From contig NZ_BAMS01000001.1 in assembly GCF_000616095.1 (NCBI RefSeq), forward strand, positions 496,001 to 560,000: a stretch of DNA of 64,000 nt, read 5' to 3'. Each line of letters starts with the position of its first letter. Position 1 is the stretch's first letter. The notes beneath the pieces are model-generated. The model was not told the DNA's origin. It saw only the letters and a list, made by a program, of their open reading frames with translations, and searched no databases. This document shows, piece by piece, positions 1 to 64,000 of this stretch. The stretch comes from Sneathiella glossodoripedis JCM 23214. GTDB lineage: Bacteria; Pseudomonadota; Alphaproteobacteria; Sneathiellales; Sneathiellaceae. The translations under genes were made by a program, and so were the position numbers.

Positions 1-66
1 GCTGCCAAAGCCCATGAAGATCTGGAAGGTAGAAAAACAACAGGATCCACTATTTTTACCCTGTAA
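1..66 (+). CDS. C-terminal end of a quinone oxidoreductase (partial)
   Basis: Only the last 21 codons lie in the window, ending at TAA 64-66. The residues HEDLEGRKTTGST match the usual C-terminus of zeta-crystallin-type NADPH:quinone oxidoreductases of the medium-chain dehydrogenase superfamily, where a 'DLE..KTTGK/S' tail ends the Rossmann domain. These cytosolic enzymes reduce quinones with NADPH. A strong terminator follows 17 bases after the stop, so the transcript ends here. The family call rests on this short tail alone. Confidence 0.55.
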   Translation, partial: AAKAHEDLEGRKTTGSTIFTL

Positions 67-83
67 TCAGCGGTTATCTAAAT

Positions 84-118
84 AAAAATGGCATCTCTTC
101 GCGGGGATGCCATTTTTT
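84..118 (+). terminator. Rho-independent terminator after the quinone oxidoreductase
   Basis: A perfect 12-base stem (84-95 pairing with 106-117; core ATGGCATC/GATGCCAT) closes a 10-base loop. The 3' arm ends in a run of six T on the + strand. It lies directly downstream of the stop at 66. Confidence 0.85.
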
Positions 119-126
119 ATGAAAAT

Positions 127-193
127 ATTTAACTGACAAGTTAAATTATTATAAATCAATAATTTAACTATAGTAATTACATAAATTATTACT
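127..193. repeat. AT-rich block of overlapping inverted repeats
   Basis: The 8-mer ATTTAACT occurs at 127-134 and 162-169, and its complement AGTTAAAT at 139-146. This allows two mutually exclusive hairpins: 127-134 with 139-146, or a perfect 12-base stem of 139-150 with 158-169. A further AGTAAT/ATTACT pair lies at 172-177 and 188-193. The block sits in the gene-free, very AT-rich stretch 119-239, downstream of the leftward toxin gene. It could end that transcript or be a protein-binding array; the sequence does not decide. Confidence 0.5.
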
Positions 194-239
194 AAAAATT
201 TCTGATAAAAATCCTAAAAATTTAGATATAAAATCTGAT

Positions 240-620
240 CTAGAGCGGAATTGATTTTTGTTGAAAGAATCCAATAAGTGACTTTTCATTCATGCCACCT
301 TTAGCGATGGAAGAAAAAAGTTTGAGAATATCGTCATTGGTCAAATCAAGCAAAAAGCCGTTTCGCCGTAATGTCATCATAACGAGTAGAATCGCCAGAG
401 AAGCATTTCCTTTGCTGGCAGGCTGTTCGGAAATAACGCCAGTGAACAGAGACAAAACCACTTCAAAAATATCTGAGCTGGATTTTGAGGTAACCATCAT
501 TCTCGGCCAGGCAAGTGCAGCCCGAATTTTGACATCATCAATCTGGCAATCACCATCCCCAAAATCCGAGGATAACCTTCTATAGGTTTCGCGAATAACG
601 GCTCGAGTTGGTAGATGCAT
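240..620 (-). CDS. Doc-like (death-on-curing/Fic fold) protein with degenerate active site
   Basis: This 126-residue protein has the length and helical pattern of Doc toxins: a 'KIRAALAWPR' segment at 31-40 like the Doc 'LLESALARPQ', then 'DIFEVVLSL' and 'LVMMTLRRNGF' helices flanking the motif position. Doc proteins of the Fic superfamily phosphorylate EF-Tu using an HxFx(D/E)(A/G)NKR loop. Here that loop reads QPASKGNAS (66-74): the catalytic His, Phe, acidic and Lys-Arg positions are all replaced and only Gly-Asn remain. The gene starts 8 bases after an AbrB-type antitoxin gene and must be co-transcribed with it. Either this is a non-catalytic relative kept for another role, or the pair is decaying. 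The family call is by pattern and not certain. Confidence 0.6.
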   Translation of the reverse strand: MHLPTRAVIRETYRRLSSDFGDGDCQIDDVKIRAALAWPRMMVTSKSSSDIFEVVLSLFTGVISEQPASKGNASLAILLVMMTLRRNGFLLDLTNDDILKLFSSIAKGGMNEKSLIGFFQQKSIPL

Positions 621-628
621 AAAATCCC

Positions 629-874
629 CTATTTGAAGAGCCGTTTGAGTGAAGGGCGGTAATGAGTTTCAATTGGCTCATAAAGAGCCATGAACTCATC
701 AAACTCAGGATCGATTTTTCGAACCTGCAGGCCATCTCCTTCAATTTTAACTCGCAAAGTATCCCCTATTTCATAGCCAAGATGGCGCAGAAACTCAGCC
801 GGAATAGTCACGCCCGCTGCACTTCCCGTCTTTCTGAGTTTGGTCTCGAAAGGCTCAAGGTCTTTTTTAACCAT
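629..874 (-). CDS. AbrB/MazE-family antitoxin
   Basis: This is an 81-residue protein with an N-terminal SpoVT/AbrB swapped-hairpin DNA-binding domain at about 8-52 (LRKTGSAAGVTIPAEFL, then GDTLRVKIEGDGLQV). An acidic and aromatic tail follows (DEFMALYEPIETHY), the kind of segment that wraps a partner toxin. It lies immediately upstream of the Doc-like gene in the same direction, the usual antitoxin-first order. AbrB-type antitoxins bind palindromes in their own promoter, and a perfect 18-base palindrome lies 36 bases upstream. The role as antitoxin and autorepressor is inferred from family and context. Confidence 0.75.
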   Translation of the reverse strand: MVKKDLEPFETKLRKTGSAAGVTIPAEFLRHLGYEIGDTLRVKIEGDGLQVRKIDPEFDEFMALYEPIETHYRPSLKRLFK

Positions 875-909
875 AAAAAATAACCTGTAATATCAGATGT
901 CTATACAAG

Positions 910-927
910 TAATAACATATGTTATTA
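910..927. promoter_or_regulatory. Perfect 18-bp palindrome, candidate operator of the toxin-antitoxin pair
   Basis: TAATAACATATGTTATTA reads identically on both strands. It sits 36 bases in front of the antitoxin ATG, where an autoregulatory site of an AbrB-family dimer would be expected. Binding itself is inference. Confidence 0.55.
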
Positions 928-962
928 TTAATTCTAAGGATTAAATCAAATGCCAGAAATAC

Positions 963-994
963 AAAAAAAGCGCCACCTGGTGAGGTAGCGCTTT
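963..994 (-). terminator. Terminator downstream of rho
   Basis: Arms 967-978 and 983-994 pair over 12 bases with one mismatch, around a four-base loop. The + strand A-run at 963-969 becomes the T-run of the leftward transcript, so it ends the hem-rho transcription unit. It also separates that unit from the toxin-antitoxin promoter. Confidence 0.8.
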
Positions 995-1018
995 AATGAA
1001 GGATATCATTTTAACCCA

Positions 1019-2275
1019 TCAGGTATTCATTGAATCAAAGAAGTCGTCATTTGTTTTGCTTGTCCGCAATTTATCGAGCAGGAATTCCATTGCATCCGTT
1101 GTTCCCATTGGGTTAAGGATACGGCGCAGAACCCACATTTTCTGCAAGGTGGCTTTATCCACAAGCAATTCTTCTTTTCGGGTACCTGACTTGGTAATAT
1201 CAATAGCCGGGAACACACGTTTATCAGAAAGTTTGCGATCAAGAATAATTTCAGAGTTACCTGTTCCTTTGAATTCTTCAAAGATAACTTCATCCATTCT
1301 TGAACCTGTATCGATAAGAGCTGTCGCAACAATAGTTAGCGATCCGCCTTCCTCGATATTACGGGCAGCACCAAAGAAACGTTTAGGTCGCTGCAATGCA
1401 TTTGCATCAACACCACCGGTCAAAACCTTACCACTGGATGGAACAACTGTGTTATAGGCGCGGGCCAACCGGGTAATACTGTCCAAAAGAATAACCACGT
1501 CACGTTTATGCTCCACCAGACGCTTGGCTTTCTCAATCACCATTTCTGCAACCTGAACATGGCGGGCTGCTGGCTCGTCAAAGGTAGAGGAGATAACCTC
1601 ACCTTTTACTGATCGCTTCATGTCCGTCACCTCTTCGGGGCGCTCATCAATCAGAAGGACAATCAGATAGACTTCGGGATTATTGGTTGTAATGGAGTTG
1701 GCGATATTCTGAAGAAGAACCGTTTTACCGGTACGCGGGGGTGCAACAATCAATGCACGCTGCCCTTTACCTTGCGGGGAAACCAGATCAATTACTCGGG
1801 CAGAACTGATTTCTTTTGTTGGATCTGGTGTTTCAAGCTTGATCCGTTCATCAGGATAAAGCGGTGTCAGGTTATCAAAATTGATTTTATGGCGCGCTTT
1901 TTCCGGCTCTTCGAAATTAATCTGCTGCACTTTAAGAAGTGCAAAATATCTCTCCCCATCCTTGGGACTGCGAATTTGTCCCTCTACCGTGTCCCCTGTT
2001 CGCAAGGAAAATTTGCGAATTTGACTGGGAGAGACATAAATATCATCAGGTCCCGCCAAATAGTTTGCATCTGGTGACCGAAGGAAACCGAAACCATCCT
2101 GAAGGATTTCAAGAACACCGCCGCCGGTTATCTCAACGCCATTTTCAGCTTCATGCTTAAGAATGGAAAACAGAAGTTCCTGTTTACGCATTGTAGAAGC
2201 ATTTTCAATATCAAGGGCTTCTGCTGCTGCGAGAAGCTCAGGGGGGGTTTTCTTTTTAAGTTCTTGAAGATTCAT
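1019..2275 (-). CDS. rho: Transcription termination factor Rho
   Basis: Rho is a hexameric RNA-dependent ATPase that ends transcription in the cytosol. The 418-residue length is typical. The Rho N-terminal helical domain spans about 1-45. The cold-shock RNA-binding fold follows with GFGFLR at 61-66, and Walker A is APPRTGKT at 178-185. The Walker B strand ([16 protein letters not shown]) and the R-loop region with GGVDANAL and RRFFGAARN-like residues are also present. It is the last gene of the leftward hemE-hemH-hemJ-rho cluster, an order conserved in many alphaproteobacteria. About 240 bases separate it from hemJ, so it may also have its own promoter or leader, but no clear site was seen there. 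Confidence 0.97.
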
Positions 2276-2515
2276 GTAAATCTCTAAAGATATATAATAA
2301 TTTGAATACGGAAGAAGTCAGTTGATGTTACTTTAGTGGGAAGTAATGCGCTAACTAGCGATCAATCTGTTTCGATTTTGAGGGACTAAGTGAGTTAAGT
2401 CTCAGTTCCCAGTCGCAAGAGAAGCGCGACCGGTTGAGATAAAGAAATGCCAGCATATGACATTTAAGTCAACAGTCTAAAATGCGTAACACCCCGAAAA
2501 TACGCCTTTTTTATG

Positions 2516-2965
2516 CTAAAATGGCTTGGCAACGACCATAATGACAATGATTATCATCAAAATAGTCGGAAACTCATTTGCGAACCTATAAAACTTTGCC
2601 GGACGTGTATTTTCATCGCGCTCAAACTCTTTTCGCCATTTTGACAGAGATCCATGAAAACCGCCCATCAGGAAAATTGCCGCAAGTTTGACCCATATCC
2701 AACCGGAAGACCAATCCACAATTCCCGGAATTGACAAAAGTATTCCCCCAAAAATGAAGGTCATTATCATGGCAGGATTAATAATCCCACGCAGCAAACG
2801 ACGTTCCATCACTTTAAAGGTTTCTGATTGGACAGATCCTGTTTCGGCATCGCAATGATATATGTAAAGCCTTGGTAAATAGAGCATTCCCGCCATCCAG
2901 GCGATTACTGAAATAATGTGAAATGCTTTTATCCACAGATAGTTATCGCTTAAAAAATCCATCAT
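2516..2965 (-). CDS. hemJ: Protoporphyrinogen IX oxidase HemJ
   Basis: HemJ is the oxygen-independent membrane protoporphyrinogen oxidase that replaces HemG/HemY in most alphaproteobacteria. The 149-residue protein has about four hydrophobic helices. The conserved N-terminal segment WIKAFHIISVIAWMAG carries the family His, and YLPRLYIYH follows. The first codon overlaps the hemH stop in an ATGA arrangement, and a second Met follows at once, so the start is 2965 or 2962. Its product feeds directly into ferrochelatase, encoded just upstream. Confidence 0.93.
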   Translation of the reverse strand: MMDFLSDNYLWIKAFHIISVIAWMAGMLYLPRLYIYHCDAETGSVQSETFKVMERRLLRGIINPAMIMTFIFGGILLSIPGIVDWSSGWIWVKLAAIFLMGGFHGSLSKWRKEFERDENTRPAKFYRFANEFPTILMIIIVIMVVAKPF

Positions 2966-4011
2966 CGCTGGACGCCCCTCAATAATATATTACCGGCAAA
3001 GACATCCTCCTGCCCCCGCAGGACAGATAATTTTGCTTCATTACTCGCAATTTGACCTGATTGCCGTTTGCGAACCAGGTTCGCAAGGGCTTCTACAAAT
3101 TTTTCATTGATCGTGACAGTGGGAACGCGCTCGTACCTGGGAACACCTGCTTCTTTCGCAAGTTCACCATATTCGATATCCAGCTCAACCAAAGTTTCAG
3201 AATGTTCGGATACAAAAGCAACCGGGATCACCAGCAGGGGCTGACCTTCACTGCCAGCTTTCCTTATTTCCTCTTCAGTGTCAGGGCCAATCCATTCAAG
3301 CGGACCCACGCGGCTTTGATAACATACCTGATGAGAAAGATCAGGACGGTTTAACCGCGCAATGATCGCTGCTACTGATTTCTCCACCTGATCCGGATAG
3401 GGATCACCAGCATCAACTATCTTTTTGGGCAACCCATGAGCTGAAAACAGAAGCTTGGGATTAACATCCTTCATTTGCGACAGTTTATCTGAAATCAAGG
3501 CTGCATATGCTTTGGCAAATCCATCTTCGGCCGGATAACAACAAATTGTGCTATGAACCGCTTTCAAGCCCTGTTTCTTGGCCTGTTCATGCCATTCTTT
3601 AACCGATGAAGCCGTCGTCGTTGTCGAAAACTGCGGGTATAACGGCAGAAGAATAACCTCCTCAGGATCATAGGCGATTACTTCTCTCACAGTCGCCTCA
3701 GCACGCGGATGCCAGTAGCGCATGGCGATGAAAACCCGATATTCATCTTCATCTGTGGATAGGGAAGCCTGCAGAGCCTGCTGCTGAGACTGTGTTTGTT
3801 CCAGCAAAGGAGATTTACCTCCCAAATGAGCATAAATTTCCCGAGCAGTAGGTCCACGGCGCCATGAAATCAGCTTTGCCACCAGAAATCGAAATGGATT
3901 TGGCAAACCGATAATTGCGGGATCATTGAACAAATTGAATAGAAAGGGTTCAACCGACTGCGGAGCATCCGGTCCTCCCAAATTAAACAATATGACTGCT
4001 TTTTTGCTCAA
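2962..4011 (-). CDS. hemH: Ferrochelatase
   Basis: Ferrochelatase inserts ferrous iron into protoporphyrin IX, the last step of haem synthesis. The 349-residue protein starts with the family signature NLGGPD, and the metal-site histidine lies in FSAHGLP (H192). The acidic helix motif PVAFVSEHSETLVELDIEY follows at 263-281. The only in-frame initiators before an upstream stop are TTG at 4011 and CTG at 4017, and TTG is chosen. The gene begins 18 bases after the restored hemE stop and overlaps hemJ by four bases, so the three are one translationally linked operon. Confidence 0.95.
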   Translation of the reverse strand: MSKKAVILFNLGGPDAPQSVEPFLFNLFNDPAIIGLPNPFRFLVAKLISWRRGPTAREIYAHLGGKSPLLEQTQSQQQALQASLSTDEDEYRVFIAMRYWHPRAEATVREVIAYDPEEVILLPLYPQFSTTTTASSVKEWHEQAKKQGLKAVHSTICCYPAEDGFAKAYAALISDKLSQMKDVNPKLLFSAHGLPKKIVDAGDPYPDQVEKSVAAIIARLNRPDLSHQVCYQSRVGPLEWIGPDTEEEIRKAGSEGQPLLVIPVAFVSEHSETLVELDIEYGELAKEAGVPRYERVPTVTINEKFVEALANLVRKRQSGQIASNEAKLSVLRGQEDVFAGNILLRGVQR

Positions 4012-4029
4012 ACCCAGATGCCCTTTCTG

Positions 4030-5076
4030 TTAGCCGTTTTTCCAATCCTGAACGATTTTTGCCAAAAGTTCGACATTCTCAGGTGGTGTTTGCGGAATAA
4101 TTCCATGACCCAGATTAAAAATATGAGACCCGCCTGAGAATTTTCGAAGGATATGATGAATGCGGCTCACCATGCATCTCCGCCGGCAACAAGGAGGATC
4201 GGATCCAGATTCCCCTGCACTGTTACTATTGGCTGAATTTCTCGAGCTGCCCAGTCAAGCGAAACCGATGTATCAAGACTAACCGCAGTTACGCCAGTTT
4301 TCTCCACAAATTCAAGGAGATTCCCGCCAACACCTTTTGGAAAACCGATTACGGGAAAATCTGGATATTTAGCTCTGATTGCGGTGACAATTTTTGCCGT
4401 CGGCTGGGTTACCCATCGTTCAAATTTATCGTCAGGCAAAACACCGGCCCATGTATCAAAAATCTGAACTGCTTCAGCGCCAGCTTCTATCTGTTTGATC
4501 AGATATTCAATTGTCGCCTGAACCAGTAATTCGATCAGCTGATCAAAACCTTCTGGATCTGAATAGGCCCATTTTTTGGTTTCCACATAATCTTTAGAGC
4601 CACGACCTTCCACCATATAGGTCGCTACGGTCCAGGGAGCGCCAGCAAAGCCGATTAGGGAACAATGCGAGGGAATGGAGCCGCTCAATCGATTAACGGT
4701 CTCATAGACCGGATTAAGACGATTGTGAAGATTATCAAAAGTCAGTTTTGAAAGTTCTTTTGCCGAGCGAACGGGATCTAGTACTGGTCCTTCACCTTCT
4801 TTATAGGCAAGAGGCTGTCCCAATGCATCAGGAATAAGCAGAATATCGGCAAATAAAATGGCTGCATCCATGTCATATCGACGAAGAGGTTGCAAAGTGA
4901 CTTCTTCTGCTAGTGATGGATTATAGCATAGATCCAGAAACGACCCTGCATCAGCTCTTGTTTGGCGATATTCGGGTAGATATCGTCCAGCTTGTCTCAT
5001 GAGCCAAAAAGGAGGCCTGTCGAGTTTTTCCTGTCGCAAGGCTTTCAAAAATCTTTTGGCGGGTTTAGCTGACACG
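4030..5076 (-). CDS. hemE: Uroporphyrinogen decarboxylase, frame broken near the 3' end
   Basis: HemE decarboxylates uroporphyrinogen III to coproporphyrinogen III. The N-terminal signature [13 protein letters not shown], the GFAGAPWT motif and FDTWAG are intact. The GTG at 5076 is the best start because GAGGAAGG lies eight bases upstream; a TTG at 5093 has no good site. At 4167-4174 the frame runs into TGA after GGDAW. The true C-terminus continues in the next frame ([24 protein letters not shown]..., ending at TAA 4030-4032). One extra A in GCATGG would restore a normal protein of about 348 residues. The lost part holds the conserved NLGHGI segment, so the split form would be dead. A single-base sequencing deletion is more likely than a real mutation in this gene. 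Confidence 0.9.
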
Positions 5077-5093
5077 TAACTTGCCTTCCTCAA

Positions 5094-5475
5094 AAAGTTA
5101 TCCCTTCCAATATATATTTATAAAAGAAGGTAGTTGTTGTTGTTTATCCCTGTGGATAATGGGGATACTGATTCATGCACAGTATTACCCTAAAAACTGT
5201 GGAAAAAACATGTGCTTTTCTGACGCATGGGATAACTACGGTATAGCTGCGTTTTTCGATCACCTTAATTATGGGGATAATGGGGATAACTTTGAAAAGT
5301 TAGAGCAGTAAATTGGATATCCCCGATTTTCAAAAGAGCTGTATTGAGTTGTCCAGACGTGTACAGGGAAATTGTAAAGTCAGGAATGGAAAAGAGTAAA
5401 GTTTCTGGAAGTGCCAATTGGCTCATGTTATCCCTGTTATTCACATTATCCACAGGCTGATCGGGACAGGTATTT
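5094..5475. other. Chromosomal replication origin oriC
   Basis: This 380-base gap has no gene and lies between hemE and a ppsR (RP001-type) gene, the position of oriC in Caulobacter and Rickettsia. It holds perfect DnaA boxes TGTGGATAA (5151-5159) and TTATCCACA (5446-5454), and TTATTCACA at 5437-5445, which fits TTATNCACA. Weaker 9-mers lie at 5160-5168 (TGGGGATAC), 5199-5207, 5272-5280 and 5281-5289 (TGGGGATAA twice) and 5428-5436 (TTATCCCTG). Many abut with no spacer. An AT-rich stretch at about 5109-5125 could be the unwinding element. No TTAA-N7-TTAA CtrA site was found inside it. Confidence 0.88.
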
Positions 5476-6294
5476 ATGACAGAGCTACATCTTCATTTGG
5501 TATCGGATTCAACGGGTGAAACCCTGCAGTCAATTACGACTGCAGCTCTTGTTCAATTTGATGCTGTTGAACCAGTTGAGCATGTCTGGTCTATGACCCG
5601 GACCATCCGTCAATTAGATGATATCCTTGATTCCATTCAGAAAAATCCCGGCCTTGTCATGTTTACCCTGGTCAATAAGGAGATGCGCCAAACCCTTGAA
5701 AAAGGGTGCCGGAAATTAAAAGTTCCCTGTATATCCATTCTTGATCCAGTGATGGCATCGCTATCACAGTATCTTGGTCAGGAAAGCCGTGGTTTACCGG
5801 GCCGTCAGCATATGCTTGATCAGCAGTATTTTGCGCGAATTGAAGCCTTGAATTATACGTTAGCCCATGATGACGGGCAAATGCCTGATGGCTTGGAAGA
5901 TGCGGATATTGTACTGGTTGGGGTTTCCAGAACGTCAAAAACACCGACCTCATTTTATCTGTCACACAGAGGGATCAAAACAGCAAATATTCCAATCGTT
6001 GTTGGTTGTCCATTGCCCCCACAGCTTTTCGAGCTGAAACGTCCTTTTATTGTAGGTTTGACATCCAGTCCGGATCGATTGTCACAAATTCGAAAAAACA
6101 GGCTGCTTTCCTTAAAAGAAACTAACGAGACAGATTATGTGGATCTGGACCAAATAAAAGAAGAAGTCTTACAGGCACGCAAATTATGTACAAAGCATGG
6201 CTGGCCGATTATTGATGTAACGCGCAGATCGGTTGAAGAAACTGCAGCGCAGATCATAACTCTTTATAACAAGCGGTTCAGTAAACAGGATTAA
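5476..6294 (+). CDS. ppsR: PEP synthase/pyruvate phosphate dikinase regulatory protein
   Basis: This 272-residue protein of the DUF299 (RP001) family is a bifunctional kinase/pyrophosphorylase that uses ADP to inactivate, and phosphate to reactivate, PEP synthase or PPDK. The family start HLVSDSTGET (7-16) and the P-loop GVSRTSKT (149-156) are present. It is the first gene rightward from oriC. An operon ppsR-maf-aroE-coaE-dnaQ follows with short gaps or overlaps, as in many alphaproteobacteria. Whether its target is PpsA or PpdK cannot be told from the sequence. Confidence 0.92.
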   Translation: MTELHLHLVSDSTGETLQSITTAALVQFDAVEPVEHVWSMTRTIRQLDDILDSIQKNPGLVMFTLVNKEMRQTLEKGCRKLKVPCISILDPVMASLSQYLGQESRGLPGRQHMLDQQYFARIEALNYTLAHDDGQMPDGLEDADIVLVGVSRTSKTPTSFYLSHRGIKTANIPIVVGCPLPPQLFELKRPFIVGLTSSPDRLSQIRKNRLLSLKETNETDYVDLDQIKEEVLQARKLCTKHGWPIIDVTRRSVEETAAQIITLYNKRFSKQD

Positions 6295-6304
6295 GGCAGG
6301 AGTA

Positions 6305-6916
6305 ATGGTTCAGGATCCGATACCGGGATTAATTCTGGCGTCTCAAAGTCAGTCCAGACGTGACTTGCTGAAAAATGCGGGTTTAACATTTGAAGCTATT
6401 GCGGCAAAGGTTGACGAAAGTGAAATGAAACTTTCCCTGCAGGCAGCAGGAGCAAGTGCAACTGATACAGCAATTGCACTCGCTGAATTGAAAGCCTTGA
6501 AAATTTCAAAGGATTATCCTGAGCATCTGGTAATCGGCGCTGACCAGATGCTGGAATGCAACGGTGTCTGGTTTGACAAGCCAGTTGATATGAGCCATGC
6601 GAGGGCTCATTTATCGAGTTTAAGAGGGAAAACCCATCATCTTCAAAATGCAGTCTGCGTGGCAAAATCGAACACAATTATCTGGCATTTTTCAAATACC
6701 GCCAGCCTGCAGGTTCGCCAGTTTTCTGAAGATTTTCTGGATGAGTATCTGGAAACTGCTGGTGAGGGAATTTTATCCTCAGTCGGAGCCTATCAGCTTG
6801 AAGGTCTGGGAGCTCAGCTTTTTAACAGGGTTGAGGGTGACTTTTTTTCCATTCTGGGTCTTCCCCTACTCCCGCTTATTGATTTTCTTCGTGGACACAA
6901 GGTTGTAGCTTCATGA
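6305..6916 (+). CDS. maf: Maf-family nucleoside triphosphate pyrophosphatase
   Basis: Maf proteins hydrolyse non-canonical or canonical NTPs to NMP and pyrophosphate, guarding against misincorporation. The 203-residue length is normal. The N-terminal loop LASQSQSRRDLL carries the substrate-binding Ser and Arg, and the GADQMLE segment has the catalytic acid. The C-terminus overlaps aroE by four bases (ATGA). Subfamily specificity (dTTP/UTP versus m7GTP) is not assigned. Confidence 0.9.
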   Translation: MVQDPIPGLILASQSQSRRDLLKNAGLTFEAIAAKVDESEMKLSLQAAGASATDTAIALAELKALKISKDYPEHLVIGADQMLECNGVWFDKPVDMSHARAHLSSLRGKTHHLQNAVCVAKSNTIIWHFSNTASLQVRQFSEDFLDEYLETAGEGILSSVGAYQLEGLGAQLFNRVEGDFFSILGLPLLPLIDFLRGHKVVAS

Positions 6917-7773
6917 CATTATGTGCAGGCGTAATGGGATTTCCCATCTCTCATTCCATGTCACCCAGACTGCATGGTTACTGGATAAAAAAATATGCGC
7001 TGGACGCCAGTTATCAGGCTTTTGAAGTAAGACCCGAAGAGTTGATGAGTAAAATCTCATCATTGATCGAAAGAGAAAATTTACCAAAAGATGCCCGATT
7101 TAGAGGTTGTAATCTGACGATACCGCTGAAAGAGATTATTATTGATCAGATTGATGAGCTTGAAGATGCGGCTAAAATAATCGGAGCTGTCAATACGGTT
7201 ATTATTGGAGATGAAGGTCAGTTAATTGGCCGTAATACGGATTGGATTGGTTTTACCGACAGTCTGGCTGAACGGGTTGACTTAAATCGGTTTAAGTCTT
7301 CAAAAGCCCTTGTTCTGGGTGCTGGAGGGGCCGCCAGAGGAATTATATATGCGCTTGAAAAAAGCGGGTTTTCCAAAATCTATCTGACAAATAGAACATT
7401 GTTGCGGGCCGAAGCACTGGCAAAAGAATTTTCGCAGTTTCCCATTGAGGTTATTAGGTGGGAGGATCGCGCCAAAAACCTTGGGAATATTGACCTTCTG
7501 GTGAATACAACAAGCCTTGGTATGAGTGGTCAACAGCGCTTGGAAATGCCGCTTGAGGGTCTTCAAAAAGAAGCCGTTGTGACGGATATAGTGTATTCCC
7601 CCCTTGAAACTGAACTGTTGAAATCAGCAAAGGAGCGTGGACATATTACTATTGATGGTCTTGGGATGCTGCTTCATCAGGCAAAAGCAGGATTTGAGGC
7701 CTGGTTTGGAACACGTCCAGAGGTTGATACGAATTTGAGAGCCTATGTATTAGAAGGGTTGGGACAAAAATGA
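6913..7773 (+). CDS. aroE: Shikimate dehydrogenase
   Basis: AroE reduces 3-dehydroshikimate to shikimate with NADPH in aromatic amino acid synthesis. The substrate site GFPISHSMSPRLHG (9-22), the catalytic lysine in LTIPLK (K73) and aspartate in GRNTD (D110) are all present. The NADP-binding loop is LGAGGAARGI, followed by NRT (the 2'-phosphate site). The C-terminal GLGMLLHQA motif is intact. The gene overlaps maf and coaE by four bases each, so translation is probably coupled. Confidence 0.95.
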   Translation: MTLCAGVMGFPISHSMSPRLHGYWIKKYALDASYQAFEVRPEELMSKISSLIERENLPKDARFRGCNLTIPLKEIIIDQIDELEDAAKIIGAVNTVIIGDEGQLIGRNTDWIGFTDSLAERVDLNRFKSSKALVLGAGGAARGIIYALEKSGFSKIYLTNRTLLRAEALAKEFSQFPIEVIRWEDRAKNLGNIDLLVNTTSLGMSGQQRLEMPLEGLQKEAVVTDIVYSPLETELLKSAKERGHITIDGLGMLLHQAKAGFEAWFGTRPEVDTNLRAYVLEGLGQK

Positions 7774-8375
7774 TAAAAATAATAGGTCTGACCGGATCCA
7801 TTGGAATGGGTAAATCAACGGTAGGCGTAATGTTTCGCGAAGAAGGTATTCCTGTCTATAACGCGGATGCAGAGGTTCACAAATTTTATCAGGTTGGAGG
7901 ACAGGCAGTAGAGCCTATTTCAAAACTGTTCCCCGAGGCTGTTATAGATGGCCGGGTTGATCGTCCCACTTTAAGCAAGCTGGTTCTGGGTGATGATAGT
8001 GCTATAAAAAAACTGGAAGCTATTGTTCATCCAATGGTGGGCGCCCATCGAGCAGAGTTTTTACAAAAAGCGGAGCAGGATGGGCATGATATGGTTATTT
8101 TGGATGTACCATTGATTTTTGAAACTGGCGGTGAGAAAAATTTCCACAAGATTGTAGTGGTCAGTGCACCTGCTCAGATGCAACGGGACAGAGTTCTTGT
8201 CAGAGATGATATGTCGGCAGAAAAGTTTGAATCTATTCTGGCACGGCAGGTACCTGATGCACAGAAACGAGAACTTGCTGATTACGTGATTGATACAGGC
8301 TTACCGATGGAAGAGACACGTAAACAAGTTCAGGATTTGATTAGAGAGTTACGGGAAGAAGCTGCTCATGCGTGA
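7770..8375 (+). CDS. coaE: Dephospho-CoA kinase
   Basis: CoaE phosphorylates the 3' hydroxyl of dephospho-CoA, the last step of coenzyme A synthesis. The P-loop GSIGMGKS lies at 9-16, and DADAEVH-like residues (YNADAEVHK) form the CoA site. The LDVPLIFE motif is characteristic. At 201 residues it has the usual length. It overlaps aroE by four bases and dnaQ by eight. Confidence 0.95.
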   Translation: MIKIIGLTGSIGMGKSTVGVMFREEGIPVYNADAEVHKFYQVGGQAVEPISKLFPEAVIDGRVDRPTLSKLVLGDDSAIKKLEAIVHPMVGAHRAEFLQKAEQDGHDMVILDVPLIFETGGEKNFHKIVVVSAPAQMQRDRVLVRDDMSAEKFESILARQVPDAQKRELADYVIDTGLPMEETRKQVQDLIRELREEAAHA

Positions 8376-9036
8376 AATTGCGCTGGATACGGAAACAACC
8401 GGTTTTGATCCTTCTACAGGTGATCGGATTGTGGAAATTGGGTGTGTTGAGCTTGAAAATTATATGGCAACCGGCCGTGTCTTTCATGTGTATATAAATC
8501 CAGAGCGTGATATGCCTGAGGCTGCTTTCAAGGTTCATGGGTTGAGCGAGGAATTTTTGAAACAACATCCGGTAATCGCAGAAGTGATGGATGATTTTCT
8601 GGATTTTATTGGCGATTCAAATCTGGTTATTCACAATGCCGAATTTGATATGAAGTTCATCAATGCCGAGCTGATCCGGATGAAACGCAGGCCCCTTGGG
8701 ATGGATCGTACCGTTGATACTGTCGCAATGGCCCGAAAAATGTTTCCTGGTGCACAGGCCAACCTGGATGCTCTTTGTCGGCGGTTTAATATTGATAACT
8801 CTGCTCGTGAAAAACATGGAGCTTTGCTGGATGCCGAGCTTCTGGCCGAAGTTTATCTGGAACTTCGCGGTGGTCGACAGACAGGTTTTTCATTGGGAGC
8901 ATCTGGCGAGACTGAGAACACCCAGTTTCGAAAGTCAGTTGTGCGCCCCCCTCGCCCACATGCACCAAGCGACGAAGAACTGGCTGCACACTCTGCTTTT
9001 TTGGAAAAGTTATCTGATCCGATCTGGAATTCTTAG
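8368..9036 (+). CDS. dnaQ: DNA polymerase III epsilon subunit
   Basis: This is the 3'-5' proofreading exonuclease of the replicative polymerase. DEDDh-type motifs are complete: Exo I ALDTETTGFD (D7, E9), Exo II HNAEFD, and Exo III with EKHGALLDAELLAEVY. At 222 residues it has the C-terminal tail that binds the polymerase subunit. It closes the ppsR-dnaQ operon, and a strong hairpin follows. Its place next to oriC is common in alphaproteobacteria. Confidence 0.94.
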   Translation: MREIALDTETTGFDPSTGDRIVEIGCVELENYMATGRVFHVYINPERDMPEAAFKVHGLSEEFLKQHPVIAEVMDDFLDFIGDSNLVIHNAEFDMKFINAELIRMKRRPLGMDRTVDTVAMARKMFPGAQANLDALCRRFNIDNSAREKHGALLDAELLAEVYLELRGGRQTGFSLGASGETENTQFRKSVVRPPRPHAPSDEELAAHSAFLEKLSDPIWNS

Positions 9037-9051
9037 AAAATTACACATGAA

Positions 9052-9074
9052 AAAAGCCCCAAAAAGGGGCTTTT
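9052..9074. terminator. Bidirectional terminator between dnaQ and secB
   Basis: AAAAGCCCC (9052-9060) and GGGGCTTTT (9066-9074) form a perfect 9-base stem with a 5-base A loop. T-rich and A-rich flanks serve both convergent transcripts. Confidence 0.88.
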
Positions 9075-9093
9075 AAGTCGGAAATTTTTGTTA

Positions 9094-9591
9094 TCAAGCG
9101 TTGCCAGCAGTATTATTCTGCGCTTCCTGACTTTTGTGAGCCTGATATAATCCAGCGAAATCAATCGGATCAAGCTGCAGAGGCGAAAAACCACCGTCGC
9201 GAGAAGCGTCTGAGATAACTCTGCGTGCAAACGGGAAAATGAGGCGCGGGCATTCGATCATGCACACCATTTCAAGTGCGTCTGCGGGGAAGTTTTTAAT
9301 CAGGAATAGACCACCATAGACAAGCTCGATAATAAAAGCCGTGTTGTCTTCATGCTTGGCCGTTGCCTGAATGCGCAGTTCAACCTCGTAATTTTCGGGT
9401 GTCAGCGCTTTTGCCTGAACATTAATACCCAAATCCACGGAGGGTTGAGGCAATTCTGGATTCAGGCTGGCCGGCGCGTTTGGATTTTCGAATGAAATAT
9501 CTTTAACATATTGCGTAATAATGGAAAGGATTGGACCTTCCTGGCCTTCAGGAGCAGCAGTTGCTCCTGTTTCTGTTTCATTTTCAGCCAT
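9094..9591 (-). CDS. secB: Protein-export chaperone SecB
   Basis: SecB keeps exported proteins unfolded and hands them to SecA. The conserved core runs from ILSIITQYVKDISFENP through YGGLFLI to PRLIFPFARRVISD and the DPIDFAGLY tail. I start it at the ATG at 9591, giving about 165 residues, because MAENETET is the normal SecB N-terminus and AGGAGA lies 11 bases upstream. A longer frame reaching 9672 adds residues unlike the family. It converges on dnaQ. Confidence 0.93.
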   Translation of the reverse strand: MAENETETGATAAPEGQEGPILSIITQYVKDISFENPNAPASLNPELPQPSVDLGINVQAKALTPENYEVELRIQATAKHEDNTAFIIELVYGGLFLIKNFPADALEMVCMIECPRLIFPFARRVISDASRDGGFSPLQLDPIDFAGLYQAHKSQEAQNNTAGNA

Positions 9592-9685
9592 TTTAAAAAA
9601 ATTCTCCTGAAAGAGTCGTTTGGCATTGGAAAAAAGTTGACCTTGGCTAACATGTATCTGTTCGCTGGACAAGCTTTAGCCGTCG

Positions 9686-10192
9686 TCAGTCTTTATTTTT
9701 TGACCAGGGGCTCTCCTCTTTGGAAGGGCCGGGTTCAATATCATCGGGATCAGTGACAACCGTATAATCTCCTTCGATAATTGTTTCACTTCGATACTGA
9801 TGGTCTTTGTTGCCCCTGTATTGCCGCTCGCTACGTGTAAATCTGCTATGTGAGGCAAGGCTGTCCGCAATCAGGTTTCTAAGCGGCGGCAGAAACAGGA
9901 GAAATCCGATCGCATCGGTTACAAAACCCGGGACCAGTAAAAATAATCCAGCCAGTGCCAGTAATATGCCGCTTAAGACTTCGCGCACAGGGGATAGTCC
10001 CGCTTGCAGGCGTTCCTGAGCTTGTGTGAGTATGGATATACCTTGTATTCGCAAGAGCAGCATGCCTGCTGCGGCCGTTAAAAAGGTAAGGGCGATGGTA
10101 TTAAGTGCCCCTATTTCCCCACCGATTTCGATAAAGACGAAGATTTCGACGACAGGAATAGCGATTAAAATGGCAAAAAACAGTAATGGCAA
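9686..10192 (-). CDS. fxsA: FxsA-family membrane protein
   Basis: This is a 168-residue cytoplasmic-membrane protein. FxsA in E. coli eases phage T7 exclusion by F, but its normal role is unclear. The hydrophobic start (ILIAIPVVEIFVFI), the LALAGLFLLVPGFVTDAIG block and PPLRN are family hallmarks. A charged cytosolic tail rich in Arg, Asp and Ser follows. It lies upstream of secB in the same direction and divergent from the Tim44-like gene. The same trio is seen in many alphaproteobacteria. Confidence 0.85.
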   Translation of the reverse strand: MPLLFFAILIAIPVVEIFVFIEIGGEIGALNTIALTFLTAAAGMLLLRIQGISILTQAQERLQAGLSPVREVLSGILLALAGLFLLVPGFVTDAIGFLLFLPPLRNLIADSLASHSRFTRSERQYRGNKDHQYRSETIIEGDYTVVTDPDDIEPGPSKEESPWSKNKD

Positions 10193-10360
10193 ACTTGTTT
10201 ATCCTTGTTGCAGTTTCTATTTACTTATTAGCAGGCGGTTAAACTTCAAGAAATAAGATCCATCTGGACCTTGGCTTTGGAAGCGGGTACCCTTCGAAGG
10301 CTGCCCGTTTGTTTCTGGGTGGATTTTGGCATTTTATAACTTTGGTGTGAATTAAAAATC

Positions 10361-11053
10361 ATGGGTAATGGGTTCGAGTTCCTGGATATAATATTATTGG
10401 TAATGATCGCAGCCTTCATTTTCCTGAGGTTGCGAAATGTTCTTGGGCGCCGAATGGGTCATGAGCAAACCCCGCGCGAGGATTTGTCCCGCAAAGGCTT
10501 TGGTAAAGCGGAACAAAGTTACAAGGATGATCCGGCTGACAATGTGATCCCCATGAATGATGATATGGAGCAGGACTTCAAAATTGCCTCCAAAGTTAGT
10601 CCCCCATTGGCAGCAACCTTGCGTCAGATTCATGAAATTGATCGAAATTTTAATCCGGATGTCTTTCCTTCTCAGGCAGAGATGGCATATGAGACGATTG
10701 TTCTCGCATTTGCCAATGGAGATAAAAAGACTTTAAAGGATCTGCTATCCGAAGAAGTTTATAAAAATTTTGCAAATGCTATCGACGCTCGCGAGCTTGC
10801 GGGTGAAGAGATGACCACCGATATTTTGAGCATCAAATCTTCTGAACTTGTGGATGCACTTCTTGATGGCAAAGATGCGGAAGTGACAGTTCGTTTCGAA
10901 ACTGAAATGATTTCGATGACCAAAGATAAAGAAGGTGTTGTTATAAGCGGCGATACCCATCCGCATTTGGTTCGTGAGAAATGGACCTTCGCCAGAAATC
11001 TTAAATCCCGAAATCCAAACTGGTTATTGATTACCACCAAGCGTGCAGACTGA
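10361..11053 (+). CDS. Tim44/TimA-like domain protein
   Basis: This 230-residue protein has one N-terminal membrane segment at about 8-23 (DIILLVMIAAFIFLRL), a charged linker, and a C-terminal Tim44-like domain at about 90-228. Its fold is that of the mitochondrial import motor subunit Tim44. The bacterial homologues are inner-membrane proteins thought to take part in membrane protein assembly. Two alphaproteobacterial hallmarks are the family 'FLRLRNVLGRR' after the helix and the MltA gene directly downstream. No enzymatic motif is expected. Confidence 0.85.
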   Translation: MGNGFEFLDIILLVMIAAFIFLRLRNVLGRRMGHEQTPREDLSRKGFGKAEQSYKDDPADNVIPMNDDMEQDFKIASKVSPPLAATLRQIHEIDRNFNPDVFPSQAEMAYETIVLAFANGDKKTLKDLLSEEVYKNFANAIDARELAGEEMTTDILSIKSSELVDALLDGKDAEVTVRFETEMISMTKDKEGVVISGDTHPHLVREKWTFARNLKSRNPNWLLITTKRAD

Positions 11054-11071
11054 TTTTGTGAGGGGATTGGG

Positions 11072-12280
11072 GTGAGAAAAGACAGACTGATCCTGTCAGC
11101 ACTTATGTTGCTGGTGGTGATTTCAGGTGTGGGTATTTGGTATTTCTTCTTTAAAATAGAGGAAAAAGCATACGAGCAACTGGTTCTTGAAAAAGCAAAT
11201 TTTTCAGACTTGAAGGGCTGGAATGAAGATGATTTAAGACCCTTTCTGTCCGCTTTTCAAACATCCTGCAAAAAAATCCTGCGTCTTCCAGCTACCCGCT
11301 CACTTGGGGCAGATGGTCTTGCAGGAAAAGCGCAGGATTGGTCTGATTTGTGTGAAAACGTTCTTGAACTGGGCGCCGATAGTGCAGAAATCCGCACATT
11401 TCTGGAAGACAATTTCACGCCCTTTGCTGTCTCCAATGCCGGGGATCCTTGGGGTTTGTTTACCGGATATTATGAAGCCAGCCTGAAAGGTAGCCGAATC
11501 CGGTCAGAAACTTATGCCACACCTTTGTATTTGCGGCCCGATGAGCTGGTAATGGTGGATCTTGGCCGTTTTAGAGATAGTCTAAAGGGGCAACGAATTG
11601 CTGGTGTTGTGAAAAACGGACAGCTATATCCATTTGCAGACCGCAAGGAAATCGAAGAAGGGGCACTTGCAGGCCGTGATCTTGAAATTGTCTGGGTGGA
11701 CAGCGCTGTGGACGCCTTTTTTCTGCATATTCAGGGTTCAGGCTTGATCGAACTTGATGACGGGTCTCAATTGCGTGTGGGGTATGCTGCTCAGAATGGG
11801 CATCCTTATTATGCTATTGGTAAAACATTGATTGAAAATGGGGCCGTTGCACGAGAAGACATGTCCATGCAAGCCATTCGTGACTGGCTGGAGGCGAACC
11901 CGGACAAGGCCAGTGATCTGATGCAGGAAAATGCTTCCTATATATTTTTTCGGGAATTATCCACTTCGGGCCCCATTGGTGCACAGGGGGTGGAATTGAC
12001 ACCCAAGCGCAGCCTTGCTGTTGATCGTAAATGGATGCCACTAGGCGTTCCGGTATGGTTGCAAACAGAGGTATTTGCAGGCCCGTCCCAAACTGATCCA
12101 GATCCCTTTAATCATTTGATGATGGCGCAGGATACAGGCGGCGCTATTCGAGGGCCAGTGCGTGGAGACGTATTCTGGGGACATGGACGCGATGCATATG
12201 ACGCAGCTGGATCCATGAAAAGCAAAGGTCGATACTGGATTTTACTGCCAAATTCTCTGGTAAAGCAGAAAAACCTTTAA
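11072..12280 (+). CDS. mltA: Membrane-bound lytic murein transglycosylase A
   Basis: MltA cleaves the glycan strand of peptidoglycan to 1,6-anhydromuropeptides. The 402-residue protein has an N-terminal membrane segment (about 8-27) rather than a lipobox. The MltA core contains GYYEASLKGSR and IQGSGLIEL, and a C-terminal 3D domain has AQDTGGAIRGPVRGDVFWG with the catalytic Asp. It starts at GTG 11072, 18 bases after the Tim44-like gene, and the two are probably co-transcribed. Confidence 0.92.
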   Translation: MRKDRLILSALMLLVVISGVGIWYFFFKIEEKAYEQLVLEKANFSDLKGWNEDDLRPFLSAFQTSCKKILRLPATRSLGADGLAGKAQDWSDLCENVLELGADSAEIRTFLEDNFTPFAVSNAGDPWGLFTGYYEASLKGSRIRSETYATPLYLRPDELVMVDLGRFRDSLKGQRIAGVVKNGQLYPFADRKEIEEGALAGRDLEIVWVDSAVDAFFLHIQGSGLIELDDGSQLRVGYAAQNGHPYYAIGKTLIENGAVAREDMSMQAIRDWLEANPDKASDLMQENASYIFFRELSTSGPIGAQGVELTPKRSLAVDRKWMPLGVPVWLQTEVFAGPSQTDPDPFNHLMMAQDTGGAIRGPVRGDVFWGHGRDAYDAAGSMKSKGRYWILLPNSLVKQKNL

Positions 12281-12355
12281 ACCGGGTTTTCACTCTCTGG
12301 TGTCCGCCGCAGGATATGCGTATAGTTCACCCACTGAGCTTGGGAGAATATGTGT

Positions 12356-13129
12356 ATGTCTGAAAACACCGAAAAAATAGAGGTTGCTCTGTTTGTAACC
12401 TGTCTTGTGGATATCAACAGACCTTCGGTTGGTTTTGCTGCGGTTAAGCTGCTTGAACAAACAGGATGTCGGGTGGTTGTACCTGATGCACAAACCTGTT
12501 GTGGTCAACCTGCATACAATTCAGGTGACAGGCGATCAACGAAACAGATCGCTGGTGATGTGATCAGTGCTTTCAAGGGATACAGATATGTCATTGCCCC
12601 ATCTGGATCCTGTGCCGGTATGATCCGAAAACATTATCCTGAACTGTTTGCAGATGATCCGGATATGTTGCTGGAGGCGCAGGATCTTGCCAATCGGACC
12701 TATGAACTTGTTTCCTTCCTAAAAGATGTCAGAAACTTCGAAACTAACGATGTGCATTTTGATCAGAAAGTTACCTACCATGACAGCTGTTCAAATCTGC
12801 GAGAAATGAAAGTTGTTGAGCAGCCACGGGAACTGATGAAAAACATCAATGGGTTAGAACTGATAGAAGCTGAAGACAGAGAAGCTTGCTGCGGATTTGG
12901 TGGAACTTTCTGCATTAAATATTCAGAGATATCCGAAGAGATGGTTGATCGAAAAATTGATCATCTGAAAGCTACAGGAGCGGATGTTATCTCGGCGGGG
13001 GATCTTGGGTGCCTGATGAATATCGCTGGGCGACTTTATCGGCGCGGTGAGAATATGAAAGTTCTGCATATTGCAGAAATTCTGGCCGGTATGGGTGATG
13101 TTCCCGGCATTGGGGAGGAGAGGCGCTAA
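12356..13129 (+). CDS. lutA: Lactate utilization Fe-S oxidoreductase LutA
   Basis: LutA is the CCG-domain subunit of the LutABC L-lactate dehydrogenase complex that oxidises L-lactate to pyruvate in the cytosol or at the membrane face. Two cysteine-rich CCG repeats are visible: CLVD...TCCGQPAYNSG and DSCSNLRE...ACCGFGGTFC. The ATG at 12356 is preferred over 12350 because GGGAGA lies at good distance. The stop shares one base with the lutB start. A gap of 75 bases from mltA may hold its promoter. Confidence 0.92.
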   Translation: MSENTEKIEVALFVTCLVDINRPSVGFAAVKLLEQTGCRVVVPDAQTCCGQPAYNSGDRRSTKQIAGDVISAFKGYRYVIAPSGSCAGMIRKHYPELFADDPDMLLEAQDLANRTYELVSFLKDVRNFETNDVHFDQKVTYHDSCSNLREMKVVEQPRELMKNINGLELIEAEDREACCGFGGTFCIKYSEISEEMVDRKIDHLKATGADVISAGDLGCLMNIAGRLYRRGENMKVLHIAEILAGMGDVPGIGEERR

Positions 13130-14553
13130 TGCAGGTTACAAGCCGACAATTCAAGGAAAATTCCCATAAAGCGCTGCAGGATGAAGAACTGCGTGCTGCC
13201 CTTAATCGGGTCAAACAAGGATTTACCACCAAGCGTCGGGAGGCCGCAGATGCGCTTCCCGAGTTTGAACAGCTTCGTGATCAGGCACGCGATATCAAAA
13301 ACCATGTTCTGGAAAATCTCGACTATTATCTGGAATATTTTGAAAGCCGGGTAAAGGATCAGGGAGGTCATGTCCACTGGTGCTCTACCCACAAGGATGC
13401 GAAAGACGCAATCTTGAAGATCTGTAAGGATGCCGGTGCCAAAACGGTGACAAAAGGCAAATCCATGATCACTGAGGAACTTGCCTTGAACAAGTTTCTG
13501 GAAGCACAGGGCATTGAACCTATTGAGACGGATCTGGGTGAGTATATCATTCAGCTGGCGGATGAGCCGCCCAGTCACATTATCGGTCCCGCGGTACACA
13601 AAACCAGAGAACAAGTGACCGAACTGTTTCATGAGCACCATCAGAAATATGGTTATACAGAGCGAGAAGAGGATGCGGAAAAACTGGTCGGAGAAGCCCG
13701 CGCGGTCCTGCGCCATAAATATGTAACGGCTGATGTTGGTATTACAGGCGCTAACTTTCTGGTGGCAGAGACTGGATCCACGGTCATTGTCACTAATGAG
13801 GGAAATGGGGATTTAACCCAGTCTCTTCCAAAGACCCATATAGTTGTTGCCAGTTTGGAAAAGGTCATCCCCACACTGGAGGATGTCAGTACAGTCATGC
13901 GGGTATTGGCAAGATCGGCAACTGGTCAGGAAATGTCCGTCTACACTACCTTTTCGACAGGGCCCAGGCGAAAAGATGATATTGATGGCCCGGAAAATTT
14001 TCATGTGATCCTGCTCGATGGCGGCCGTTCAGAAATGATCGGTACAGAGCTTCAGGAATTACTGCGTTGCATTCGTTGTGGTGCCTGTATGAATCATTGC
14101 CCGGTTTATCACGCGGTTGGTGGGCATAGTTACGGATGGGTATATCCCGGCCCTATTGGTGCGGCATTGAACCCGCAGATGGTTGGTTTGGAAGAAGCGT
14201 TGCATTTACCAAACGCTTCGAGCTTTTGTGGGCGTTGCGAAGAAGTGTGTCCGGTTCGTATTCCGTTACCAAAAATTCTTCGTCACTGGCGGGAGAAGGC
14301 TTTTGAGCAACAGATTGCTCCAAAACCGGATCGCTGGGGTATAGAGCTTTGGGGATTTTTTGCCAAACGACCGGGGCTATACCGGCAGGTCACAAAGATT
14401 GCCGCGAAAATGCTGTCATTGATGGCTGGAAAAGAGGGAAGACTTAAAAAGCTGCCCTTTAACAATGGCTGGACTCGAGTGAGAGACCTGCCAGCGCCGC
14501 AAGGGGAGACTTTCATGCAGCAATGGCAGAAAAAACAAAAGCGGGAGGGATAA
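13129..14553 (+). CDS. lutB: Lactate utilization iron-sulfur protein LutB
   Basis: The 474-residue LutB carries an N-terminal LUD domain and two [4Fe-4S] ferredoxin-type clusters: CIRCGACMNHCP at about 310-321 and CGRCEEVCP at about 366-374. The GPRRKDDIDGPE segment and the KILRHWR region are typical. It is the electron-transfer subunit of LutABC and sits between lutA (1-base overlap) and lutC. The length fits the family. Confidence 0.93.
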   Translation: MQVTSRQFKENSHKALQDEELRAALNRVKQGFTTKRREAADALPEFEQLRDQARDIKNHVLENLDYYLEYFESRVKDQGGHVHWCSTHKDAKDAILKICKDAGAKTVTKGKSMITEELALNKFLEAQGIEPIETDLGEYIIQLADEPPSHIIGPAVHKTREQVTELFHEHHQKYGYTEREEDAEKLVGEARAVLRHKYVTADVGITGANFLVAETGSTVIVTNEGNGDLTQSLPKTHIVVASLEKVIPTLEDVSTVMRVLARSATGQEMSVYTTFSTGPRRKDDIDGPENFHVILLDGGRSEMIGTELQELLRCIRCGACMNHCPVYHAVGGHSYGWVYPGPIGAALNPQMVGLEEALHLPNASSFCGRCEEVCPVRIPLPKILRHWREKAFEQQIAPKPDRWGIELWGFFAKRPGLYRQVTKIAAKMLSLMAGKEGRLKKLPFNNGWTRVRDLPAPQGETFMQQWQKKQKREG

Positions 14554-14555
14554 AT

Positions 14556-15227
14556 ATGGATAGTCGCGAAAAAATCCTGAGCCGTATCCGATCCCAAAAA
14601 GGACGTGATGTTCTTTCAAAAAGTGAGCAGGATATTCTGGCACGCCGTATTCAAGCGCATAAAAGAAATCTGGTTCCAAAGCGTAGCCAAATACCACCGG
14701 AAGATCAGATTGCGTTGTTTACTGAAAAGATGACAGAGCTTTTGACAACGGTTGAGCGTGTAGAGAGTTCTTCACAAATTCCAGAAAGGATAAAAGCTTA
14801 TTTGGCGGCAAAAAACCTGCCAAGTCGGATAAAGGTAAGCCCTTCCCCACTGGTTGCAAATCTTCCCTGGGAGGAAGTGCCAACTCTGGAAATTGTGACT
14901 GGCGCCGGCGCTGAAGAAGATGAAGTCGGTCTATCACCTGCGTTTTCAGCGATTGCAGAGAGTGGGACTTTGATGATGGTATCAGGCCCGGATACCCCCT
15001 CCACGGTTAATTTTTTGCCCGAAAACCATATTGTTGTCGTTGACGTGAAAACGATGTGTGGTTCATATGAGGAGGCATGGGATTTACTACGTAGTGGCCG
15101 GGGTACCGATGATATGCCCAGAACCGTCAATTTGATTTCCGGCCCGTCTAGAACTGCAGATATCGAACAAAGGCTGATTATGGGTGCACACGGTCCTAAA
15201 AGCCTTCATGTGATACTGGTCGGCTGA
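14556..15227 (+). CDS. lutC: Lactate utilization protein LutC
   Basis: LutC is a small LUD-domain subunit needed for LutABC function. The conserved end GPSRTADIEQRLIMGAHGP is complete. The ATG at 14556 follows GGGAGGG by five bases and lies two bases after the lutB stop, so the coding region begins there and not at the in-frame ATG inside lutB. The final TGA shares one base with the smr start. Confidence 0.9.
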   Translation: MDSREKILSRIRSQKGRDVLSKSEQDILARRIQAHKRNLVPKRSQIPPEDQIALFTEKMTELLTTVERVESSSQIPERIKAYLAAKNLPSRIKVSPSPLVANLPWEEVPTLEIVTGAGAEEDEVGLSPAFSAIAESGTLMMVSGPDTPSTVNFLPENHIVVVDVKTMCGSYEEAWDLLRSGRGTDDMPRTVNLISGPSRTADIEQRLIMGAHGPKSLHVILVG

Positions 15228-15913
15228 TGGCGGAAAAAGGTGATACAGGCAAAGGCAGTAAGGCCGTTAAAGCGCAGGAACGTGGTAAGCTGAGTTCTGA
15301 CGACCGCCATTTATGGCAGCATGTATCATCAACGGTAAAACCGATCCATGTGAACCGATATACATCCTTTTCCGAACTAATTGCCGAGGGGGAGAAAAAG
15401 CCACAAATACAAGCTCCGTATGCGCAGGCCAAAGGGAGAAAAAGAAAAGGGGTCCGTCTGGATCGGCCTGATGCATTTTCGGTGAAATCGACGACACCAC
15501 CTAGTGCTCTTCATCAGGCGCTTGAGGATATTTCAAAGCGTAGTCCTGTTGCAGGGCTGGATCGAAACAGCTCAGAACGTCTGCGCCGGGGCAAGATGCC
15601 CATTGAGGGGCGGGTTGATCTGCATGGATATACCCGAAAAGAGGCGCATAGCCGCCTGAAGAGTTTTATTCATAGCGCCTATCGAAGCGGCAAACGCTGT
15701 GTTCTGGTTATTACAGGCAAAGGATCTTCTATCCGTCAGACTGATGATGCGCCCTATATGGGTGGTGGGCGAAAAGGTGTATTGCGTGAAGAGGTTCCCA
15801 GATGGCTCCGTGAGCCGGAGTTGAACCGTCTGGTTATTGATTTTAAACCTGCTCAACCCCATCATGGAGGTGCAGGGGCATTGTATGTATTGCTACGAAG
15901 GGCGCGAGGGTGA
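15227..15913 (+). CDS. Smr-domain protein
   Basis: This 228-residue protein has a basic, low-complexity N-terminal half and a C-terminal Smr domain (about 125-228). The Smr domain includes the hallmark DLHGYTRKEAHSRL, the ITGKGS loop and a HHGGAGALYVLLRR end. Smr domains are DNA- or RNA-binding nuclease modules also found at the end of MutS2. The stand-alone form is common in alphaproteobacteria, where its role is unsettled. It overlaps lutC by one base. Confidence 0.87.
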   Translation: MAEKGDTGKGSKAVKAQERGKLSSDDRHLWQHVSSTVKPIHVNRYTSFSELIAEGEKKPQIQAPYAQAKGRKRKGVRLDRPDAFSVKSTTPPSALHQALEDISKRSPVAGLDRNSSERLRRGKMPIEGRVDLHGYTRKEAHSRLKSFIHSAYRSGKRCVLVITGKGSSIRQTDDAPYMGGGRKGVLREEVPRWLREPELNRLVIDFKPAQPHHGGAGALYVLLRRARG

Positions 15914-15923
15914 GGAGCGGAAA

Positions 15924-16292
15924 ATGACCCCTTTTGGAGTTCGTGTAAGAGCATTACGCGAAGAGCAGAATGTCAGTTTAAAAAAAATGGCAGAAGATCT
16001 GCAGATCAGTTCCGCCTATTTATCGGCATTGGAACATGGTCATCGGGGACAACCGTCCTGGTCGTTGGTAGAACAGGTTTGTTCCTATTTCAATATCATC
16101 TGGGATGAAGCGGAAGAGTTACACCGGCTAGCTGCGCTGTCTCATCCAAAAGTAACTCTTGATACCAGTGGTCTATCGCCTACCGCGACTGAATATGCAA
16201 ATCTTTTAGCGCGGGAAATTCGAAATTTGTCAGAGCCCCGACTGGCGGAAATGCTCGAATATTTGAAAAACTCAACTCCATCACGGTTGTAG
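15924..16292 (+). CDS. XRE-family helix-turn-helix regulator
   Basis: The 122-residue protein has an N-terminal HTH (about 6-60: VRALREEQNVSLKKMAEDLQ, then SSAYLSALEHGHRG) of the Cro/C1 type, and a short C-terminal helical region. The ATG at 15924 follows GAGGAG by five bases. It lies between smr and mmcB, as in other alphaproteobacteria, so it is more likely a housekeeping partner of that pair than a dedicated lactate regulator. Its target is not known from the sequence. Confidence 0.82.
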   Translation: MTPFGVRVRALREEQNVSLKKMAEDLQISSAYLSALEHGHRGQPSWSLVEQVCSYFNIIWDEAEELHRLAALSHPKVTLDTSGLSPTATEYANLLAREIRNLSEPRLAEMLEYLKNSTPSRL

Positions 16293-16303
16293 GTGGGTGA
16301 GCT

Positions 16304-16744
16304 TTGGTATTGGAAAGATCAGATAAAGGTGTCCGTTTGGCACGGTCAGTTCAGAACCTATTTGAACAAATGGGCTATGCCAGTATGTGCGAAGTAAATT
16401 TACGAATTCGCAGACGGGTTGATGTTATGGGCATTAATGACAAAGGGCATATATTGATTGCGGAAATCAAAAGCAGTGTTGCGGATTTCAGAAGTGATGG
16501 GAAATGGGCAGAATACCTGGATTTCTGCGATGGATATTTCTTCGCAGTTGATGAAGATTTTCCAACAGATTTATTACCACAAGATCAGGGGCTTATCATA
16601 GCGGATGATTTTCATGCAGAAATCATCCGCCCGGCACCGGATAGCAAGCTCAATGCAGCCCGTCGAAAAAATATTACTTTAAGGTTTGCTCGGCAGGCTG
16701 CGTATCGATTATCTCAATCTTCGTCTGAGCCATCGGGCTTATAA
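16304..16744 (+). CDS. mmcB: MmcB-family DNA repair protein
   Basis: MmcB was found in Caulobacter as an SOS-independent DNA-damage-induced protein needed for mitomycin C resistance. The 146-residue protein has a PD-(D/E)XK-like nuclease core: RRRVDVMGIN, then AEIKSS with the acidic/Lys pair, and WAEYLDFCDGYFFAV. A TTG start at 16304 follows a GGTGGGTG stretch. It is the last gene of the lutA-mmcB run of overlapping or closely spaced genes. Confidence 0.85.
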   Translation: MVLERSDKGVRLARSVQNLFEQMGYASMCEVNLRIRRRVDVMGINDKGHILIAEIKSSVADFRSDGKWAEYLDFCDGYFFAVDEDFPTDLLPQDQGLIIADDFHAEIIRPAPDSKLNAARRKNITLRFARQAAYRLSQSSSEPSGL

Positions 16745-16769
16745 ACCTGATTAAAAATCACACGTGATA

Positions 16770-17165
16770 TCAGGAGTGAGGATGGCCGGAAAACTGCTTG
16801 GTATCGTCTGTAATTTCGTACCAATGGGGTTTTTCGGACGTAAATTCATGAAACTTGACCGTTAGTTCAAGTTCATCATCAAACAGGTTAGCAGGGATTG
16901 GAAAGCTATCACTCTGGGAGCCAATTTCACCAAGTGAAGACCCACAAATCCCACAAAAACTGCGGGTATATTGATATCCTTTTTCGGGTGGGTAATAACA
17001 AATACTCTTATTCCCAGACAGAAGTGTGAAATTTTCCTGCTTTGTAAAAATTATGGTACTGGCCCCAATTTTACGGCATCTGGAACAGTGACAGGTTCCC
17101 ATCATTTCAGGCTGTTCTTTGAGTTCAAATCTGACGGCGCCGCAGCAACAACTACCGGAAATCAT
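16770..17165 (-). CDS. GFA-family (glutathione-dependent formaldehyde-activating enzyme-like) protein
   Basis: A 131-residue zinc-binding protein of the GFA/CENP-V fold. The cysteine pattern is clear: GSCCCGAVRF, then CHCSRCRK, then CGICGS. Few family members have been shown to act on formaldehyde-glutathione adducts, so substrate is not assigned. GGGAGG lies six bases before the ATG. It is convergent with mmcB and followed upstream by an unrelated membrane protein gene. Confidence 0.85.
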   Translation of the reverse strand: MISGSCCCGAVRFELKEQPEMMGTCHCSRCRKIGASTIIFTKQENFTLLSGNKSICYYPPEKGYQYTRSFCGICGSSLGEIGSQSDSFPIPANLFDDELELTVKFHEFTSEKPHWYEITDDTKQFSGHPHS

Positions 17166-17232
17166 GAGTGTCCTCCCGTTCCTTTAAGAATGAGAACAAA
17201 ATAGGAACAAAAGGCAATTTTGTCAACTCATA

Positions 17233-18057
17233 CTAGCGGGCAGGCTGCACTTCAGTTGCTGTTCGTCTTTTTCCCAATCGGGACGCCAGTTCTTCGCTCA
17301 GTGTTTCAAAAGCAGCATAAACAGGTTTGATGCCCAATCCCGCTATAAAGGCCGCGATTGCCTGTCCGAACTTTATTTCACCAAAAGGTGTGGGTTCATC
17401 AGGGACATTGAAGAATAGCAATACAACACAAACACCGAGCATAGATCCCAGAAAAATTCTGGTGATGTCACCGCGGACTTTTGCGCTGTCATATGCTTCC
17501 ATAAACATTTTATCGGATATTCTTTTCATCAGGTATATGCAGGACCCAATACCGCCCCAGGTTGCCGCAATCAGAAATATGAGAGCTGGCTTGGCCAGCC
17601 CCAAAATCGCTGAATCTTCACTGCCATTTCCTGCTTCCTGATCTGGATCTCCCAAAACCCAGACTTTCGATATTTCAATCAGGATAGCCAATATGAATAA
17701 GGCAAATCCGATTACGACAGGTCTGGTCCGCGGTATATTGTCTTTCATCAAAATTTGGTTGGTCGCCTTTTTTGTCTCCAAAATAGTGTGTCCGTTGACA
17801 AAATTTTTGGCGTAAGTGATGGCGGACAGTTTGGCATAGCTTGCCTGCAGATTTACCCAGCTCTCAGCAGATTTAGTACATTCCAGATCCTTAAGGTCAT
17901 TGAGGAAGGTTCTATAAACATCTGTTTTATCTTCTTGTGTTTTATCTTCTTGTAAAATATTGCCATGCCGGTACACATATTCAGCAAGGGCGTTTGCCTC
18001 TTCAAGAAGCCGGTCCACTTTTTTGGAATCAATTGTCAAGGAATTCATGGCTGTCAT
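17233..18057 (-). CDS. Unrecognised four-helix membrane protein
   Basis: I do not recognise this 274-residue protein. An N-terminal cytosolic helical part of about 115 residues is followed by four hydrophobic segments: VVIGFALFILAILIEI, ALIFLIAATWGGIGSCIYLM, IFLGSMLGVCVVLLFF and AIAAFIAGLGIKPVYAAF. A charged tail (LASRLGKRRTATE) closes it. Residues 33-42 are a duplicated QEDKT from a 15-base tandem repeat. GAGGGG before the ATG at 18057 supports the start. It stands alone between a GFA protein and a DUF547 protein, with no context that suggests a function. Confidence 0.75.
   Translation of the reverse strand: MTAMNSLTIDSKKVDRLLEEANALAEYVYRHGNILQEDKTQEDKTDVYRTFLNDLKDLECTKSAESWVNLQASYAKLSAITYAKNFVNGHTILETKKATNQILMKDNIPRTRPVVIGFALFILAILIEISKVWVLGDPDQEAGNGSEDSAILGLAKPALIFLIAATWGGIGSCIYLMKRISDKMFMEAYDSAKVRGDITRIFLGSMLGVCVVLLFFNVPDEPTPFGEIKFGQAIAAFIAGLGIKPVYAAFETLSEELASRLGKRRTATEVQPAR
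17923..17952. repeat. 15-bp perfect tandem repeat inside the unknown membrane protein gene
   Basis: The unit TGTTTTATCTTCTTG occurs at 17923-17937 and again at 17938-17952. It is in frame and encodes QEDKT twice, so it changes length in five-residue steps without breaking the gene. Confidence 0.9.
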
Positions 18058-18125
18058 ATATGCACCCCTCTATATGAGGGAATTATTATACTAATAAGAG
18101 TAGAAAAACACAAGAAGTAAGCGGG

Positions 18126-18950
18126 CTAATTATTTAGTTGCCAAGCATAGTGATCATCATTGATATGTGTTTTTCCTTGCAATCTGACCGAGAGAACCGG
18201 TGACGCATATTGGGCAATGTGGGTCAGGATGTTTTTGTCAGATGTGCCAAAGTCTTCTGCAAACCAGCGATAAATGCTGTTTACAACGACTTCCTTGTCT
18301 GGAGTAAGTCTGAACGCCCGTTCGTGATTAATGAAATTTCTAGCGGCTTTTTCCAAAATGGGTTCAAGATTATCGGGATCAATAGCCTTTTTTGGAAGGT
18401 CCGGACATCCAAGGGATGCACAATTGAGGATATAATGTGTGCGTGGATCTTTCCAGATAGGTCGAAGAATTCCATGTTCTATATCATCAAGAGACAGGGA
18501 ATGGCCTTCAATTGTGACCAGTTTTGCTCCCCAGGGACCGGTTGTAAAAAACCCGGGAGAAATATTGATGTCGCGAATGGTATTTACAGGATAATGCGCC
18601 AGTATAACCGAGATTGTGAGGCTGTTATACAGATTGACCCAGAATGCATATTGCACGTTTCTGTTCAGACTGCTGACTTTCACAGATTGCAGATAATTCA
18701 AATAAGAGATTAATTTTGCGTGGTCGGCTTTACTAACCTTGTCATAGGCAAATCGTGCAATAAAATCATCTCCCACGTAACGATAGCTAGACAGCAGATC
18801 ATTAAAAGGTGAATGATCTACCTGTTGCTGGCTGGATGGATCATGAGCTGTCCAGCGCTCAATTAGAATGGCGTCTGGCGCAGCGGTGGCATTCTTGCAG
18901 ATGATTACAGACAGATTTAACGCAAATATGAATGCGTACACGGCTTTCAT
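18126..18950 (-). CDS. DUF547 exported protein
   Basis: This 274-residue protein has a signal peptide (about 1-23, VYAFIFALNLSVIICKNATA). A DUF547 domain follows with AFWVNLYNSLTI, a FTTGPWGAKL-type segment, SLDDIEHGILRP and the LNCASLGCPDLP motif with paired cysteines. DUF547 proteins are periplasmic, with unknown activity and a distant resemblance to cysteine-protease or transglutaminase folds. It is upstream of nothing in the same direction except the unknown membrane protein, 68 bases further. Confidence 0.85.
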   Translation of the reverse strand: MKAVYAFIFALNLSVIICKNATAAPDAILIERWTAHDPSSQQQVDHSPFNDLLSSYRYVGDDFIARFAYDKVSKADHAKLISYLNYLQSVKVSSLNRNVQYAFWVNLYNSLTISVILAHYPVNTIRDINISPGFFTTGPWGAKLVTIEGHSLSLDDIEHGILRPIWKDPRTHYILNCASLGCPDLPKKAIDPDNLEPILEKAARNFINHERAFRLTPDKEVVVNSIYRWFAEDFGTSDKNILTHIAQYASPVLSVRLQGKTHINDDHYAWQLNN

Positions 18951-19037
18951 GTTCCAGACAGGCTCCTTTAATATCAGGTCAAGACTGCCAGAAATTTTTC
19001 AAATCGCAAATAACAGTAGATCACAGGTTTGTTAGGG

Positions 19038-20027
19038 TTACAGATAGGGATCTTCCTTGGAGAGATATGACTGCACATAGTCACGAATACCATCTTCTAG
19101 GGCATAGAAATTCCCGCCATATCCGGCCTGTTTCAGTTTTTGCATATCCGCTTCCGTGAAATACTGGTATTTGTCGCGAATGCTAATCGGTGTATCGATA
19201 TAACGAATGTCAGGTTCCTTATCGGCTGCTGCAAAGGTGGCAAGTGCCAGATCTTTAAAGCTTCTAGCGCTCCCGGTTCCCAGATTGAAAAGACCACTTA
19301 CCTGTGGGTTATCGAGTAGCCATAAGATCACTTTGACACAATCTTTTACATAAACGAAATCACGAAGTTGGCCGCCATCCTCGTAATCAGGATTGTGTGA
19401 TTTGAACAAGGTAACAGGTTCACCTGCGGCAATTTTCGGATAGCTTTGTGCGATCACGCTTTTCATGCCTTCCTTGTGATATTCATTGGGCCCGTAGACA
19501 TTGAAAAATTTAAGCCCCGCCCATTGAGGAGGAGTTGGCCCCCCTTCACGCTCGACCGCCGCCACAAACTTGTCAAAGGCATGTTTGCTGTATCCGTACA
19601 GGTTCAGTGGTTTTAGTTTTTCCAGCGCTTCTGGAGATTGCTCATCCTTAAATCCGGCAGAGCCATCTCCGTAGGTTGCTGCAGAAGAGGCATAAAGGAA
19701 TGGGATTTTGTGGGCAGTGCACCAGTCCCAAAGCATACGGGTTGGTCTGAAATTGCGTTTTAAAATCAGGTCGCCGTCGGTTTCGGTAGTTGCAGAAATG
19801 GCGCCCATATGAATTATGGCATCCAGCGCGGGTGCAGTTTTCAGCCAAGTGTCCAGATTATCTGGATCAACAAAATCGCTGACAACATGATTAGCAAGGT
19901 TTTTCCATTTATCGCCTTTTTCCAGCCAATCACAGACGATGATTTCGTCATTTTTATCGGACAGGGCCGCAACGATATTTGAGCCAATAAAGCCAGCCCC
20001 GCCGGTTACAAGGATACGTCTTGGCAT
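19038..20027 (-). CDS. hldD: ADP-L-glycero-D-manno-heptose 6-epimerase
   Basis: HldD converts ADP-D,D-heptose to ADP-L,D-heptose, the donor for the lipopolysaccharide inner core. The 329-residue short-chain dehydrogenase-type protein has the NADP loop TGGAGFIGSN (8-17) and the catalytic Tyr-Lys pair in YGYSKHAFD. GLKFFNVYGPNE is the typical segment after it. Its start abuts the hldE stop (both at 20027), so the heptose genes gmhA-hldE-hldD are one leftward operon. Confidence 0.94.
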   Translation of the reverse strand: MPRRILVTGGAGFIGSNIVAALSDKNDEIIVCDWLEKGDKWKNLANHVVSDFVDPDNLDTWLKTAPALDAIIHMGAISATTETDGDLILKRNFRPTRMLWDWCTAHKIPFLYASSAATYGDGSAGFKDEQSPEALEKLKPLNLYGYSKHAFDKFVAAVEREGGPTPPQWAGLKFFNVYGPNEYHKEGMKSVIAQSYPKIAAGEPVTLFKSHNPDYEDGGQLRDFVYVKDCVKVILWLLDNPQVSGLFNLGTGSARSFKDLALATFAAADKEPDIRYIDTPISIRDKYQYFTEADMQKLKQAGYGGNFYALEDGIRDYVQSYLSKEDPYL

Positions 20028-21507
20028 TAATCAGTTCCTTTATTGCGATCAATTTCAAGGAGTCGCTGGATGGTGCCTGTGGTGCTGAAGCCTTCTTTTA
20101 ATTTGGCTAAAAAGATCCGTCCGCCATAGGCTTGAACAAGATCAGCGCCAACGACTGTATCTATTGTGTAATCTGCACCTTTTACCAGAACATCTGGCTT
20201 GAGTTCACTAATCAGGTTGATGGGTGTATCTTCGGCAAAGGGGACGACCAGTGACACATCTTCAAGGCTTGCAAGCACTATCGCTCGTGATGTTTCCGTC
20301 GTCGCGGGTCGGTCGGGTCCTTTGAGTCGTTTAATGCTGTCATCTGTGTTTAGCCCCACAATCAGACGGTCACATTCTGCACGTGCCTGGCGGATCAGAG
20401 AGATATGTCCCGGATGAACAAGATCAAAACAGCCATTGGTGAAGCCAACTTTCAAACCGCGAGACCGCCACCCATCAACAATTTCTTTTGCTTTGGATAA
20501 AGGAGAAATCTTGTTATCGGCTGATTTGATTTCACTCGATTGAAGCTGGCGCACAGTTCAACCTGAGTGACAGCAGCCGTCCCTGTTTTGGCAACAACAA
20601 TACTACCGGCCAGATTGGCGAGGTAAGCCGCATCAACAACGCTTGCACCTGCCCCCATGGCTAAAGACAGACAGGCTATTACGCTATCACCAGCACCTGA
20701 TACATCAAAAACCTCGCGGGCTTGCGCTGGAATATGGGCTGTTTCAGCCTTGGTTACCAAACTCATTCCGGCCTCAGAACGGGTTATAAGCAGGCCATTG
20801 ATTTGAAGCTTTGATAAAATATGTGATGCGGCTGTCTCTACCTCGCTATCACTGCTGCAGGGATGACCGCTGGCGGCAATCATTTCTTTGCGGTTAGGTG
20901 TGAGTAATGTGACCCCTTCATAGCGACTGAAATCAGTTGATTTGGGGTCTGCAATAATTGGAACGTTGGCTTTTTTGGCCAGACTTATCGCGTGCTTCAG
21001 GACCTGATCAGAAAGTACACCTTTAGCATAATCCGACAAAATGACCACATCGGCTGACCCTAACGCTTTTTCATACTCTTCCAGCAGACGACGGGCTGTA
21101 TCTTCGGCCACATTATGGTTCACTTCTGCGTCAGCCCGCAGTAATTGCTGACCATCAGCGATAAATCGGGTTTTTACAGTTGTTGGTCTGCGGCCTGAAT
21201 TTACAATTGCGCTATTCAGCTTTTGTTCTTTTGCAAGAAGGCTTTCAACTTCATGGCCATCCGCGTCATCACCGACCAGCGCGATGAGAGTTGCCTGCCC
21301 GCCAAGGGAGAGGATATTGCGAATGACATTTCCCGCCCCGCCCAGCATGGATTGTTGATGGGTTATACCAAGAACCGGAATGGGGGCTTCAGGCGAAATA
21401 CGTGATGCACTGCCATAGACGAAACGATCCAGCATCACATCGCCAAGACAGAGAATATGGATGTTATCAAAGTTGGAAATGACGGAATTTAGCTTTCCCA
21501 GATCCAT
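20027..21507 (-). CDS. hldE: Bifunctional heptose-7-phosphate kinase / heptose-1-phosphate adenylyltransferase, frame broken
   Basis: The N-terminal part (21507 to about 20556) is a PfkB/ribokinase-fold kinase with LGDVMLDRF, GGAGNVIRN and DVSGAGDSVIA. The C-terminal part (about 20554 to 20027) is a nucleotidyltransferase with GFTNGCFDLVHPGH. In most Proteobacteria these are one protein of about 480 residues. Here the kinase frame runs 34 unrelated residues past VTQVEL while RQLQSSEIKS continues in another frame. One extra base near 20554-20556 joins them. The kinase start is the ATG at 21507, with GAGG nine bases before it. Two separate genes with a GTG start at 20554 are possible but less likely. 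Confidence 0.85.
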
Positions 21508-21514
21508 AGGGTCC

Positions 21515-22093
21515 TCACACGAGATTAAGGCGCTGTTCCAGTGCACCGCATAACATATGGCCAAGTGTAATATGCATTTCCTGAATGCGTCGCGTCGATT
21601 GGGCGGGCACAATCAGAACAGGGTCAGCAAGCTGTGGCATAATACCACCGTCCCTGCCGGCAAACGCCGTTGGCACGATGCCCATATTTTTTGCCATTTT
21701 TAATCCTTCAACCACATTCTGGCTGGTGCCGGAAGTTGATATCCCAACCGCAACGTCACCGGGTTTGCCAAGAGCCTGGATTTGACGCGCAAATACCTGA
21801 TCATATCCGAGGTCATTTGCACCGGCTGTCAGGGCTGATGTATCCGTATTGAGGGCGATGGCGGCAATGGGGGCGCGATCCGAAATAAAGCGGATTACGA
21901 GCTCGGCTGCCAGATGTTGTGCATCTGCAGCGCTACCACCATTTCCAAAGAAAAGGATTTTACCCCCCTTCTCTACAGCTTCTGTCCATATATTCAGCAT
22001 TTGAAGAAAGGGACCTGACAAATTAGCTTTGGTACGCGCCAGAACCTGTTCGTGATCGTCTAATTCTTTATTAAAATAGTCCAGAAAATCCAA
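21515..22093 (-). CDS. gmhA: Phosphoheptose isomerase
   Basis: GmhA converts sedoheptulose 7-phosphate to D-glycero-D-manno-heptose 7-phosphate, the first step to LPS heptose. The SIS fold carries FGNGGSAADAQHLAAE and the phosphate loop STSGTSQN; the C-terminal QEMHITLGHMLC helix has the metal or active-site His. I prefer the TTG at 22093, eight bases after AGGA, because the product then begins DFLDYFNKEL as usual for GmhA. A longer frame starts at 22159. It lies seven bases upstream of hldE. Confidence 0.92.
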   Translation of the reverse strand: MDFLDYFNKELDDHEQVLARTKANLSGPFLQMLNIWTEAVEKGGKILFFGNGGSAADAQHLAAELVIRFISDRAPIAAIALNTDTSALTAGANDLGYDQVFARQIQALGKPGDVAVGISTSGTSQNVVEGLKMAKNMGIVPTAFAGRDGGIMPQLADPVLIVPAQSTRRIQEMHITLGHMLCGALEQRLNLV

Positions 22094-22188
22094 GAAACTG
22101 ATCCTTTTGCCTCTGCCAATGCCTCTTAGGGTAATACTGGAACTGACACATACATGCAATTGAACAGTTTGAAATGTGCAAATGGGAA

Positions 22189-23416
22189 TTATGCACCCGC
22201 TGGTGGCAGGTTTCCACTGGCAACATCCTGAATGAGGCGGATATGTTTTGGCAGCAGGTTTTTGAGAGCATACTGGCGCATTACAGTTTGGCGAGCGTTT
22301 TTGCGAACGTCTGCAAGTTGATCCCGATTATCCAGCACATGGGCAATCCGATCGGCAAAAGCTTCATGGTCAAAAAAATCAGCGAGAAAGCCATTTTCAC
22401 TATCCGTTATGACTTCGCGGACGGGCGCAGTGTCTGATGCAACCACGAGTGCCCCACAGGACAAGCTTTCAATTAGGGACCAAGAGAGGACAAATGGGAC
22501 CGTTAGGTAGGCTTGCACCGTTGAGGCCTGCAGGACTTTGACATAATCGCTGTAGGGTAAAAGGCCGGTAAAGTGCAGCCGGTTTTCATCAAACTCAAGT
22601 TCGCCAAGCATTCTCTTTTTCCAGCTATCCCCTTTTGGAAGTCGTTTTCCATAAGCCACTCTGTCTTCACCAACCACCACTATGTGAAGACCCGGACGGT
22701 CTTTTTGCAGTCGGGCAGCAGCCTCATAAACTCCGGAAACCCGCGGTAGGGTTCCATACCACGCGTAGCTAGGTCAAGATTTCATCTGCATCTGACAGGT
22801 CCAGATTTTTAATTTTGAGTTTCGACTTGTGAGCAGGTTTAAAAAAATCCGTATCTACACCATCATGCATGACAGAGAGTTTCGGTTTGAAAATTTCAGG
22901 AAACTGGGACTGCTGAAAACTGGTTGGGACCTGTCCCCAGTCACAATGAGCCAGATCCATCAGAACTGGTAGGTTTTTGGTCCGAATGCGTGATTGATCG
23001 TCAAAGGAAATGTTGGAATCTTTTAGGAAATTGGCGTCAGATCCGAGAGCGTGATAATACCATTCAAAATAGCTGAGCAGTTTCGTGTCGGGAAACAGGT
23101 CTTTAACGTATAGTGACGGACCCCACCCGGAATGGGCGCAGACAATATCAGGCTGAAAGCCTTTTTTCTTCAACTCCAGACAGGCCTTGAACAAGGATTG
23201 CCCATTAATAATCGCTGACTCAGTAGAGCGCAGGTAATGATGGGTTTCTTTGCGTGGCTCACGATGAGGCTTATAGAGCAGGTTACTAACGCCCGGAATT
23301 TTTTCCACAGCCCGGTGAGATGCGAATACTACAGTGTTGTTTTTATTTTGTGCCAGTTTTCGAGCTACATGGCGATATTGGGCTGGAAAATTGTTGTGTA
23401 AGAACAGTACTCGCAT
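22189..23416 (-). pseudogene. Glycosyltransferase family 4 protein, two frame breaks
   Basis: The N-terminal Rossmann part begins at the ATG 23416 (MRVLFLHNNFPAQYRH, SD AGGGGG), with HSGWGPSLYV and HDGVDTDFF. The frame hits TAG at 22769-22771 just where YATRGMEPYRGFPEFM continues in a second frame. It breaks again near 22724-22727, and the rest (AAARLQKDRPGLHIVVVGEDRV to the end at 22189) lies in a third frame with the GT-B donor motif ESLSCGALVVASDTAPVREVI. Restoring one base at each site gives a normal GT4 protein of about 409 residues. It likely builds a surface polysaccharide, by context with heptose genes and a divergent VPLPA-CTERM gene. Whether it is a pseudogene or a sequencing casualty cannot be told here. 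Confidence 0.85.
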
Positions 23417-23824
23417 TCGCGACCCCCTACTGTGCTGTGCGATGTCTTTGAAGCCTATTTAAGCAGCAAAACTTAACCGAACCCTAAAGAGAAGTTTGGA
23501 AAGTTGGTTAATTCGTCATTTTATGAAAAGTGATTCGGAATTTTAGCCAAAATACCCGTACCTCATTTGAGTGATAGACAATTCTTTTTAACAGAAAATT
23601 AACCTTAACGAAAATTAACCGTGATTTTTCTTATGCCTACTAGGGAAGGGAGAAAATGACGGTACAGCAATAAGTTACTGTTTTGTATAAAATTTTACTA
23701 AAAAAGAGAGAAAATTTCGAACTTGCAGCAGATATGAAAAAGCACATACTGGCGCCAATTGCGGTGCCGATCAAAAACTGACTAACGGTAACAGATCGGG
23801 ACTGGCAGCTTAAGAGGTTAAACC
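23417..23824. promoter_or_regulatory. Gene-free divergent region with a CtrA-type site
   Basis: No coding sequence is seen. At 23588-23603 there is TTAACAGAAAATTAAC, an exact TTAA-N7-TTAAC match to the CtrA consensus known from Caulobacter. A second pair of TTAAC half-sites at 23605-23608 and 23615-23618 has a six-base spacer. It lies about 220 bases before the VPLPA-CTERM gene, and the glycosyltransferase diverges on the other side. Regulation by CtrA is an inference from the site alone. Confidence 0.5.
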
Positions 23825-24430
23825 ATGAATAGCGTATTTAAGTTGATTATTGGCGTGTTTGTTCTGACCGTGATTGGTGCGCAGTCAGCAAGTTCAGCCA
23901 CTTTTAACCTTGATTTTAATGAACCACTGACGATTACCCCCCTGTTGAGTGCCAGTTCAACGTCAGGAACGGTTCATGAAGGTCTGACATCTTCAGACAG
24001 CACGAGTTATATGTACAAGTCACCGTTTGAAGGGACAACGACCCCTGCTGAAGCGTTTACGTCGGTTCAGGCTAGATCTGAAGCGTCTTACAAGTTCAGC
24101 GATGCGGTCACACAGGTTAGTTTCCTGTGGGGTTCAGTTGATTTTTTCAACACGGTTGTGTTCAAGAATAACGGAACCATTGTTGATTACTTGAGCGGTC
24201 AAACCGTAATTGATGCAGGTGCTGTGTCCGGCGAAGAATTTGTACAGATTTCAATTTTGGCTTTAGCGGCTTTTGATGAAATCATATTCCGGTCTTCTCA
24301 AAATGCATTTGAGTTTGCCAATCTGAGCATTTCGGCGGTACCCCTGCCAGCAGCGCTCCCACTATATGCTGCCGGTGTTGTTCTGCTTGCTTTGATTGGG
24401 CGTAAGCGTAGCGTAAAAGGGTCAAGCTAA
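23825..24430 (+). CDS. VPLPA-CTERM sorting domain protein
   Basis: This 201-residue exported protein has a signal peptide (about 1-24, KLIIGVFVLTVIGAQSA) and a Ser/Thr-rich body. Its C-terminus is the classic tripartite sorting signal: VPLPAALPL at 172-180, a hydrophobic span (YAAGVVLLALIG), and a basic end (RKR). VPLPA-CTERM proteins are processed by an exosortase of the XrtD type and associate with extracellular polysaccharide. No exosortase gene is in this window. The body has no domain I can name. Confidence 0.85.
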   Translation: MNSVFKLIIGVFVLTVIGAQSASSATFNLDFNEPLTITPLLSASSTSGTVHEGLTSSDSTSYMYKSPFEGTTTPAEAFTSVQARSEASYKFSDAVTQVSFLWGSVDFFNTVVFKNNGTIVDYLSGQTVIDAGAVSGEEFVQISILALAAFDEIIFRSSQNAFEFANLSISAVPLPAALPLYAAGVVLLALIGRKRSVKGSS

Positions 24431-24481
24431 CCCGAGTAAAGAGTAGCGTATTCGTTTATAATTAGAGTAAGCAGTAGCGTA
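24407..24481. repeat. Three copies of a (A/C)GTAGCGTA 9-mer
   Basis: CGTAGCGTA lies at 24407-24415, and AGTAGCGTA at 24442-24450 and 24473-24481. Start-to-start spacings are 35 and 31 bases. They straddle the stop of the VPLPA-CTERM gene, and further GAGTA/GTAGAGTA variants follow up to about 24513. The function is unknown. Confidence 0.4.
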
Positions 24482-24545
24482 ACCAGTAGAGTAGATTTGC
24501 GTATGTCGTAGAGTATCCAAGATTACGATTATCAAGCAGATTTTG

Positions 24546-24575
24546 GGCGGCCTTTTAAGGTCGCCTTTATTTTTG
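24546..24575 (+). terminator. Terminator after the VPLPA-CTERM gene
   Basis: GGCGGCCTT (24546-24554) pairs with AAGGTCGCC (24557-24565) with one mismatch, and a T-rich tail (TTTATTTTTG) follows. It ends the rightward transcript and lies just before the leftward methyltransferase stop. Confidence 0.8.
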
Positions 24576-24597
24576 TGCTTAGCTGATGGAATTTAGA

Positions 24598-25413
24598 TTA
24601 ACTGGTTACCTTTACGGCCTTTTCCGTCTCTTTTCTGGGCTGGTCCTTAGGAGCACGGTCTTTTCGGGGATCAATGGAGTCAAATCCGTCAAAAGGTTGC
24701 TCAAGCCGGGCCCTGCTCATTTCGACATAGTCCGGGTTAATATCGATCCCAATGCTGCGACGTCCCAACACTTTTGCAACTCGGGTAGTTGTTCCGCTTC
24801 CGACAAAAGGATCCAGTATCAACTCCCCCGGATTGGAGGCAGCAGCGATGATCCTCTCGATCAGGGCTTCTGGTTTCTGGGTTGGGTGAGGCTGACGTTC
24901 AGCTGCGCAGTAGTGAACGTGGCTAAATTGCCAGACATCTCCTGGATTAGCCCCAGACATGTTGTTGCGCTTGCGATAATATTTTTGCGGAATTCGAACA
25001 TCATCCAGATTAAAGGTCGCATTCTCTCCTTTGGAAAACCACAGTATGTCTTCATGGCGGGGGGAAAATCCGCGTTTGCGTCCCATTCCTTGCGTGTAAT
25101 GCCACGTAATCCATCCTTGGGGGAGCATATCCAGCTCTTCTTCCAACATGACATAAAGGCGGGCTATATACTTCACGCCCATGAAGCAAAACAGGGATCC
25201 ATCAGGCTTCAGTACCCTTTTGGCCTGCTCCAGCCATTGGCGGGTAAAATTGTGATAGTCTGTCCTTTCCTTCTGGTCGATATTATTACCGTAGTTTTTG
25301 CCAAGATTATAAGGTGGATCAGCAATTATCAGATCCACGCTTTCATCATCAATGGCTTTCAGATGCTCAAGTGCATCGCCACAGAGAAGAATATGTTCGT
25401 CATAATCCTGCAT
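24598..25413 (-). CDS. YhdJ-like DNA adenine methyltransferase (solitary)
   Basis: The 271-residue protein is an N6-adenine or N4-cytosine methyltransferase of the beta order: the catalytic motif DPPYN (32-36) comes first, HPTQKP at 176-181 and the SAM-binding motif DPFVGSGTT (201-209) at the end. It resembles E. coli YhdJ (DPPYNIGKN, HPTQKPEALL). No restriction enzyme gene is adjacent, so it is an orphan enzyme. Its ATG directly follows the regA stop (TAAATG) with no obvious ribosome site of its own, so translation is probably coupled to regA. It is not CcrM: the N-terminal layout and the absence of the CcrM C-terminal domain differ. The target site is unknown. Confidence 0.88.
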   Translation of the reverse strand: MQDYDEHILLCGDALEHLKAIDDESVDLIIADPPYNLGKNYGNNIDQKERTDYHNFTRQWLEQAKRVLKPDGSLFCFMGVKYIARLYVMLEEELDMLPQGWITWHYTQGMGRKRGFSPRHEDILWFSKGENATFNLDDVRIPQKYYRKRNNMSGANPGDVWQFSHVHYCAAERQPHPTQKPEALIERIIAAASNPGELILDPFVGSGTTTRVAKVLGRRSIGIDINPDYVEMSRARLEQPFDGFDSIDPRKDRAPKDQPRKETEKAVKVTS

Positions 25414-25959
25414 TTACTGGGGGGATCTTTTGGCCATGATCCGCTGCAGGGTTCTGCGGTGCATATTCAATCGGCGCGCGGTTTCTGACATGTTGCGATC
25501 GCAAAGCTCATATACTCGTTGGATATGCTCCCATCGAACCCGATCCGCAGACATGGGATTTTCTGGTGGTTCAGGTTTTTCTCCCTCGCGGGCATAGAGC
25601 GCATTGATGATATCATCCACATTTGCGGGTTTTGCCAGATAATCAATGGCACCGGCCTTCACAGCGGCGACAGCAGAAGCGATGTTTCCATAACCGGTGA
25701 GCATGACGATGCGTGCCGCGGGGCTGGCATTTCTGATGGCTTCTACCACTTCGAGGCCACTGCCATCTTCAAGGCGCAAATCCACCACCGCAAACTGGGG
25801 ATTACAGGTTGCGGCAAGTTTAACACCTTCAGCGACACTATTCGCCAATGTAGGAGTAAATCCATTTTTTTCCATGGAACGACCTAGCCGGTTCAGGAAG
25901 ATCTGATCGTCATCCACTATTAAAAGGCGTTTTTCATCCATCACGCGTTTTCCACTCAT
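25414..25959 (-). CDS. regA: Redox response regulator RegA/PrrA/ActR
   Basis: RegA controls photosynthesis, respiration and nitrogen or carbon fixation genes in response to redox state through RegB. The receiver domain has LIVDDD at 13-18, the phospho-acceptor D60 in FAVVDLRLEDGSG, and the lysine in YLAKPAN. The C-terminal Fis-like HTH (SETARRLNMHRRTLQRIM) is nearly invariant in this family. The start is at 25959 or the Met six codons later. It lies 17 bases after regB, followed without a gap by a DNA methyltransferase gene. Confidence 0.93.
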   Translation of the reverse strand: MSGKRVMDEKRLLIVDDDQIFLNRLGRSMEKNGFTPTLANSVAEGVKLAATCNPQFAVVDLRLEDGSGLEVVEAIRNASPAARIVMLTGYGNIASAVAAVKAGAIDYLAKPANVDDIINALYAREGEKPEPPENPMSADRVRWEHIQRVYELCDRNMSETARRLNMHRRTLQRIMAKRSPQ

Positions 25960-25976
25960 CCATCCGTTTTCAGAGT

Positions 25977-27299
25977 CTACAGGTAGGGGTCTGCCTTTTC
26001 AAGCTGGCTGCGAGGCCATTCCACCGCCACTCGAGCACCACCATCGAGCTGATTTCCGAGGGAGAGATGACCCCCGGTATGCTTGATCAGCATATCAGCG
26101 ATAAAAACTCCCAGGCCCATACCCCCCTTGCCTGCACGGCTTGACGTATAGGGCTCCCCCAATCGGTCAAGTATTTCGTCACTAAAACCAGGGCCGTCAT
26201 CCTGAATAATGATTTCTACCCGGCGTTCTGACCAATTCAGTGTAATATCCACAGCTTGCTTGCAGAATTCACCCGCATTGCTCACCAGGTTGCCGAGCCC
26301 ATAGAGGAGTTCAGGAGTTGCAAACAGGCTGGGCTGCGTTTTGGGATCCCCAACGTTATGAATTCTGAAGGTTGCGTGAGGAGCAGACTGTTTTTCAACA
26401 ACCAATTCCATCAGGCTTTGCAGTGGCAGATAATTATGATGGGCGTCATTTTGCAAAAATCGGCTGGTATCTGGTTTAGTGGAGAGTTGTTCCAGCACCT
26501 CTCTGCATTTACGGGCCTGATCATACAGGAGGCGAGCATCTTCTGCATGGTCACTTCCTTCAGTGAATTCTTTGGACAATTCTTCGGATACAAGAAGAAT
26601 GGTATTAAGCGGTGTTCCCAGTTCATGGGCTGCGGCTGCAGCGATCCCGCCTATAGCTGAGAGTTGCTGTTCTCTTGCGAGGGCAAATCTTGCAGCGGTA
26701 AGAGCTTCGGTCATTCGCTGACTATCCTTGGAAATACGCCATGCATAAATGGACAGAAACACCGTTCCCAATACAAGGGCGGACCAGATCGCGAATATAT
26801 AGGTGTTCGAGAGGCGGATCTCACCTTCTGGCAGTGGAAGCGGTTCATGAACAAGCGCCAGCATAGTTACTGCTATGATGGTTGTTAAACCCAGAAAAAC
26901 GGTCCCCTTCAAGGAGAGGTTTGTCGCGGAAATTGTGACAGGAACCAGAAACAGGAGTGAAAACGGGTTGGTTAGTCCGCCGGTCAGATACAATAAACCC
27001 GTAAGCTGCAATGCATCGTAAAACAGATATAAAATTGCTCCTCGGTCCGAGAGGCGTGTCGCAGGGCGGGAGCTCAAAGTGACCAGAATATTGAGAAGGG
27101 CGCTGGAACTTACCAGCAGGACCGCGGGAACAATTGGCAGTTCATACCCTAAAAATACGTGAACAAGAAGAAGGGCAAATGCCTGCCCCAACACAGCAAG
27201 CCAGCGAATATAGACCAATGACTGAAGACGTACACCGCGTGATGCGTTCAGGATGTTTGTATCAGATGCGCCCTGATCCGCGAGAGTTGCTGCAACCAT
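25977..27299 (-). CDS. regB: Redox sensor histidine kinase RegB/PrrB/ActS
   Basis: RegB is a membrane kinase that senses quinone pool and thiol redox state. The 440-residue protein has about six N-terminal membrane segments, the ubiquinone-site motif GGLTNPFS (107-114), and the H-box AAAAHELGTPLNT with H225. The redox-active cysteine KCREVL falls at residue 265, the position known in Rhodobacter RegB. An HATPase domain with N and G boxes (NLVSNAGEF, DDGPGFS, GMGLGVF) ends it. No senC/sco gene lies between regB and regA, unlike in Rhodobacter. Confidence 0.93.
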   Translation of the reverse strand: MVAATLADQGASDTNILNASRGVRLQSLVYIRWLAVLGQAFALLLVHVFLGYELPIVPAVLLVSSSALLNILVTLSSRPATRLSDRGAILYLFYDALQLTGLLYLTGGLTNPFSLLFLVPVTISATNLSLKGTVFLGLTTIIAVTMLALVHEPLPLPEGEIRLSNTYIFAIWSALVLGTVFLSIYAWRISKDSQRMTEALTAARFALAREQQLSAIGGIAAAAAHELGTPLNTILLVSEELSKEFTEGSDHAEDARLLYDQARKCREVLEQLSTKPDTSRFLQNDAHHNYLPLQSLMELVVEKQSAPHATFRIHNVGDPKTQPSLFATPELLYGLGNLVSNAGEFCKQAVDITLNWSERRVEIIIQDDGPGFSDEILDRLGEPYTSSRAGKGGMGLGVFIADMLIKHTGGHLSLGNQLDGGARVAVEWPRSQLEKADPYL

Positions 27300-27326
27300 T
27301 ACCCTAACATAGCCAAGCCCTGATCG

Positions 27327-28372
27327 TCAGTTCAGTTTCCGGCTTTCTCCAATACTCATTATCCAGATATTTTCCGGATCATATCCTTCTTTGGTAGCTG
27401 CTTGCAAGAAGCGTCCGGGAGGTTCAAACAAAGGCTCATCCGTAAGCCGGACCGTTCCCCAGTGCATACCGACAATCGTTTTAGCTTTGACATCCTGAGC
27501 GATTTTTACGGCTTCTTCGGGGGTTGTGTGGTGCGCCTTCATGATAGCCCTCGGCTCATAAGCACCAATACCGACCAATGTATAGTCAAAAGGCCCTTCA
27601 AGTTTGCCTATTTCTTTAAAGAGTGGGCCGTAGCCGGTGTCACCGGTGAAATAAATACTCGTAGCATCATGTTTGAAGGCAAAAGATGCCCACAATGTCT
27701 TGTTGCGGTCAAAAGGTGTTCTTTTTGACCAGTGTTGTGAAGGTAGGGCCGTAATTTGAATGTCATTTTCTTCAAATCGGTCCCACCAGTCCATTTCGAT
27801 AACGCGGGAAAAACCTCGCTTTTTGAAATAATTACCCAGACGCAGAGGAACAATGACAGTAATATCGGATTTACCCTGTATTGCGCGTATAGTGCGCGCA
27901 TCAAGATGATCATAGTGGTTATGTGACAGGACAAGATAATCCAGAGGTGGTAAGTCAGACAGGCGTATGCAGGATCGACAAATCGCTTGGGCCCGGCAAA
28001 TGGAAAAGGGGATGCGTAAGGCGAAAGATAAGGATCTGTCAGGATTGTCTTTCCATTAATGCGCAGTAAAAAGCAGGCCTGCCCCAGCCATGTGGCACAA
28101 TCTGTCTCAGAAGCATGAAACGCACGCATTTTCGCAGCGGCATCATCAGGATTTAGGACGTGACCATCGGGAATAGTAATCCGTTCCCTGCTATAGCCGA
28201 TCATGCGCCAGATAAATGACAAATATGTTTTTCGGGAGGGTTTAGTAATCTCAGGGTTGGGCAGGTTTGAAAATCGCTTCCCATTAAAGGGTGCTTTCGT
28301 TTGAGCGGTTTCAGTGTGATGCCGTGTACTTTTTTTAAGCACAGATATGCTTCCTTTCGCCCTTTTTCCCAA
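27327..28372 (-). pseudogene. Metallo-beta-lactamase-fold hydrolase (NAPE-PLD/UlaG-like), frame broken
   Basis: The N-terminal part (WLGQACFLLRINGKTILTDP, then GPKRFVDPA) is in one frame from the ATG at 28372. At 27965-27970 the sequence shifts, and RLSDLPPLDYLVLSHNHYDHLD with the HxHxDH zinc motif continues in another frame up to 27327. Later ligands include TGDTGYG and MHWGT. One extra A in GCATAC gives DPAIRLSD and a protein of about 349 residues, a normal length for this RomA/NAPE-PLD-like family. Such enzymes cleave phospholipid or other phosphodiesters, but the substrate here is unknown. It lies 27 bases upstream of regB. Confidence 0.82.
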
Positions 28373-28555
28373 AGGGGCAGTTTCACTTCTTAATTACGTC
28401 ACATTTATGAGTTTGATAGAGAAAAGCAACGATAAACGTGTATTTGAGGCCCGATAGATGGAATTGTTTAATGTACAATGACGTTAAACTCGGGCAATAA
28501 TTCGCGTCATGTGAGTTCAGGCAATTTCTTTTGACAACTCCTTCAGGGGGATAAA

Positions 28556-29260
28556 ATGCTTTTAAAATGGGTACAGGCGTTTAAAAAATATGTAGTCGGC
28601 GGGTTTGCGGGTCTGTTGATCCTGCTACCTTTTGGCCACGCAGTTGCCAGTAGCGAACAACAGCAGCTGGTGGACAAGGCAAAGTTGACGGTGGAAGCGC
28701 TGCAAAACCAGTCCGAAATGGAACAGTTTCGCAAATTGCTGGCTGTTTCAAAAGGCGTAGTGATTTTCCCGCAGTTTTTGAAGGCGGGCTTTATTGTGGG
28801 TGGTGCCGGCGGTACAGGTGTTCTGCTGGCCCGCAATAAAGAAGGTAGCTGGAGTTCACCGGCCTTTTATACGATGGGTCAGGCGAGCGTTGGGCTGCAG
28901 ATTGGTGCCGAGGCGAAGGAACTTGTCTTGCTTATCATGACTGACAAAGGCATGGACGCCATTATCAAAAATCAGGTGAAGCTCGGGGGTGACCTTAGCG
29001 CCGCGGTTGGGCCGGTTGGCAAAAATATCGGTGCATCCAGCACAACAAACATGGATGTGGACGTATTTTCCTTTGCCAAAACTGCTGGGCTGTTCATTGG
29101 CGCTTCAGTAGAGGGCTCATTACTGGATGCGAAAGATGACTGGCAGGAAGCTTATTATGGCAAGCCGGTAACCGCACGGAATATCGTTATTCTCAGAAGC
29201 GTTGATAGCCCCGCTGCAAGCGCACTTAAAAATGCATTGAAAGCAGCAGAGGCTCCTTAA
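28556..29260 (+). CDS. SYLF (YSC84)-domain lipid-binding protein
   Basis: The 234-residue protein has a signal sequence (about 1-31) and a SYLF domain (about 55-232) with KGVVIFPQFLKAGFIVGGAGGTGVLL and YTMGQASVGLQIGAEAKELVLLIM. SYLF domains bind phosphoinositides in eukaryotes, and the bacterial secreted forms have no settled role. A good ribosome site (CAGGGGG) precedes the ATG. It converges with the ankyrin-repeat gene six bases away. Confidence 0.87.
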   Translation: MLLKWVQAFKKYVVGGFAGLLILLPFGHAVASSEQQQLVDKAKLTVEALQNQSEMEQFRKLLAVSKGVVIFPQFLKAGFIVGGAGGTGVLLARNKEGSWSSPAFYTMGQASVGLQIGAEAKELVLLIMTDKGMDAIIKNQVKLGGDLSAAVGPVGKNIGASSTTNMDVDVFSFAKTAGLFIGASVEGSLLDAKDDWQEAYYGKPVTARNIVILRSVDSPAASALKNALKAAEAP

Positions 29261-29266
29261 AGTAGA

Positions 29267-29809
29267 TTATTGGGGAAGCGCCAGAAGTTTTTCGACTGAA
29301 CGGTTGCGATTTTCCCTTGCATGATCCAGAGCTGTCCGGCCGGTAAAGTCGGTCAGCTCCTTATCCGCATTAAACTGAAGAAGTAATTTCGCAACATCAA
29401 GATGTCCCTCCTGAGCGGCCTTAATCAGCGGGGATTCCCCTTTGTTATTCACGTCATTAACATTCGCTCCGGCCTGCAGGAGTATTTCCACAATTTCGGG
29501 ATGATTTTGCGAGACTGCATACATCAGTGTTGAATTTCCCAGCCTGTCAGTAAGATTTACATTCGCCTTGTTTCGAATGAGAACTTCAACCACGCTGGTG
29601 GAGCCAGCTTCGGCTGCACGGCTAATCAGCGGGACTTTGGAGCTGTCACGGATATTCACATTTTCCCGTTTTAACAGATAGGCTTCAACATTTTCGGAAT
29701 TGTTTTGCGCTGCAGCGTCGAAAACTTCATGCTCACCGAACAAAGAGGCAGCCTGTATATTGAAGCTTATCAATAACAGAAGCGCGAAAGTGGCTGAAAA
29801 CCTAATCAT
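29267..29809 (-). CDS. Secreted ankyrin-repeat protein
   Basis: This 180-residue protein has a signal peptide (about 1-20) and about four ankyrin repeats, visible as NVNIRDSSKVPLISRAAEAG, ANVNLTDRLGNSTLMYAV, ANVNDVNNKGESPLIKAAQEG and DKELTDFTGRTALDHARE. Ankyrin repeats mediate protein binding. The signal peptide places it in the periplasm or outside the cell. There is no catalytic domain and no partner gene that points to a target. Confidence 0.87.
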   Translation of the reverse strand: MIRFSATFALLLLISFNIQAASLFGEHEVFDAAAQNNSENVEAYLLKRENVNIRDSSKVPLISRAAEAGSTSVVEVLIRNKANVNLTDRLGNSTLMYAVSQNHPEIVEILLQAGANVNDVNNKGESPLIKAAQEGHLDVAKLLLQFNADKELTDFTGRTALDHARENRNRSVEKLLALPQ

Positions 29810-29979
29810 TGTGGACCCTTCTTATGAAAATTTTAAGAGAGTTTAGCAGTATACTGTTCGCGGTGGCAAACGTCATTAACCTTAGTGGCTGATTCGAGTT
29901 ATGTTGCAACGCAGCGAAATTCGGAGTATTATAACACCAATTAGTAATTTGTCTTTGTCAGTAGGATCGGAATATTTTG

Positions 29980-31203
29980 ATGCTGTATCAGTTCAACGAG
30001 TTACAACGACTGGCTCTCACACCCGTTCGAATGGCTGCTCAACTGCAGTCACAGATCCTGCGAAGTCCGTTCAACCCCCTGTCAGAGACTCCTCAGGCTA
30101 GAACACTTGCTGCGGCTTATGAATTGTTCTCTGAAACCACTCAATATCACGGGAAACCGGCATTTGGTTTGTATGAGACGGTTATTGATGGAAAGTCTGT
30201 TCCGGTTGCGGAACAAATAGTTCTTCGTTTGCCATTTGGTCAACTGAAGCGCTTCAACCGCGAAACAAAGAGGAAAGATCCCAAAATTCTCATGGTTGCA
30301 CCGATGTCTGGACATTTTGCAACCTTGCTCAGGGGCACAGTGGAGGCGATGATGCCCGAGCATGATGTTTATATCACAGATTGGCGGGATGCGTCTTCGG
30401 TACCCTTGAGCGAAGGCCGTTTTGATCTGGATGATTATATCGACTATTTGCGGAAATTCATGGAGTATCTGGGCCCCGATACCCATGTGATGGCCGTTTG
30501 CCAGCCGGGAGTTCCGGTCTTGGCGGCGATTGCATTGATGTCGGAAGACAAAGACCCCAACACACCAAAATCAATGACCTTGATGGGCAGTCCCATTGAT
30601 ACGCGCCGGCATCCGACAGTGCCTTGTAAACTGGCCATGGATCATTCGCTCGACTGGTTTGAGCGGACGGTTATCTATCATGTTCCCGTTGGCTATCCAG
30701 GTGCGTTTCGCAGGGTATATCCCGGCTTTTTACAATTGGGTGGTTTTGTCTCCATGAATTTGGAGCGGCACATGGACGCCCATTTGCAGCAGTTTAATCA
30801 CCTGATAGAAGGGGATGGCGACAGCGCAGAAAAGCACCGGGAATTTTATTCCGAATATAATGCTGTTATGGATCTGACAGCGGAATACTACCTGCAAACC
30901 ATCGAAACAGTGTTTCAAAAACAATCCCTTGCCAAGGGCGAAATGATGTATCGAGGCACACGTCTTGTAGATACGGGTGCCATTGAAAAAACGGCTCTGA
31001 TGACGGTTGAAGGTGAATTGGATGATATATCCGGTATTGGTCAGACTGTAGCGGCACATGATTTGTGTGTGAATTTGCCCGATAGCATGAAGACTCATTA
31101 TGAGCAAAAGGGTGTCGGTCATTACGGCGTGTTTAACGGATCCAGATTTCGTAAGCATATTGCACCGCGCATTGGCAAATTCATAAAAAAACATAATAAT
31201 TAG
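29980..31203 (+). CDS. phaZ: Intracellular polyhydroxyalkanoate depolymerase
   Basis: PhaZ mobilises stored polyhydroxybutyrate granules. The 407-residue protein has the intracellular PhaZ pattern: MLYQFNELQR at the start, then MVAPMSGHFATLLRGTV, YITDWRDA, and the nucleophile Cys174 in VCQPGVP where a lipase-box Ser would be. A C-terminal His lies in GVGHYGVFNG. The ATG at 29980 is chosen over the TTG one codon earlier. No PHA synthase gene is in the window, so it is a stand-alone locus here. Confidence 0.93.
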   Translation: MLYQFNELQRLALTPVRMAAQLQSQILRSPFNPLSETPQARTLAAAYELFSETTQYHGKPAFGLYETVIDGKSVPVAEQIVLRLPFGQLKRFNRETKRKDPKILMVAPMSGHFATLLRGTVEAMMPEHDVYITDWRDASSVPLSEGRFDLDDYIDYLRKFMEYLGPDTHVMAVCQPGVPVLAAIALMSEDKDPNTPKSMTLMGSPIDTRRHPTVPCKLAMDHSLDWFERTVIYHVPVGYPGAFRRVYPGFLQLGGFVSMNLERHMDAHLQQFNHLIEGDGDSAEKHREFYSEYNAVMDLTAEYYLQTIETVFQKQSLAKGEMMYRGTRLVDTGAIEKTALMTVEGELDDISGIGQTVAAHDLCVNLPDSMKTHYEQKGVGHYGVFNGSRFRKHIAPRIGKFIKKHNN

Positions 31204-31230
31204 CCCCTGTTCGTCAGGAGCCTGAATATT

Positions 31231-31680
31231 GTGAATGAAAAGCCTTTTTGGGAGACAACCCCACTGGATGAGATGACCCTTGAGCAGTGGGAGTCCTTGT
31301 GTGATGGATGTGCGAAATGCTGCCTTTTAAAGCTGGAAGATGAGGATACAGGTGAAATCGCCTATACGGATGTAGCTTGCAGGCAATTGGATATTGGTAA
31401 TTGTCGATGCGCAAATTATGAGCAGCGGGCCATTCTGGTACCAGATTGTGTAACCATGACCCCGAAAATTGTTCCGCAACTGGGATGGATGCCAAAAACC
31501 TGTGCCTATCGCCGTTTGTCAGAGGGTAAGCCACTTCCCTGGTGGCATCCATTGGTCTCAGGCTCTTCAGAAACGGTTCATGAAGCAGGTATATCGGCTC
31601 GAGGGAGAGTGGTATCCGAGCGCAAAGCTGGTGATCTGGAAGACCATATTGTGGACTGGCCGGAGGAGGATTTTTCCTGA
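31231..31680 (+). CDS. YcgN/UPF0260 cysteine cluster protein
   Basis: A 149-residue protein of the YcgN family with many conserved cysteines: CDGCAKCCLLKL, ACRQLDIGNCRCANY and PDCVT, plus the KTCAYR segment. The cysteine pattern suggests a metal or Fe-S site, but the function is unknown. GTG at 31231 follows AGGAG by nine bases. Its TGA stop overlaps the probable CTG start of the next gene, so the two are co-translated. Confidence 0.88.
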   Translation: MNEKPFWETTPLDEMTLEQWESLCDGCAKCCLLKLEDEDTGEIAYTDVACRQLDIGNCRCANYEQRAILVPDCVTMTPKIVPQLGWMPKTCAYRRLSEGKPLPWWHPLVSGSSETVHEAGISARGRVVSERKAGDLEDHIVDWPEEDFS

Positions 31681-32420
31681 AATTTGGACGATTGAGACAA
31701 CCTGCCATAGAACGGTCGGAAAAAGAGCAGCTTCGTCTACCGATATCAGGCCGAATTGTTCCTTTGCAATTTACGCCGTCATCCCGAGGTAAGCGCCTGA
31801 AGTTGAAAGTTCGCGCATCTGGCTTGGTTGAAGTCTCTCTTCCAAAGCGTGTAACGATGGAGGCCGCGCGGAAATTTGTTCGCTCTGAACTGAATTGGAT
31901 TGAAGGGGTTTTTGAAAATATTGAACCACCTGTCAAATTCGAAGAAGGCGCGGTTGTTCCAATTCGCGGAAAAGACCATCGGATCTGTCATCAGGCGCAG
32001 AGTGGAGCACCGGTTTCAATCGAAACGGGGGTGATTTTTGTATCTGGCGGCAAAGAGCATCTAGCACGGCGCTTGACTGACTGGTTAAAGAAAAACGCCC
32101 GATCCCGAATTTCTGAGCGAGCTGAGTATTATGCTGCCAAAGCAGGTGTTCGCTATGGTCGTATCACGATTAGAGATCAGAAAAGTAGGTGGGGCAGCTG
32201 CTCATCAACTGGGAACTTGAACTTTTCCTGGCGACTGTATCTCATGCCCGATAAGGCGCTGGATTATGTTGTTGCGCATGAGATAGCTCACATAAGACAT
32301 ATGAATCACAGTCCTGAATTTTGGGCGCTAGTTGCTCGGATTTGTCCTCACATGGATGAAAGTCGGCGCTGGATGAAGAAAAATGCCGGTAGATTCCATA
32401 AATATAATGCAACTACTTAG
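31677..32420 (+). CDS. YgjP/DUF45-type zinc metalloprotease
   Basis: The 247-residue (or 242) protein has the zinc motif VAHEIAHIRHMNHSPEFW with HEIAH and the third ligand position downstream, typical of the YgjP-like M48-related family. Substrates are unknown. A CTG at 31677 is six bases after GGAGGAGGA, and a TTG at 31692 lacks such a site, so I prefer 31677, which gives the start MKFGRLRQPA. It overlaps the ycgN stop. Confidence 0.83.
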   Translation: MKFGRLRQPAIERSEKEQLRLPISGRIVPLQFTPSSRGKRLKLKVRASGLVEVSLPKRVTMEAARKFVRSELNWIEGVFENIEPPVKFEEGAVVPIRGKDHRICHQAQSGAPVSIETGVIFVSGGKEHLARRLTDWLKKNARSRISERAEYYAAKAGVRYGRITIRDQKSRWGSCSSTGNLNFSWRLYLMPDKALDYVVAHEIAHIRHMNHSPEFWALVARICPHMDESRRWMKKNAGRFHKYNATT

Positions 32421-32455
32421 CGTAAAGTGTATAACTATGTTCTTGATTAAAGAAC

Positions 32456-33668
32456 ATGAGATTTATGGGACTTATTTCAAAAAGCAGCATTTTCTTGACA
32501 TGGTTTCTGGCAATGTCCGTCGCCCTTGGGCCGCTTGCAACGGATATGTACCTGCCTGCCTTCCCTTTGATCGGAGAAATTTTTGATGTCAATGCTTCTG
32601 TTGTTCAGTGGACACTTAGTATTTTTGTAATCGGGATTGCGGTGTTTCAGCTTGTTATCGGTCCAATTTCGGACAGATTTGGACGCAAAAATGTATTGAT
32701 TGCAGGACTGTTTATTTTCTCAGTATCCAGTCTTTTCGCGGCTCAGGCCAGTAGCATGACAGAGCTGATCATCGCGCGATTTCTACAAAGTATTGGTGTG
32801 TGTGTGGCTGTGGTCGTTCCCAGAGCATGATCCGGGATTTGTTTGAAAGGGAAATGTCCGCGCGGAAGTTGTCGCGTATGGGAACGATAATGGGTATTGC
32901 TCCTGCGATTGCACCGGTTCTGGGTGGGTATCTAACCGTTCACTATGGTTGGTATGCAGTATTTTTGTTCCTGTTTGGATATGGAATCCTGGCAATGGTG
33001 TTGACGACAGTTTTCTTACAGGAAAGTCTGGATCAAAAAGACAAGCATGCGACCCGCCCGTTGCAGGTGTTATCGAATTACCGGGAGTTGCTGAGCTCGC
33101 TACTTATTTGCAGTATGCCTGTACCGGAGCGTTTTGCTTCGCAGGTTTCTTCGCCTATATTTCGGCATCTTCATATGTGTTGATTAATCTGATGCAGGTG
33201 CCGGTTAGTCAATTTGGTTACTATTTTGGTGCTGTTGTGCTGGGTTATATCAGCGGCACGTTATTGGGACCCCGGCTTCTTCGGCTTAAGGGGCTTGATC
33301 AGGCGCTGAGGCTTGGAACCCTCTTGTCCCTGTTAGGTGGAATAACTGTTCTTGGGGTCGCCATTAACGGTGTTTTGAACCCTTTTCTGATTTGCCTGCC
33401 AATGTTCGTCTACAATATTGGGGTGGGAATAATTGTTCCGCAAAGCCAAGCGGCATCCATGCACCCCTTTCCTGAAAAAGCCGGGGCTGCTTCCGCTTTA
33501 AACGGTTTTCTCATGCTAGGTTTTTCTGCAATTATAGGACTGCTGGTCGCAAAATTCTATTCCGGTAGCGCTCTTCCCATGGGTATCGCAGTATTTTGTA
33601 TGGGGACGGTTTCCTTCGTGATCTGCCGGTTGAAAGTGAAAGCGATTGAGGTGGTCAAACAAGCCTGA
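32456..33668 (+). pseudogene. Bcr/CflA-type drug:H+ antiporter, two frame breaks
   Basis: The N-terminal part has ATDMYLPAFP, a motif of Bcr/CflA (MFS DHA1), and the loop motif GPISDRFGRKNVL. It stops at TGA 32828-32830 after VVVPRA, where MIRDLFEREMSARKLSRM continues in a second frame. At about 33091-33104 a further shift leads into YLQYACTGAFCFAGFFAYISASS and the rest of the C-terminal half. Each site needs one added base. The restored protein of about 404 residues has 12 membrane segments. Bcr/CflA pumps export drugs such as bicyclomycin. The break pattern is the same as in essential genes here, so it may be artefact. Confidence 0.82.
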
Positions 33669-33751
33669 ATTTTATCTCTTTCCGTTAGGTCAATCTTGTC
33701 AGCCGGTGTGAAATGCACCAAGCTACAGATCCAATAAATTAAGGATCTGTT

Positions 33752-35437
33752 ATGACAACTGCCCGACACCCCATGAGTGAAATGCCAACTCATTCGGTTG
33801 AAAATCAACCTGATATGATGGCTGACATAAATTATGCGCAAATTGATCCTGCATTTCTTGAAATGATACAGCGTGAAGGGGCTAGTTGGGCAAGCGATCA
33901 TATTCAAGGTTTTGGCAAAGTAATAGGTTCTGCAACGGTTCGGGATCTGGCGCGGCAAGCGGATCAGAAACCACCGGAAATTCGACCATTTGATCCATAT
34001 GGCAGGCGGTTGAATGAAGTTGAATTTCATCCGGCTTATCACCAGCTGATGAAACTTGCCATGAAGGCGGGAGTCCATAATTTTGCCTGGCGCCATGAAG
34101 GTAAAAGTGGCGCTCACGCAGCGCAGATTGCCCTTGCTTATTTGTTTAATCAGACAGAGGGCGGAGTGTCCTGCCCTATGGCGATGACTTACGCAGTCTA
34201 TCCTGCTTTGCAAACACAAAAAGATGTGTTTGACCCAATCAAAGACCTGCTTCTGTCTGCTGAGTATGACGAGAGGTCAATTCCTGTCCATGAAAAGACA
34301 GCCATGACGATGGGAATGTTTATGACAGAAAAACAAGGAGGATCGGATGTGCGTGCCAATACAACACGCGCTGTTCCAGCGGGTGACAAGAGCGGACCCG
34401 GTTCGGAATATCTGATAAATGGGCATAAGTGGTTCTGCTCAGCCCCTATGTCCGATGCATTTTTGGTTCTGGCGCAAGCAGAAAAGGGGATAAGCTGTTT
34501 TTATTTGCCGCGCTGGAAGGCCGATGGAAGTCGCAACAATCTGTTTATACAACGTCTGAAGGACAAGGTTGGAAATAAATCGAATGCCTCCAGCGAAATG
34601 GAGTTTGTTGATTGCCATGCCGTAATGGTTGGTGAAGAAGGCAGAGGCATACCCACAATCATAGAAATGGTTCAGCATACCAGGTTGTTTTGTATCATGG
34701 GCTCGGCGGCGATTATGCGGGCTGGGTTGGTGCACGCACTATATCATGTATCTCACAGGCGGGCATTTCAAAGAAGGTTGATTGATCAACCGCTTATGAG
34801 AGTACTTCTTGCTGATTTGGCAATGGAAAGTGAAGCGGCAGCGCAGGTTATGATGCGAGTCGCCGGAAGCTTTGACAGAGCCGCAAAGGATCCTTTGGAG
34901 GATGCGTATAAGCGTATTGTAACGGCAATTGGGAAATACTGGATATGCAAACGTGCACCCAATTTTTCTTATGAAGTCATGGAATGCCATGGTGGAATGG
35001 GATATGTGGAGGAAAATCCGCTTGGACGTTTATACCGGGAAAGTCCGGTAAACAGTATTTGGGAAGGTTCAGGTAATGTTATGTGCCTTGACGTTTTGAG
35101 AGCCATTGCCAGAGAGGGTGATGCATTTAAAAGGCTTTTAAATGATCTAGCAGAAGATTGCGGTTGGCACAAAGATTATGATCAGTCCCTTGATCGGGTG
35201 GTTACAGCTTTTGAAACGGGTCAACTCAGTGAGGCGCGGGCACGCTGGCTTACAGAGCAATTGGCTAAACTGATACAAACATCTTTGATGTATCGGCACG
35301 CCCCTGAAAATATTGCTCGCTGTTTTGCAGATACCCGACTAGGAGCCGAAGGGGGACATGTCTACGGATCACTATCCGAAGATGCACCGATCGATGACAT
35401 ACTTGAGCGGGCTGGTCTGTCCTACATTGGTTCGTAA
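33752..35437 (+). CDS. aidB: Acyl-CoA dehydrogenase, AidB family
   Basis: This 561-residue flavoprotein matches AidB, an adaptive-response acyl-CoA dehydrogenase relative that protects DNA from alkylation. Family features are the N-terminal QIDPAFLEMI region, MFMTEKQGGSDVRAN (FAD/substrate loop), NGHKWFCSAPMSDAFLVLAQ, and YEVMECHGGMGYVEENPLGRLYRESPVNSIWEGSGNV. The C-terminal extension is typical of AidB. Its TAA is two bases from the restored mrcA stop on the other strand. Confidence 0.92.
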   Translation: MTTARHPMSEMPTHSVENQPDMMADINYAQIDPAFLEMIQREGASWASDHIQGFGKVIGSATVRDLARQADQKPPEIRPFDPYGRRLNEVEFHPAYHQLMKLAMKAGVHNFAWRHEGKSGAHAAQIALAYLFNQTEGGVSCPMAMTYAVYPALQTQKDVFDPIKDLLLSAEYDERSIPVHEKTAMTMGMFMTEKQGGSDVRANTTRAVPAGDKSGPGSEYLINGHKWFCSAPMSDAFLVLAQAEKGISCFYLPRWKADGSRNNLFIQRLKDKVGNKSNASSEMEFVDCHAVMVGEEGRGIPTIIEMVQHTRLFCIMGSAAIMRAGLVHALYHVSHRRAFQRRLIDQPLMRVLLADLAMESEAAAQVMMRVAGSFDRAAKDPLEDAYKRIVTAIGKYWICKRAPNFSYEVMECHGGMGYVEENPLGRLYRESPVNSIWEGSGNVMCLDVLRAIAREGDAFKRLLNDLAEDCGWHKDYDQSLDRVVTAFETGQLSEARARWLTEQLAKLIQTSLMYRHAPENIARCFADTRLGAEGGHVYGSLSEDAPIDDILERAGLSYIGS

Positions 35438-35439
35438 CA

Positions 35440-37534
35440 TCAAGGCTTGGTATCTTCATCATAGTAGGTATCGGGTTTTTGCGTGCCCGTTGGATTTTCT
35501 TTTTTCGAAGCAGAACTTGTCGAAGGACCAGAACTGAATGTTTTCACAATTCTGTCCCATATACTTTGGGCCGTCTCACTTAAGGCTCATCGACTTTGGC
35601 AAATGTGGGCTGGTTACCATTGCCTAATGAGCCCTTCATGAAATCTTTCCAGGCATATGCGGGAAGATTACTGCCGGTTACCCGTTTTGTAGGGCTTCCA
35701 TTATCGTTTCCGAACCAGACCCCAGCGACCAATCTGGGTGTAAAGCCGATAAACCAGGCATCTCTGTAATCCTGCGTCGTGCCAGTTTTACCTGCTGCGG
35801 CAAATCCGGGATACGCAGCGCGGCCAGTTCCTTCGAGCAGCGCCGTGTTCATAATATCCCGTAGGTTATTGACGGTAGAGCCGTTAAGCAAACGACGGCT
35901 AGTGGTTGCGGTTCTTTTGTACAGCAGTTCTCCCCTTTTATTGCGGATTTCCTTAACCGCGTAGGGGAGAACAGAATAGCCACCATTAGCGATACTTGCA
36001 TAGGCCGCACTCATCTCAAGCAGGGTAACTTCTGAAGTGCCCAGCGAGATTGATGGATGTGTTGGCATATCGCCGCCTAACCCCAGTTTTGCAGCCATAT
36101 GTGCGACACGGCTACGCCCGACACTTTCACTCAATCGAATAGCAACGGTATTAATAGATTTGGCATAAGCTTGTCTTAGCGTCATGTTCCCCAGAAATTT
36201 GCGAGTATAGTTTTCTGGCGTCCAGCCATTGATATTAATGGGAGCATCCAGAAAGACATCATCGGGTTCATACCCATTTTCAAATCCGGCGGCATAAACA
36301 ACAGTTTTAAAGACCGAGCCTGGCTGGCGTTGGGCGGAGGTTGCCCGATTGAAAGACGATTTACTGTAGCTGCGCCCACCGACCATAGCCTTAACTTCAC
36401 CGTCCGGAGTCATGGCGACAAGCGCCGCTTGTTCCACGCCAAACTTTTTACCATTTTTCGCAAGCTGCTTTTCAATGGTTTTTTCGGCTTGTGTCTGTAG
36501 GTTCAGGTCAAGACTTGTAATGACTTCAAGGTCTTCTTCAGTACGTCCCACATAAGAGCGAACTTCATTTACGACCCAGTCGGAAAAGTAGCGTACATTC
36601 TTGAAATTACTGCCTGCATGTTGGAGTTTGGCGGGGTTTTTCACCAGTTTGTCAGCTTGTTCTTTTGTAATGTAGCCAACTTCCTGCATGCGCCGGATCA
36701 CAACGGTGGACCGCTGCTGAGATCGTTTGAGGTTAACAGTTGGTGCATAGTAGGTTGGTGCCTTCAGAAGACCAGCCAGCATCGCTGCCTCAGAAATTGT
36801 TAAATCTCTGATATCTTTGGTAAAATATTTTTTTGTCGCCGCGTCAATGCCATATGTTCCTGACCCGAAATAAACTCGATTTAGATAGAGCGCTAGAATT
36901 TCTTCTTTGGTGTAATTGGCTTCCAGCCAAAAAGCCAAAAGGACTTCACGAATTTTTCTGCCAATGCTTCGCTCTGGTGTAAGGAACAGGTTTTTTGCAA
37001 GCTGCTGCGTAATGGTGCTTCCCCCCTCCACCACGCGCCCTGCCTGATAATTACGCCATAAAGCCCGTATAAGGCTGACCGGGTTAATGCCAAAATGGGA
37101 ATAGAAATGGGCATCTTCCGTCGCCAGAACGGCTTCTTTCATGACGGTTGGGATTTGCTTTGGTGTAAGCATTCGGCCGTAGAGATCGCCATAGGTTGCA
37201 AATTGCTGACCATCATCTGAACGCAGAGACAAAGAGGGTCGTTTTTCAATGACATCTATTCCCGAGATACTGGGCAAGGTATAGGCGAAATAGCCCATAA
37301 TGATCCCGGTGATGAGAATTCCCCATAACATTAAAGTCCCACCCCAGTTCAGGGCGAGAGTGAGCAAACCTTTGCGTTGAGGGGAAGAGCTCTCTTTTGC
37401 CGGTTTTCGCGTCGATGCTTTTTGGGGGGCGGTTTTGCCTTTGCGGTTCGTTCTGCTTGGAGGCTTGCGCTGTTCGTAGTTCGGCTTTCGCGAGTTGGCG
37501 GGAGCGATTTACCTTTTGCTGAAGCTTTTTTCAT
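35440..37534 (-). CDS. mrcA: Penicillin-binding protein 1A, frame broken at both ends
   Basis: This class A PBP has a membrane anchor (LMLWGILITGIIMGYFAY), the transglycosylase domain with EDAHFYSHFG, and the transpeptidase motifs SVFK (in RQPGSVFKTV), SIN, and KTGTT. The main frame runs 37367-35580 (595 residues) and ends at TAA 35580-35582 after FAKVDEP. One added base there leads to LSETAQSIWDRIVKTF and a Ser-rich end with stop at 35440-35442. The N-terminal basic tail (RKPNYEQRKPPSRTNRKG..., ahead of LLTLALNWGG) also lies in a frame that opens near 37507. A single added base there joins it to the ATG at 37534. The N-terminal repair is less certain. Confidence 0.85.
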
Positions 37535-37644
37535 AGATGAGATGCAGATACCTGATTTTGCAATGAACTAGAGCTCAAACCCTGATCCATATTTACGGCA
37601 AAAATAAGTTGTTTTGGGCCATCTGCAAGCAGAAACTGTGATCG

Positions 37645-38031
37645 TCAGTTGATATTCGCTACATATTTGACAGAGCCAGATTTTTTGCCGGTACAGATTT
37701 CATCTGTCCGATTAATCTTTTCTGCGACTTTTTCACCACTGAAAATCTGAGTGTTCAAGACAACACGGGCGCAGCTGAAATCTTCGCCCGTGCGTTTGTC
37801 TTTGCGGGAGGGAATGAATTTTACAGCCTTACCCACCACATGTATGGATTTGTCCAGAGTAATATCTGTAACGACCATACGAAGGCTGCGTTCATGAATG
37901 TCTTCAACAATTTTCCGCATCATATATTCAGCGTCACTTTTCGCCTCGTTGGAAACTTTCCCGGCGGCAACAGCCGATCCGGCCAGCAAAGACGCAGCCA
38001 ACACGCTAGATGTAAATGTTGAAAACTTCAT
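37645..38031 (-). CDS. Unrecognised exported protein between gyrB and mrcA
   Basis: I do not recognise this 128-residue protein. It has a signal peptide (about 1-22, FTSSVLAASLLAGSAVAA), and the mature part has only two cysteines (CARVVL and EICTGKK), possibly a disulfide. A basic segment (KFIPSRKDKRTGED) precedes the first Cys. The gene is leftward like its neighbours, 68 bases after the restored gyrB end and 110 before mrcA. Location in the periplasm is inferred from the signal peptide, and no function is assigned. Confidence 0.75.
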   Translation of the reverse strand: MKFSTFTSSVLAASLLAGSAVAAGKVSNEAKSDAEYMMRKIVEDIHERSLRMVVTDITLDKSIHVVGKAVKFIPSRKDKRTGEDFSCARVVLNTQIFSGEKVAEKINRTDEICTGKKSGSVKYVANIN

Positions 38032-38099
38032 GGGGCATCCGTTCTTTAAAAAACATCAAGATATGAAGGTAATAGTGAAAAAACCGTTAGTAAACCAAA

Positions 38100-40555
<2,456 letters not shown>

Positions 40556-40561
40556 TTAACT

Positions 40562-41728
40562 TCAGCAGATGTTTTCCGGCGTAACTCTACCGGCATCCAC
40601 TGTGAAAAATTGGGCTCTATCCTGTAGTTCGGCGAATAGCAGTCTGTCCGTTCCAGTCATCCAGGCCTGCATCTTCAATTCTGTAATTTCATCGAATAAT
40701 GCCATGCGCCTTTTCCGATCCAGATGGGCAGTGATTTCATCCAGTAATAATACCGGGGCTTTGCCTTGTAATCCAGCCTGTAGACGCGCATCAGCAAGGA
40801 TTATTGAAATTAAAAGTGCCTTTTGTTCGCCTGTTGAGCAAAGGGAGGCGATTTGACCCTTTTCGCGGTGAAAAACCTGAAGGTCAACGCGGTGTGGGCC
40901 ATATGTTGTGCTCCCCGCTTTTGCATCAAGAGCTCGTCTGTTTGCGAGAGTCTCCCGGAACAAATCTTCGGCTGCGAGCGCCGTCATATCACTGATTTCG
41001 TCTTCAAATTCACCAGAGAGGCTCATTTCAGCTTTTGGGAACGCTTGAGTAGCGCTGCCAGTGCTTTTTTCCTCTTCTTCAAGCATGGCTTGATTAAGGC
41101 GGTTAACAGTATCCATGCGCGCTGCATAAAGGGCAATTGCCTGTTCAGACAGTTGATGTTCCAATGAAGAAAGCCAGCTTTTGTCTGTGCGTCCGTCTTT
41201 GAGTAGCCGATTGCGTTCGCGCATGATTTTCTCATATGTGCTGGCCCTGCGTGCGTGAGCGGGGTCGAACCCATAGGTTAGTCGATCCAGAAAACGCCGC
41301 CGACCCCCTGCTCCTTCTTGAAAAAGTCGATCCATTTGAGGGGTGAGCCAGCCAATAGACAACAGGTTTCCAAAATCAGAAGCTTTCAAGTTAGTCTGCC
41401 CATTGATGCGTACGACCCTTCGATCAGGGCTGTCACCAGAGGTGCCGGATACAACAAGGCCTGTTCCCAGTTTAACAGAAATTCCATTGTCATTTAGTAA
41501 GCCTGACACAGCCCATTTTCCGTCACTATTGTTGTTTGCCACTTCCTGTAGTTTTGCGCGGCGCAGGCCTCTTCCAGCGGAAAAAAATGAAATCGCTTCT
41601 AGCAGGTTCGTTTTTCCGCTCCCATTGGGGCCGGTCAAAACCACAGGGCGCGTATCTGTTTCCAGCTTCAGATACGCATAGTTTCGAAAGTCTGTTAAAA
41701 CCAGCCGCGTGAGCGCGAGAGGGATCAA
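40562..41728 (-). CDS. recF: DNA replication and repair protein RecF
   Basis: RecF is an SMC-like ATPase that helps load RecA at gaps in the RecFOR pathway. The 388-residue protein has Walker A GPNGSGKT (33-40), with the RecF start LTRLVLTDFRNYAYL. The signature region is STGEQKALLISIILA, and Walker B lies in VLLLDEITAHLD. It lies between dnaN and gyrB as is common. Short gaps to both suggest one leftward operon. Confidence 0.94.
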   Translation of the reverse strand: MIPLALTRLVLTDFRNYAYLKLETDTRPVVLTGPNGSGKTNLLEAISFFSAGRGLRRAKLQEVANNNSDGKWAVSGLLNDNGISVKLGTGLVVSGTSGDSPDRRVVRINGQTNLKASDFGNLLSIGWLTPQMDRLFQEGAGGRRRFLDRLTYGFDPAHARRASTYEKIMRERNRLLKDGRTDKSWLSSLEHQLSEQAIALYAARMDTVNRLNQAMLEEEEKSTGSATQAFPKAEMSLSGEFEDEISDMTALAAEDLFRETLANRRALDAKAGSTTYGPHRVDLQVFHREKGQIASLCSTGEQKALLISIILADARLQAGLQGKAPVLLLDEITAHLDRKRRMALFDEITELKMQAWMTGTDRLLFAELQDRAQFFTVDAGRVTPENIC

Positions 41729-41774
41729 GAATAGCTCCTATCTGATGATCTGGGCCGACAAGGCGGCCCACAGA

Positions 41775-42893
41775 TCAGACACGCATGGGCATCAATACAT
41801 AAAGGGCACCATCATCGGTACCATCTTTGACGATGGTGGGTGACTGTGCATCCGCTAGGACAAAATGCGCGTTAGTCCCTTCAATCTGGCCAGTGATATC
41901 CAGCAGGTATTTGGAATTGAAGCCGATTTCCAGATCACCGGAGGAGTAACTTGCCGCTAATTCTTCGGTTGCACTGCCGCTGTCTGTTCCGGTAGCGGAA
42001 AGAGTAACAGTATCATCGGTTAGAGATAGTTTGATTGCACGGGACTTTTCCGTTGAAACCGTTGAGACGCGGTCAACAGCCTGCGCGAAGGACTTACCAT
42101 CCAACTCCAGAACTTTGTTGTTTCCGGTTGGTATAACCCGTTCATAATCGGGGAAAGTGCCGTCGATCAACTTTGAAGTGAGTATTGTTCCATCAAAGGT
42201 AAAGCAGATCCGGTTGTCAGATAGAGATATATTGATATCCCCTTCTGTGTCATCAATGAGCTTGCGGAGCTCGTTGACAGCTTTTCTTGGAATAATAACA
42301 CCGGGGATATTTTCGGCGTTTGCCGGAAGAGGCGTTTCGACACGGGCCAAGCGGTGGCCATCTGTAGCAACTGCACGCAGAACCGGAATGCCTTCGTTAT
42401 CTGCAGCATGAATATAGACGCCATTCAGGTAATAGCGCGTTTCTTCAGTTGAAATTGCGAACCGGGTTTTATCTATCAATCGTTTCAGTTCGGCAGAGGG
42501 GAAACTGAAATTAAAGGGTAATTCACCTGTTTCCATAATCGGAAAGTCATCTTTTGGCAGGCAGGAAAGCGCAAATTGCGACCGGCCGGCACGAACAGTG
42601 ATCCGACTGTCTGCACTTTGATAGTCAAGTTCGACCTGTGATCCGTCAGGAAGCTTTCTGACAATATCATACAGGAGATGAGCAGGGGCGGTTATCGCTC
42701 CTGGAGACTGTATTTCGGCGGGCACTTTTTCGTTAATGGCAAGATCCAGATCGGTTGCAATTAAACCAAGTGATCCATTTTCAGCACTCAACAGGATATT
42801 CGACAGAATGGGGATCGTATTTCGCCGCTCAACGACACTCTGTACATGATTTAGGGCGCTCAGTAAGGTACTGCGTTCGATTGTAAGTTTCAT
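41775..42893 (-). CDS. dnaN: DNA polymerase III beta clamp
   Basis: The beta sliding clamp gives the replicative polymerase its processivity. The 372-residue protein starts at the ATG 42893 (MKLTIERSTLLSALNHVQSVVERRNTIPIL); the extra upstream codons up to 42941 are unlike the family. The C-terminus YVLMPMRV is the standard end. It is downstream of dnaA in the dnaA-dnaN-recF-gyrB order. Confidence 0.95.
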   Translation of the reverse strand: MKLTIERSTLLSALNHVQSVVERRNTIPILSNILLSAENGSLGLIATDLDLAINEKVPAEIQSPGAITAPAHLLYDIVRKLPDGSQVELDYQSADSRITVRAGRSQFALSCLPKDDFPIMETGELPFNFSFPSAELKRLIDKTRFAISTEETRYYLNGVYIHAADNEGIPVLRAVATDGHRLARVETPLPANAENIPGVIIPRKAVNELRKLIDDTEGDINISLSDNRICFTFDGTILTSKLIDGTFPDYERVIPTGNNKVLELDGKSFAQAVDRVSTVSTEKSRAIKLSLTDDTVTLSATGTDSGSATEELAASYSSGDLEIGFNSKYLLDITGQIEGTNAHFVLADAQSPTIVKDGTDDGALYVLMPMRV

Positions 42894-43183
42894 TGGCTCA
42901 ACTAGGCTTTCAGACATTACCCACGGATGAAACACCATCATGCCTGATTATGGTGCTCAACATCAACAATTATCTCCCCCTTTTGGGTGAAGGTGCTTTT
43001 TGTTAAGAAGTTGATTCACAAAAATGAATCCGCTCTCCTAGCCCCATTTGCCCAAGTGTCAGGAATATAAAGTTCACTATAACAGAATGATCGGCGCTTG
43101 CCCACGTATTTTGGGTCTTGGTACACCGCTGGCTGCGAATGTAAAACATCATCGGTTTGGCGGCTATTAAGTGATTGAAAAAG
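42894..43183. other. dnaA-dnaN intergenic region
   Basis: These 290 bases have no credible gene. A small hairpin, GATTCA (43013-43018) with TGAATC (43025-43030), could end or pause the dnaA transcript. No DnaA box of good match was found. Confidence 0.4.
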
Positions 43184-44599
43184 TTAATTTTCCAGCATTC
43201 TACGCAGCAGATCAATATCCTCCGCCAACGAGCTATCACCTTCACGCAGCTCATCAATTTTCCTCACTGCGTGCATTACTGTTGTGTGATCTCGTCCACC
43301 AAACTTGCGGCCGATCTCCGGCAGTGATCGACTGGTAAGTTGTTTGGCGAGATACATTGCCACTTGACGGGGACGTGCGACCGCTCTCGCTCGTCTTGCG
43401 GAATGCATGTCAGACATACGGATATTGAAATGTTCAGCAACGCGCTTCTGAATTTCCTCAATCGTAGTACGGCGGTCATTAGCCCGCAGGAGATCCCTTA
43501 GCACTTCCTGGGTACTTTCCAGAGTAACAGCACGGCCAACCAGATCAGAATAGGCCAGCACCCTGTTTAGGGCTCCTTCCAGTTCGCGCACATTAGAGGT
43601 AATCCGGTGCGCCAGAAACTCCAGAATTTTTGGATCAATTGAAATACCAGCCTGTTCGACCTTGGACTGTAGAATGCCAAGTCGAAGCTCGTAATCAGTT
43701 GGGTGGATATCTGCGACCAAACCCCAGCCCAGACGAGAGCGCATGCGCTCTTCCATGCCTTCCAGATCTGTAGGTGAGCGGTCACCAGAAATAATAATTT
43801 GATGATTTTGATCAACAAGAGCGTTGAAAGTGTGGAAAAATTCTTCCTGTGTAGATTCTTTTCCAGAGATAAACTGCACATCGTCTATCATCAAAACATC
43901 TACGGAACGGAACTGTTCCTTGAAATTCATGGTGTCCTTGTACCTGAGGGCACTAATGAATCGGAACATGAATTTCTCTGCAGACAGATAAAGCACTTTC
44001 TTGTCTGGGCTGCTTTGGGAAATCGCGTGCCCTATTGCGTGCATAAGGTGGGTTTTTCCCAGCCCGACACCGCCATATATATAGAGAGGGTTAAAGGGGA
44101 TATTGTCTTTTGCATCCGCAACACGACGCGCTGCTGCATGTGCAAGTTCATTGGATTTTCCGACTACGAAATTTTCAAATGTAAAGCGAGGGTCAAGCTG
44201 TGACTTCAGTTGTGACTGTGGGTCATTACCTGCTTTCACAATCTCTGCTGCTGTTACATGTGTATTGGCATTAGGTGCTGGCTGAAAATTTGAGGCTGCC
44301 TCTTCAACTTTTGTGGCAGGAATTTCTTTAACATGAATGTCGATGGATTGAATGTCGCTGCTAAGCTGGCACCAGATCTGGCGAATACGATTGGCGTAAT
44401 TGTTGATTACCCAATCGCGCAGAAATTTGGTGGGTAAGGACATGGTCACATGCCCATTCGTAACACCGCCCAACTCGATATTCTTTAACCAGGAATTAAA
44501 GGTTGCCTCACCATATTCCGACCGAAGCTTTTCACGCACCCTGACCCAGATGTCAGCATAATCAGTATTGTTGCGATTAAGTGGACTGCTCGAGGACAT
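43184..44599 (-). CDS. dnaA: Chromosomal replication initiator DnaA
   Basis: DnaA binds 9-mer boxes and opens oriC. The 471-residue protein has domain I (1-95), Walker A GGVGLGKT (176-183), the Walker B region DVLMIDDVQFISGKEST, and the domain IV HTH with RDHTTVMHAVRKI. The C-terminus is intact. The start at 44599 follows a rhodanese-domain gene by three bases, so the pair may be co-transcribed. A perfect DnaA box lies upstream at 45332, fitting autoregulation. Confidence 0.97.
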   Translation of the reverse strand: MSSSSPLNRNNTDYADIWVRVREKLRSEYGEATFNSWLKNIELGGVTNGHVTMSLPTKFLRDWVINNYANRIRQIWCQLSSDIQSIDIHVKEIPATKVEEAASNFQPAPNANTHVTAAEIVKAGNDPQSQLKSQLDPRFTFENFVVGKSNELAHAAARRVADAKDNIPFNPLYIYGGVGLGKTHLMHAIGHAISQSSPDKKVLYLSAEKFMFRFISALRYKDTMNFKEQFRSVDVLMIDDVQFISGKESTQEEFFHTFNALVDQNHQIIISGDRSPTDLEGMEERMRSRLGWGLVADIHPTDYELRLGILQSKVEQAGISIDPKILEFLAHRITSNVRELEGALNRVLAYSDLVGRAVTLESTQEVLRDLLRANDRRTTIEEIQKRVAEHFNIRMSDMHSARRARAVARPRQVAMYLAKQLTSRSLPEIGRKFGGRDHTTVMHAVRKIDELREGDSSLAEDIDLLRRMLEN

Positions 44600-44602
44600 T
44601 TC

Positions 44603-45049
44603 TTAACCCTGTTTCCAGTCAAGATTGCGCACTTTCCAACCACAGATTTTTCCGCGGTGGCCTTCACTATCTGGATCGCCTTCAAACCCTTCCAGAATAT
44701 TAAAACAATTCTCAAAACCTGCGGAAGTGGCCGCTATAGCAGCGGCAACGGAGCGCACACCTGAGCGGCACAAGAACAATACAGGTTGGGATTTGTCAGG
44801 CTGAATTTCATTCAGTAGGGGCAGAAAGTTTGGGTTTGGTGCCATTTGCGGGAACAGTACCCAGGAATTCAATTCACATTTTTTACCAATTGAATACAGA
44901 TCCGGGAGGCCTACATAGGCCCATTCTGCATTGGTACGAACATCTACCAGCACCGCGCCAGCTTGATCCTGCAACATTTCCCAGGCCTGTTGTGGTGTAA
45001 CATCACCTGCATATTGTGAATTAGCGGTGTGAGTTCCCGTAGTTGTCAT
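44603..45049 (-). CDS. Rhodanese-domain protein upstream of dnaA
   Basis: The 148-residue protein is a single rhodanese-like domain with the active-site loop CRSGVRS (CxxxxxS type), preceded by DVRTNAEWAYVGLPD. Rhodaneses transfer sulfane sulfur. GGAAGG lies eight bases before the ATG. It ends three bases before the dnaA ATG, in the same direction. The link to dnaA is inference; it may only share a promoter. Confidence 0.88.
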   Translation of the reverse strand: MTTTGTHTANSQYAGDVTPQQAWEMLQDQAGAVLVDVRTNAEWAYVGLPDLYSIGKKCELNSWVLFPQMAPNPNFLPLLNEIQPDKSQPVLFLCRSGVRSVAAAIAATSAGFENCFNILEGFEGDPDSEGHRGKICGWKVRNLDWKQG

Positions 45050-45504
45050 TAATAAAGAACCTTCCTGTCATACATGTTGATTGTTCAAACGTGACCGTCC
45101 CGTCGCGATAGCTCAAGTGAGCCAATCGCACAAACGAACCAGTTGCCCGCAAATTGCTCTGCGGATCAGGTCGTTTCCGAAAACGTGAAATTGACAGCGG
45201 TTGAAAGCGGGTATGTGATCAAGGCCCAGTTAATTGTCCGGTGATCCTGCATATATGCCTGATCCCATCCGAGACTTTCCTGCTGTCAAAAGTCTGTTTG
45301 TACTCCCAATTGCGAAGAATTTAATCTCAACTTATCCACAGATGCAAGGGAGCCATTCAACATTTAATGAAAATAAACTTATTTATAGACGTAAGAAATT
45401 CTTGACCTACTAGATCTAGTTGTTTCTGGCAAATCCATAGTAAAAATTAAAATATATAGAAAATTTGAACTATTGGATTCGTCTGTCAAAATGCCCAAAA
45501 AGAC
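45050..45504. promoter_or_regulatory. Upstream region of the rhodanese-dnaA operon with a DnaA box
   Basis: This gene-free stretch of about 450 bases carries a perfect DnaA box TTATCCACA at 45332-45340 and a perfect 12-base palindrome ACTAGATCTAGT at 45409-45420. The region between 45341 and 45480 is AT-rich. It most likely holds the promoter of the rhodanese-dnaA operon. Exact promoter boxes cannot be set with confidence. Confidence 0.6.
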
Positions 45505-45540
45505 GAAAAAAAAGCCGCGCCCGACTTTCGGTTACGGCTT
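45505..45540 (-). terminator. Terminator downstream of rpsT
   Basis: AAGCCG (45512-45517) pairs with CGGCTT (45535-45540), with a shorter inner pairing possible. The + strand A-run at 45506-45513 is the T-run of the leftward transcript. It lies 24 bases after the rpsT stop. Confidence 0.7.
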
Positions 45541-45563
45541 GATTCTCGTAATTTGGCTTTCGC

Positions 45564-45830
45564 TTACGCAGACAGTGCTTTCACACGAGCGTTCAGACGA
45601 GAAACCTTACGTGCAGCTGTGTTGGCTTTCAACACGCCCTTGGTTACGCCGCGAGTCAGTTCAGACTGGGCTGCACGAAGAGCTTCATTGGCGACCGCTT
45701 GGTCACCTGCAGAAATTGCTGTTTCGACTTTCTTTACAAAAGTCCGGATGCGACTACGGCGGGCACGGTTACGTTCAGTCCGTGTCTCTGTCTGCCGAAT
45801 GCGCTTAAGAGCTGATTTATGATGCGCCAT
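45564..45830 (-). CDS. rpsT: 30S ribosomal protein S20
   Basis: S20 binds 16S rRNA at the base of the 30S body. The 88-residue basic protein starts at the ATG 45830 ([17 protein letters not shown]) with AGGA nine bases upstream; five further codons to 45845 are not part of the family. Its own terminator follows. It is the usual neighbour of dnaA in alphaproteobacteria. Confidence 0.95.
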
Positions 45831-45985
45831 GACAATCCTGTACATTAGCTTCGAATTTCGGAAGCCGGGTTATAACTAGCCATTTATGCGCCGTCAACAG
45901 GAGAATCTGTTAAATCTGACAGAAATGGCAATTTCCATGCTTTTTCCCCAAAAAACACTGTTTTTGTGAATATTAAGCACAGTAT

Positions 45986-46762
45986 TTACTGATGTTTGAA
46001 GGACGGGGAGCGTTTTTCAGCAAAGGCCGCCATGCCTTCTTTCTGATCTTCTGTTGCAAAAGTCGAATGAAAAACCCTGCGTTCGAACATGATTCCCTCT
46101 TTGAGAGTTGTCTCGTAGGCCTTGTTTACACTTTCCTTGCAAATCATCACAGTCGGGCGAGACATCTTGGCGATGGTTTCCGCTGTTTTCATCACTTCGT
46201 CCATCAGATCGTCAAGCGGAACCACTCGACTGACCAGCCCGGAACGTTCCGCTTCCTCCGCATCCATCATGCGGCCCGTCAAACACATTTCCATGGCTTT
46301 GGATTTTCCAACGAAACGGGTCAGTCGCTGCGTACCGCCTGCACCGGGTATTGTGCCCAATTTGATTTCAGGTTGCCCAAATTTGGCGTTATCGGCGCAG
46401 ATGATAAAGTCACACATCATGGCAAGTTCACATCCTCCGCCCAATGCAAAACCAGCAACTGCGGCAATAACAGGTTTGCGGCAACGCGGCACTTCTTCCC
46501 ATGTGGCTGTAATGAAATCGGACTTGTAAACATCCATAAAGGACTTGTCCTTCATTTCCTTAATGTCAGCCCCTGCCGCAAAGGCTTTTTCAGATCCGGT
46601 TATGACAATAGCACCAATATTGTCATCAGCTTCAAAGGCCCGCAATGCTTCGCCCATTTCTTCGGTGAGTTCCTGACACAGTGCGTTGAGCGCCTGTGGT
46701 CTGTTCAGACGGATCAGTCCAACTTCACCCTGAGTTTCAACAATGATGTTATTATAAGCCAT
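45986..46762 (-). CDS. Enoyl-CoA hydratase
   Basis: This 258-residue crotonase-family enzyme hydrates trans-2-enoyl-CoA in fatty acid breakdown. The oxyanion loop AAGADIKEM, the [11 protein letters not shown] helix with the first Glu of the catalytic pair, and [19 protein letters not shown] with the second are all present. AGGAG precedes the ATG. It stands between rpsT and mutM, an order shared by many alphaproteobacteria, so no dedicated pathway is implied. Confidence 0.93.
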
Positions 46763-46911
46763 TTTCAGCTCCTGTTATGACAACTCTACATCCGGGCATA
46801 AAGGTAAACCGATTGTGAAAACGCCCGGACATTTAAAATAGTGGCGCCATTATCGTCGCCACTAGATGGATGTCCAGTGATTTAGTTAAGAAGGATCAGA
46901 ATTAAAAGCCC

Positions 46912-47739
46912 TTATCGTTGGCAGGAAGAGCAGTAAAAGGTTGAACGACCCGATTGTGTGATCCGGCGGATATGTTGTGAACAGTTTTTGTTCTGGCACG
47001 GTTCGCCTTCGTGCCCGTAGACGCGAAACCTGTGCTGAAAATACCCAAGTTCGCCATCTGTGTTGCTGTAGTTTCGTAATGTTGACCCGCCCGAGAGGAT
47101 CGCCTCATTTAGAACATCGCGAATGGCAGTGGCCAGCCTTTCTGCGCGAACTCCTTTAATTGTATTCGCTGCACGTTTTGGATAAATGCCGGATCTGTAT
47201 AGAGCTTCACATGCATAAATATTTCCAACGCCTGCTACGACCTTCTGATCCAAAAGAGCCACCTTTACAGGTCCTTTTTTATTTTGCAGTGCTTTTGCCA
47301 AAACGGGACCATTAAATTTGTTGCCAAGAGGCTCAGGTCCGATGGAAGAAATTTGTGGGTGCTTAGATAGCTCATTGATATGCGTGAGCAGCATAAACCC
47401 GAAACGTCGGGGGTCATGATAGCGCACGCGCACCCCTTTTTCGGTTACAAAGACAATATGGTCATGGCGATCAAGCTATCACCGCCCTTTGGTTCAATTC
47501 GAAAACTGCCTGACATCCCCAGATGCCCAATCATAACGGTTCCATCTGATAGGGTCATCAGAATATATTTTGCCCGGCGTGAAATGGATTTGATCTCTTT
47601 GTGACTTAGTTTTTCACAAAAGTCAGGTGCAAATGGGAAACGAAGATCAGCGGTTAAGGGTGATTTTCGTAAACTTATCGCCAAGAAGTGCTTTTTCTAG
47701 CCCTCTTGCGACTGTCTCGACTTCAGGTAATTCTGGCAT
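46912..47739 (-). CDS. mutM: Formamidopyrimidine-DNA glycosylase, two frame breaks
   Basis: Fpg removes 8-oxoguanine and nicks the DNA. The N-terminus MPELPEVETVARG with the catalytic Pro starts at the ATG 47739. The frame stops at TGA 47647-47649, and DLRFPFAPDF continues in another; two missing bases (CGC to CGCCC) would restore NRPDLRF. A second break near 47470 lies between GGDSL and RHDHIVFVTEKGVRVRYHDPRRFG, one base short. The rest is intact, with the zinc finger PCQNKNC...CSSCQ ending it. Restored length is about 277 residues, normal for the family. It is the only site pair in the window where one gap seems to need two bases. Confidence 0.87.
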
Positions 47740-47831
47740 CCTTGCAGATTAGACCTAAATAGAGACTTGCGCTATGGTCTTATTTTACGCAAAACAGACT
47801 TTTACCAATTCATTCCGCCCCGGGGACAATT

Positions 47832-48620
47832 ATGGCAGATGCACAAGAGCCTAAAAATACGGAGGATAACCGCGATCCCTCCTCAACAACGCATTTTGGT
47901 TTTCGGAATGTGGCTGTTGAAGAAAAAGCGGGACTTGTGCGCGGCGTTTTCGACAGTGTAGCTGAAAATTATGACCTGATGAATGATCTGATGAGCGCAG
48001 GTGTTCATCGGCTTTGGAAGACCGCAATGATTGACTGGTTAAATCCACGCCCGGGACAGCATCTGCTGGATGTGGCGGGTGGTACAGGCGATATTTCTTT
48101 CAAGTTTATGGATCGTATCGATGAAGATGGTCAGGTTACCGTCCTTGATATCAATCATAATATGCTGTCCGTTGGGCAGGGCCGAGCAATCGATCAGGGC
48201 CGAATAAATGGATATCGCTGGGTAAATGGGGATGCCATGAAATTGCCTATGCCCGATAAATCGGTGGATGCTTACACCATCGCGTTTGGTATTCGAAATG
48301 TAACGGATATCCCCATGGCATTGAGAGAAGCACGCCGAGTACTCAAGCCGGGTGGACGGTTCATGTGTCTGGAGTTCAGTAAGGTGACACTGCCGGGATT
48401 GAAAGAGTTTTATGACTTTTACTCATTCAATATTTTGCCAAAAATTGGGGGCGTTGTCGCTAACGACAAGGAATCCTATCAGTATCTGGTAGAGAGTATT
48501 CGTAAATTTCCCGACGCGGATCAATTTAAGGAGATGATCGGGGTGGCGGGTCTTGGGCAGGTCAAGTACCGGCGCTTGTCCGGCGGCATTGCTGCACTTC
48601 ATTCCGCCTGGCGGATATAG
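47832..48620 (+). CDS. ubiE: Ubiquinone/menaquinone biosynthesis C-methyltransferase
   Basis: UbiE methylates the ring carbon in ubiquinone synthesis. The 262-residue SAM methyltransferase has [12 protein letters not shown] (motif I), [12 protein letters not shown] and [13 protein letters not shown], which are specific UbiE signatures. It is divergent from mutM and ten bases upstream of ubiB. Confidence 0.95.
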
Positions 48621-48629
48621 GGGGAAAGC

Positions 48630-50237
48630 GTGTTTAACGGCCTACGGAATTTTTTCCGCCTTTTATGGGTACTGCGTATCCTCGCCAAGCATGATGCCCT
48701 GTTCTTGGCAAATGAACTTGAGAGGGCACCTTTCCACGTGAAGCTCGGCTTGTTTTTGTTGCCTCTTTTTGCCATTGGAGCGAAATCATCCAAGCATATG
48801 CGCAAAGGAGAGCGGCTTGCACGAGCGCTGCAGGAATTGGGGCCCAGTTTTATCAAGTTAGGACAAGCGCTATCGGTGCGATCGGATCTGCTCGGTGAAG
48901 AAATATCTCAGGATCTTGGAAACTTAAGGGATAAACTCCCCCCTTTTTCATTCGAGGAGGCCAAAGAAACCATCGAGTTTGAATTAGGTGAGAAACTGGA
49001 TGATCTGTTTGTTTCATTCGACGAAAAACCGGTTGCGGCAGCGTCAATTGCGCAAGTTCATTTCGCTGAAGTTGCGGAGACTGTCGCCGCACCAACGCCA
49101 GAAGATCCAGAGGCACTAGAAACCTTCAGGCGAAAAGTAGCTGTAAAAGTATTACGCCCGGGGATTGAAGATGCCTTTGAGAGGGACTTGCGACTGTTTT
49201 TTTGGGTTGCAGATATGGTTGAGCGCTTTCAACCCGCCTTTCGCCGCTTGCGTTTGCGTAAAATCGTGGAGATTTTGGAACATTCTGTATCTCTTGAAAT
49301 GGATTTGCGACTTGAAGCTGCCGCCGCCGCTGAAATGGGTCAAAATTTTGAAAATGATCCCGATTTTGATGTTCCCAAGATTGACTGGCAACGCACTGGT
49401 AAAAGGGTGATGACGCAAAGCAGGGTAGACGGAATCGCTCTTTCTGATAGGGATGCATTGCAAAATTCCGATCACGATCTTGAAAAACTGTCTGCAAACG
49501 TGATTAGGGTATTTTTACATCAAGTCCTCAGAGATGGGTTCTTTCATGCTGACATGCACCATGGAAACCTGTTTGTAACTGATGCGGGAACATTGGTCGC
49601 CGTTGATTTTGGGATCATGGGCAGAATGGATCGGCAAACGCGGCTATTTATGGCAGAGATGCTTTATGCATTTCTGGTTGGGGATTACCGCCGGGCTGCG
49701 GAAGTTCATTTCGAAGCAGGTTACGTTCCGCCAGACAAATCCTTGGATGCGTTTACGCAAGCTTGCCGTGCCATCGGGGAGCCAATTTTGGGTAAACCTG
49801 TTAGTGAAATATCTATTGCTAGACTTCTGGTGCAGTTATTTCAGACCACTGAAACCTTCGAGATGGAAACGCAACCTCAGTTGCTGTTGCTACAAAAGAC
49901 CATGGTAACTGCGGAAGGTGTCGCTCAAAGCTTGAACCCGGATGTGAATTTTTGGGAGGTCTCCCATCCAACAGTTGAAAACTGGATGCGCGAAAATATG
50001 GGGCCGGAGGCGAAGCTGGCAGATATAGTGAATGATGGCCTGACTTTTGCCAAGAAAATACCCGGGCTCGTAAACAGGGCTGATCGTTTGCTAAGTGAGC
50101 TTGAGGAAAAGTCCGGCGGAAAACATGAACAGAGCGGATCAACTGGTTCTGGCGGTTCTGCGTTTGGAAAAGGCTGGATGTTTTTGATTGGCGCTGCCAG
50201 TGGGGCCATTGGATTATATGTCTTTTTGTCAGTATAG
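48630..50237 (+). CDS. ubiB: Ubiquinone biosynthesis kinase-like protein UbiB
   Basis: UbiB is a membrane-associated atypical kinase or ATPase of the ADCK/ABC1 family needed for coenzyme Q assembly. The 535-residue protein has the KxGQ region (LGPSFIKLGQALSVR), the Ala-rich loop PVAAASIAQVHFAEV, AVKVLRPG with the Lys, the HADMHHGNLFV catalytic loop and VDFGIMGRM. A C-terminal membrane helix (FLIGAASGAIGLYVFLSV) anchors it. It starts with GTG at 48630. Confidence 0.94.
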   Translation: MFNGLRNFFRLLWVLRILAKHDALFLANELERAPFHVKLGLFLLPLFAIGAKSSKHMRKGERLARALQELGPSFIKLGQALSVRSDLLGEEISQDLGNLRDKLPPFSFEEAKETIEFELGEKLDDLFVSFDEKPVAAASIAQVHFAEVAETVAAPTPEDPEALETFRRKVAVKVLRPGIEDAFERDLRLFFWVADMVERFQPAFRRLRLRKIVEILEHSVSLEMDLRLEAAAAAEMGQNFENDPDFDVPKIDWQRTGKRVMTQSRVDGIALSDRDALQNSDHDLEKLSANVIRVFLHQVLRDGFFHADMHHGNLFVTDAGTLVAVDFGIMGRMDRQTRLFMAEMLYAFLVGDYRRAAEVHFEAGYVPPDKSLDAFTQACRAIGEPILGKPVSEISIARLLVQLFQTTETFEMETQPQLLLLQKTMVTAEGVAQSLNPDVNFWEVSHPTVENWMRENMGPEAKLADIVNDGLTFAKKIPGLVNRADRLLSELEEKSGGKHEQSGSTGSGGSAFGKGWMFLIGAASGAIGLYVFLSV

Positions 50238-50321
50238 CTGAATTGGTAAATTATAACTTGCACAAAAATATTACGGTTACTATTTTATTCACATAAAATA
50301 ACGGTAAAATAGGCGGGTGTC

Positions 50322-51536
50322 TTGGATTCACGAAAATCAGTCTTGTTGATCATTGGCGGCGGAATAGCCGCCTATAAGTGTCTTGAGCTGATTAGACAGC
50401 TAAGCAAACGAGGCTATGCCTGTCGGGTGATTCTCACTCGCGCGGGTGAGGAGTTTGTAACGCCCCTATCGCTGGCGGCGCTTAGTGGTGATAAGGTGTA
50501 TACCGACCTTTTCTCTCTGACTGATGAGACTGAAATGGGACATATTGAATTGTCCCGCTCAAGCGATTTGGTGGTGGTTGCACCCGCGACGGCAGATTTG
50601 ATGGCTAAGATGGCAAATGGCTTGTCCAATGATCTGGCAAGCACGGCCCTTCTCGCAACGGATAAGCCGGTTCTGATTGCCCCTGCTATGAATGTTCGAA
50701 TGTGGCAGCATCCTGCCACTCAGCGAAATTTGGCGACACTTCATTCCGATGGTGTGCAGGTTATAGGACCTGATGAGGGGGATATGGCGTGCGGAGAGTA
50801 TGGCCCAGGAAGAATGGCGGAGCCGCTGGAAATCGCAGACAAAATTGACGAGTTTTTCAGTGGTATCTCTTCAAATGCTTTAAAGGGCAGGAAAATTCTT
50901 GTGACCGCAGGTCCAACTCATGAACCTATTGATCCTGTTCGCTATATTGCAAACCGCTCTTCGGGTAAGCAAGGGTATGCAATTGCCGCTGCGCTGGCAA
51001 AGCAGGGCGCTGATGTTGTTTTAGTTTCAGGGCCTACAAGGCTTGAATGTCCGCCTGGTGTGAAACGGGTCGATGTGCAAAGTGCAAGTGATATGCTCGC
51101 TGCAATGGAAGAAAATTTACCTGCTGATGCCGCCATATTTGCGGCCGCAGTTGCCGATTGGCGGGTCGCGAACGCGTCTGGTCAAAAAATAAAGAAAAAA
51201 GAAGGGGCTCTTCCTGAATTGGCGCTCAGTGAAAACCCTGACATTCTGGCAACGATCAGCCAATCAGCTGATAAACGGCCAGAGTTGGTGATCGGTTTCG
51301 CTGCGGAAACAGAAAACGTTGTCGAGAATGGTAAAGCAAAGTTGGCACGCAAAGGCTGCGATTGGATCGTGGCGAATGATGTAAGCCCAGCCAGTGGTAC
51401 ATTTGGGGGCGATAGTAATCAGGTTCATTTGATCAGACAGTCTGATCAGGAGCAGTGGCCAAAACAGACTAAAGATCAGGTTGCAAAGCAGTTGGCAAAC
51501 CAAATTGTAGAGTATTTTTCGAAAGACAAATCATGA
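50322..51536 (+). CDS. coaBC: Bifunctional phosphopantothenoylcysteine decarboxylase/synthase
   Basis: This 404-residue protein joins CoaC (about 1-185, FMN-binding, with ...[14 protein letters not shown]) and CoaB (about 185-400, with [22 protein letters not shown]). Together they make 4'-phosphopantetheine precursors for coenzyme A. TTG at 50322 is the start. It overlaps dut by four bases. Confidence 0.95.
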
Positions 51537-51991
51537 GTAGCATAGAAATCAAAATCTCTCGCCTGGATCATGGGCAAGGTCTACCGCTTCCCTCCTACGA
51601 GACAAGGGGAAGCGCAGGCATGGATTTATGTGCTGCTGTGACGGAGCCACTTGTGATTGAGCCCGGGAAAAGAGCGCTGGTACCGACAGGATTTAAAATC
51701 GCGTTACCAGATGGCTATGAAGCGCAGGTGCGGCCTCGTTCAGGACTGGCGCTTAAGAAAGGAATTTCCCTCCCCAATTCGCCGGGAACGATCGATTCTG
51801 ACTACCGCGGTGAAGTTGGCGTAATTCTGATCAACCTTGGTGATGAGAATTTTGTGATTGAACGTGGAGATCGAATTGCCCAGATGGTGATCGCTCCTGT
51901 AACCCGCGGTTTGTGGTCAGAAGTAGATACGCTTGATGAAACCGTGCGCGGTGAGGGTGGCTTTGGCTCCACCGGTGTTTCAACAGCATAA
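51533..51991 (+). CDS. dut: dUTP pyrophosphatase
   Basis: dUTPase keeps dUTP low and makes dUMP for thymidylate. All five motifs of the trimeric type are present: [40 protein letters not shown], and the C-terminal GEGGFGSTG. The 152-residue length is standard. It overlaps coaBC by four bases and precedes an Rrf2 regulator. Confidence 0.96.
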
Positions 51992-52002
51992 AGGAAAGTT
52001 GG

Positions 52003-52455
52003 ATGTTACATCTGCCAAAAAAGATGCTGTATGCCCTAGAGGCTGTTGTGGATATTGCGTTTAATGCACGGCCCGACCCGGTACAGTCAAAAGAAATTAC
52101 CCGCCGGCAGGGTATTCCTCAAAGATATCTTGAACAGGTTATGCAACAGCTTGTTCATGCTGGCATACTCAAAGGGGTACGGGGCCCGCGCGGCGGATAC
52201 AGGCTAGCCCGAGAGCGCCGCCGAATAACGGCAGGCGATATTGTTCGTGTAATTAGTGCCGCTGATGAGGCGGACGGTGATATCCAGATATTTTCCTCGG
52301 AAATCGGACAGAAGGTGGTGGGCCCATTATGGATGGATGCACAGGACGCCCTGCTCAAACAGCTTGATAGTGTAACACTTGAAGATCTGTGCCGAAAGGC
52401 TGAGGAGGACTGCAGCGACGCTAATCCGGCACCGACAAGTGATTTTAGTATTTAG
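52003..52455 (+). CDS. Rrf2-family regulator upstream of cysK
   Basis: The 150-residue protein has an N-terminal winged HTH of the Rrf2 type (PKKMLYALEAVVDIAFN, RRQGIPQRYLEQVMQQL, GPRGGYRLA). Its only cysteines are in the C-terminal tail (LCRKAEEDC), so it lacks the three-Cys Fe-S pattern of IscR. It resembles cysteine-metabolism regulators such as CymR, and cysK follows 66 bases downstream, which supports control of cysteine synthesis. The target set is inference. Confidence 0.85.
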   Translation: MLHLPKKMLYALEAVVDIAFNARPDPVQSKEITRRQGIPQRYLEQVMQQLVHAGILKGVRGPRGGYRLARERRRITAGDIVRVISAADEADGDIQIFSSEIGQKVVGPLWMDAQDALLKQLDSVTLEDLCRKAEEDCSDANPAPTSDFSI

Positions 52456-52521
52456 GTCTGAATAAACAATTTCCCCAATAACGGTCCAAGGGCCCTTCAA
52501 TCAACAGGACGGAGTTTCCCC

Positions 52522-53475
52522 ATGAAGAAGATAGAGCCGCGCGGCAAGATTTATGACAGTATTCTTGATACCATCGGCAGCACCCCCCTTGTTCGTGTCA
52601 ATCGTTTTGCCGCCAATCGCAATCTCAAGGCCAACTTGTTATTGAAGCTGGAATTCTTCAACCCACTTGCTTCAGTAAAGGATCGTATTTCCCTTGCCAT
52701 GATTGAAGCAATGGAAGAGGCAGGAAAAATCAACAAGGATACCCGTATTATTGAACCGACCTCTGGAAATACAGGGATTGGGCTCGCATTTGTTTGTGCT
52801 GCCAAGGGATACGATTTGACCCTTGTGATGCCAGAAAGCATGTCTGTTGAGCGTCGTAAGATGCTTAAGTTTCTAGGCGCCAATCTGGAGCTGACCGATG
52901 CTTCAAAGGGCATGAACGGTGCCGTACAAAGGGCAGAGGAAATGGTTGCAGAGCTGGACAATGCTGTGATCCCGCAGCAGTTTGAAAATCCGGCAAATCC
53001 TGCTGTTCACAAGGTAACAACAGCCGAAGAAATCTGGACTGATACTGAAGGTAACGTTAATGCTGTTATTATGGGGGTTGGAACCGGAGGAACACTTACG
53101 GGTGTGGGAACAATTCTAAAAGGGCATAATGAAAACATTCGTATCATAGCAGTGGAACCCGAAGATAGTCCTATTCTCTCTGGTGGTCAGCCTGGTCCCC
53201 ACAAAATTCAGGGTATTGGCGCAAACTTTATTCCAAAAAATTTGGACCGCAGCCTGATCGACGAAGTTCTGACTATCGGCAACGAGACGGCTTTTGAAAC
53301 ATCACGTGCGCTCGCCCGTGAAGAGGGAATCCCTGCGGGTATATCATCCGGTGCGGCGTTGGCAGCGGCGGTAGAAGTTGCAGAACGGCCTGAAATGGAA
53401 GGAAAGAACATCGTTGTTGTTATTCCATCCTTCGCAGAAAGATATCTGACAACAGCTTTGTTCGACGGAATCTAG
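52522..53475 (+). CDS. cysK: Cysteine synthase (O-acetylserine sulfhydrylase)
   Basis: CysK forms cysteine from O-acetylserine and sulfide. The PLP lysine lies in ASVKDRIS (K53), the substrate loop is PTSGNTGIG, and the GTGGTLTGVG phosphate loop follows. At 317 residues it has the family length. It is downstream of an Rrf2 regulator and two bases upstream of a MoeB/ThiF-type gene, a sulfur-transfer context. Confidence 0.94.
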   Translation: MKKIEPRGKIYDSILDTIGSTPLVRVNRFAANRNLKANLLLKLEFFNPLASVKDRISLAMIEAMEEAGKINKDTRIIEPTSGNTGIGLAFVCAAKGYDLTLVMPESMSVERRKMLKFLGANLELTDASKGMNGAVQRAEEMVAELDNAVIPQQFENPANPAVHKVTTAEEIWTDTEGNVNAVIMGVGTGGTLTGVGTILKGHNENIRIIAVEPEDSPILSGGQPGPHKIQGIGANFIPKNLDRSLIDEVLTIGNETAFETSRALAREEGIPAGISSGAALAAAVEVAERPEMEGKNIVVVIPSFAERYLTTALFDGI

Positions 53476-53477
53476 TA

Positions 53478-54257
53478 ATGGCTTTAAGCGATGATCAGCT
53501 TGATCGGTATGCACGACATATTGTCCTTCGTGAAGTCGGGGGTATGGGGCAGCAAAAACTGCTGGGCTCGAAAGTGCTGATCATCGGTGCGGGTGGCTTA
53601 GGGTCACCCCTTGTGCTTTATTTGGCGGCGGCTGGCGTTGGCACCATTGGCCTTGTGGATGATGATGTGGTTGATCTTTCGAACCTTCAGCGGCAGATCG
53701 CTCACGGAACCAAAGATATAGGATTAGAAAAGGTTCTCAGTGCACAGCAGACAGTCGCCGATATTAATCCGGACGTTAAATTTATTCCGCATTCGGAACG
53801 ATTGACGCGTGATAATGTTCAGCAGTTGTTTGGCGAATATGATTTGATTGCGGATGGATCAGATAACTTTGAAACCCGCTTTCTGATCAATGATGCTTGT
53901 TATTTTCTAAAAAAGCCGCTTGTTTCAGCAGCTATGCTCCAATTTGAGGGTCAGCTTTCGACTTACAAGGCCTATTTAGGTGCGGAGCATCCCTGCTACC
54001 GATGCATTTTTCCTGCCCCTCCGCCTGATGATGTGGCGCGAACATGCGGTGAGGCGGGAGTACTGGGCGCACTTGCGGGGACGATGGGGTCCTTGCAAGC
54101 AGTCGAAGTTCTTAAAGAACTCCTCGATATCGGTCAGAGCATGTCAGGTTCGCTCCTTATTTATGATGCTTTGTATAGTGATTTCAGGAAGGTAAGGGTC
54201 AAGCCAGATCCGGGCTGTCCGTTATGCGGTAAGACACCCTCAATCACTTCATATTGA
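53478..54257 (+). CDS. moeB: MoeB/ThiF/HesA-type adenylyltransferase
   Basis: The 259-residue E1-like enzyme activates a ubiquitin-like sulfur carrier by C-terminal adenylation. It has IIGAGGLGSP, DDDVVDLSNLQRQ, ADGSDNFETRFL, and zinc cysteines CYRC and CPLC. There is no C-terminal rhodanese domain, which fits MoeB or ThiF. The gene follows cysK by two bases. Whether it serves molybdopterin or thiamine synthesis is open. Confidence 0.9.
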   Translation: MALSDDQLDRYARHIVLREVGGMGQQKLLGSKVLIIGAGGLGSPLVLYLAAAGVGTIGLVDDDVVDLSNLQRQIAHGTKDIGLEKVLSAQQTVADINPDVKFIPHSERLTRDNVQQLFGEYDLIADGSDNFETRFLINDACYFLKKPLVSAAMLQFEGQLSTYKAYLGAEHPCYRCIFPAPPPDDVARTCGEAGVLGALAGTMGSLQAVEVLKELLDIGQSMSGSLLIYDALYSDFRKVRVKPDPGCPLCGKTPSITSY

Positions 54258-54266
54258 TTTCAGACC

Positions 54267-55196
54267 CTATAGAAAATAATAGGATGCTACCGCGATTGAG
54301 ACTGGCAAGGTCAGCATCGACAAGAGTGTCTGAATGGTGATGATGGCAGCGGTGGCTTCTGAGTCGCTGCCCAATTGCTTTGCGAGCGCATATCCGGAGC
54401 TAGCCGTAGGAACCGCACCGTATATGATCAGTATAATTGCAGCCACGCCGGTTAATCCAGTGAGATGGATAATTGCAACCATGATGGCCGGAAAAATAAC
54501 TAACTTGCTGACGCTTGCGATAATCAGTGAAATATATTCGGTTTTCATCGCCCGAATACGTAAGCCCGCACCAACACACAGCAGGGCAAATGGAAGAGCT
54601 GCACGCGAAAGAATGTCCGCCAGGTCATGAATAATCGGAAGTTTTCCAACTCCAGTCAGATTCAGGGTTACCCCTGCTGCGATTGCCAAAAGGAGCGGGT
54701 TTCGAATGATTTCCTGCAGAAGACGACGTTTGAGTTTTCCCTCATGACCACCTTGATAGCTTACCAGCGCAGTGACACAAAACAGGTTTGTCGGAGGGAC
54801 GAGAATTGAAGTTGCAACAGCCGCCAGCAAAAGGCCTTCATTTCCAAAAAGCATGTCTGCGGTTGCGAACGCGATAAATGTGTTGTGGCGTGTTGCTCCC
54901 TGAAAGATTGCACCACTTAAACCGTTGTTTAATTTGAACAGCCGCGACATCAAAACCGCAAATACAGAGCAGGCACATAGAGCCCCGAGGAGAGCAAAGG
55001 TGTAACTGCCAACTATTTCACCTCCAAGGGGCGCGGTTGTTGTTCGATAGAAAAGCAACGCGGGGAAGAGAATCCAGTAAGTGACCTTGTCAGCATTGCC
55101 CCAGAAGCTTTCACCAGGAAAGGCTTTGCGTCTGAAAATGTAACCCAGTATCAGCAACAGAAAGATGGGGACAATGGACAGTGATATTGACCACAT
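54267..55196 (-). CDS. AEC (auxin efflux carrier) family transporter
   Basis: The 309-residue protein has about ten membrane helices in two five-helix halves, with the family features ILGYIFRRKAFPGE at the start and an interior GATRHNTFIAFA segment. AEC transporters move organic anions or amino-acid-like compounds. The substrate is unknown. It runs in the same direction as, and downstream of, the HAD and pckA genes, and converges on moeB. Confidence 0.85.
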   Translation of the reverse strand: MWSISLSIVPIFLLLILGYIFRRKAFPGESFWGNADKVTYWILFPALLFYRTTTAPLGGEIVGSYTFALLGALCACSVFAVLMSRLFKLNNGLSGAIFQGATRHNTFIAFATADMLFGNEGLLLAAVATSILVPPTNLFCVTALVSYQGGHEGKLKRRLLQEIIRNPLLLAIAAGVTLNLTGVGKLPIIHDLADILSRAALPFALLCVGAGLRIRAMKTEYISLIIASVSKLVIFPAIMVAIIHLTGLTGVAAIILIIYGAVPTASSGYALAKQLGSDSEATAAIITIQTLLSMLTLPVSIAVASYYFL

Positions 55197-55289
55197 TAGA
55201 GGGCACCTGAATAGACCGGTTGGCGTGTTTCTTTATGTTCTTTCCTTTAGTGTCTAACAATCAAAGTGCCAAGCGACCAGCAATTTCTA

Positions 55290-55961
55290 CTATATTGGGT
55301 TTGTACCCTCTTGAGTGGCGGCGAAAAAGTCTCTATGAACGTCTGCGACGGATGGTACTACCCGATGTCCAAGGGCCAGGGTTTCCGGCGACGGTTCTAA
55401 TATGTCTGGTACTTGATACACCAGCATGTCAGCGGCAACCGCTGCACGCACCCCATTGTCAGAATCTTCGAGCGCCAAACAGTGTGTTGCTGCAATGCCA
55501 AGACGAGAGGCTGCTGTGAGGTATATTTCCGGGTGGGGCTTGCTGGAGGATACCTGATCGCCAAAGGTAAGGGCTTGGAAGTAGTCGATCAGTTCGGAAT
55601 GTTCCAGTTTCAAAGTTGCATTTTTTTGAGGGGATGAGGTCGCAACAGCGCAAGGAATATGGTTTTCGTTCAGGTAATTTAAAAACTCCCGAACCCCTTG
55701 TTTGACGGGGACAGGTTTGAGGATGGCTTCCTGTACATAAAGCTCATTCCACGCCTGCATAAACGGCTTTTTGGGAAATTCCGGATAGGATGCTGACAGA
55801 ATATCTGCAGTACGTACCAGGTTACTGCCAACACAGCGCGAGTAAATCTCGTCTTCAAAAGGTACATTAAAATGTACGCAGGTTTCCTGGAAGGTTCGCT
55901 TGGCGATCCGTTCTGTATCCAGCAACAATCCATCCATGTCGAAAATAACTGCGCCTCGCAA
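55290..55961 (-). CDS. HAD-superfamily hydrolase (beta-phosphoglucomutase-like)
   Basis: This HAD subfamily I phosphatase has motif I FDMDGLLLDTE, motif II (ATSSPQ) and motif III/IV with KPHPEIYL and LEDSDNGVRAA. I start it at a TTG at 55961 with AGGGG seven bases before it (223 residues). A longer reading to 56045 runs through the pckA terminator and is less likely. The substrate is probably a sugar phosphate or riboflavin-type phosphate, but this is not assigned. It lies downstream of pckA. Confidence 0.83.
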   Translation of the reverse strand: MRGAVIFDMDGLLLDTERIAKRTFQETCVHFNVPFEDEIYSRCVGSNLVRTADILSASYPEFPKKPFMQAWNELYVQEAILKPVPVKQGVREFLNYLNENHIPCAVATSSPQKNATLKLEHSELIDYFQALTFGDQVSSSKPHPEIYLTAASRLGIAATHCLALEDSDNGVRAAVAADMLVYQVPDILEPSPETLALGHRVVPSVADVHRDFFAATQEGTNPI

Positions 55962-56004
55962 ATGTAACCCCTGTCTTTGTCCGCAAAGAGACGTGGACAG
56001 TAGC

Positions 56005-56040
56005 GCAAAAATAAACCCCCCGCCAGCTGCGAGGGGTTGT
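56005..56040 (-). terminator. Terminator downstream of pckA
   Basis: AACCCCCCGC (56014-56023) pairs with GCGAGGGGTT (56029-56038) apart from one G-T type wobble, around a five-base loop. In the leftward direction TTTATTTTTG follows. It ends pckA just before the HAD gene. Confidence 0.8.
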
Positions 56041-56063
56041 AACACTTAAATAGTTTATTGATC

Positions 56064-57668
56064 TTATGCGCGTTTCGGCGCAGAGCTCATGACTTCATCA
56101 TCGACATATTCGATAAACTGTTCGAAGTTTTCGATAAACAGGCTGACCAAATGTGCAGCCTGTTTGTCATAGGCATCTTTGTCTGCCCAAGTATTCCGCG
56201 GATTCAGAATTTCGGAAGGCACACCTTCGCCGGATTTGGGGATGGAAAGACCAAAGAATGGGTCTTTTTCAAAATCCACATTTGCCAATGTACCGTCCAG
56301 AGCCGCATTGACCAGCGCCCGTGTATGCTTGATTGGCATTCTATGACCTGTTCCATATGCACCACCTGTCCAACCGGTGTTTACCAGCCAGCAATTTACG
56401 CCGTGGGCTTCAATTTTTTCTCCCAGCAATTTCGCGTAAACTGATGGGTGACGGGGCATGAAAGGTGCGCCAAAACATGTTGAAAATGTTGCCTGAGGCT
56501 CGTTACCCAATCCTTTTTCAGTGCCAGCCAGTTTTGCTGTATAGCCGGATAGAAAATGATACATCGCCTGTTCAGGCGTAAGTTTGGAAATGGGAGGTAA
56601 CACACCAAAGGCATCAGCTGTTAGCATAATGACGTTTTTGGGGTTACCAGCTATTCCTGTTTCGCTGGCATTAGGAATAAAATTAATCGGATAGGAAGCA
56701 CGTGTATTTTCGGTAAGGCTGTTGTCATCAAGATCGAGCCGGCCCTTTTCATCCATCACCACATTTTCAAGCACCGTTCCAAAGCGTCCGGTTGTCGCGT
56801 AGATTTCCGGCTCCGCTTCCTGAGAGAGCTTGATCACTTTTGCGTAACAGCCTCCTTCAAAATTGAAGACGCTGTCATCCGCCCAACCATGCTCATCATC
56901 CCCGATCAGCATGCGGCTGGCATCTGCTGAAAGTGTTGTCTTACCAGTGCCTGAGAGGCCAAAAAAGACCGCGCTTTCATTTTCATTACTCACATTGACA
57001 GAGCAATGCATCGGCAGGACATTTTTCTCTGGCAGCAGGTAGTTCAAAATTGAAAATACTGATTTCTTGATTTCGCCTGCGTAGGATGTACCACCAATAA
57101 TCACCAGTTTTTCAGCGAAATTAGCGAGCACAAAAACTTCCGAACGGGTACCGTCAATTGCTGGGTCGGCCTCAAATGATGGGCATTGCAAAATCGTGAA
57201 TTCCGGCACGAAATCGTCAAGTTCTTCATCAGCAGGCTGAATGAACATGTTGCGGGCAAACAGATTGTGCCATGCGCATTCAGTAATGATCCGCACCCGC
57301 AGACGATGGTTCTTATCCGCACCAGCATAACAATCCTGCACAAATACTTCCCGGTCCTGCAGATGGGCAATCATTTTTTTGTGCAAGCTAGCAAACTTTG
57401 TGGCTTCAAAGGGTTTGTTGACCTTACCCCACCAAATATTCTCTTTGCTGCAGTCTTCTTCGACAATAAATTTGTCATTGGCAGAACGGCCAGTATGTTG
57501 GCCGGTAATTGCGACAAGAGCACCACCTTCAGAGAGTTTGGCTTCTCCCCGTTTAAGAGCTTCTGTATACAGATCAGGAGCGGTAAAATTCCAATGGGAG
57601 ACACCTACTCCTCCCAACCCCTGATTTTCCAGACCATAACTGCTGATCCGAGATCCTTTAGTTTCCAA
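56064..57668 (-). CDS. pckA: Phosphoenolpyruvate carboxykinase (ATP)
   Basis: PckA turns oxaloacetate to phosphoenolpyruvate in gluconeogenesis. The 534-residue protein has the substrate Arg motif [12 protein letters not shown], the kinase-1a P-loop [13 protein letters not shown], and the metal site [12 protein letters not shown] at 57668 follows GGGAGA and is taken as the start. It diverges from chvI across about 400 bases, an arrangement seen in many alphaproteobacteria, where ChvI-like regulators control pckA. Confidence 0.95.
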
Positions 57669-58074
57669 CGCACTTCTCCCGCCAAACCGTATTTTTTAGA
57701 TGACTATTTTGCTCAAAGGATACGGAGCCCCCGGGAGCTTCGCAAGAGAAGGGCCTTGAAAACTGTCAAAAAAGTGAAATTTTTTTGAAAGATTTTCAAA
57801 TGAGTTTCGTTTGATTCTTAAACCGAAAAATCTTGAAATAAATTAACCAATTTTTATTTGTGGTTAGATTTTTCCTGACTAAACGGACAGGTATTTTTTC
57901 GCTTTTTTTCGATGTCCGCTGAAAAGAAAGATTCATGATAATGGAAACATACACCAGTTTAAGGACAAAAATCACGGTTAAGTCCATATGCTGCCACAAT
58001 TGTGACAAAAGCAGGATGGTATTAAGATTACAGCTACATTAAACTGACACAGACTGGCCTTGGAGGGGATTGTT
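57669..58074. promoter_or_regulatory. Divergent pckA-chvI intergenic region
   Basis: There is no gene in these 406 bases. They are AT-rich with long T- and A-runs around 57770-57910. They must hold both divergent promoters, but I cannot set the boxes. A GGAGGGG ribosome site for chvI ends it (58062-58068). No TTAA-N7-TTAA site was found. Confidence 0.5.
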
Positions 58075-58773
58075 GTGACAACCAAAATTGCCCTTGTGGA
58101 TGATGACCTTAATGTCTTGACGACGGTTTCCATATTACTGGAATCCGAAGGGTTTTCGGTCACTAAATTTTCAGATGGTGAAGAAGCGCTTAATTCATTT
58201 CAGAAAAGCCCGCCTGATCTGGCTGTGCTGGATATAAAAATGCCACGAATGGATGGCATGGAAATGCTGAATAGACTACGGCGATCTTCAGATTTGCCCG
58301 TTATTTTCCTCACTTCGAAGGACGACGAAATTGACGAATTTCTGGGTCTTAAAATGGGTGCTGATGACTATGTGAAAAAGCCTTTTTCTCAGCGACTTCT
58401 TGTTGAAAGGATCAGGACAGTACTTCGACGTCACAAGGCCAAGGCAAGCTCTGAGGAAACTGCAGATGAAGATGTCCTGGTTCGGGGGCGTCTGAAACTG
58501 GATAGTGTGCGTCATGCATGTTTCTGGGATGATCAGGAAGTTACATTGACTGTAACAGAATTTATGCTTTTGCATGCGCTTGCTCATCGGCCAGGTCACG
58601 TGAAGAGCAGGGACCAGTTGATGGATGCGGCCTATGATGACAATATCTACGTAGATGATCGGACAATTGACAGTCATATAAAACGGCTGCGTAAAAAGAT
58701 CCGGAATGTGGATCCGGAATTTTCGGCGATAGAAACTCTTTACGGTGTAGGTTATCGTTTCAAGGAAAACTAG
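58075..58773 (+). CDS. chvI: Response regulator ChvI
   Basis: The OmpR-type regulator has a receiver domain (ALVDDD, phospho-acceptor D53 in [14 protein letters not shown] in YVKKPF) and a winged-helix output domain ([20 protein letters not shown]). ChvI with ChvG governs envelope, acid and symbiosis or virulence responses in Rhizobiales, where the ExoR-ChvG-ChvI circuit is known. The start is GTG 58075, with GGAGGGG six bases upstream. The start at 58060 is less likely. It precedes chvG by 25 bases. Confidence 0.92.
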
Positions 58774-58798
58774 TCGTCATTTTTGGAAAGAGTGTTAA

Positions 58799-60529
58799 GT
58801 GGACGCCACAGAGTTTTCAGAAAAGGCCTCAGACAAGCCGCTGCCTTTACCCGCTTCTAATAAGAGTGCATCCACTGCCAAACGAAGCAGGTCAGCTACG
58901 AAAGCGGCTCCTAAAAAGAGGAACTGGAGCCCATTTTCCTCTCTGTCCCGCCGTATTATGGCAATCAATCTGTTTTCGATTGTTTTTCTTGCTGGCGGGA
59001 TTCTGTATCTGGATCAGTTTCGCTCCGGCTTGATAGATGCCAGACTTCAGGCTTTGACTACAAACGGCCGGATGATTGCGGGGGCACTAGGTGAAGCTGC
59101 GCTCGCAGATATGACTTTCTCAGGTGGATCAAGTTATTTTAATCTGGATAGCCGAAATATTCGTCGCGTGATGCGACGTTTGGCAGTTGTCACGAATACA
59201 CCTGCGCGTCTGTTTGATCGTGAGGGTGACTTGATAGCGGATAGTCGGTTTCTGATTTCGGCAGGAAGGCAGATCATACTGGAGGAACTTCCGCCACCAG
59301 ATCAGCGCAGCAGTCTGCAAAAATACTATGAAAATACATACGCTTTTCTTGCAGGTCTGATCCCTGCATCGCAGGATTACCCGTTGTTTCCTGAAAAACG
59401 CTCAGTATCTGCGAAAGATTTTTCCGAGGTTGAGACAGCTCTCAAAGGAGAGCTGAAAACTGTTATTCGCCAGACCCGTGACGGCCGTCTTATGTTGACA
59501 GCAGCAATTCCGGTTCAGGGTTTTAAGAGAATTCTGGGTGCCCTGATGCTGGTCGAGGATGGGAGTGCGATTGATGACGCGGTTCAGGCTGCACAGGTGA
59601 TGACCTTGACAGTATTTTCTATAACGGTTGTTATTACCTTGTTGTTGTCTCTGTATTTGGCAAGAACCATTGCGCGGCCAATACATGAAATGGCAGAGGC
59701 CGCAGACAAAGTTAGGCTTGGAATTGGCAGGCGTGTTGAAATGCCGGATTTCTCCGATCGACAGGATGAAATTGCGGATTTGTCTATTTCGTTCCGGCAA
59801 ATGACCACTGCACTTTATGATCGAATGGATGCTATTGAGGCATTTGCCGCGGATGTGGCCCATGAGTTAAAAAATCCTTTGACCTCACTCGGTACAGCTA
59901 TTGATACATTTGAGAGGATCAAGGATGAAGAAAAAAGAAAACAGTTGCAGGCTGTTATCTCAAGTGACGTTAAAAGGCTGGATCGTCTGATTACCGATAT
60001 CTCCTCCGCCAGCAGGCTGGATGCGGAATTATCGCGAACGGAAGGGGAAACTGTTGCGTTGGTTGAGGTTATCGATGGGGTTGTCGCGATGTATTCGGCG
60101 GACAGGATACCGCGAAAAGTACAGCTTGATGTTGAAGTGTCGTCCAGCAACATTACTGTTGAGGGTGTACCGGGTAGGCTTGGGCAAGTCGTTCGAAACC
60201 TCATTGAAAATGCGATTTCATTCTCTCCTGACGGGGGGCGTGTTCTGGTACGTGTGCAAGAGGAGCGGGATCTGAATAAAAATCAGTGGGTCCAGATTGA
60301 TGTAGAAGATCAGGGGCCGGGAATTCCAGAGAATAAGCTGGAAGCGATATTTAACAGATTTTATACAGAACGTCCGAGAGACGAGGTTTTTGGCCAGCAT
60401 TCAGGATTGGGTTTGAGTATTTCCAAGTTGATAGTTGAAGCGCATGGGGGAAGTATCCGGGCCACCAACCGAATGAGTGCCGATGGTGCGGTTCTGGGAG
60501 CCCGTTTTTCTGTCCGACTGCCTAACTAG
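58799..60529 (+). CDS. chvG: Sensor histidine kinase ChvG
   Basis: The 576-residue kinase has membrane segments at about 53-70 and 266-288, with a periplasmic sensing domain between, then HAMP (about 289-340) and the H-box AADVAHELKNPL with H355. The ATPase domain (NLIENAISFS, DQGPGIPE, GLGLSISK) ends it. A basic Ser/Lys-rich N-terminal tail of about 45 residues is unusual. GTG at 58799 is the start. The gene lies in the pckA-chvI-chvG-hprK order known in alphaproteobacteria. Confidence 0.92.
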   Translation: MDATEFSEKASDKPLPLPASNKSASTAKRSRSATKAAPKKRNWSPFSSLSRRIMAINLFSIVFLAGGILYLDQFRSGLIDARLQALTTNGRMIAGALGEAALADMTFSGGSSYFNLDSRNIRRVMRRLAVVTNTPARLFDREGDLIADSRFLISAGRQIILEELPPPDQRSSLQKYYENTYAFLAGLIPASQDYPLFPEKRSVSAKDFSEVETALKGELKTVIRQTRDGRLMLTAAIPVQGFKRILGALMLVEDGSAIDDAVQAAQVMTLTVFSITVVITLLLSLYLARTIARPIHEMAEAADKVRLGIGRRVEMPDFSDRQDEIADLSISFRQMTTALYDRMDAIEAFAADVAHELKNPLTSLGTAIDTFERIKDEEKRKQLQAVISSDVKRLDRLITDISSASRLDAELSRTEGETVALVEVIDGVVAMYSADRIPRKVQLDVEVSSSNITVEGVPGRLGQVVRNLIENAISFSPDGGRVLVRVQEERDLNKNQWVQIDVEDQGPGIPENKLEAIFNRFYTERPRDEVFGQHSGLGLSISKLIVEAHGGSIRATNRMSADGAVLGARFSVRLPN

Positions 60530-60574
60530 GGAATTTGCATTGACAGCCCTGTCATCAGATGTCCTAATTTTGCA

Positions 60575-61024
60575 ATGAAAAAGATCCACGCATCCGCAGT
60601 TGCAATCCAGAATCAAGCCATTTTGCTCCGAGGTCCTTCGGGGGCTGGTAAGTCAGATTTGGCGTTGCGGCTGATTGGCGAAGGGGCAACGCTAATTTGC
60701 GATGACTATGTGGAGCTGGAAATTCTGGGTGGCCAAGTTTGGGCGCACACCCCCAAAAATATCGCCGGGCTGATAGAGGTTCGGGGCCTTGGTATTGTTT
60801 CCCAGCCTTACGTAAGTGGTGTTTCTGTTGCTCTTGTTTGTGATCTTGTACAGGTGAGTGAAATTGAAAGGTTGCCCGATCCGCCTCAATATGAACAATT
60901 ATTGAATATTGCGGTTCCGCGGATGGATGTTGATTATCGAGCAGCGTCAACACCCGCCCGAATTCGATTGGCACTTGACCGCCGAAGTGAGATATGGCCC
61001 TCTGAACTTGGTGCAGATTTCTAA
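60575..61024 (+). CDS. hprK: HPr kinase/phosphorylase, short form
   Basis: HprK phosphorylates HPr on serine and so links the PTS to regulation. Walker A GPSGAGKS (20-27) and the signature LIEVRGLGIV are present. At 149 residues it lacks the N-terminal domain of Firmicutes HprK and keeps only the catalytic core, the usual alphaproteobacterial form. It is followed by rapZ, EIIA and ptsH genes in a single run, so HPr is encoded nearby. Confidence 0.9.
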   Translation: MKKIHASAVAIQNQAILLRGPSGAGKSDLALRLIGEGATLICDDYVELEILGGQVWAHTPKNIAGLIEVRGLGIVSQPYVSGVSVALVCDLVQVSEIERLPDPPQYEQLLNIAVPRMDVDYRAASTPARIRLALDRRSEIWPSELGADF

Positions 61025-61051
61025 TAAATATTGATTAAGGCAGAAGATCGC

Positions 61052-61915
61052 ATGGAAAAGGCGCATACCAGAATTGTTCTGATCACAGGCTATTCAGGTG
61101 CGGGAAAATCAACAGCCTTAAAACAGTTTGAGGATCTGGGTTGGGAAGTTGCGGATAATATCCCGCTTTCCCTGCTGTCGCCACTGGTGCGTGATATCAG
61201 TCGCGCTGGTGGGATGAATATTGTAGTGGGTGTTGATACCCGAACAAGAGGGTTTTCTGTCGATGCTTTGTCTGAATTGTTGCAGACTTTACGATCCGAT
61301 ACCGATAGCCCAGTTGAATTATTGTTTCTCGACTGCGACAGTGATGTCTTGCAGCGTCGCTTTACGGAAACCCGGCGTAAACATCCGTTGGCAAATGGGC
61401 GCCCAGTAGCAGATGGCATAAAGGCAGAGCGGAACCTGTTTCGCCCTTTGAGGGGACAAGCAGATATTCGGATTGATACAACGTTGCTATCATTACCCGA
61501 TCTGCGCAATCAGTTGATACAGCGCTTCAGCCTGAATGACAGTCCGACGATGACAATTACGGTCATGTCCTTTTCCTATAAACGCGGGATCCCGCGCGAG
61601 GCAGATCTTGTTTTTGATATGCGATTTTTGCGTAATCCTTATTATGATGAAAAATTACGACCTCTTACGGGTCAAAATGATAAGGTTGTTGCCTATATAT
61701 CAGAGGACGAAAGTTTCAGGCCGTTTCTGCAGCAGCTCAAATCCATGATGGATTTGCTGTTGCCAAGGTACAAGGCCGAGGGAAAATCCTATCTAACAGT
61801 CGCGATTGGCTGTACAGGTGGACGGCATCGATCTGTGTGTGTGTCGGAAAATATTCATGGCTATATGATGGAAAATGGGTATTTTACGCAATTGATACAT
61901 CGGGATCTTGAGTAA
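61052..61915 (+). CDS. rapZ: RNase adapter protein RapZ
   Basis: RapZ binds nucleotides and, in E. coli, guides RNase E to GlmZ to set glucosamine-6-phosphate synthase levels. The 287-residue protein has the P-loop GYSGAGKS (13-20), DTRTRGF, SFSYKRGIPREADLVFDMRFLRNP, and the end GCTGGRHRSV. The ATG at 61052 is chosen; a frame starting at 61031 adds seven codons. It sits between hprK and a PTS EIIA gene, as in many Proteobacteria. Confidence 0.92.
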   Translation: MEKAHTRIVLITGYSGAGKSTALKQFEDLGWEVADNIPLSLLSPLVRDISRAGGMNIVVGVDTRTRGFSVDALSELLQTLRSDTDSPVELLFLDCDSDVLQRRFTETRRKHPLANGRPVADGIKAERNLFRPLRGQADIRIDTTLLSLPDLRNQLIQRFSLNDSPTMTITVMSFSYKRGIPREADLVFDMRFLRNPYYDEKLRPLTGQNDKVVAYISEDESFRPFLQQLKSMMDLLLPRYKAEGKSYLTVAIGCTGGRHRSVCVSENIHGYMMENGYFTQLIHRDLE

Positions 61916-61948
61916 AAACTGATAAGCGAATCTAAAAGGGCGTATGTA

Positions 61949-62353
61949 ATGATTGGAATGGTTTTGGTTACACATGGCCGGTTGGCTGAAGAGTTTGTTG
62001 CAGCCACCGAACATGTGGTAGGCCCCCAAGATCAGGTAAGGGCGATCTCGATTGGTCCTGATGATGATATGGAGCAACGTCGCAATGACATATTGAAGGC
62101 CGTATCTGAGGTTGAGACTGGTTCGGGAGTTATAATCTTGACGGATATGTTTGGCGGTACACCGTCAAACCTTGCTATTTCCATTATGGAAAAAGCAAGT
62201 GTTGAGGTGATTGCCGGGATTAATCTGCCGATGTTGATCAAGCTTGCGAGCTTGCGCGGTGAAGATGATATGGAGAAAGCAGTTGCGGCAGCGCAGGAAT
62301 CGGGCCGGAAATATATCAATGTTGCGTCGCATTTGCTGGCCAATAAATCCTGA
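61949..62353 (+). CDS. PTS EIIA protein, mannose-type
   Basis: The 134-residue EIIA-Man fold protein has the phospho-His in VTHGRLAEE (H9) and the LTDMFGGTPSN motif. In alphaproteobacteria this protein (ManX/PtsM-like) is not tied to sugar import; with HPr and HprK it forms a regulatory branch, here next to chvI-chvG. It is 33 bases after rapZ and 18 bases before ptsH. Which regulator it controls is inference. Confidence 0.88.
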   Translation: MIGMVLVTHGRLAEEFVAATEHVVGPQDQVRAISIGPDDDMEQRRNDILKAVSEVETGSGVIILTDMFGGTPSNLAISIMEKASVEVIAGINLPMLIKLASLRGEDDMEKAVAAAQESGRKYINVASHLLANKS

Positions 62354-62371
62354 CCGGATCGTTTTGTCAGT

Positions 62372-62662
62372 ATGAGCAAATCTTTGCAAAAAACACTCCT
62401 GATTGAAAATGAACGCGGTCTGCATGCTCGCGCTGCGGCAAAATTTGTAAAATGTGTCGAAAAATTTGACGCTAACGTGATCGTAACCAAAGACGATAAT
62501 AATGTGTCCGGAACATCCATAATGGGTCTGATGATGCTGGCGGCTTCCCGTGGATCTTCGATTAACCTATCTGTTAGCGGGCCGGATGCAGAAGCGGCGC
62601 TGACTGCAATCGAAGAACTGGTCGGTGACAAGTTTGGTGAAGATCAGGACGGCACAGAGTAA
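62372..62662 (+). CDS. ptsH: HPr phosphocarrier protein
   Basis: HPr is the histidine phosphocarrier of the PTS. The 96-residue protein has the active-site His in GLHARAAAKF (H18), and the serine that HprK phosphorylates lies in GTSIMGLMML (S49). No ptsI gene follows in the window; the next gene is ahcY. It ends the chvI-chvG-hprK-rapZ-EIIA-HPr run. Confidence 0.92.
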   Translation: MSKSLQKTLLIENERGLHARAAAKFVKCVEKFDANVIVTKDDNNVSGTSIMGLMMLAASRGSSINLSVSGPDAEAALTAIEELVGDKFGEDQDGTE

Positions 62663-62693
62663 GTTTGACTGGCTTCATATTTCCCATTAAATA

Positions 62694-62729
62694 ATCAAGA
62701 TATAAAGATGTCTTTATGTAATTCTTGAT
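62694..62729. promoter_or_regulatory. Nested inverted repeats upstream of ahcY
   Basis: An inner pair ATAAAGA (62702-62708) and TCTTTAT (62711-62717) is enclosed by an outer pair ATCAAGA (62694-62700) and TCTTGAT (62723-62729). It lies about 100 bases in front of ahcY. Similar AAAGA-N2-TCTTT palindromes precede methionine-cycle genes under ArsR-type SahR-like control in other Proteobacteria; I recall this without checking. Binding is inference. Confidence 0.5.
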
Positions 62730-62826
62730 CGTGTTGGATGTGTCTGTTATAAACGCAGCTAAGCAATGGTCATGCGCAATCTGAGCCCGTGATCAACCAG
62801 ATATGTCAAAAGGAAAAGAGTATCCC

Positions 62827-64000
62827 ATGTCAACTTCACAAGATTTCAAGGTTGCCGATCTTTCGCTTGCCGATTGGGGTCGCAAGGAAATTAAGATCGC
62901 TGAAACCGAAATGCCTGGCCTGATGGCGCTGCGCGAGGAATTTGGAGCTAGCAAGCCATTGAAAGGTGCTCGCATTGCCGGCTGTCTTCATATGACAATT
63001 CAGACTGCGGTACTCATTGAAACTCTGATTGAACTGGGTGCGGAAGTTCGCTGGTCGTCATGTAATATTTTTTCGACCCAGGATCAGGCTGCTGCGGCTA
63101 TCGCTGATGCCGGCATCCCGGTTTTTGCCTGGAAAGGCATGAGTGAGGAAGAATTCTGGTGGTGTATCGAAGCAACCATTGAAGGGCCAAATGGCTGGCG
63201 TCCAAATCTGATATTGGATGATGGCGGTGATCTCACGCAGATCATGCATGAGAAATATCCACAATATCTGGAAGATATCAAAGGCCTGTCAGAAGAGACG
63301 ACAACCGGTGTTCATCGGTTATATGAAATGGCAAAGGCGGGAACGTTGAAAGTTCCTGCAATCAATGTGAATGACAGTGTTACCAAGTCCAAGTTTGACA
63401 ACCTGTACGGGTGCCGTGAAAGTCTTGTCGATGGCATCAAACGGGCAACAGATGTGATGGTCGCGGGTAAGGTTGCTGTGGTTGCAGGTTATGGAGACGT
63501 GGGCAAGGGCTCCGCAGCATCACTGCGCTCGCAAGGTGCACGCGTACTCGTTACCGAAATTGATCCAATTTGTGCACTTCAGGCGTCCATGGAAGGTTAT
63601 GAAGTTGTCACGATGGAAAAGGCAGCTCCGCTTGGTGATATTTTTGTCACGACAACAGGTAACATTGACGTCATTACAATTGAGCATATGCGGCAGATGA
63701 AGGACCGCGCAATTGTTAGCAACATTGGACATTTTGATTCCGAAATCCAGATTGAAGCCCTGCGCAATTACCCTTGGCACAATGTTAAGCCTCAAGTGGA
63801 TGAAGTAGAATTCCCTGATGGAAAACGTATTATCGTTTTGGCAGAAGGCCGCCTTGTAAATCTGGGCTGTGCTACAGGTCACCCAAGCTTTGTGATGAGC
63901 GCATCCTTTACAAATCAGGTGCTTGCGCAAATTGAACTTTGGGAACGTTCTGAAAATTACAAGAATGACGTATATGTACTTCCTAAACATCTGGATGAAA
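62827..64000 (+). CDS. ahcY: Adenosylhomocysteinase (partial)
   Basis: AhcY hydrolyses S-adenosylhomocysteine to homocysteine and adenosine, removing a potent inhibitor of methyltransferases. The first 391 residues are in the window, and the end of about 80 residues is missing. Motifs are intact: [36 protein letters not shown] with the catalytic Lys, and the NAD loop [10 protein letters not shown]. The gene starts at ATG 62827 and ends at the window edge, not by truncation in the genome. Confidence 0.96.

Follow-up and report, generated by a model that had tools for sequence, protein, structure and literature searches.

A predicted HpaI-type adenine methyltransferase without its endonuclease, kept directly behind the redox regulator gene regA in Sneathiella

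In Rhodobacter, the gene arrangement around the redox two-component system RegB/RegA (PrrB/PrrA, ActS/ActR) includes senC and hvrA. Among the DNA methyltransferases of alphaproteobacteria, CcrM, which targets GANTC, is a solitary beta-class adenine enzyme kept across the lineage. The motif GGXXNPF and residue Cys265 are described as the quinone and redox sensors of RegB (PMC8191878; PMC9147068), and the restriction enzyme HpaI cuts GTTAAC (PMC6449724). A two-component system that influences a methyltransferase and the methylome has been reported in H. pylori, namely ArsRS acting on HsdM1 (PMC10810217), while MamA of M. tuberculosis is a solitary methyltransferase required for survival in hypoxia; the rise of such solitary enzymes from restriction-modification systems has been described as unresolved (PMC13076061).

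Here we analyzed a 64-kb window, the whole stretch of DNA under study, from the 3.63-Mb genome of the marine bacterium Sneathiella glossodoripedis JCM 23214. Three genes lie head to tail on the minus strand in the order regB, regA and a DPPY-type methyltransferase gene, with the following features (coordinates here and below are positions within the window):

25977..27299, minus strand: regB, RegB/PrrB/ActS redox histidine kinase, 440 aa (NCBIfam NF033792)
26961..26981, minus strand: GGLTNPF, quinone-binding heptapeptide, RegB residues 107-113 (motif found; GGXXNPF in PMC8191878)
26505..26507, minus strand: codon of the redox cysteine, RegB Cys265 (residue 265; alignment column)
25414..25959, minus strand: regA, ActR/PrrA/RegA redox response regulator, 181 aa (NCBIfam NF033791)
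25411..25416, minus strand: TAA-ATG junction, regA stop then methyltransferase start (sequence; spacing in 24 loci)
24598..25413, minus strand: predicted solitary HpaI-type N6-adenine DNA methyltransferase, 271 aa (PF01555; PADLOC MTase_II PDLC03299; endonuclease-paired relatives)
25309..25320, minus strand: DPPY catalytic motif, residues 32-35 (kept in Reg-linked and endonuclease-linked copies)
24910..25104, minus strand: central part, residues 104-168, probable target-recognition region (near-identical in solitary and endonuclease-paired copies)
24787..24813, minus strand: DPFVGSGTT, cofactor-binding motif, residues 201-209 (alignment of both groups)

Both regulators passed the curated NCBIfam equivalog cut-offs, RegA with 296.5 bits against 250 (NF033791) and RegB with 486.7 bits against 350 (NF033792). 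The window RegB contains GGLTNPF and the H-box HELGTPL, and a cysteine occupies the 265 column in all 30 aligned RegB rows, the numbering of the window protein being exactly 265. A RegB with the conserved Cys265 and a quinone motif, as had been predicted from the DNA, was thereby borne out, and these sequence features support its identity as a bona fide RegB in which quinone/oxygen control of the kinase is predicted. Unlike the described RegB/RegA systems, however, the Sneathiella operon carries a DNA methyltransferase, and the literature, judged by titles and the starts of abstracts, yielded no paper that places a methyltransferase in such an operon. The H. pylori case resembles it in that a two-component system acts on a methyltransferase, but it concerns acid sensing rather than redox and a type I system with an hsdR1-hsdM1 operon (PMC10810217); for MamA, the passages on it do not mention an operon shared with a two-component system for redox sensing (PMC13076061).

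The methyltransferase matched PF01555 (230.9 bits) and was classed by PADLOC as MTase_II (PDLC03299), its motif order being that of the beta class, DPPY first and FxGxG last. We compared 66 loci encoding a relative, leaving out the five weakest (L128-L132). A restriction endonuclease lies near the methyltransferase in 35 of these loci, directly ahead of it as in the HpaI system, and RegA in 23, with both in none and neither in eight. The endonuclease neighbour is a conserved protein of ~255 aa, located mostly 2 to 60 bases upstream, and the 35 neighbours are 54-100% like three query endonucleases. The three neighbours run through PADLOC were all called type II restriction enzymes (PDLC03492); Pfam and NCBIfam gave these proteins no usable name (one sub-threshold leuA_yeast match), nor did a search of the PDB. 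Another neighbour (L117) is 69% identical, ungapped over all 254 residues, to what we take to be the HpaI sequence, and the HpaI identity rests on that presumed sequence, the comparison running through the endonuclease and not through M.HpaI itself. The Sneathiella locus differs from the HpaI system in having no endonuclease and in having regA in the upstream place.

Residues D32, P33, P34 and Y35 together with F203, G205, S206 and G207 are common to the Reg-linked and endonuclease-linked groups. The two groups also share 14 of the 15 columns at residues 151-165, and the target is therefore probably unchanged. The PADLOC endonuclease model found no matching enzyme in 40 genomes (relatives, own included), and it gave nothing in G387 or in the genomes of L077, L078 and L084; as a positive control, it matched in 5 of the 10 genomes of the control search. 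The orphan status claimed in the original prediction was thus upheld. The eight loci with neither partner comprise four (L067, L083, L122, L124) that reach a contig end within 210 bases upstream and four (L081, L113, L114, L125) with 3 kb of upstream sequence holding neither an endonuclease nor RegA, so that endonuclease loss is not special to capture by regA. The latter four are further solitary members of the family, and three of these come from MAGs labelled Myxococcota. In a methyltransferase tree of 63 rows, one change between the endonuclease-linked and Reg-linked states suffices, although some branches around the Reg-linked clade are weak and L081 is placed inside it. Searches of plasmids and phages with the methyltransferase (tblastn) retrieved only relatives of <60% identity. 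With no cognate endonuclease in its genome, the enzyme looks like a solitary derivative of an HpaI-type pair and not a restriction-modification system; both arrangements survive among the relatives, the earlier one with the endonuclease gene ahead of the methyltransferase and the later one with regA in that place. Neither this origin nor the probable target GTTAAC formed part of the original prediction.

At the junction (...CCC CAG TAA ATG CAG GAT...), 0 bases separate the regA stop from the methyltransferase ATG, just as had been read from the DNA, and this ATG is the sole in-frame ATG/GTG/TTG there. The further claim that the gene has no clear ribosome site was confirmed more widely, as GGAG, GAGG, AGGA, AGGAG and GGAGG were all absent 5' of the start in the window and in 23 other loci. 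Abutting genes are by themselves frequent in bacteria. The distance from regA stop to methyltransferase start, however, stays between -4 and +14 bases in all 24 loci compared, mostly of one genus, and it is the kept order and kept tight spacing, not the abutment itself, that go past chance. The gene anatomy therefore gives good support to the proposed translational coupling of the methyltransferase to regA.

The methyltransferase is present in all 24 genomes of the genus Sneathiella (own included), and RegA is adjacent by coordinates in 23; in the exception (G012), the match lies 64 bases from a contig end. Near-full, unbroken matches were obtained in 21 of the 24, those of G006 and G009 being split at contig ends and that of G013 being frame-shifted within a stretch of ambiguous bases, probably through misassembly; in G005 and G017, the stops that had been flagged in frame are simply the normal ends of the gene. 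The same order was found in a Minwuiaceae MAG (L077), Oceanibacterium hippocampi (L078) and a Rhodospirillales MAG (L084), whose RegB proteins are just 46-49% identical, and L080 has the end of regA 5' of the methyltransferase, the contig edge falling inside regA with regB beyond it. The survey of neighbourhoods thus agreed with the expectation that the order is kept in relatives. Among 385 sampled genomes of the class (genus members included), there were seven matches at E 1e-50, consisting of five genus members, G387, where the methyltransferase follows the end of regA, and G132, where it follows an endonuclease. The genus-genome set and the wider locus set largely overlap, and L133 seems to be the same locus as L080; their counts were not summed.

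GTTAAC was named as the target before any bases were counted, and its expectation in sampled DNA was derived from 5-mers and 4-mers and ranked among the 64 six-base palindromes. The own sample (G000) held 53 sites against 117.5 expected (observed/expected (o/e) 0.45, rank 1 of 64, Poisson P 2e-11), and the ratios in the other Sneathiella samples were 0.28 (G005, rank 1), 0.45 (G022, rank 2) and 0.29 (G011, rank 3). CTTAAG, a control that shares the TTAA core and is under the same reading-frame limits, stayed near 1 in four Sneathiella samples (1.04, 1.02, 1.15 and 0.84). GTTAAC was not depleted in the well-sampled outgroup G032 (17 sites versus 13.4 expected, o/e 1.27), and outgroup G026 had 6 versus 4.3 expected; ratios of 0.60 and 0.58 in outgroups G027 and G035 come from merely two sites each, too few to judge. 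In the endonuclease-carrying genomes G404 and G132, the ratios were 0.39 (rank 10) and 0.43 (rank 21), many palindromes being lower. Across whole genomes, the median GTTAAC/CTTAAG ratio was 0.44 in 24 genus genomes versus 0.74 in 16 genomes from outside the genus (Mann-Whitney p 4e-4, kinship uncorrected), G010 (probably S. chinensis) going against the trend with 101/75 = 1.35. The depletion in four of four Sneathiella samples fits the predicted target and is an indirect sign that the methyltransferase may methylate GTTAAC, although it could also be left over from earlier restriction and need not show that the sites are methylated today.

The depletion is most marked within genes (0.35) and less so in intergenic DNA (0.70), and the remaining GTTAAC sites are for this reason relatively intergenic. 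We counted 25 of 81 remaining sites between genes, compared with 33 of 193 for CTTAAG (p 0.015), the fractions for TTTAAA and ATTAAT being 0.228 and 0.185; the enrichment is modest. There is no GTTAAC within 22000-29300 of the window and none inside the regB, regA and methyltransferase genes of 22 relatives, and our search for methylation feedback on the regBA operon thus came up empty. L063 alone has GTTAAC nearby, at 4683 and 4704, past the methyltransferase.

In the eight pairs of lowest dS, the dN/dS of the methyltransferase was 0.07-0.16, and these low values together with the unbroken frames indicate purifying selection on the enzyme without a restriction partner. We consider it fairly probable that an HpaI-type modification enzyme parted from its endonuclease, came to lie behind regA through a single capture and maintains GTTAAC methylation at a dose set by the RegB/RegA operon. 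The gene would have started out encoding the methyltransferase of an HpaI-type type II pair, an N6-adenine enzyme with the predicted target GTTAAC. Once the endonuclease was lost, the methyltransferase would have been captured directly behind regA in a lineage ancestral to Sneathiella and to some of its relatives, regA now occupying the place held elsewhere by the endonuclease gene. Ribosomes finishing regA would restart on the methyltransferase, as the anatomy suggests, and because of this re-initiation the amount of methyltransferase would track RegA synthesis. The solitary and possibly regulatory enzyme would then keep the few GTTAAC sites of the genome (194 in all) methylated. We infer re-initiation and GTTAAC methylation, as well as regulatory use and redox dependence; redox-dependent methylation, which we put forward as a prediction, would need redox-responsive transcription of the operon, because coupling tracks RegA synthesis and redox state acts on RegA phosphorylation.

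Several other readings of the locus have to be weighed against this one. The methyltransferase may be a housekeeping or protective enzyme, either a shield against incoming HpaI-type restriction or a general marker of DNA, to which the regBA operon merely gives steady low expression. Its origin in a restriction-modification family and a GTTAAC depletion that fits restriction pressure agree with such a role, and a relative of the endonuclease occurs on a mobilizable Acinetobacter plasmid; that plasmid, however, is the sole one among 72,556 records searched with one endonuclease query, the 40 genomes yielded no endonuclease and the kept linkage to regA is left unexplained, so we regard the protective role as possible but short of probable. 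Rather more doubtful is a redox-epigenetic switch, in which the methyltransferase would be a second, slower output of RegB/RegA, the quinone/oxygen state setting operon expression and thereby the methylation of promoter GTTAAC sites. The conserved operon membership, the intact redox features of RegB and the intergenic enrichment of remaining sites point in this direction, and ArsRS-HsdM1 offers a precedent (PMC10810217). Yet coupling tracks the amount of RegA and not its phosphorylation, a redox response of the operon is hypothetical, GTTAAC is absent near the operon and the enrichment is weak. The boldest form of the idea, that a former restriction methyltransferase, produced by the same ribosomes as RegA, became a hard-wired second RegB/RegA output writing redox history as N6-adenine methylation on ~200 GTTAAC sites, so that the state of respiration would be remembered epigenetically and passed on to daughter cells, we think unlikely. 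If methylation does follow redox state, the locus would connect a respiratory sensor straight to the epigenome, and the predicted site makes such a link between redox state and a DNA mark testable.

The relatives of the methyltransferase are scattered across many phyla, as expected of a mobile family, and a mobile gene might have landed behind regA recently with no functional tie to it. The conservation data disfavour this, since order and tight spacing are kept where RegB identity is 46-49% and dN/dS is low, and we hold such a chance neighbourhood to be very unlikely. That the enzyme is instead a known solitary methyltransferase, CcrM or YhdJ, is hardly credible. It belongs to the same Pfam family and, like CcrM, is solitary, beta-class and kept across the lineage, but it scores far under the curated cut-offs for both, with 146.1 bits against 830 for the NCBIfam CcrM model and 196 bits against 292 for PRK11524 (YhdJ), and both identities were rejected. 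The genome also has a separate DPPY methyltransferase homologue at G000:C12:1235433-1236164 (39% identity, in a 388-residue frame), which is probably its CcrM. The reading we prefer for the window gene is still that of a former HpaI-type modification enzyme captured behind regA.

Some neighbouring genes also deserve mention. Upstream of regB lies a gene (27327-28372, minus strand) that we take to encode a metallo-beta-lactamase-fold protein; compared with the intact relative in L064 it reads as two overlapping frames, with pieces at 28351-27974 and 28010-27333, which points to a frameshift or a sequencing error. A probable glycosyltransferase gene (22189-23425, minus strand) looks broken, its relative being matched in the pieces 23425-22736 and 22722-22192, and in several Sneathiella loci a glycosyltransferase gene is found directly 3' of the methyltransferase. 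Between the methyltransferase and the glycosyltransferase, the window encodes a secreted-type protein (23825-24430, plus strand) that ends in a VPLPA-like segment at its C terminus, has no Pfam match and has relatives in L063, L066, L070 and L123.
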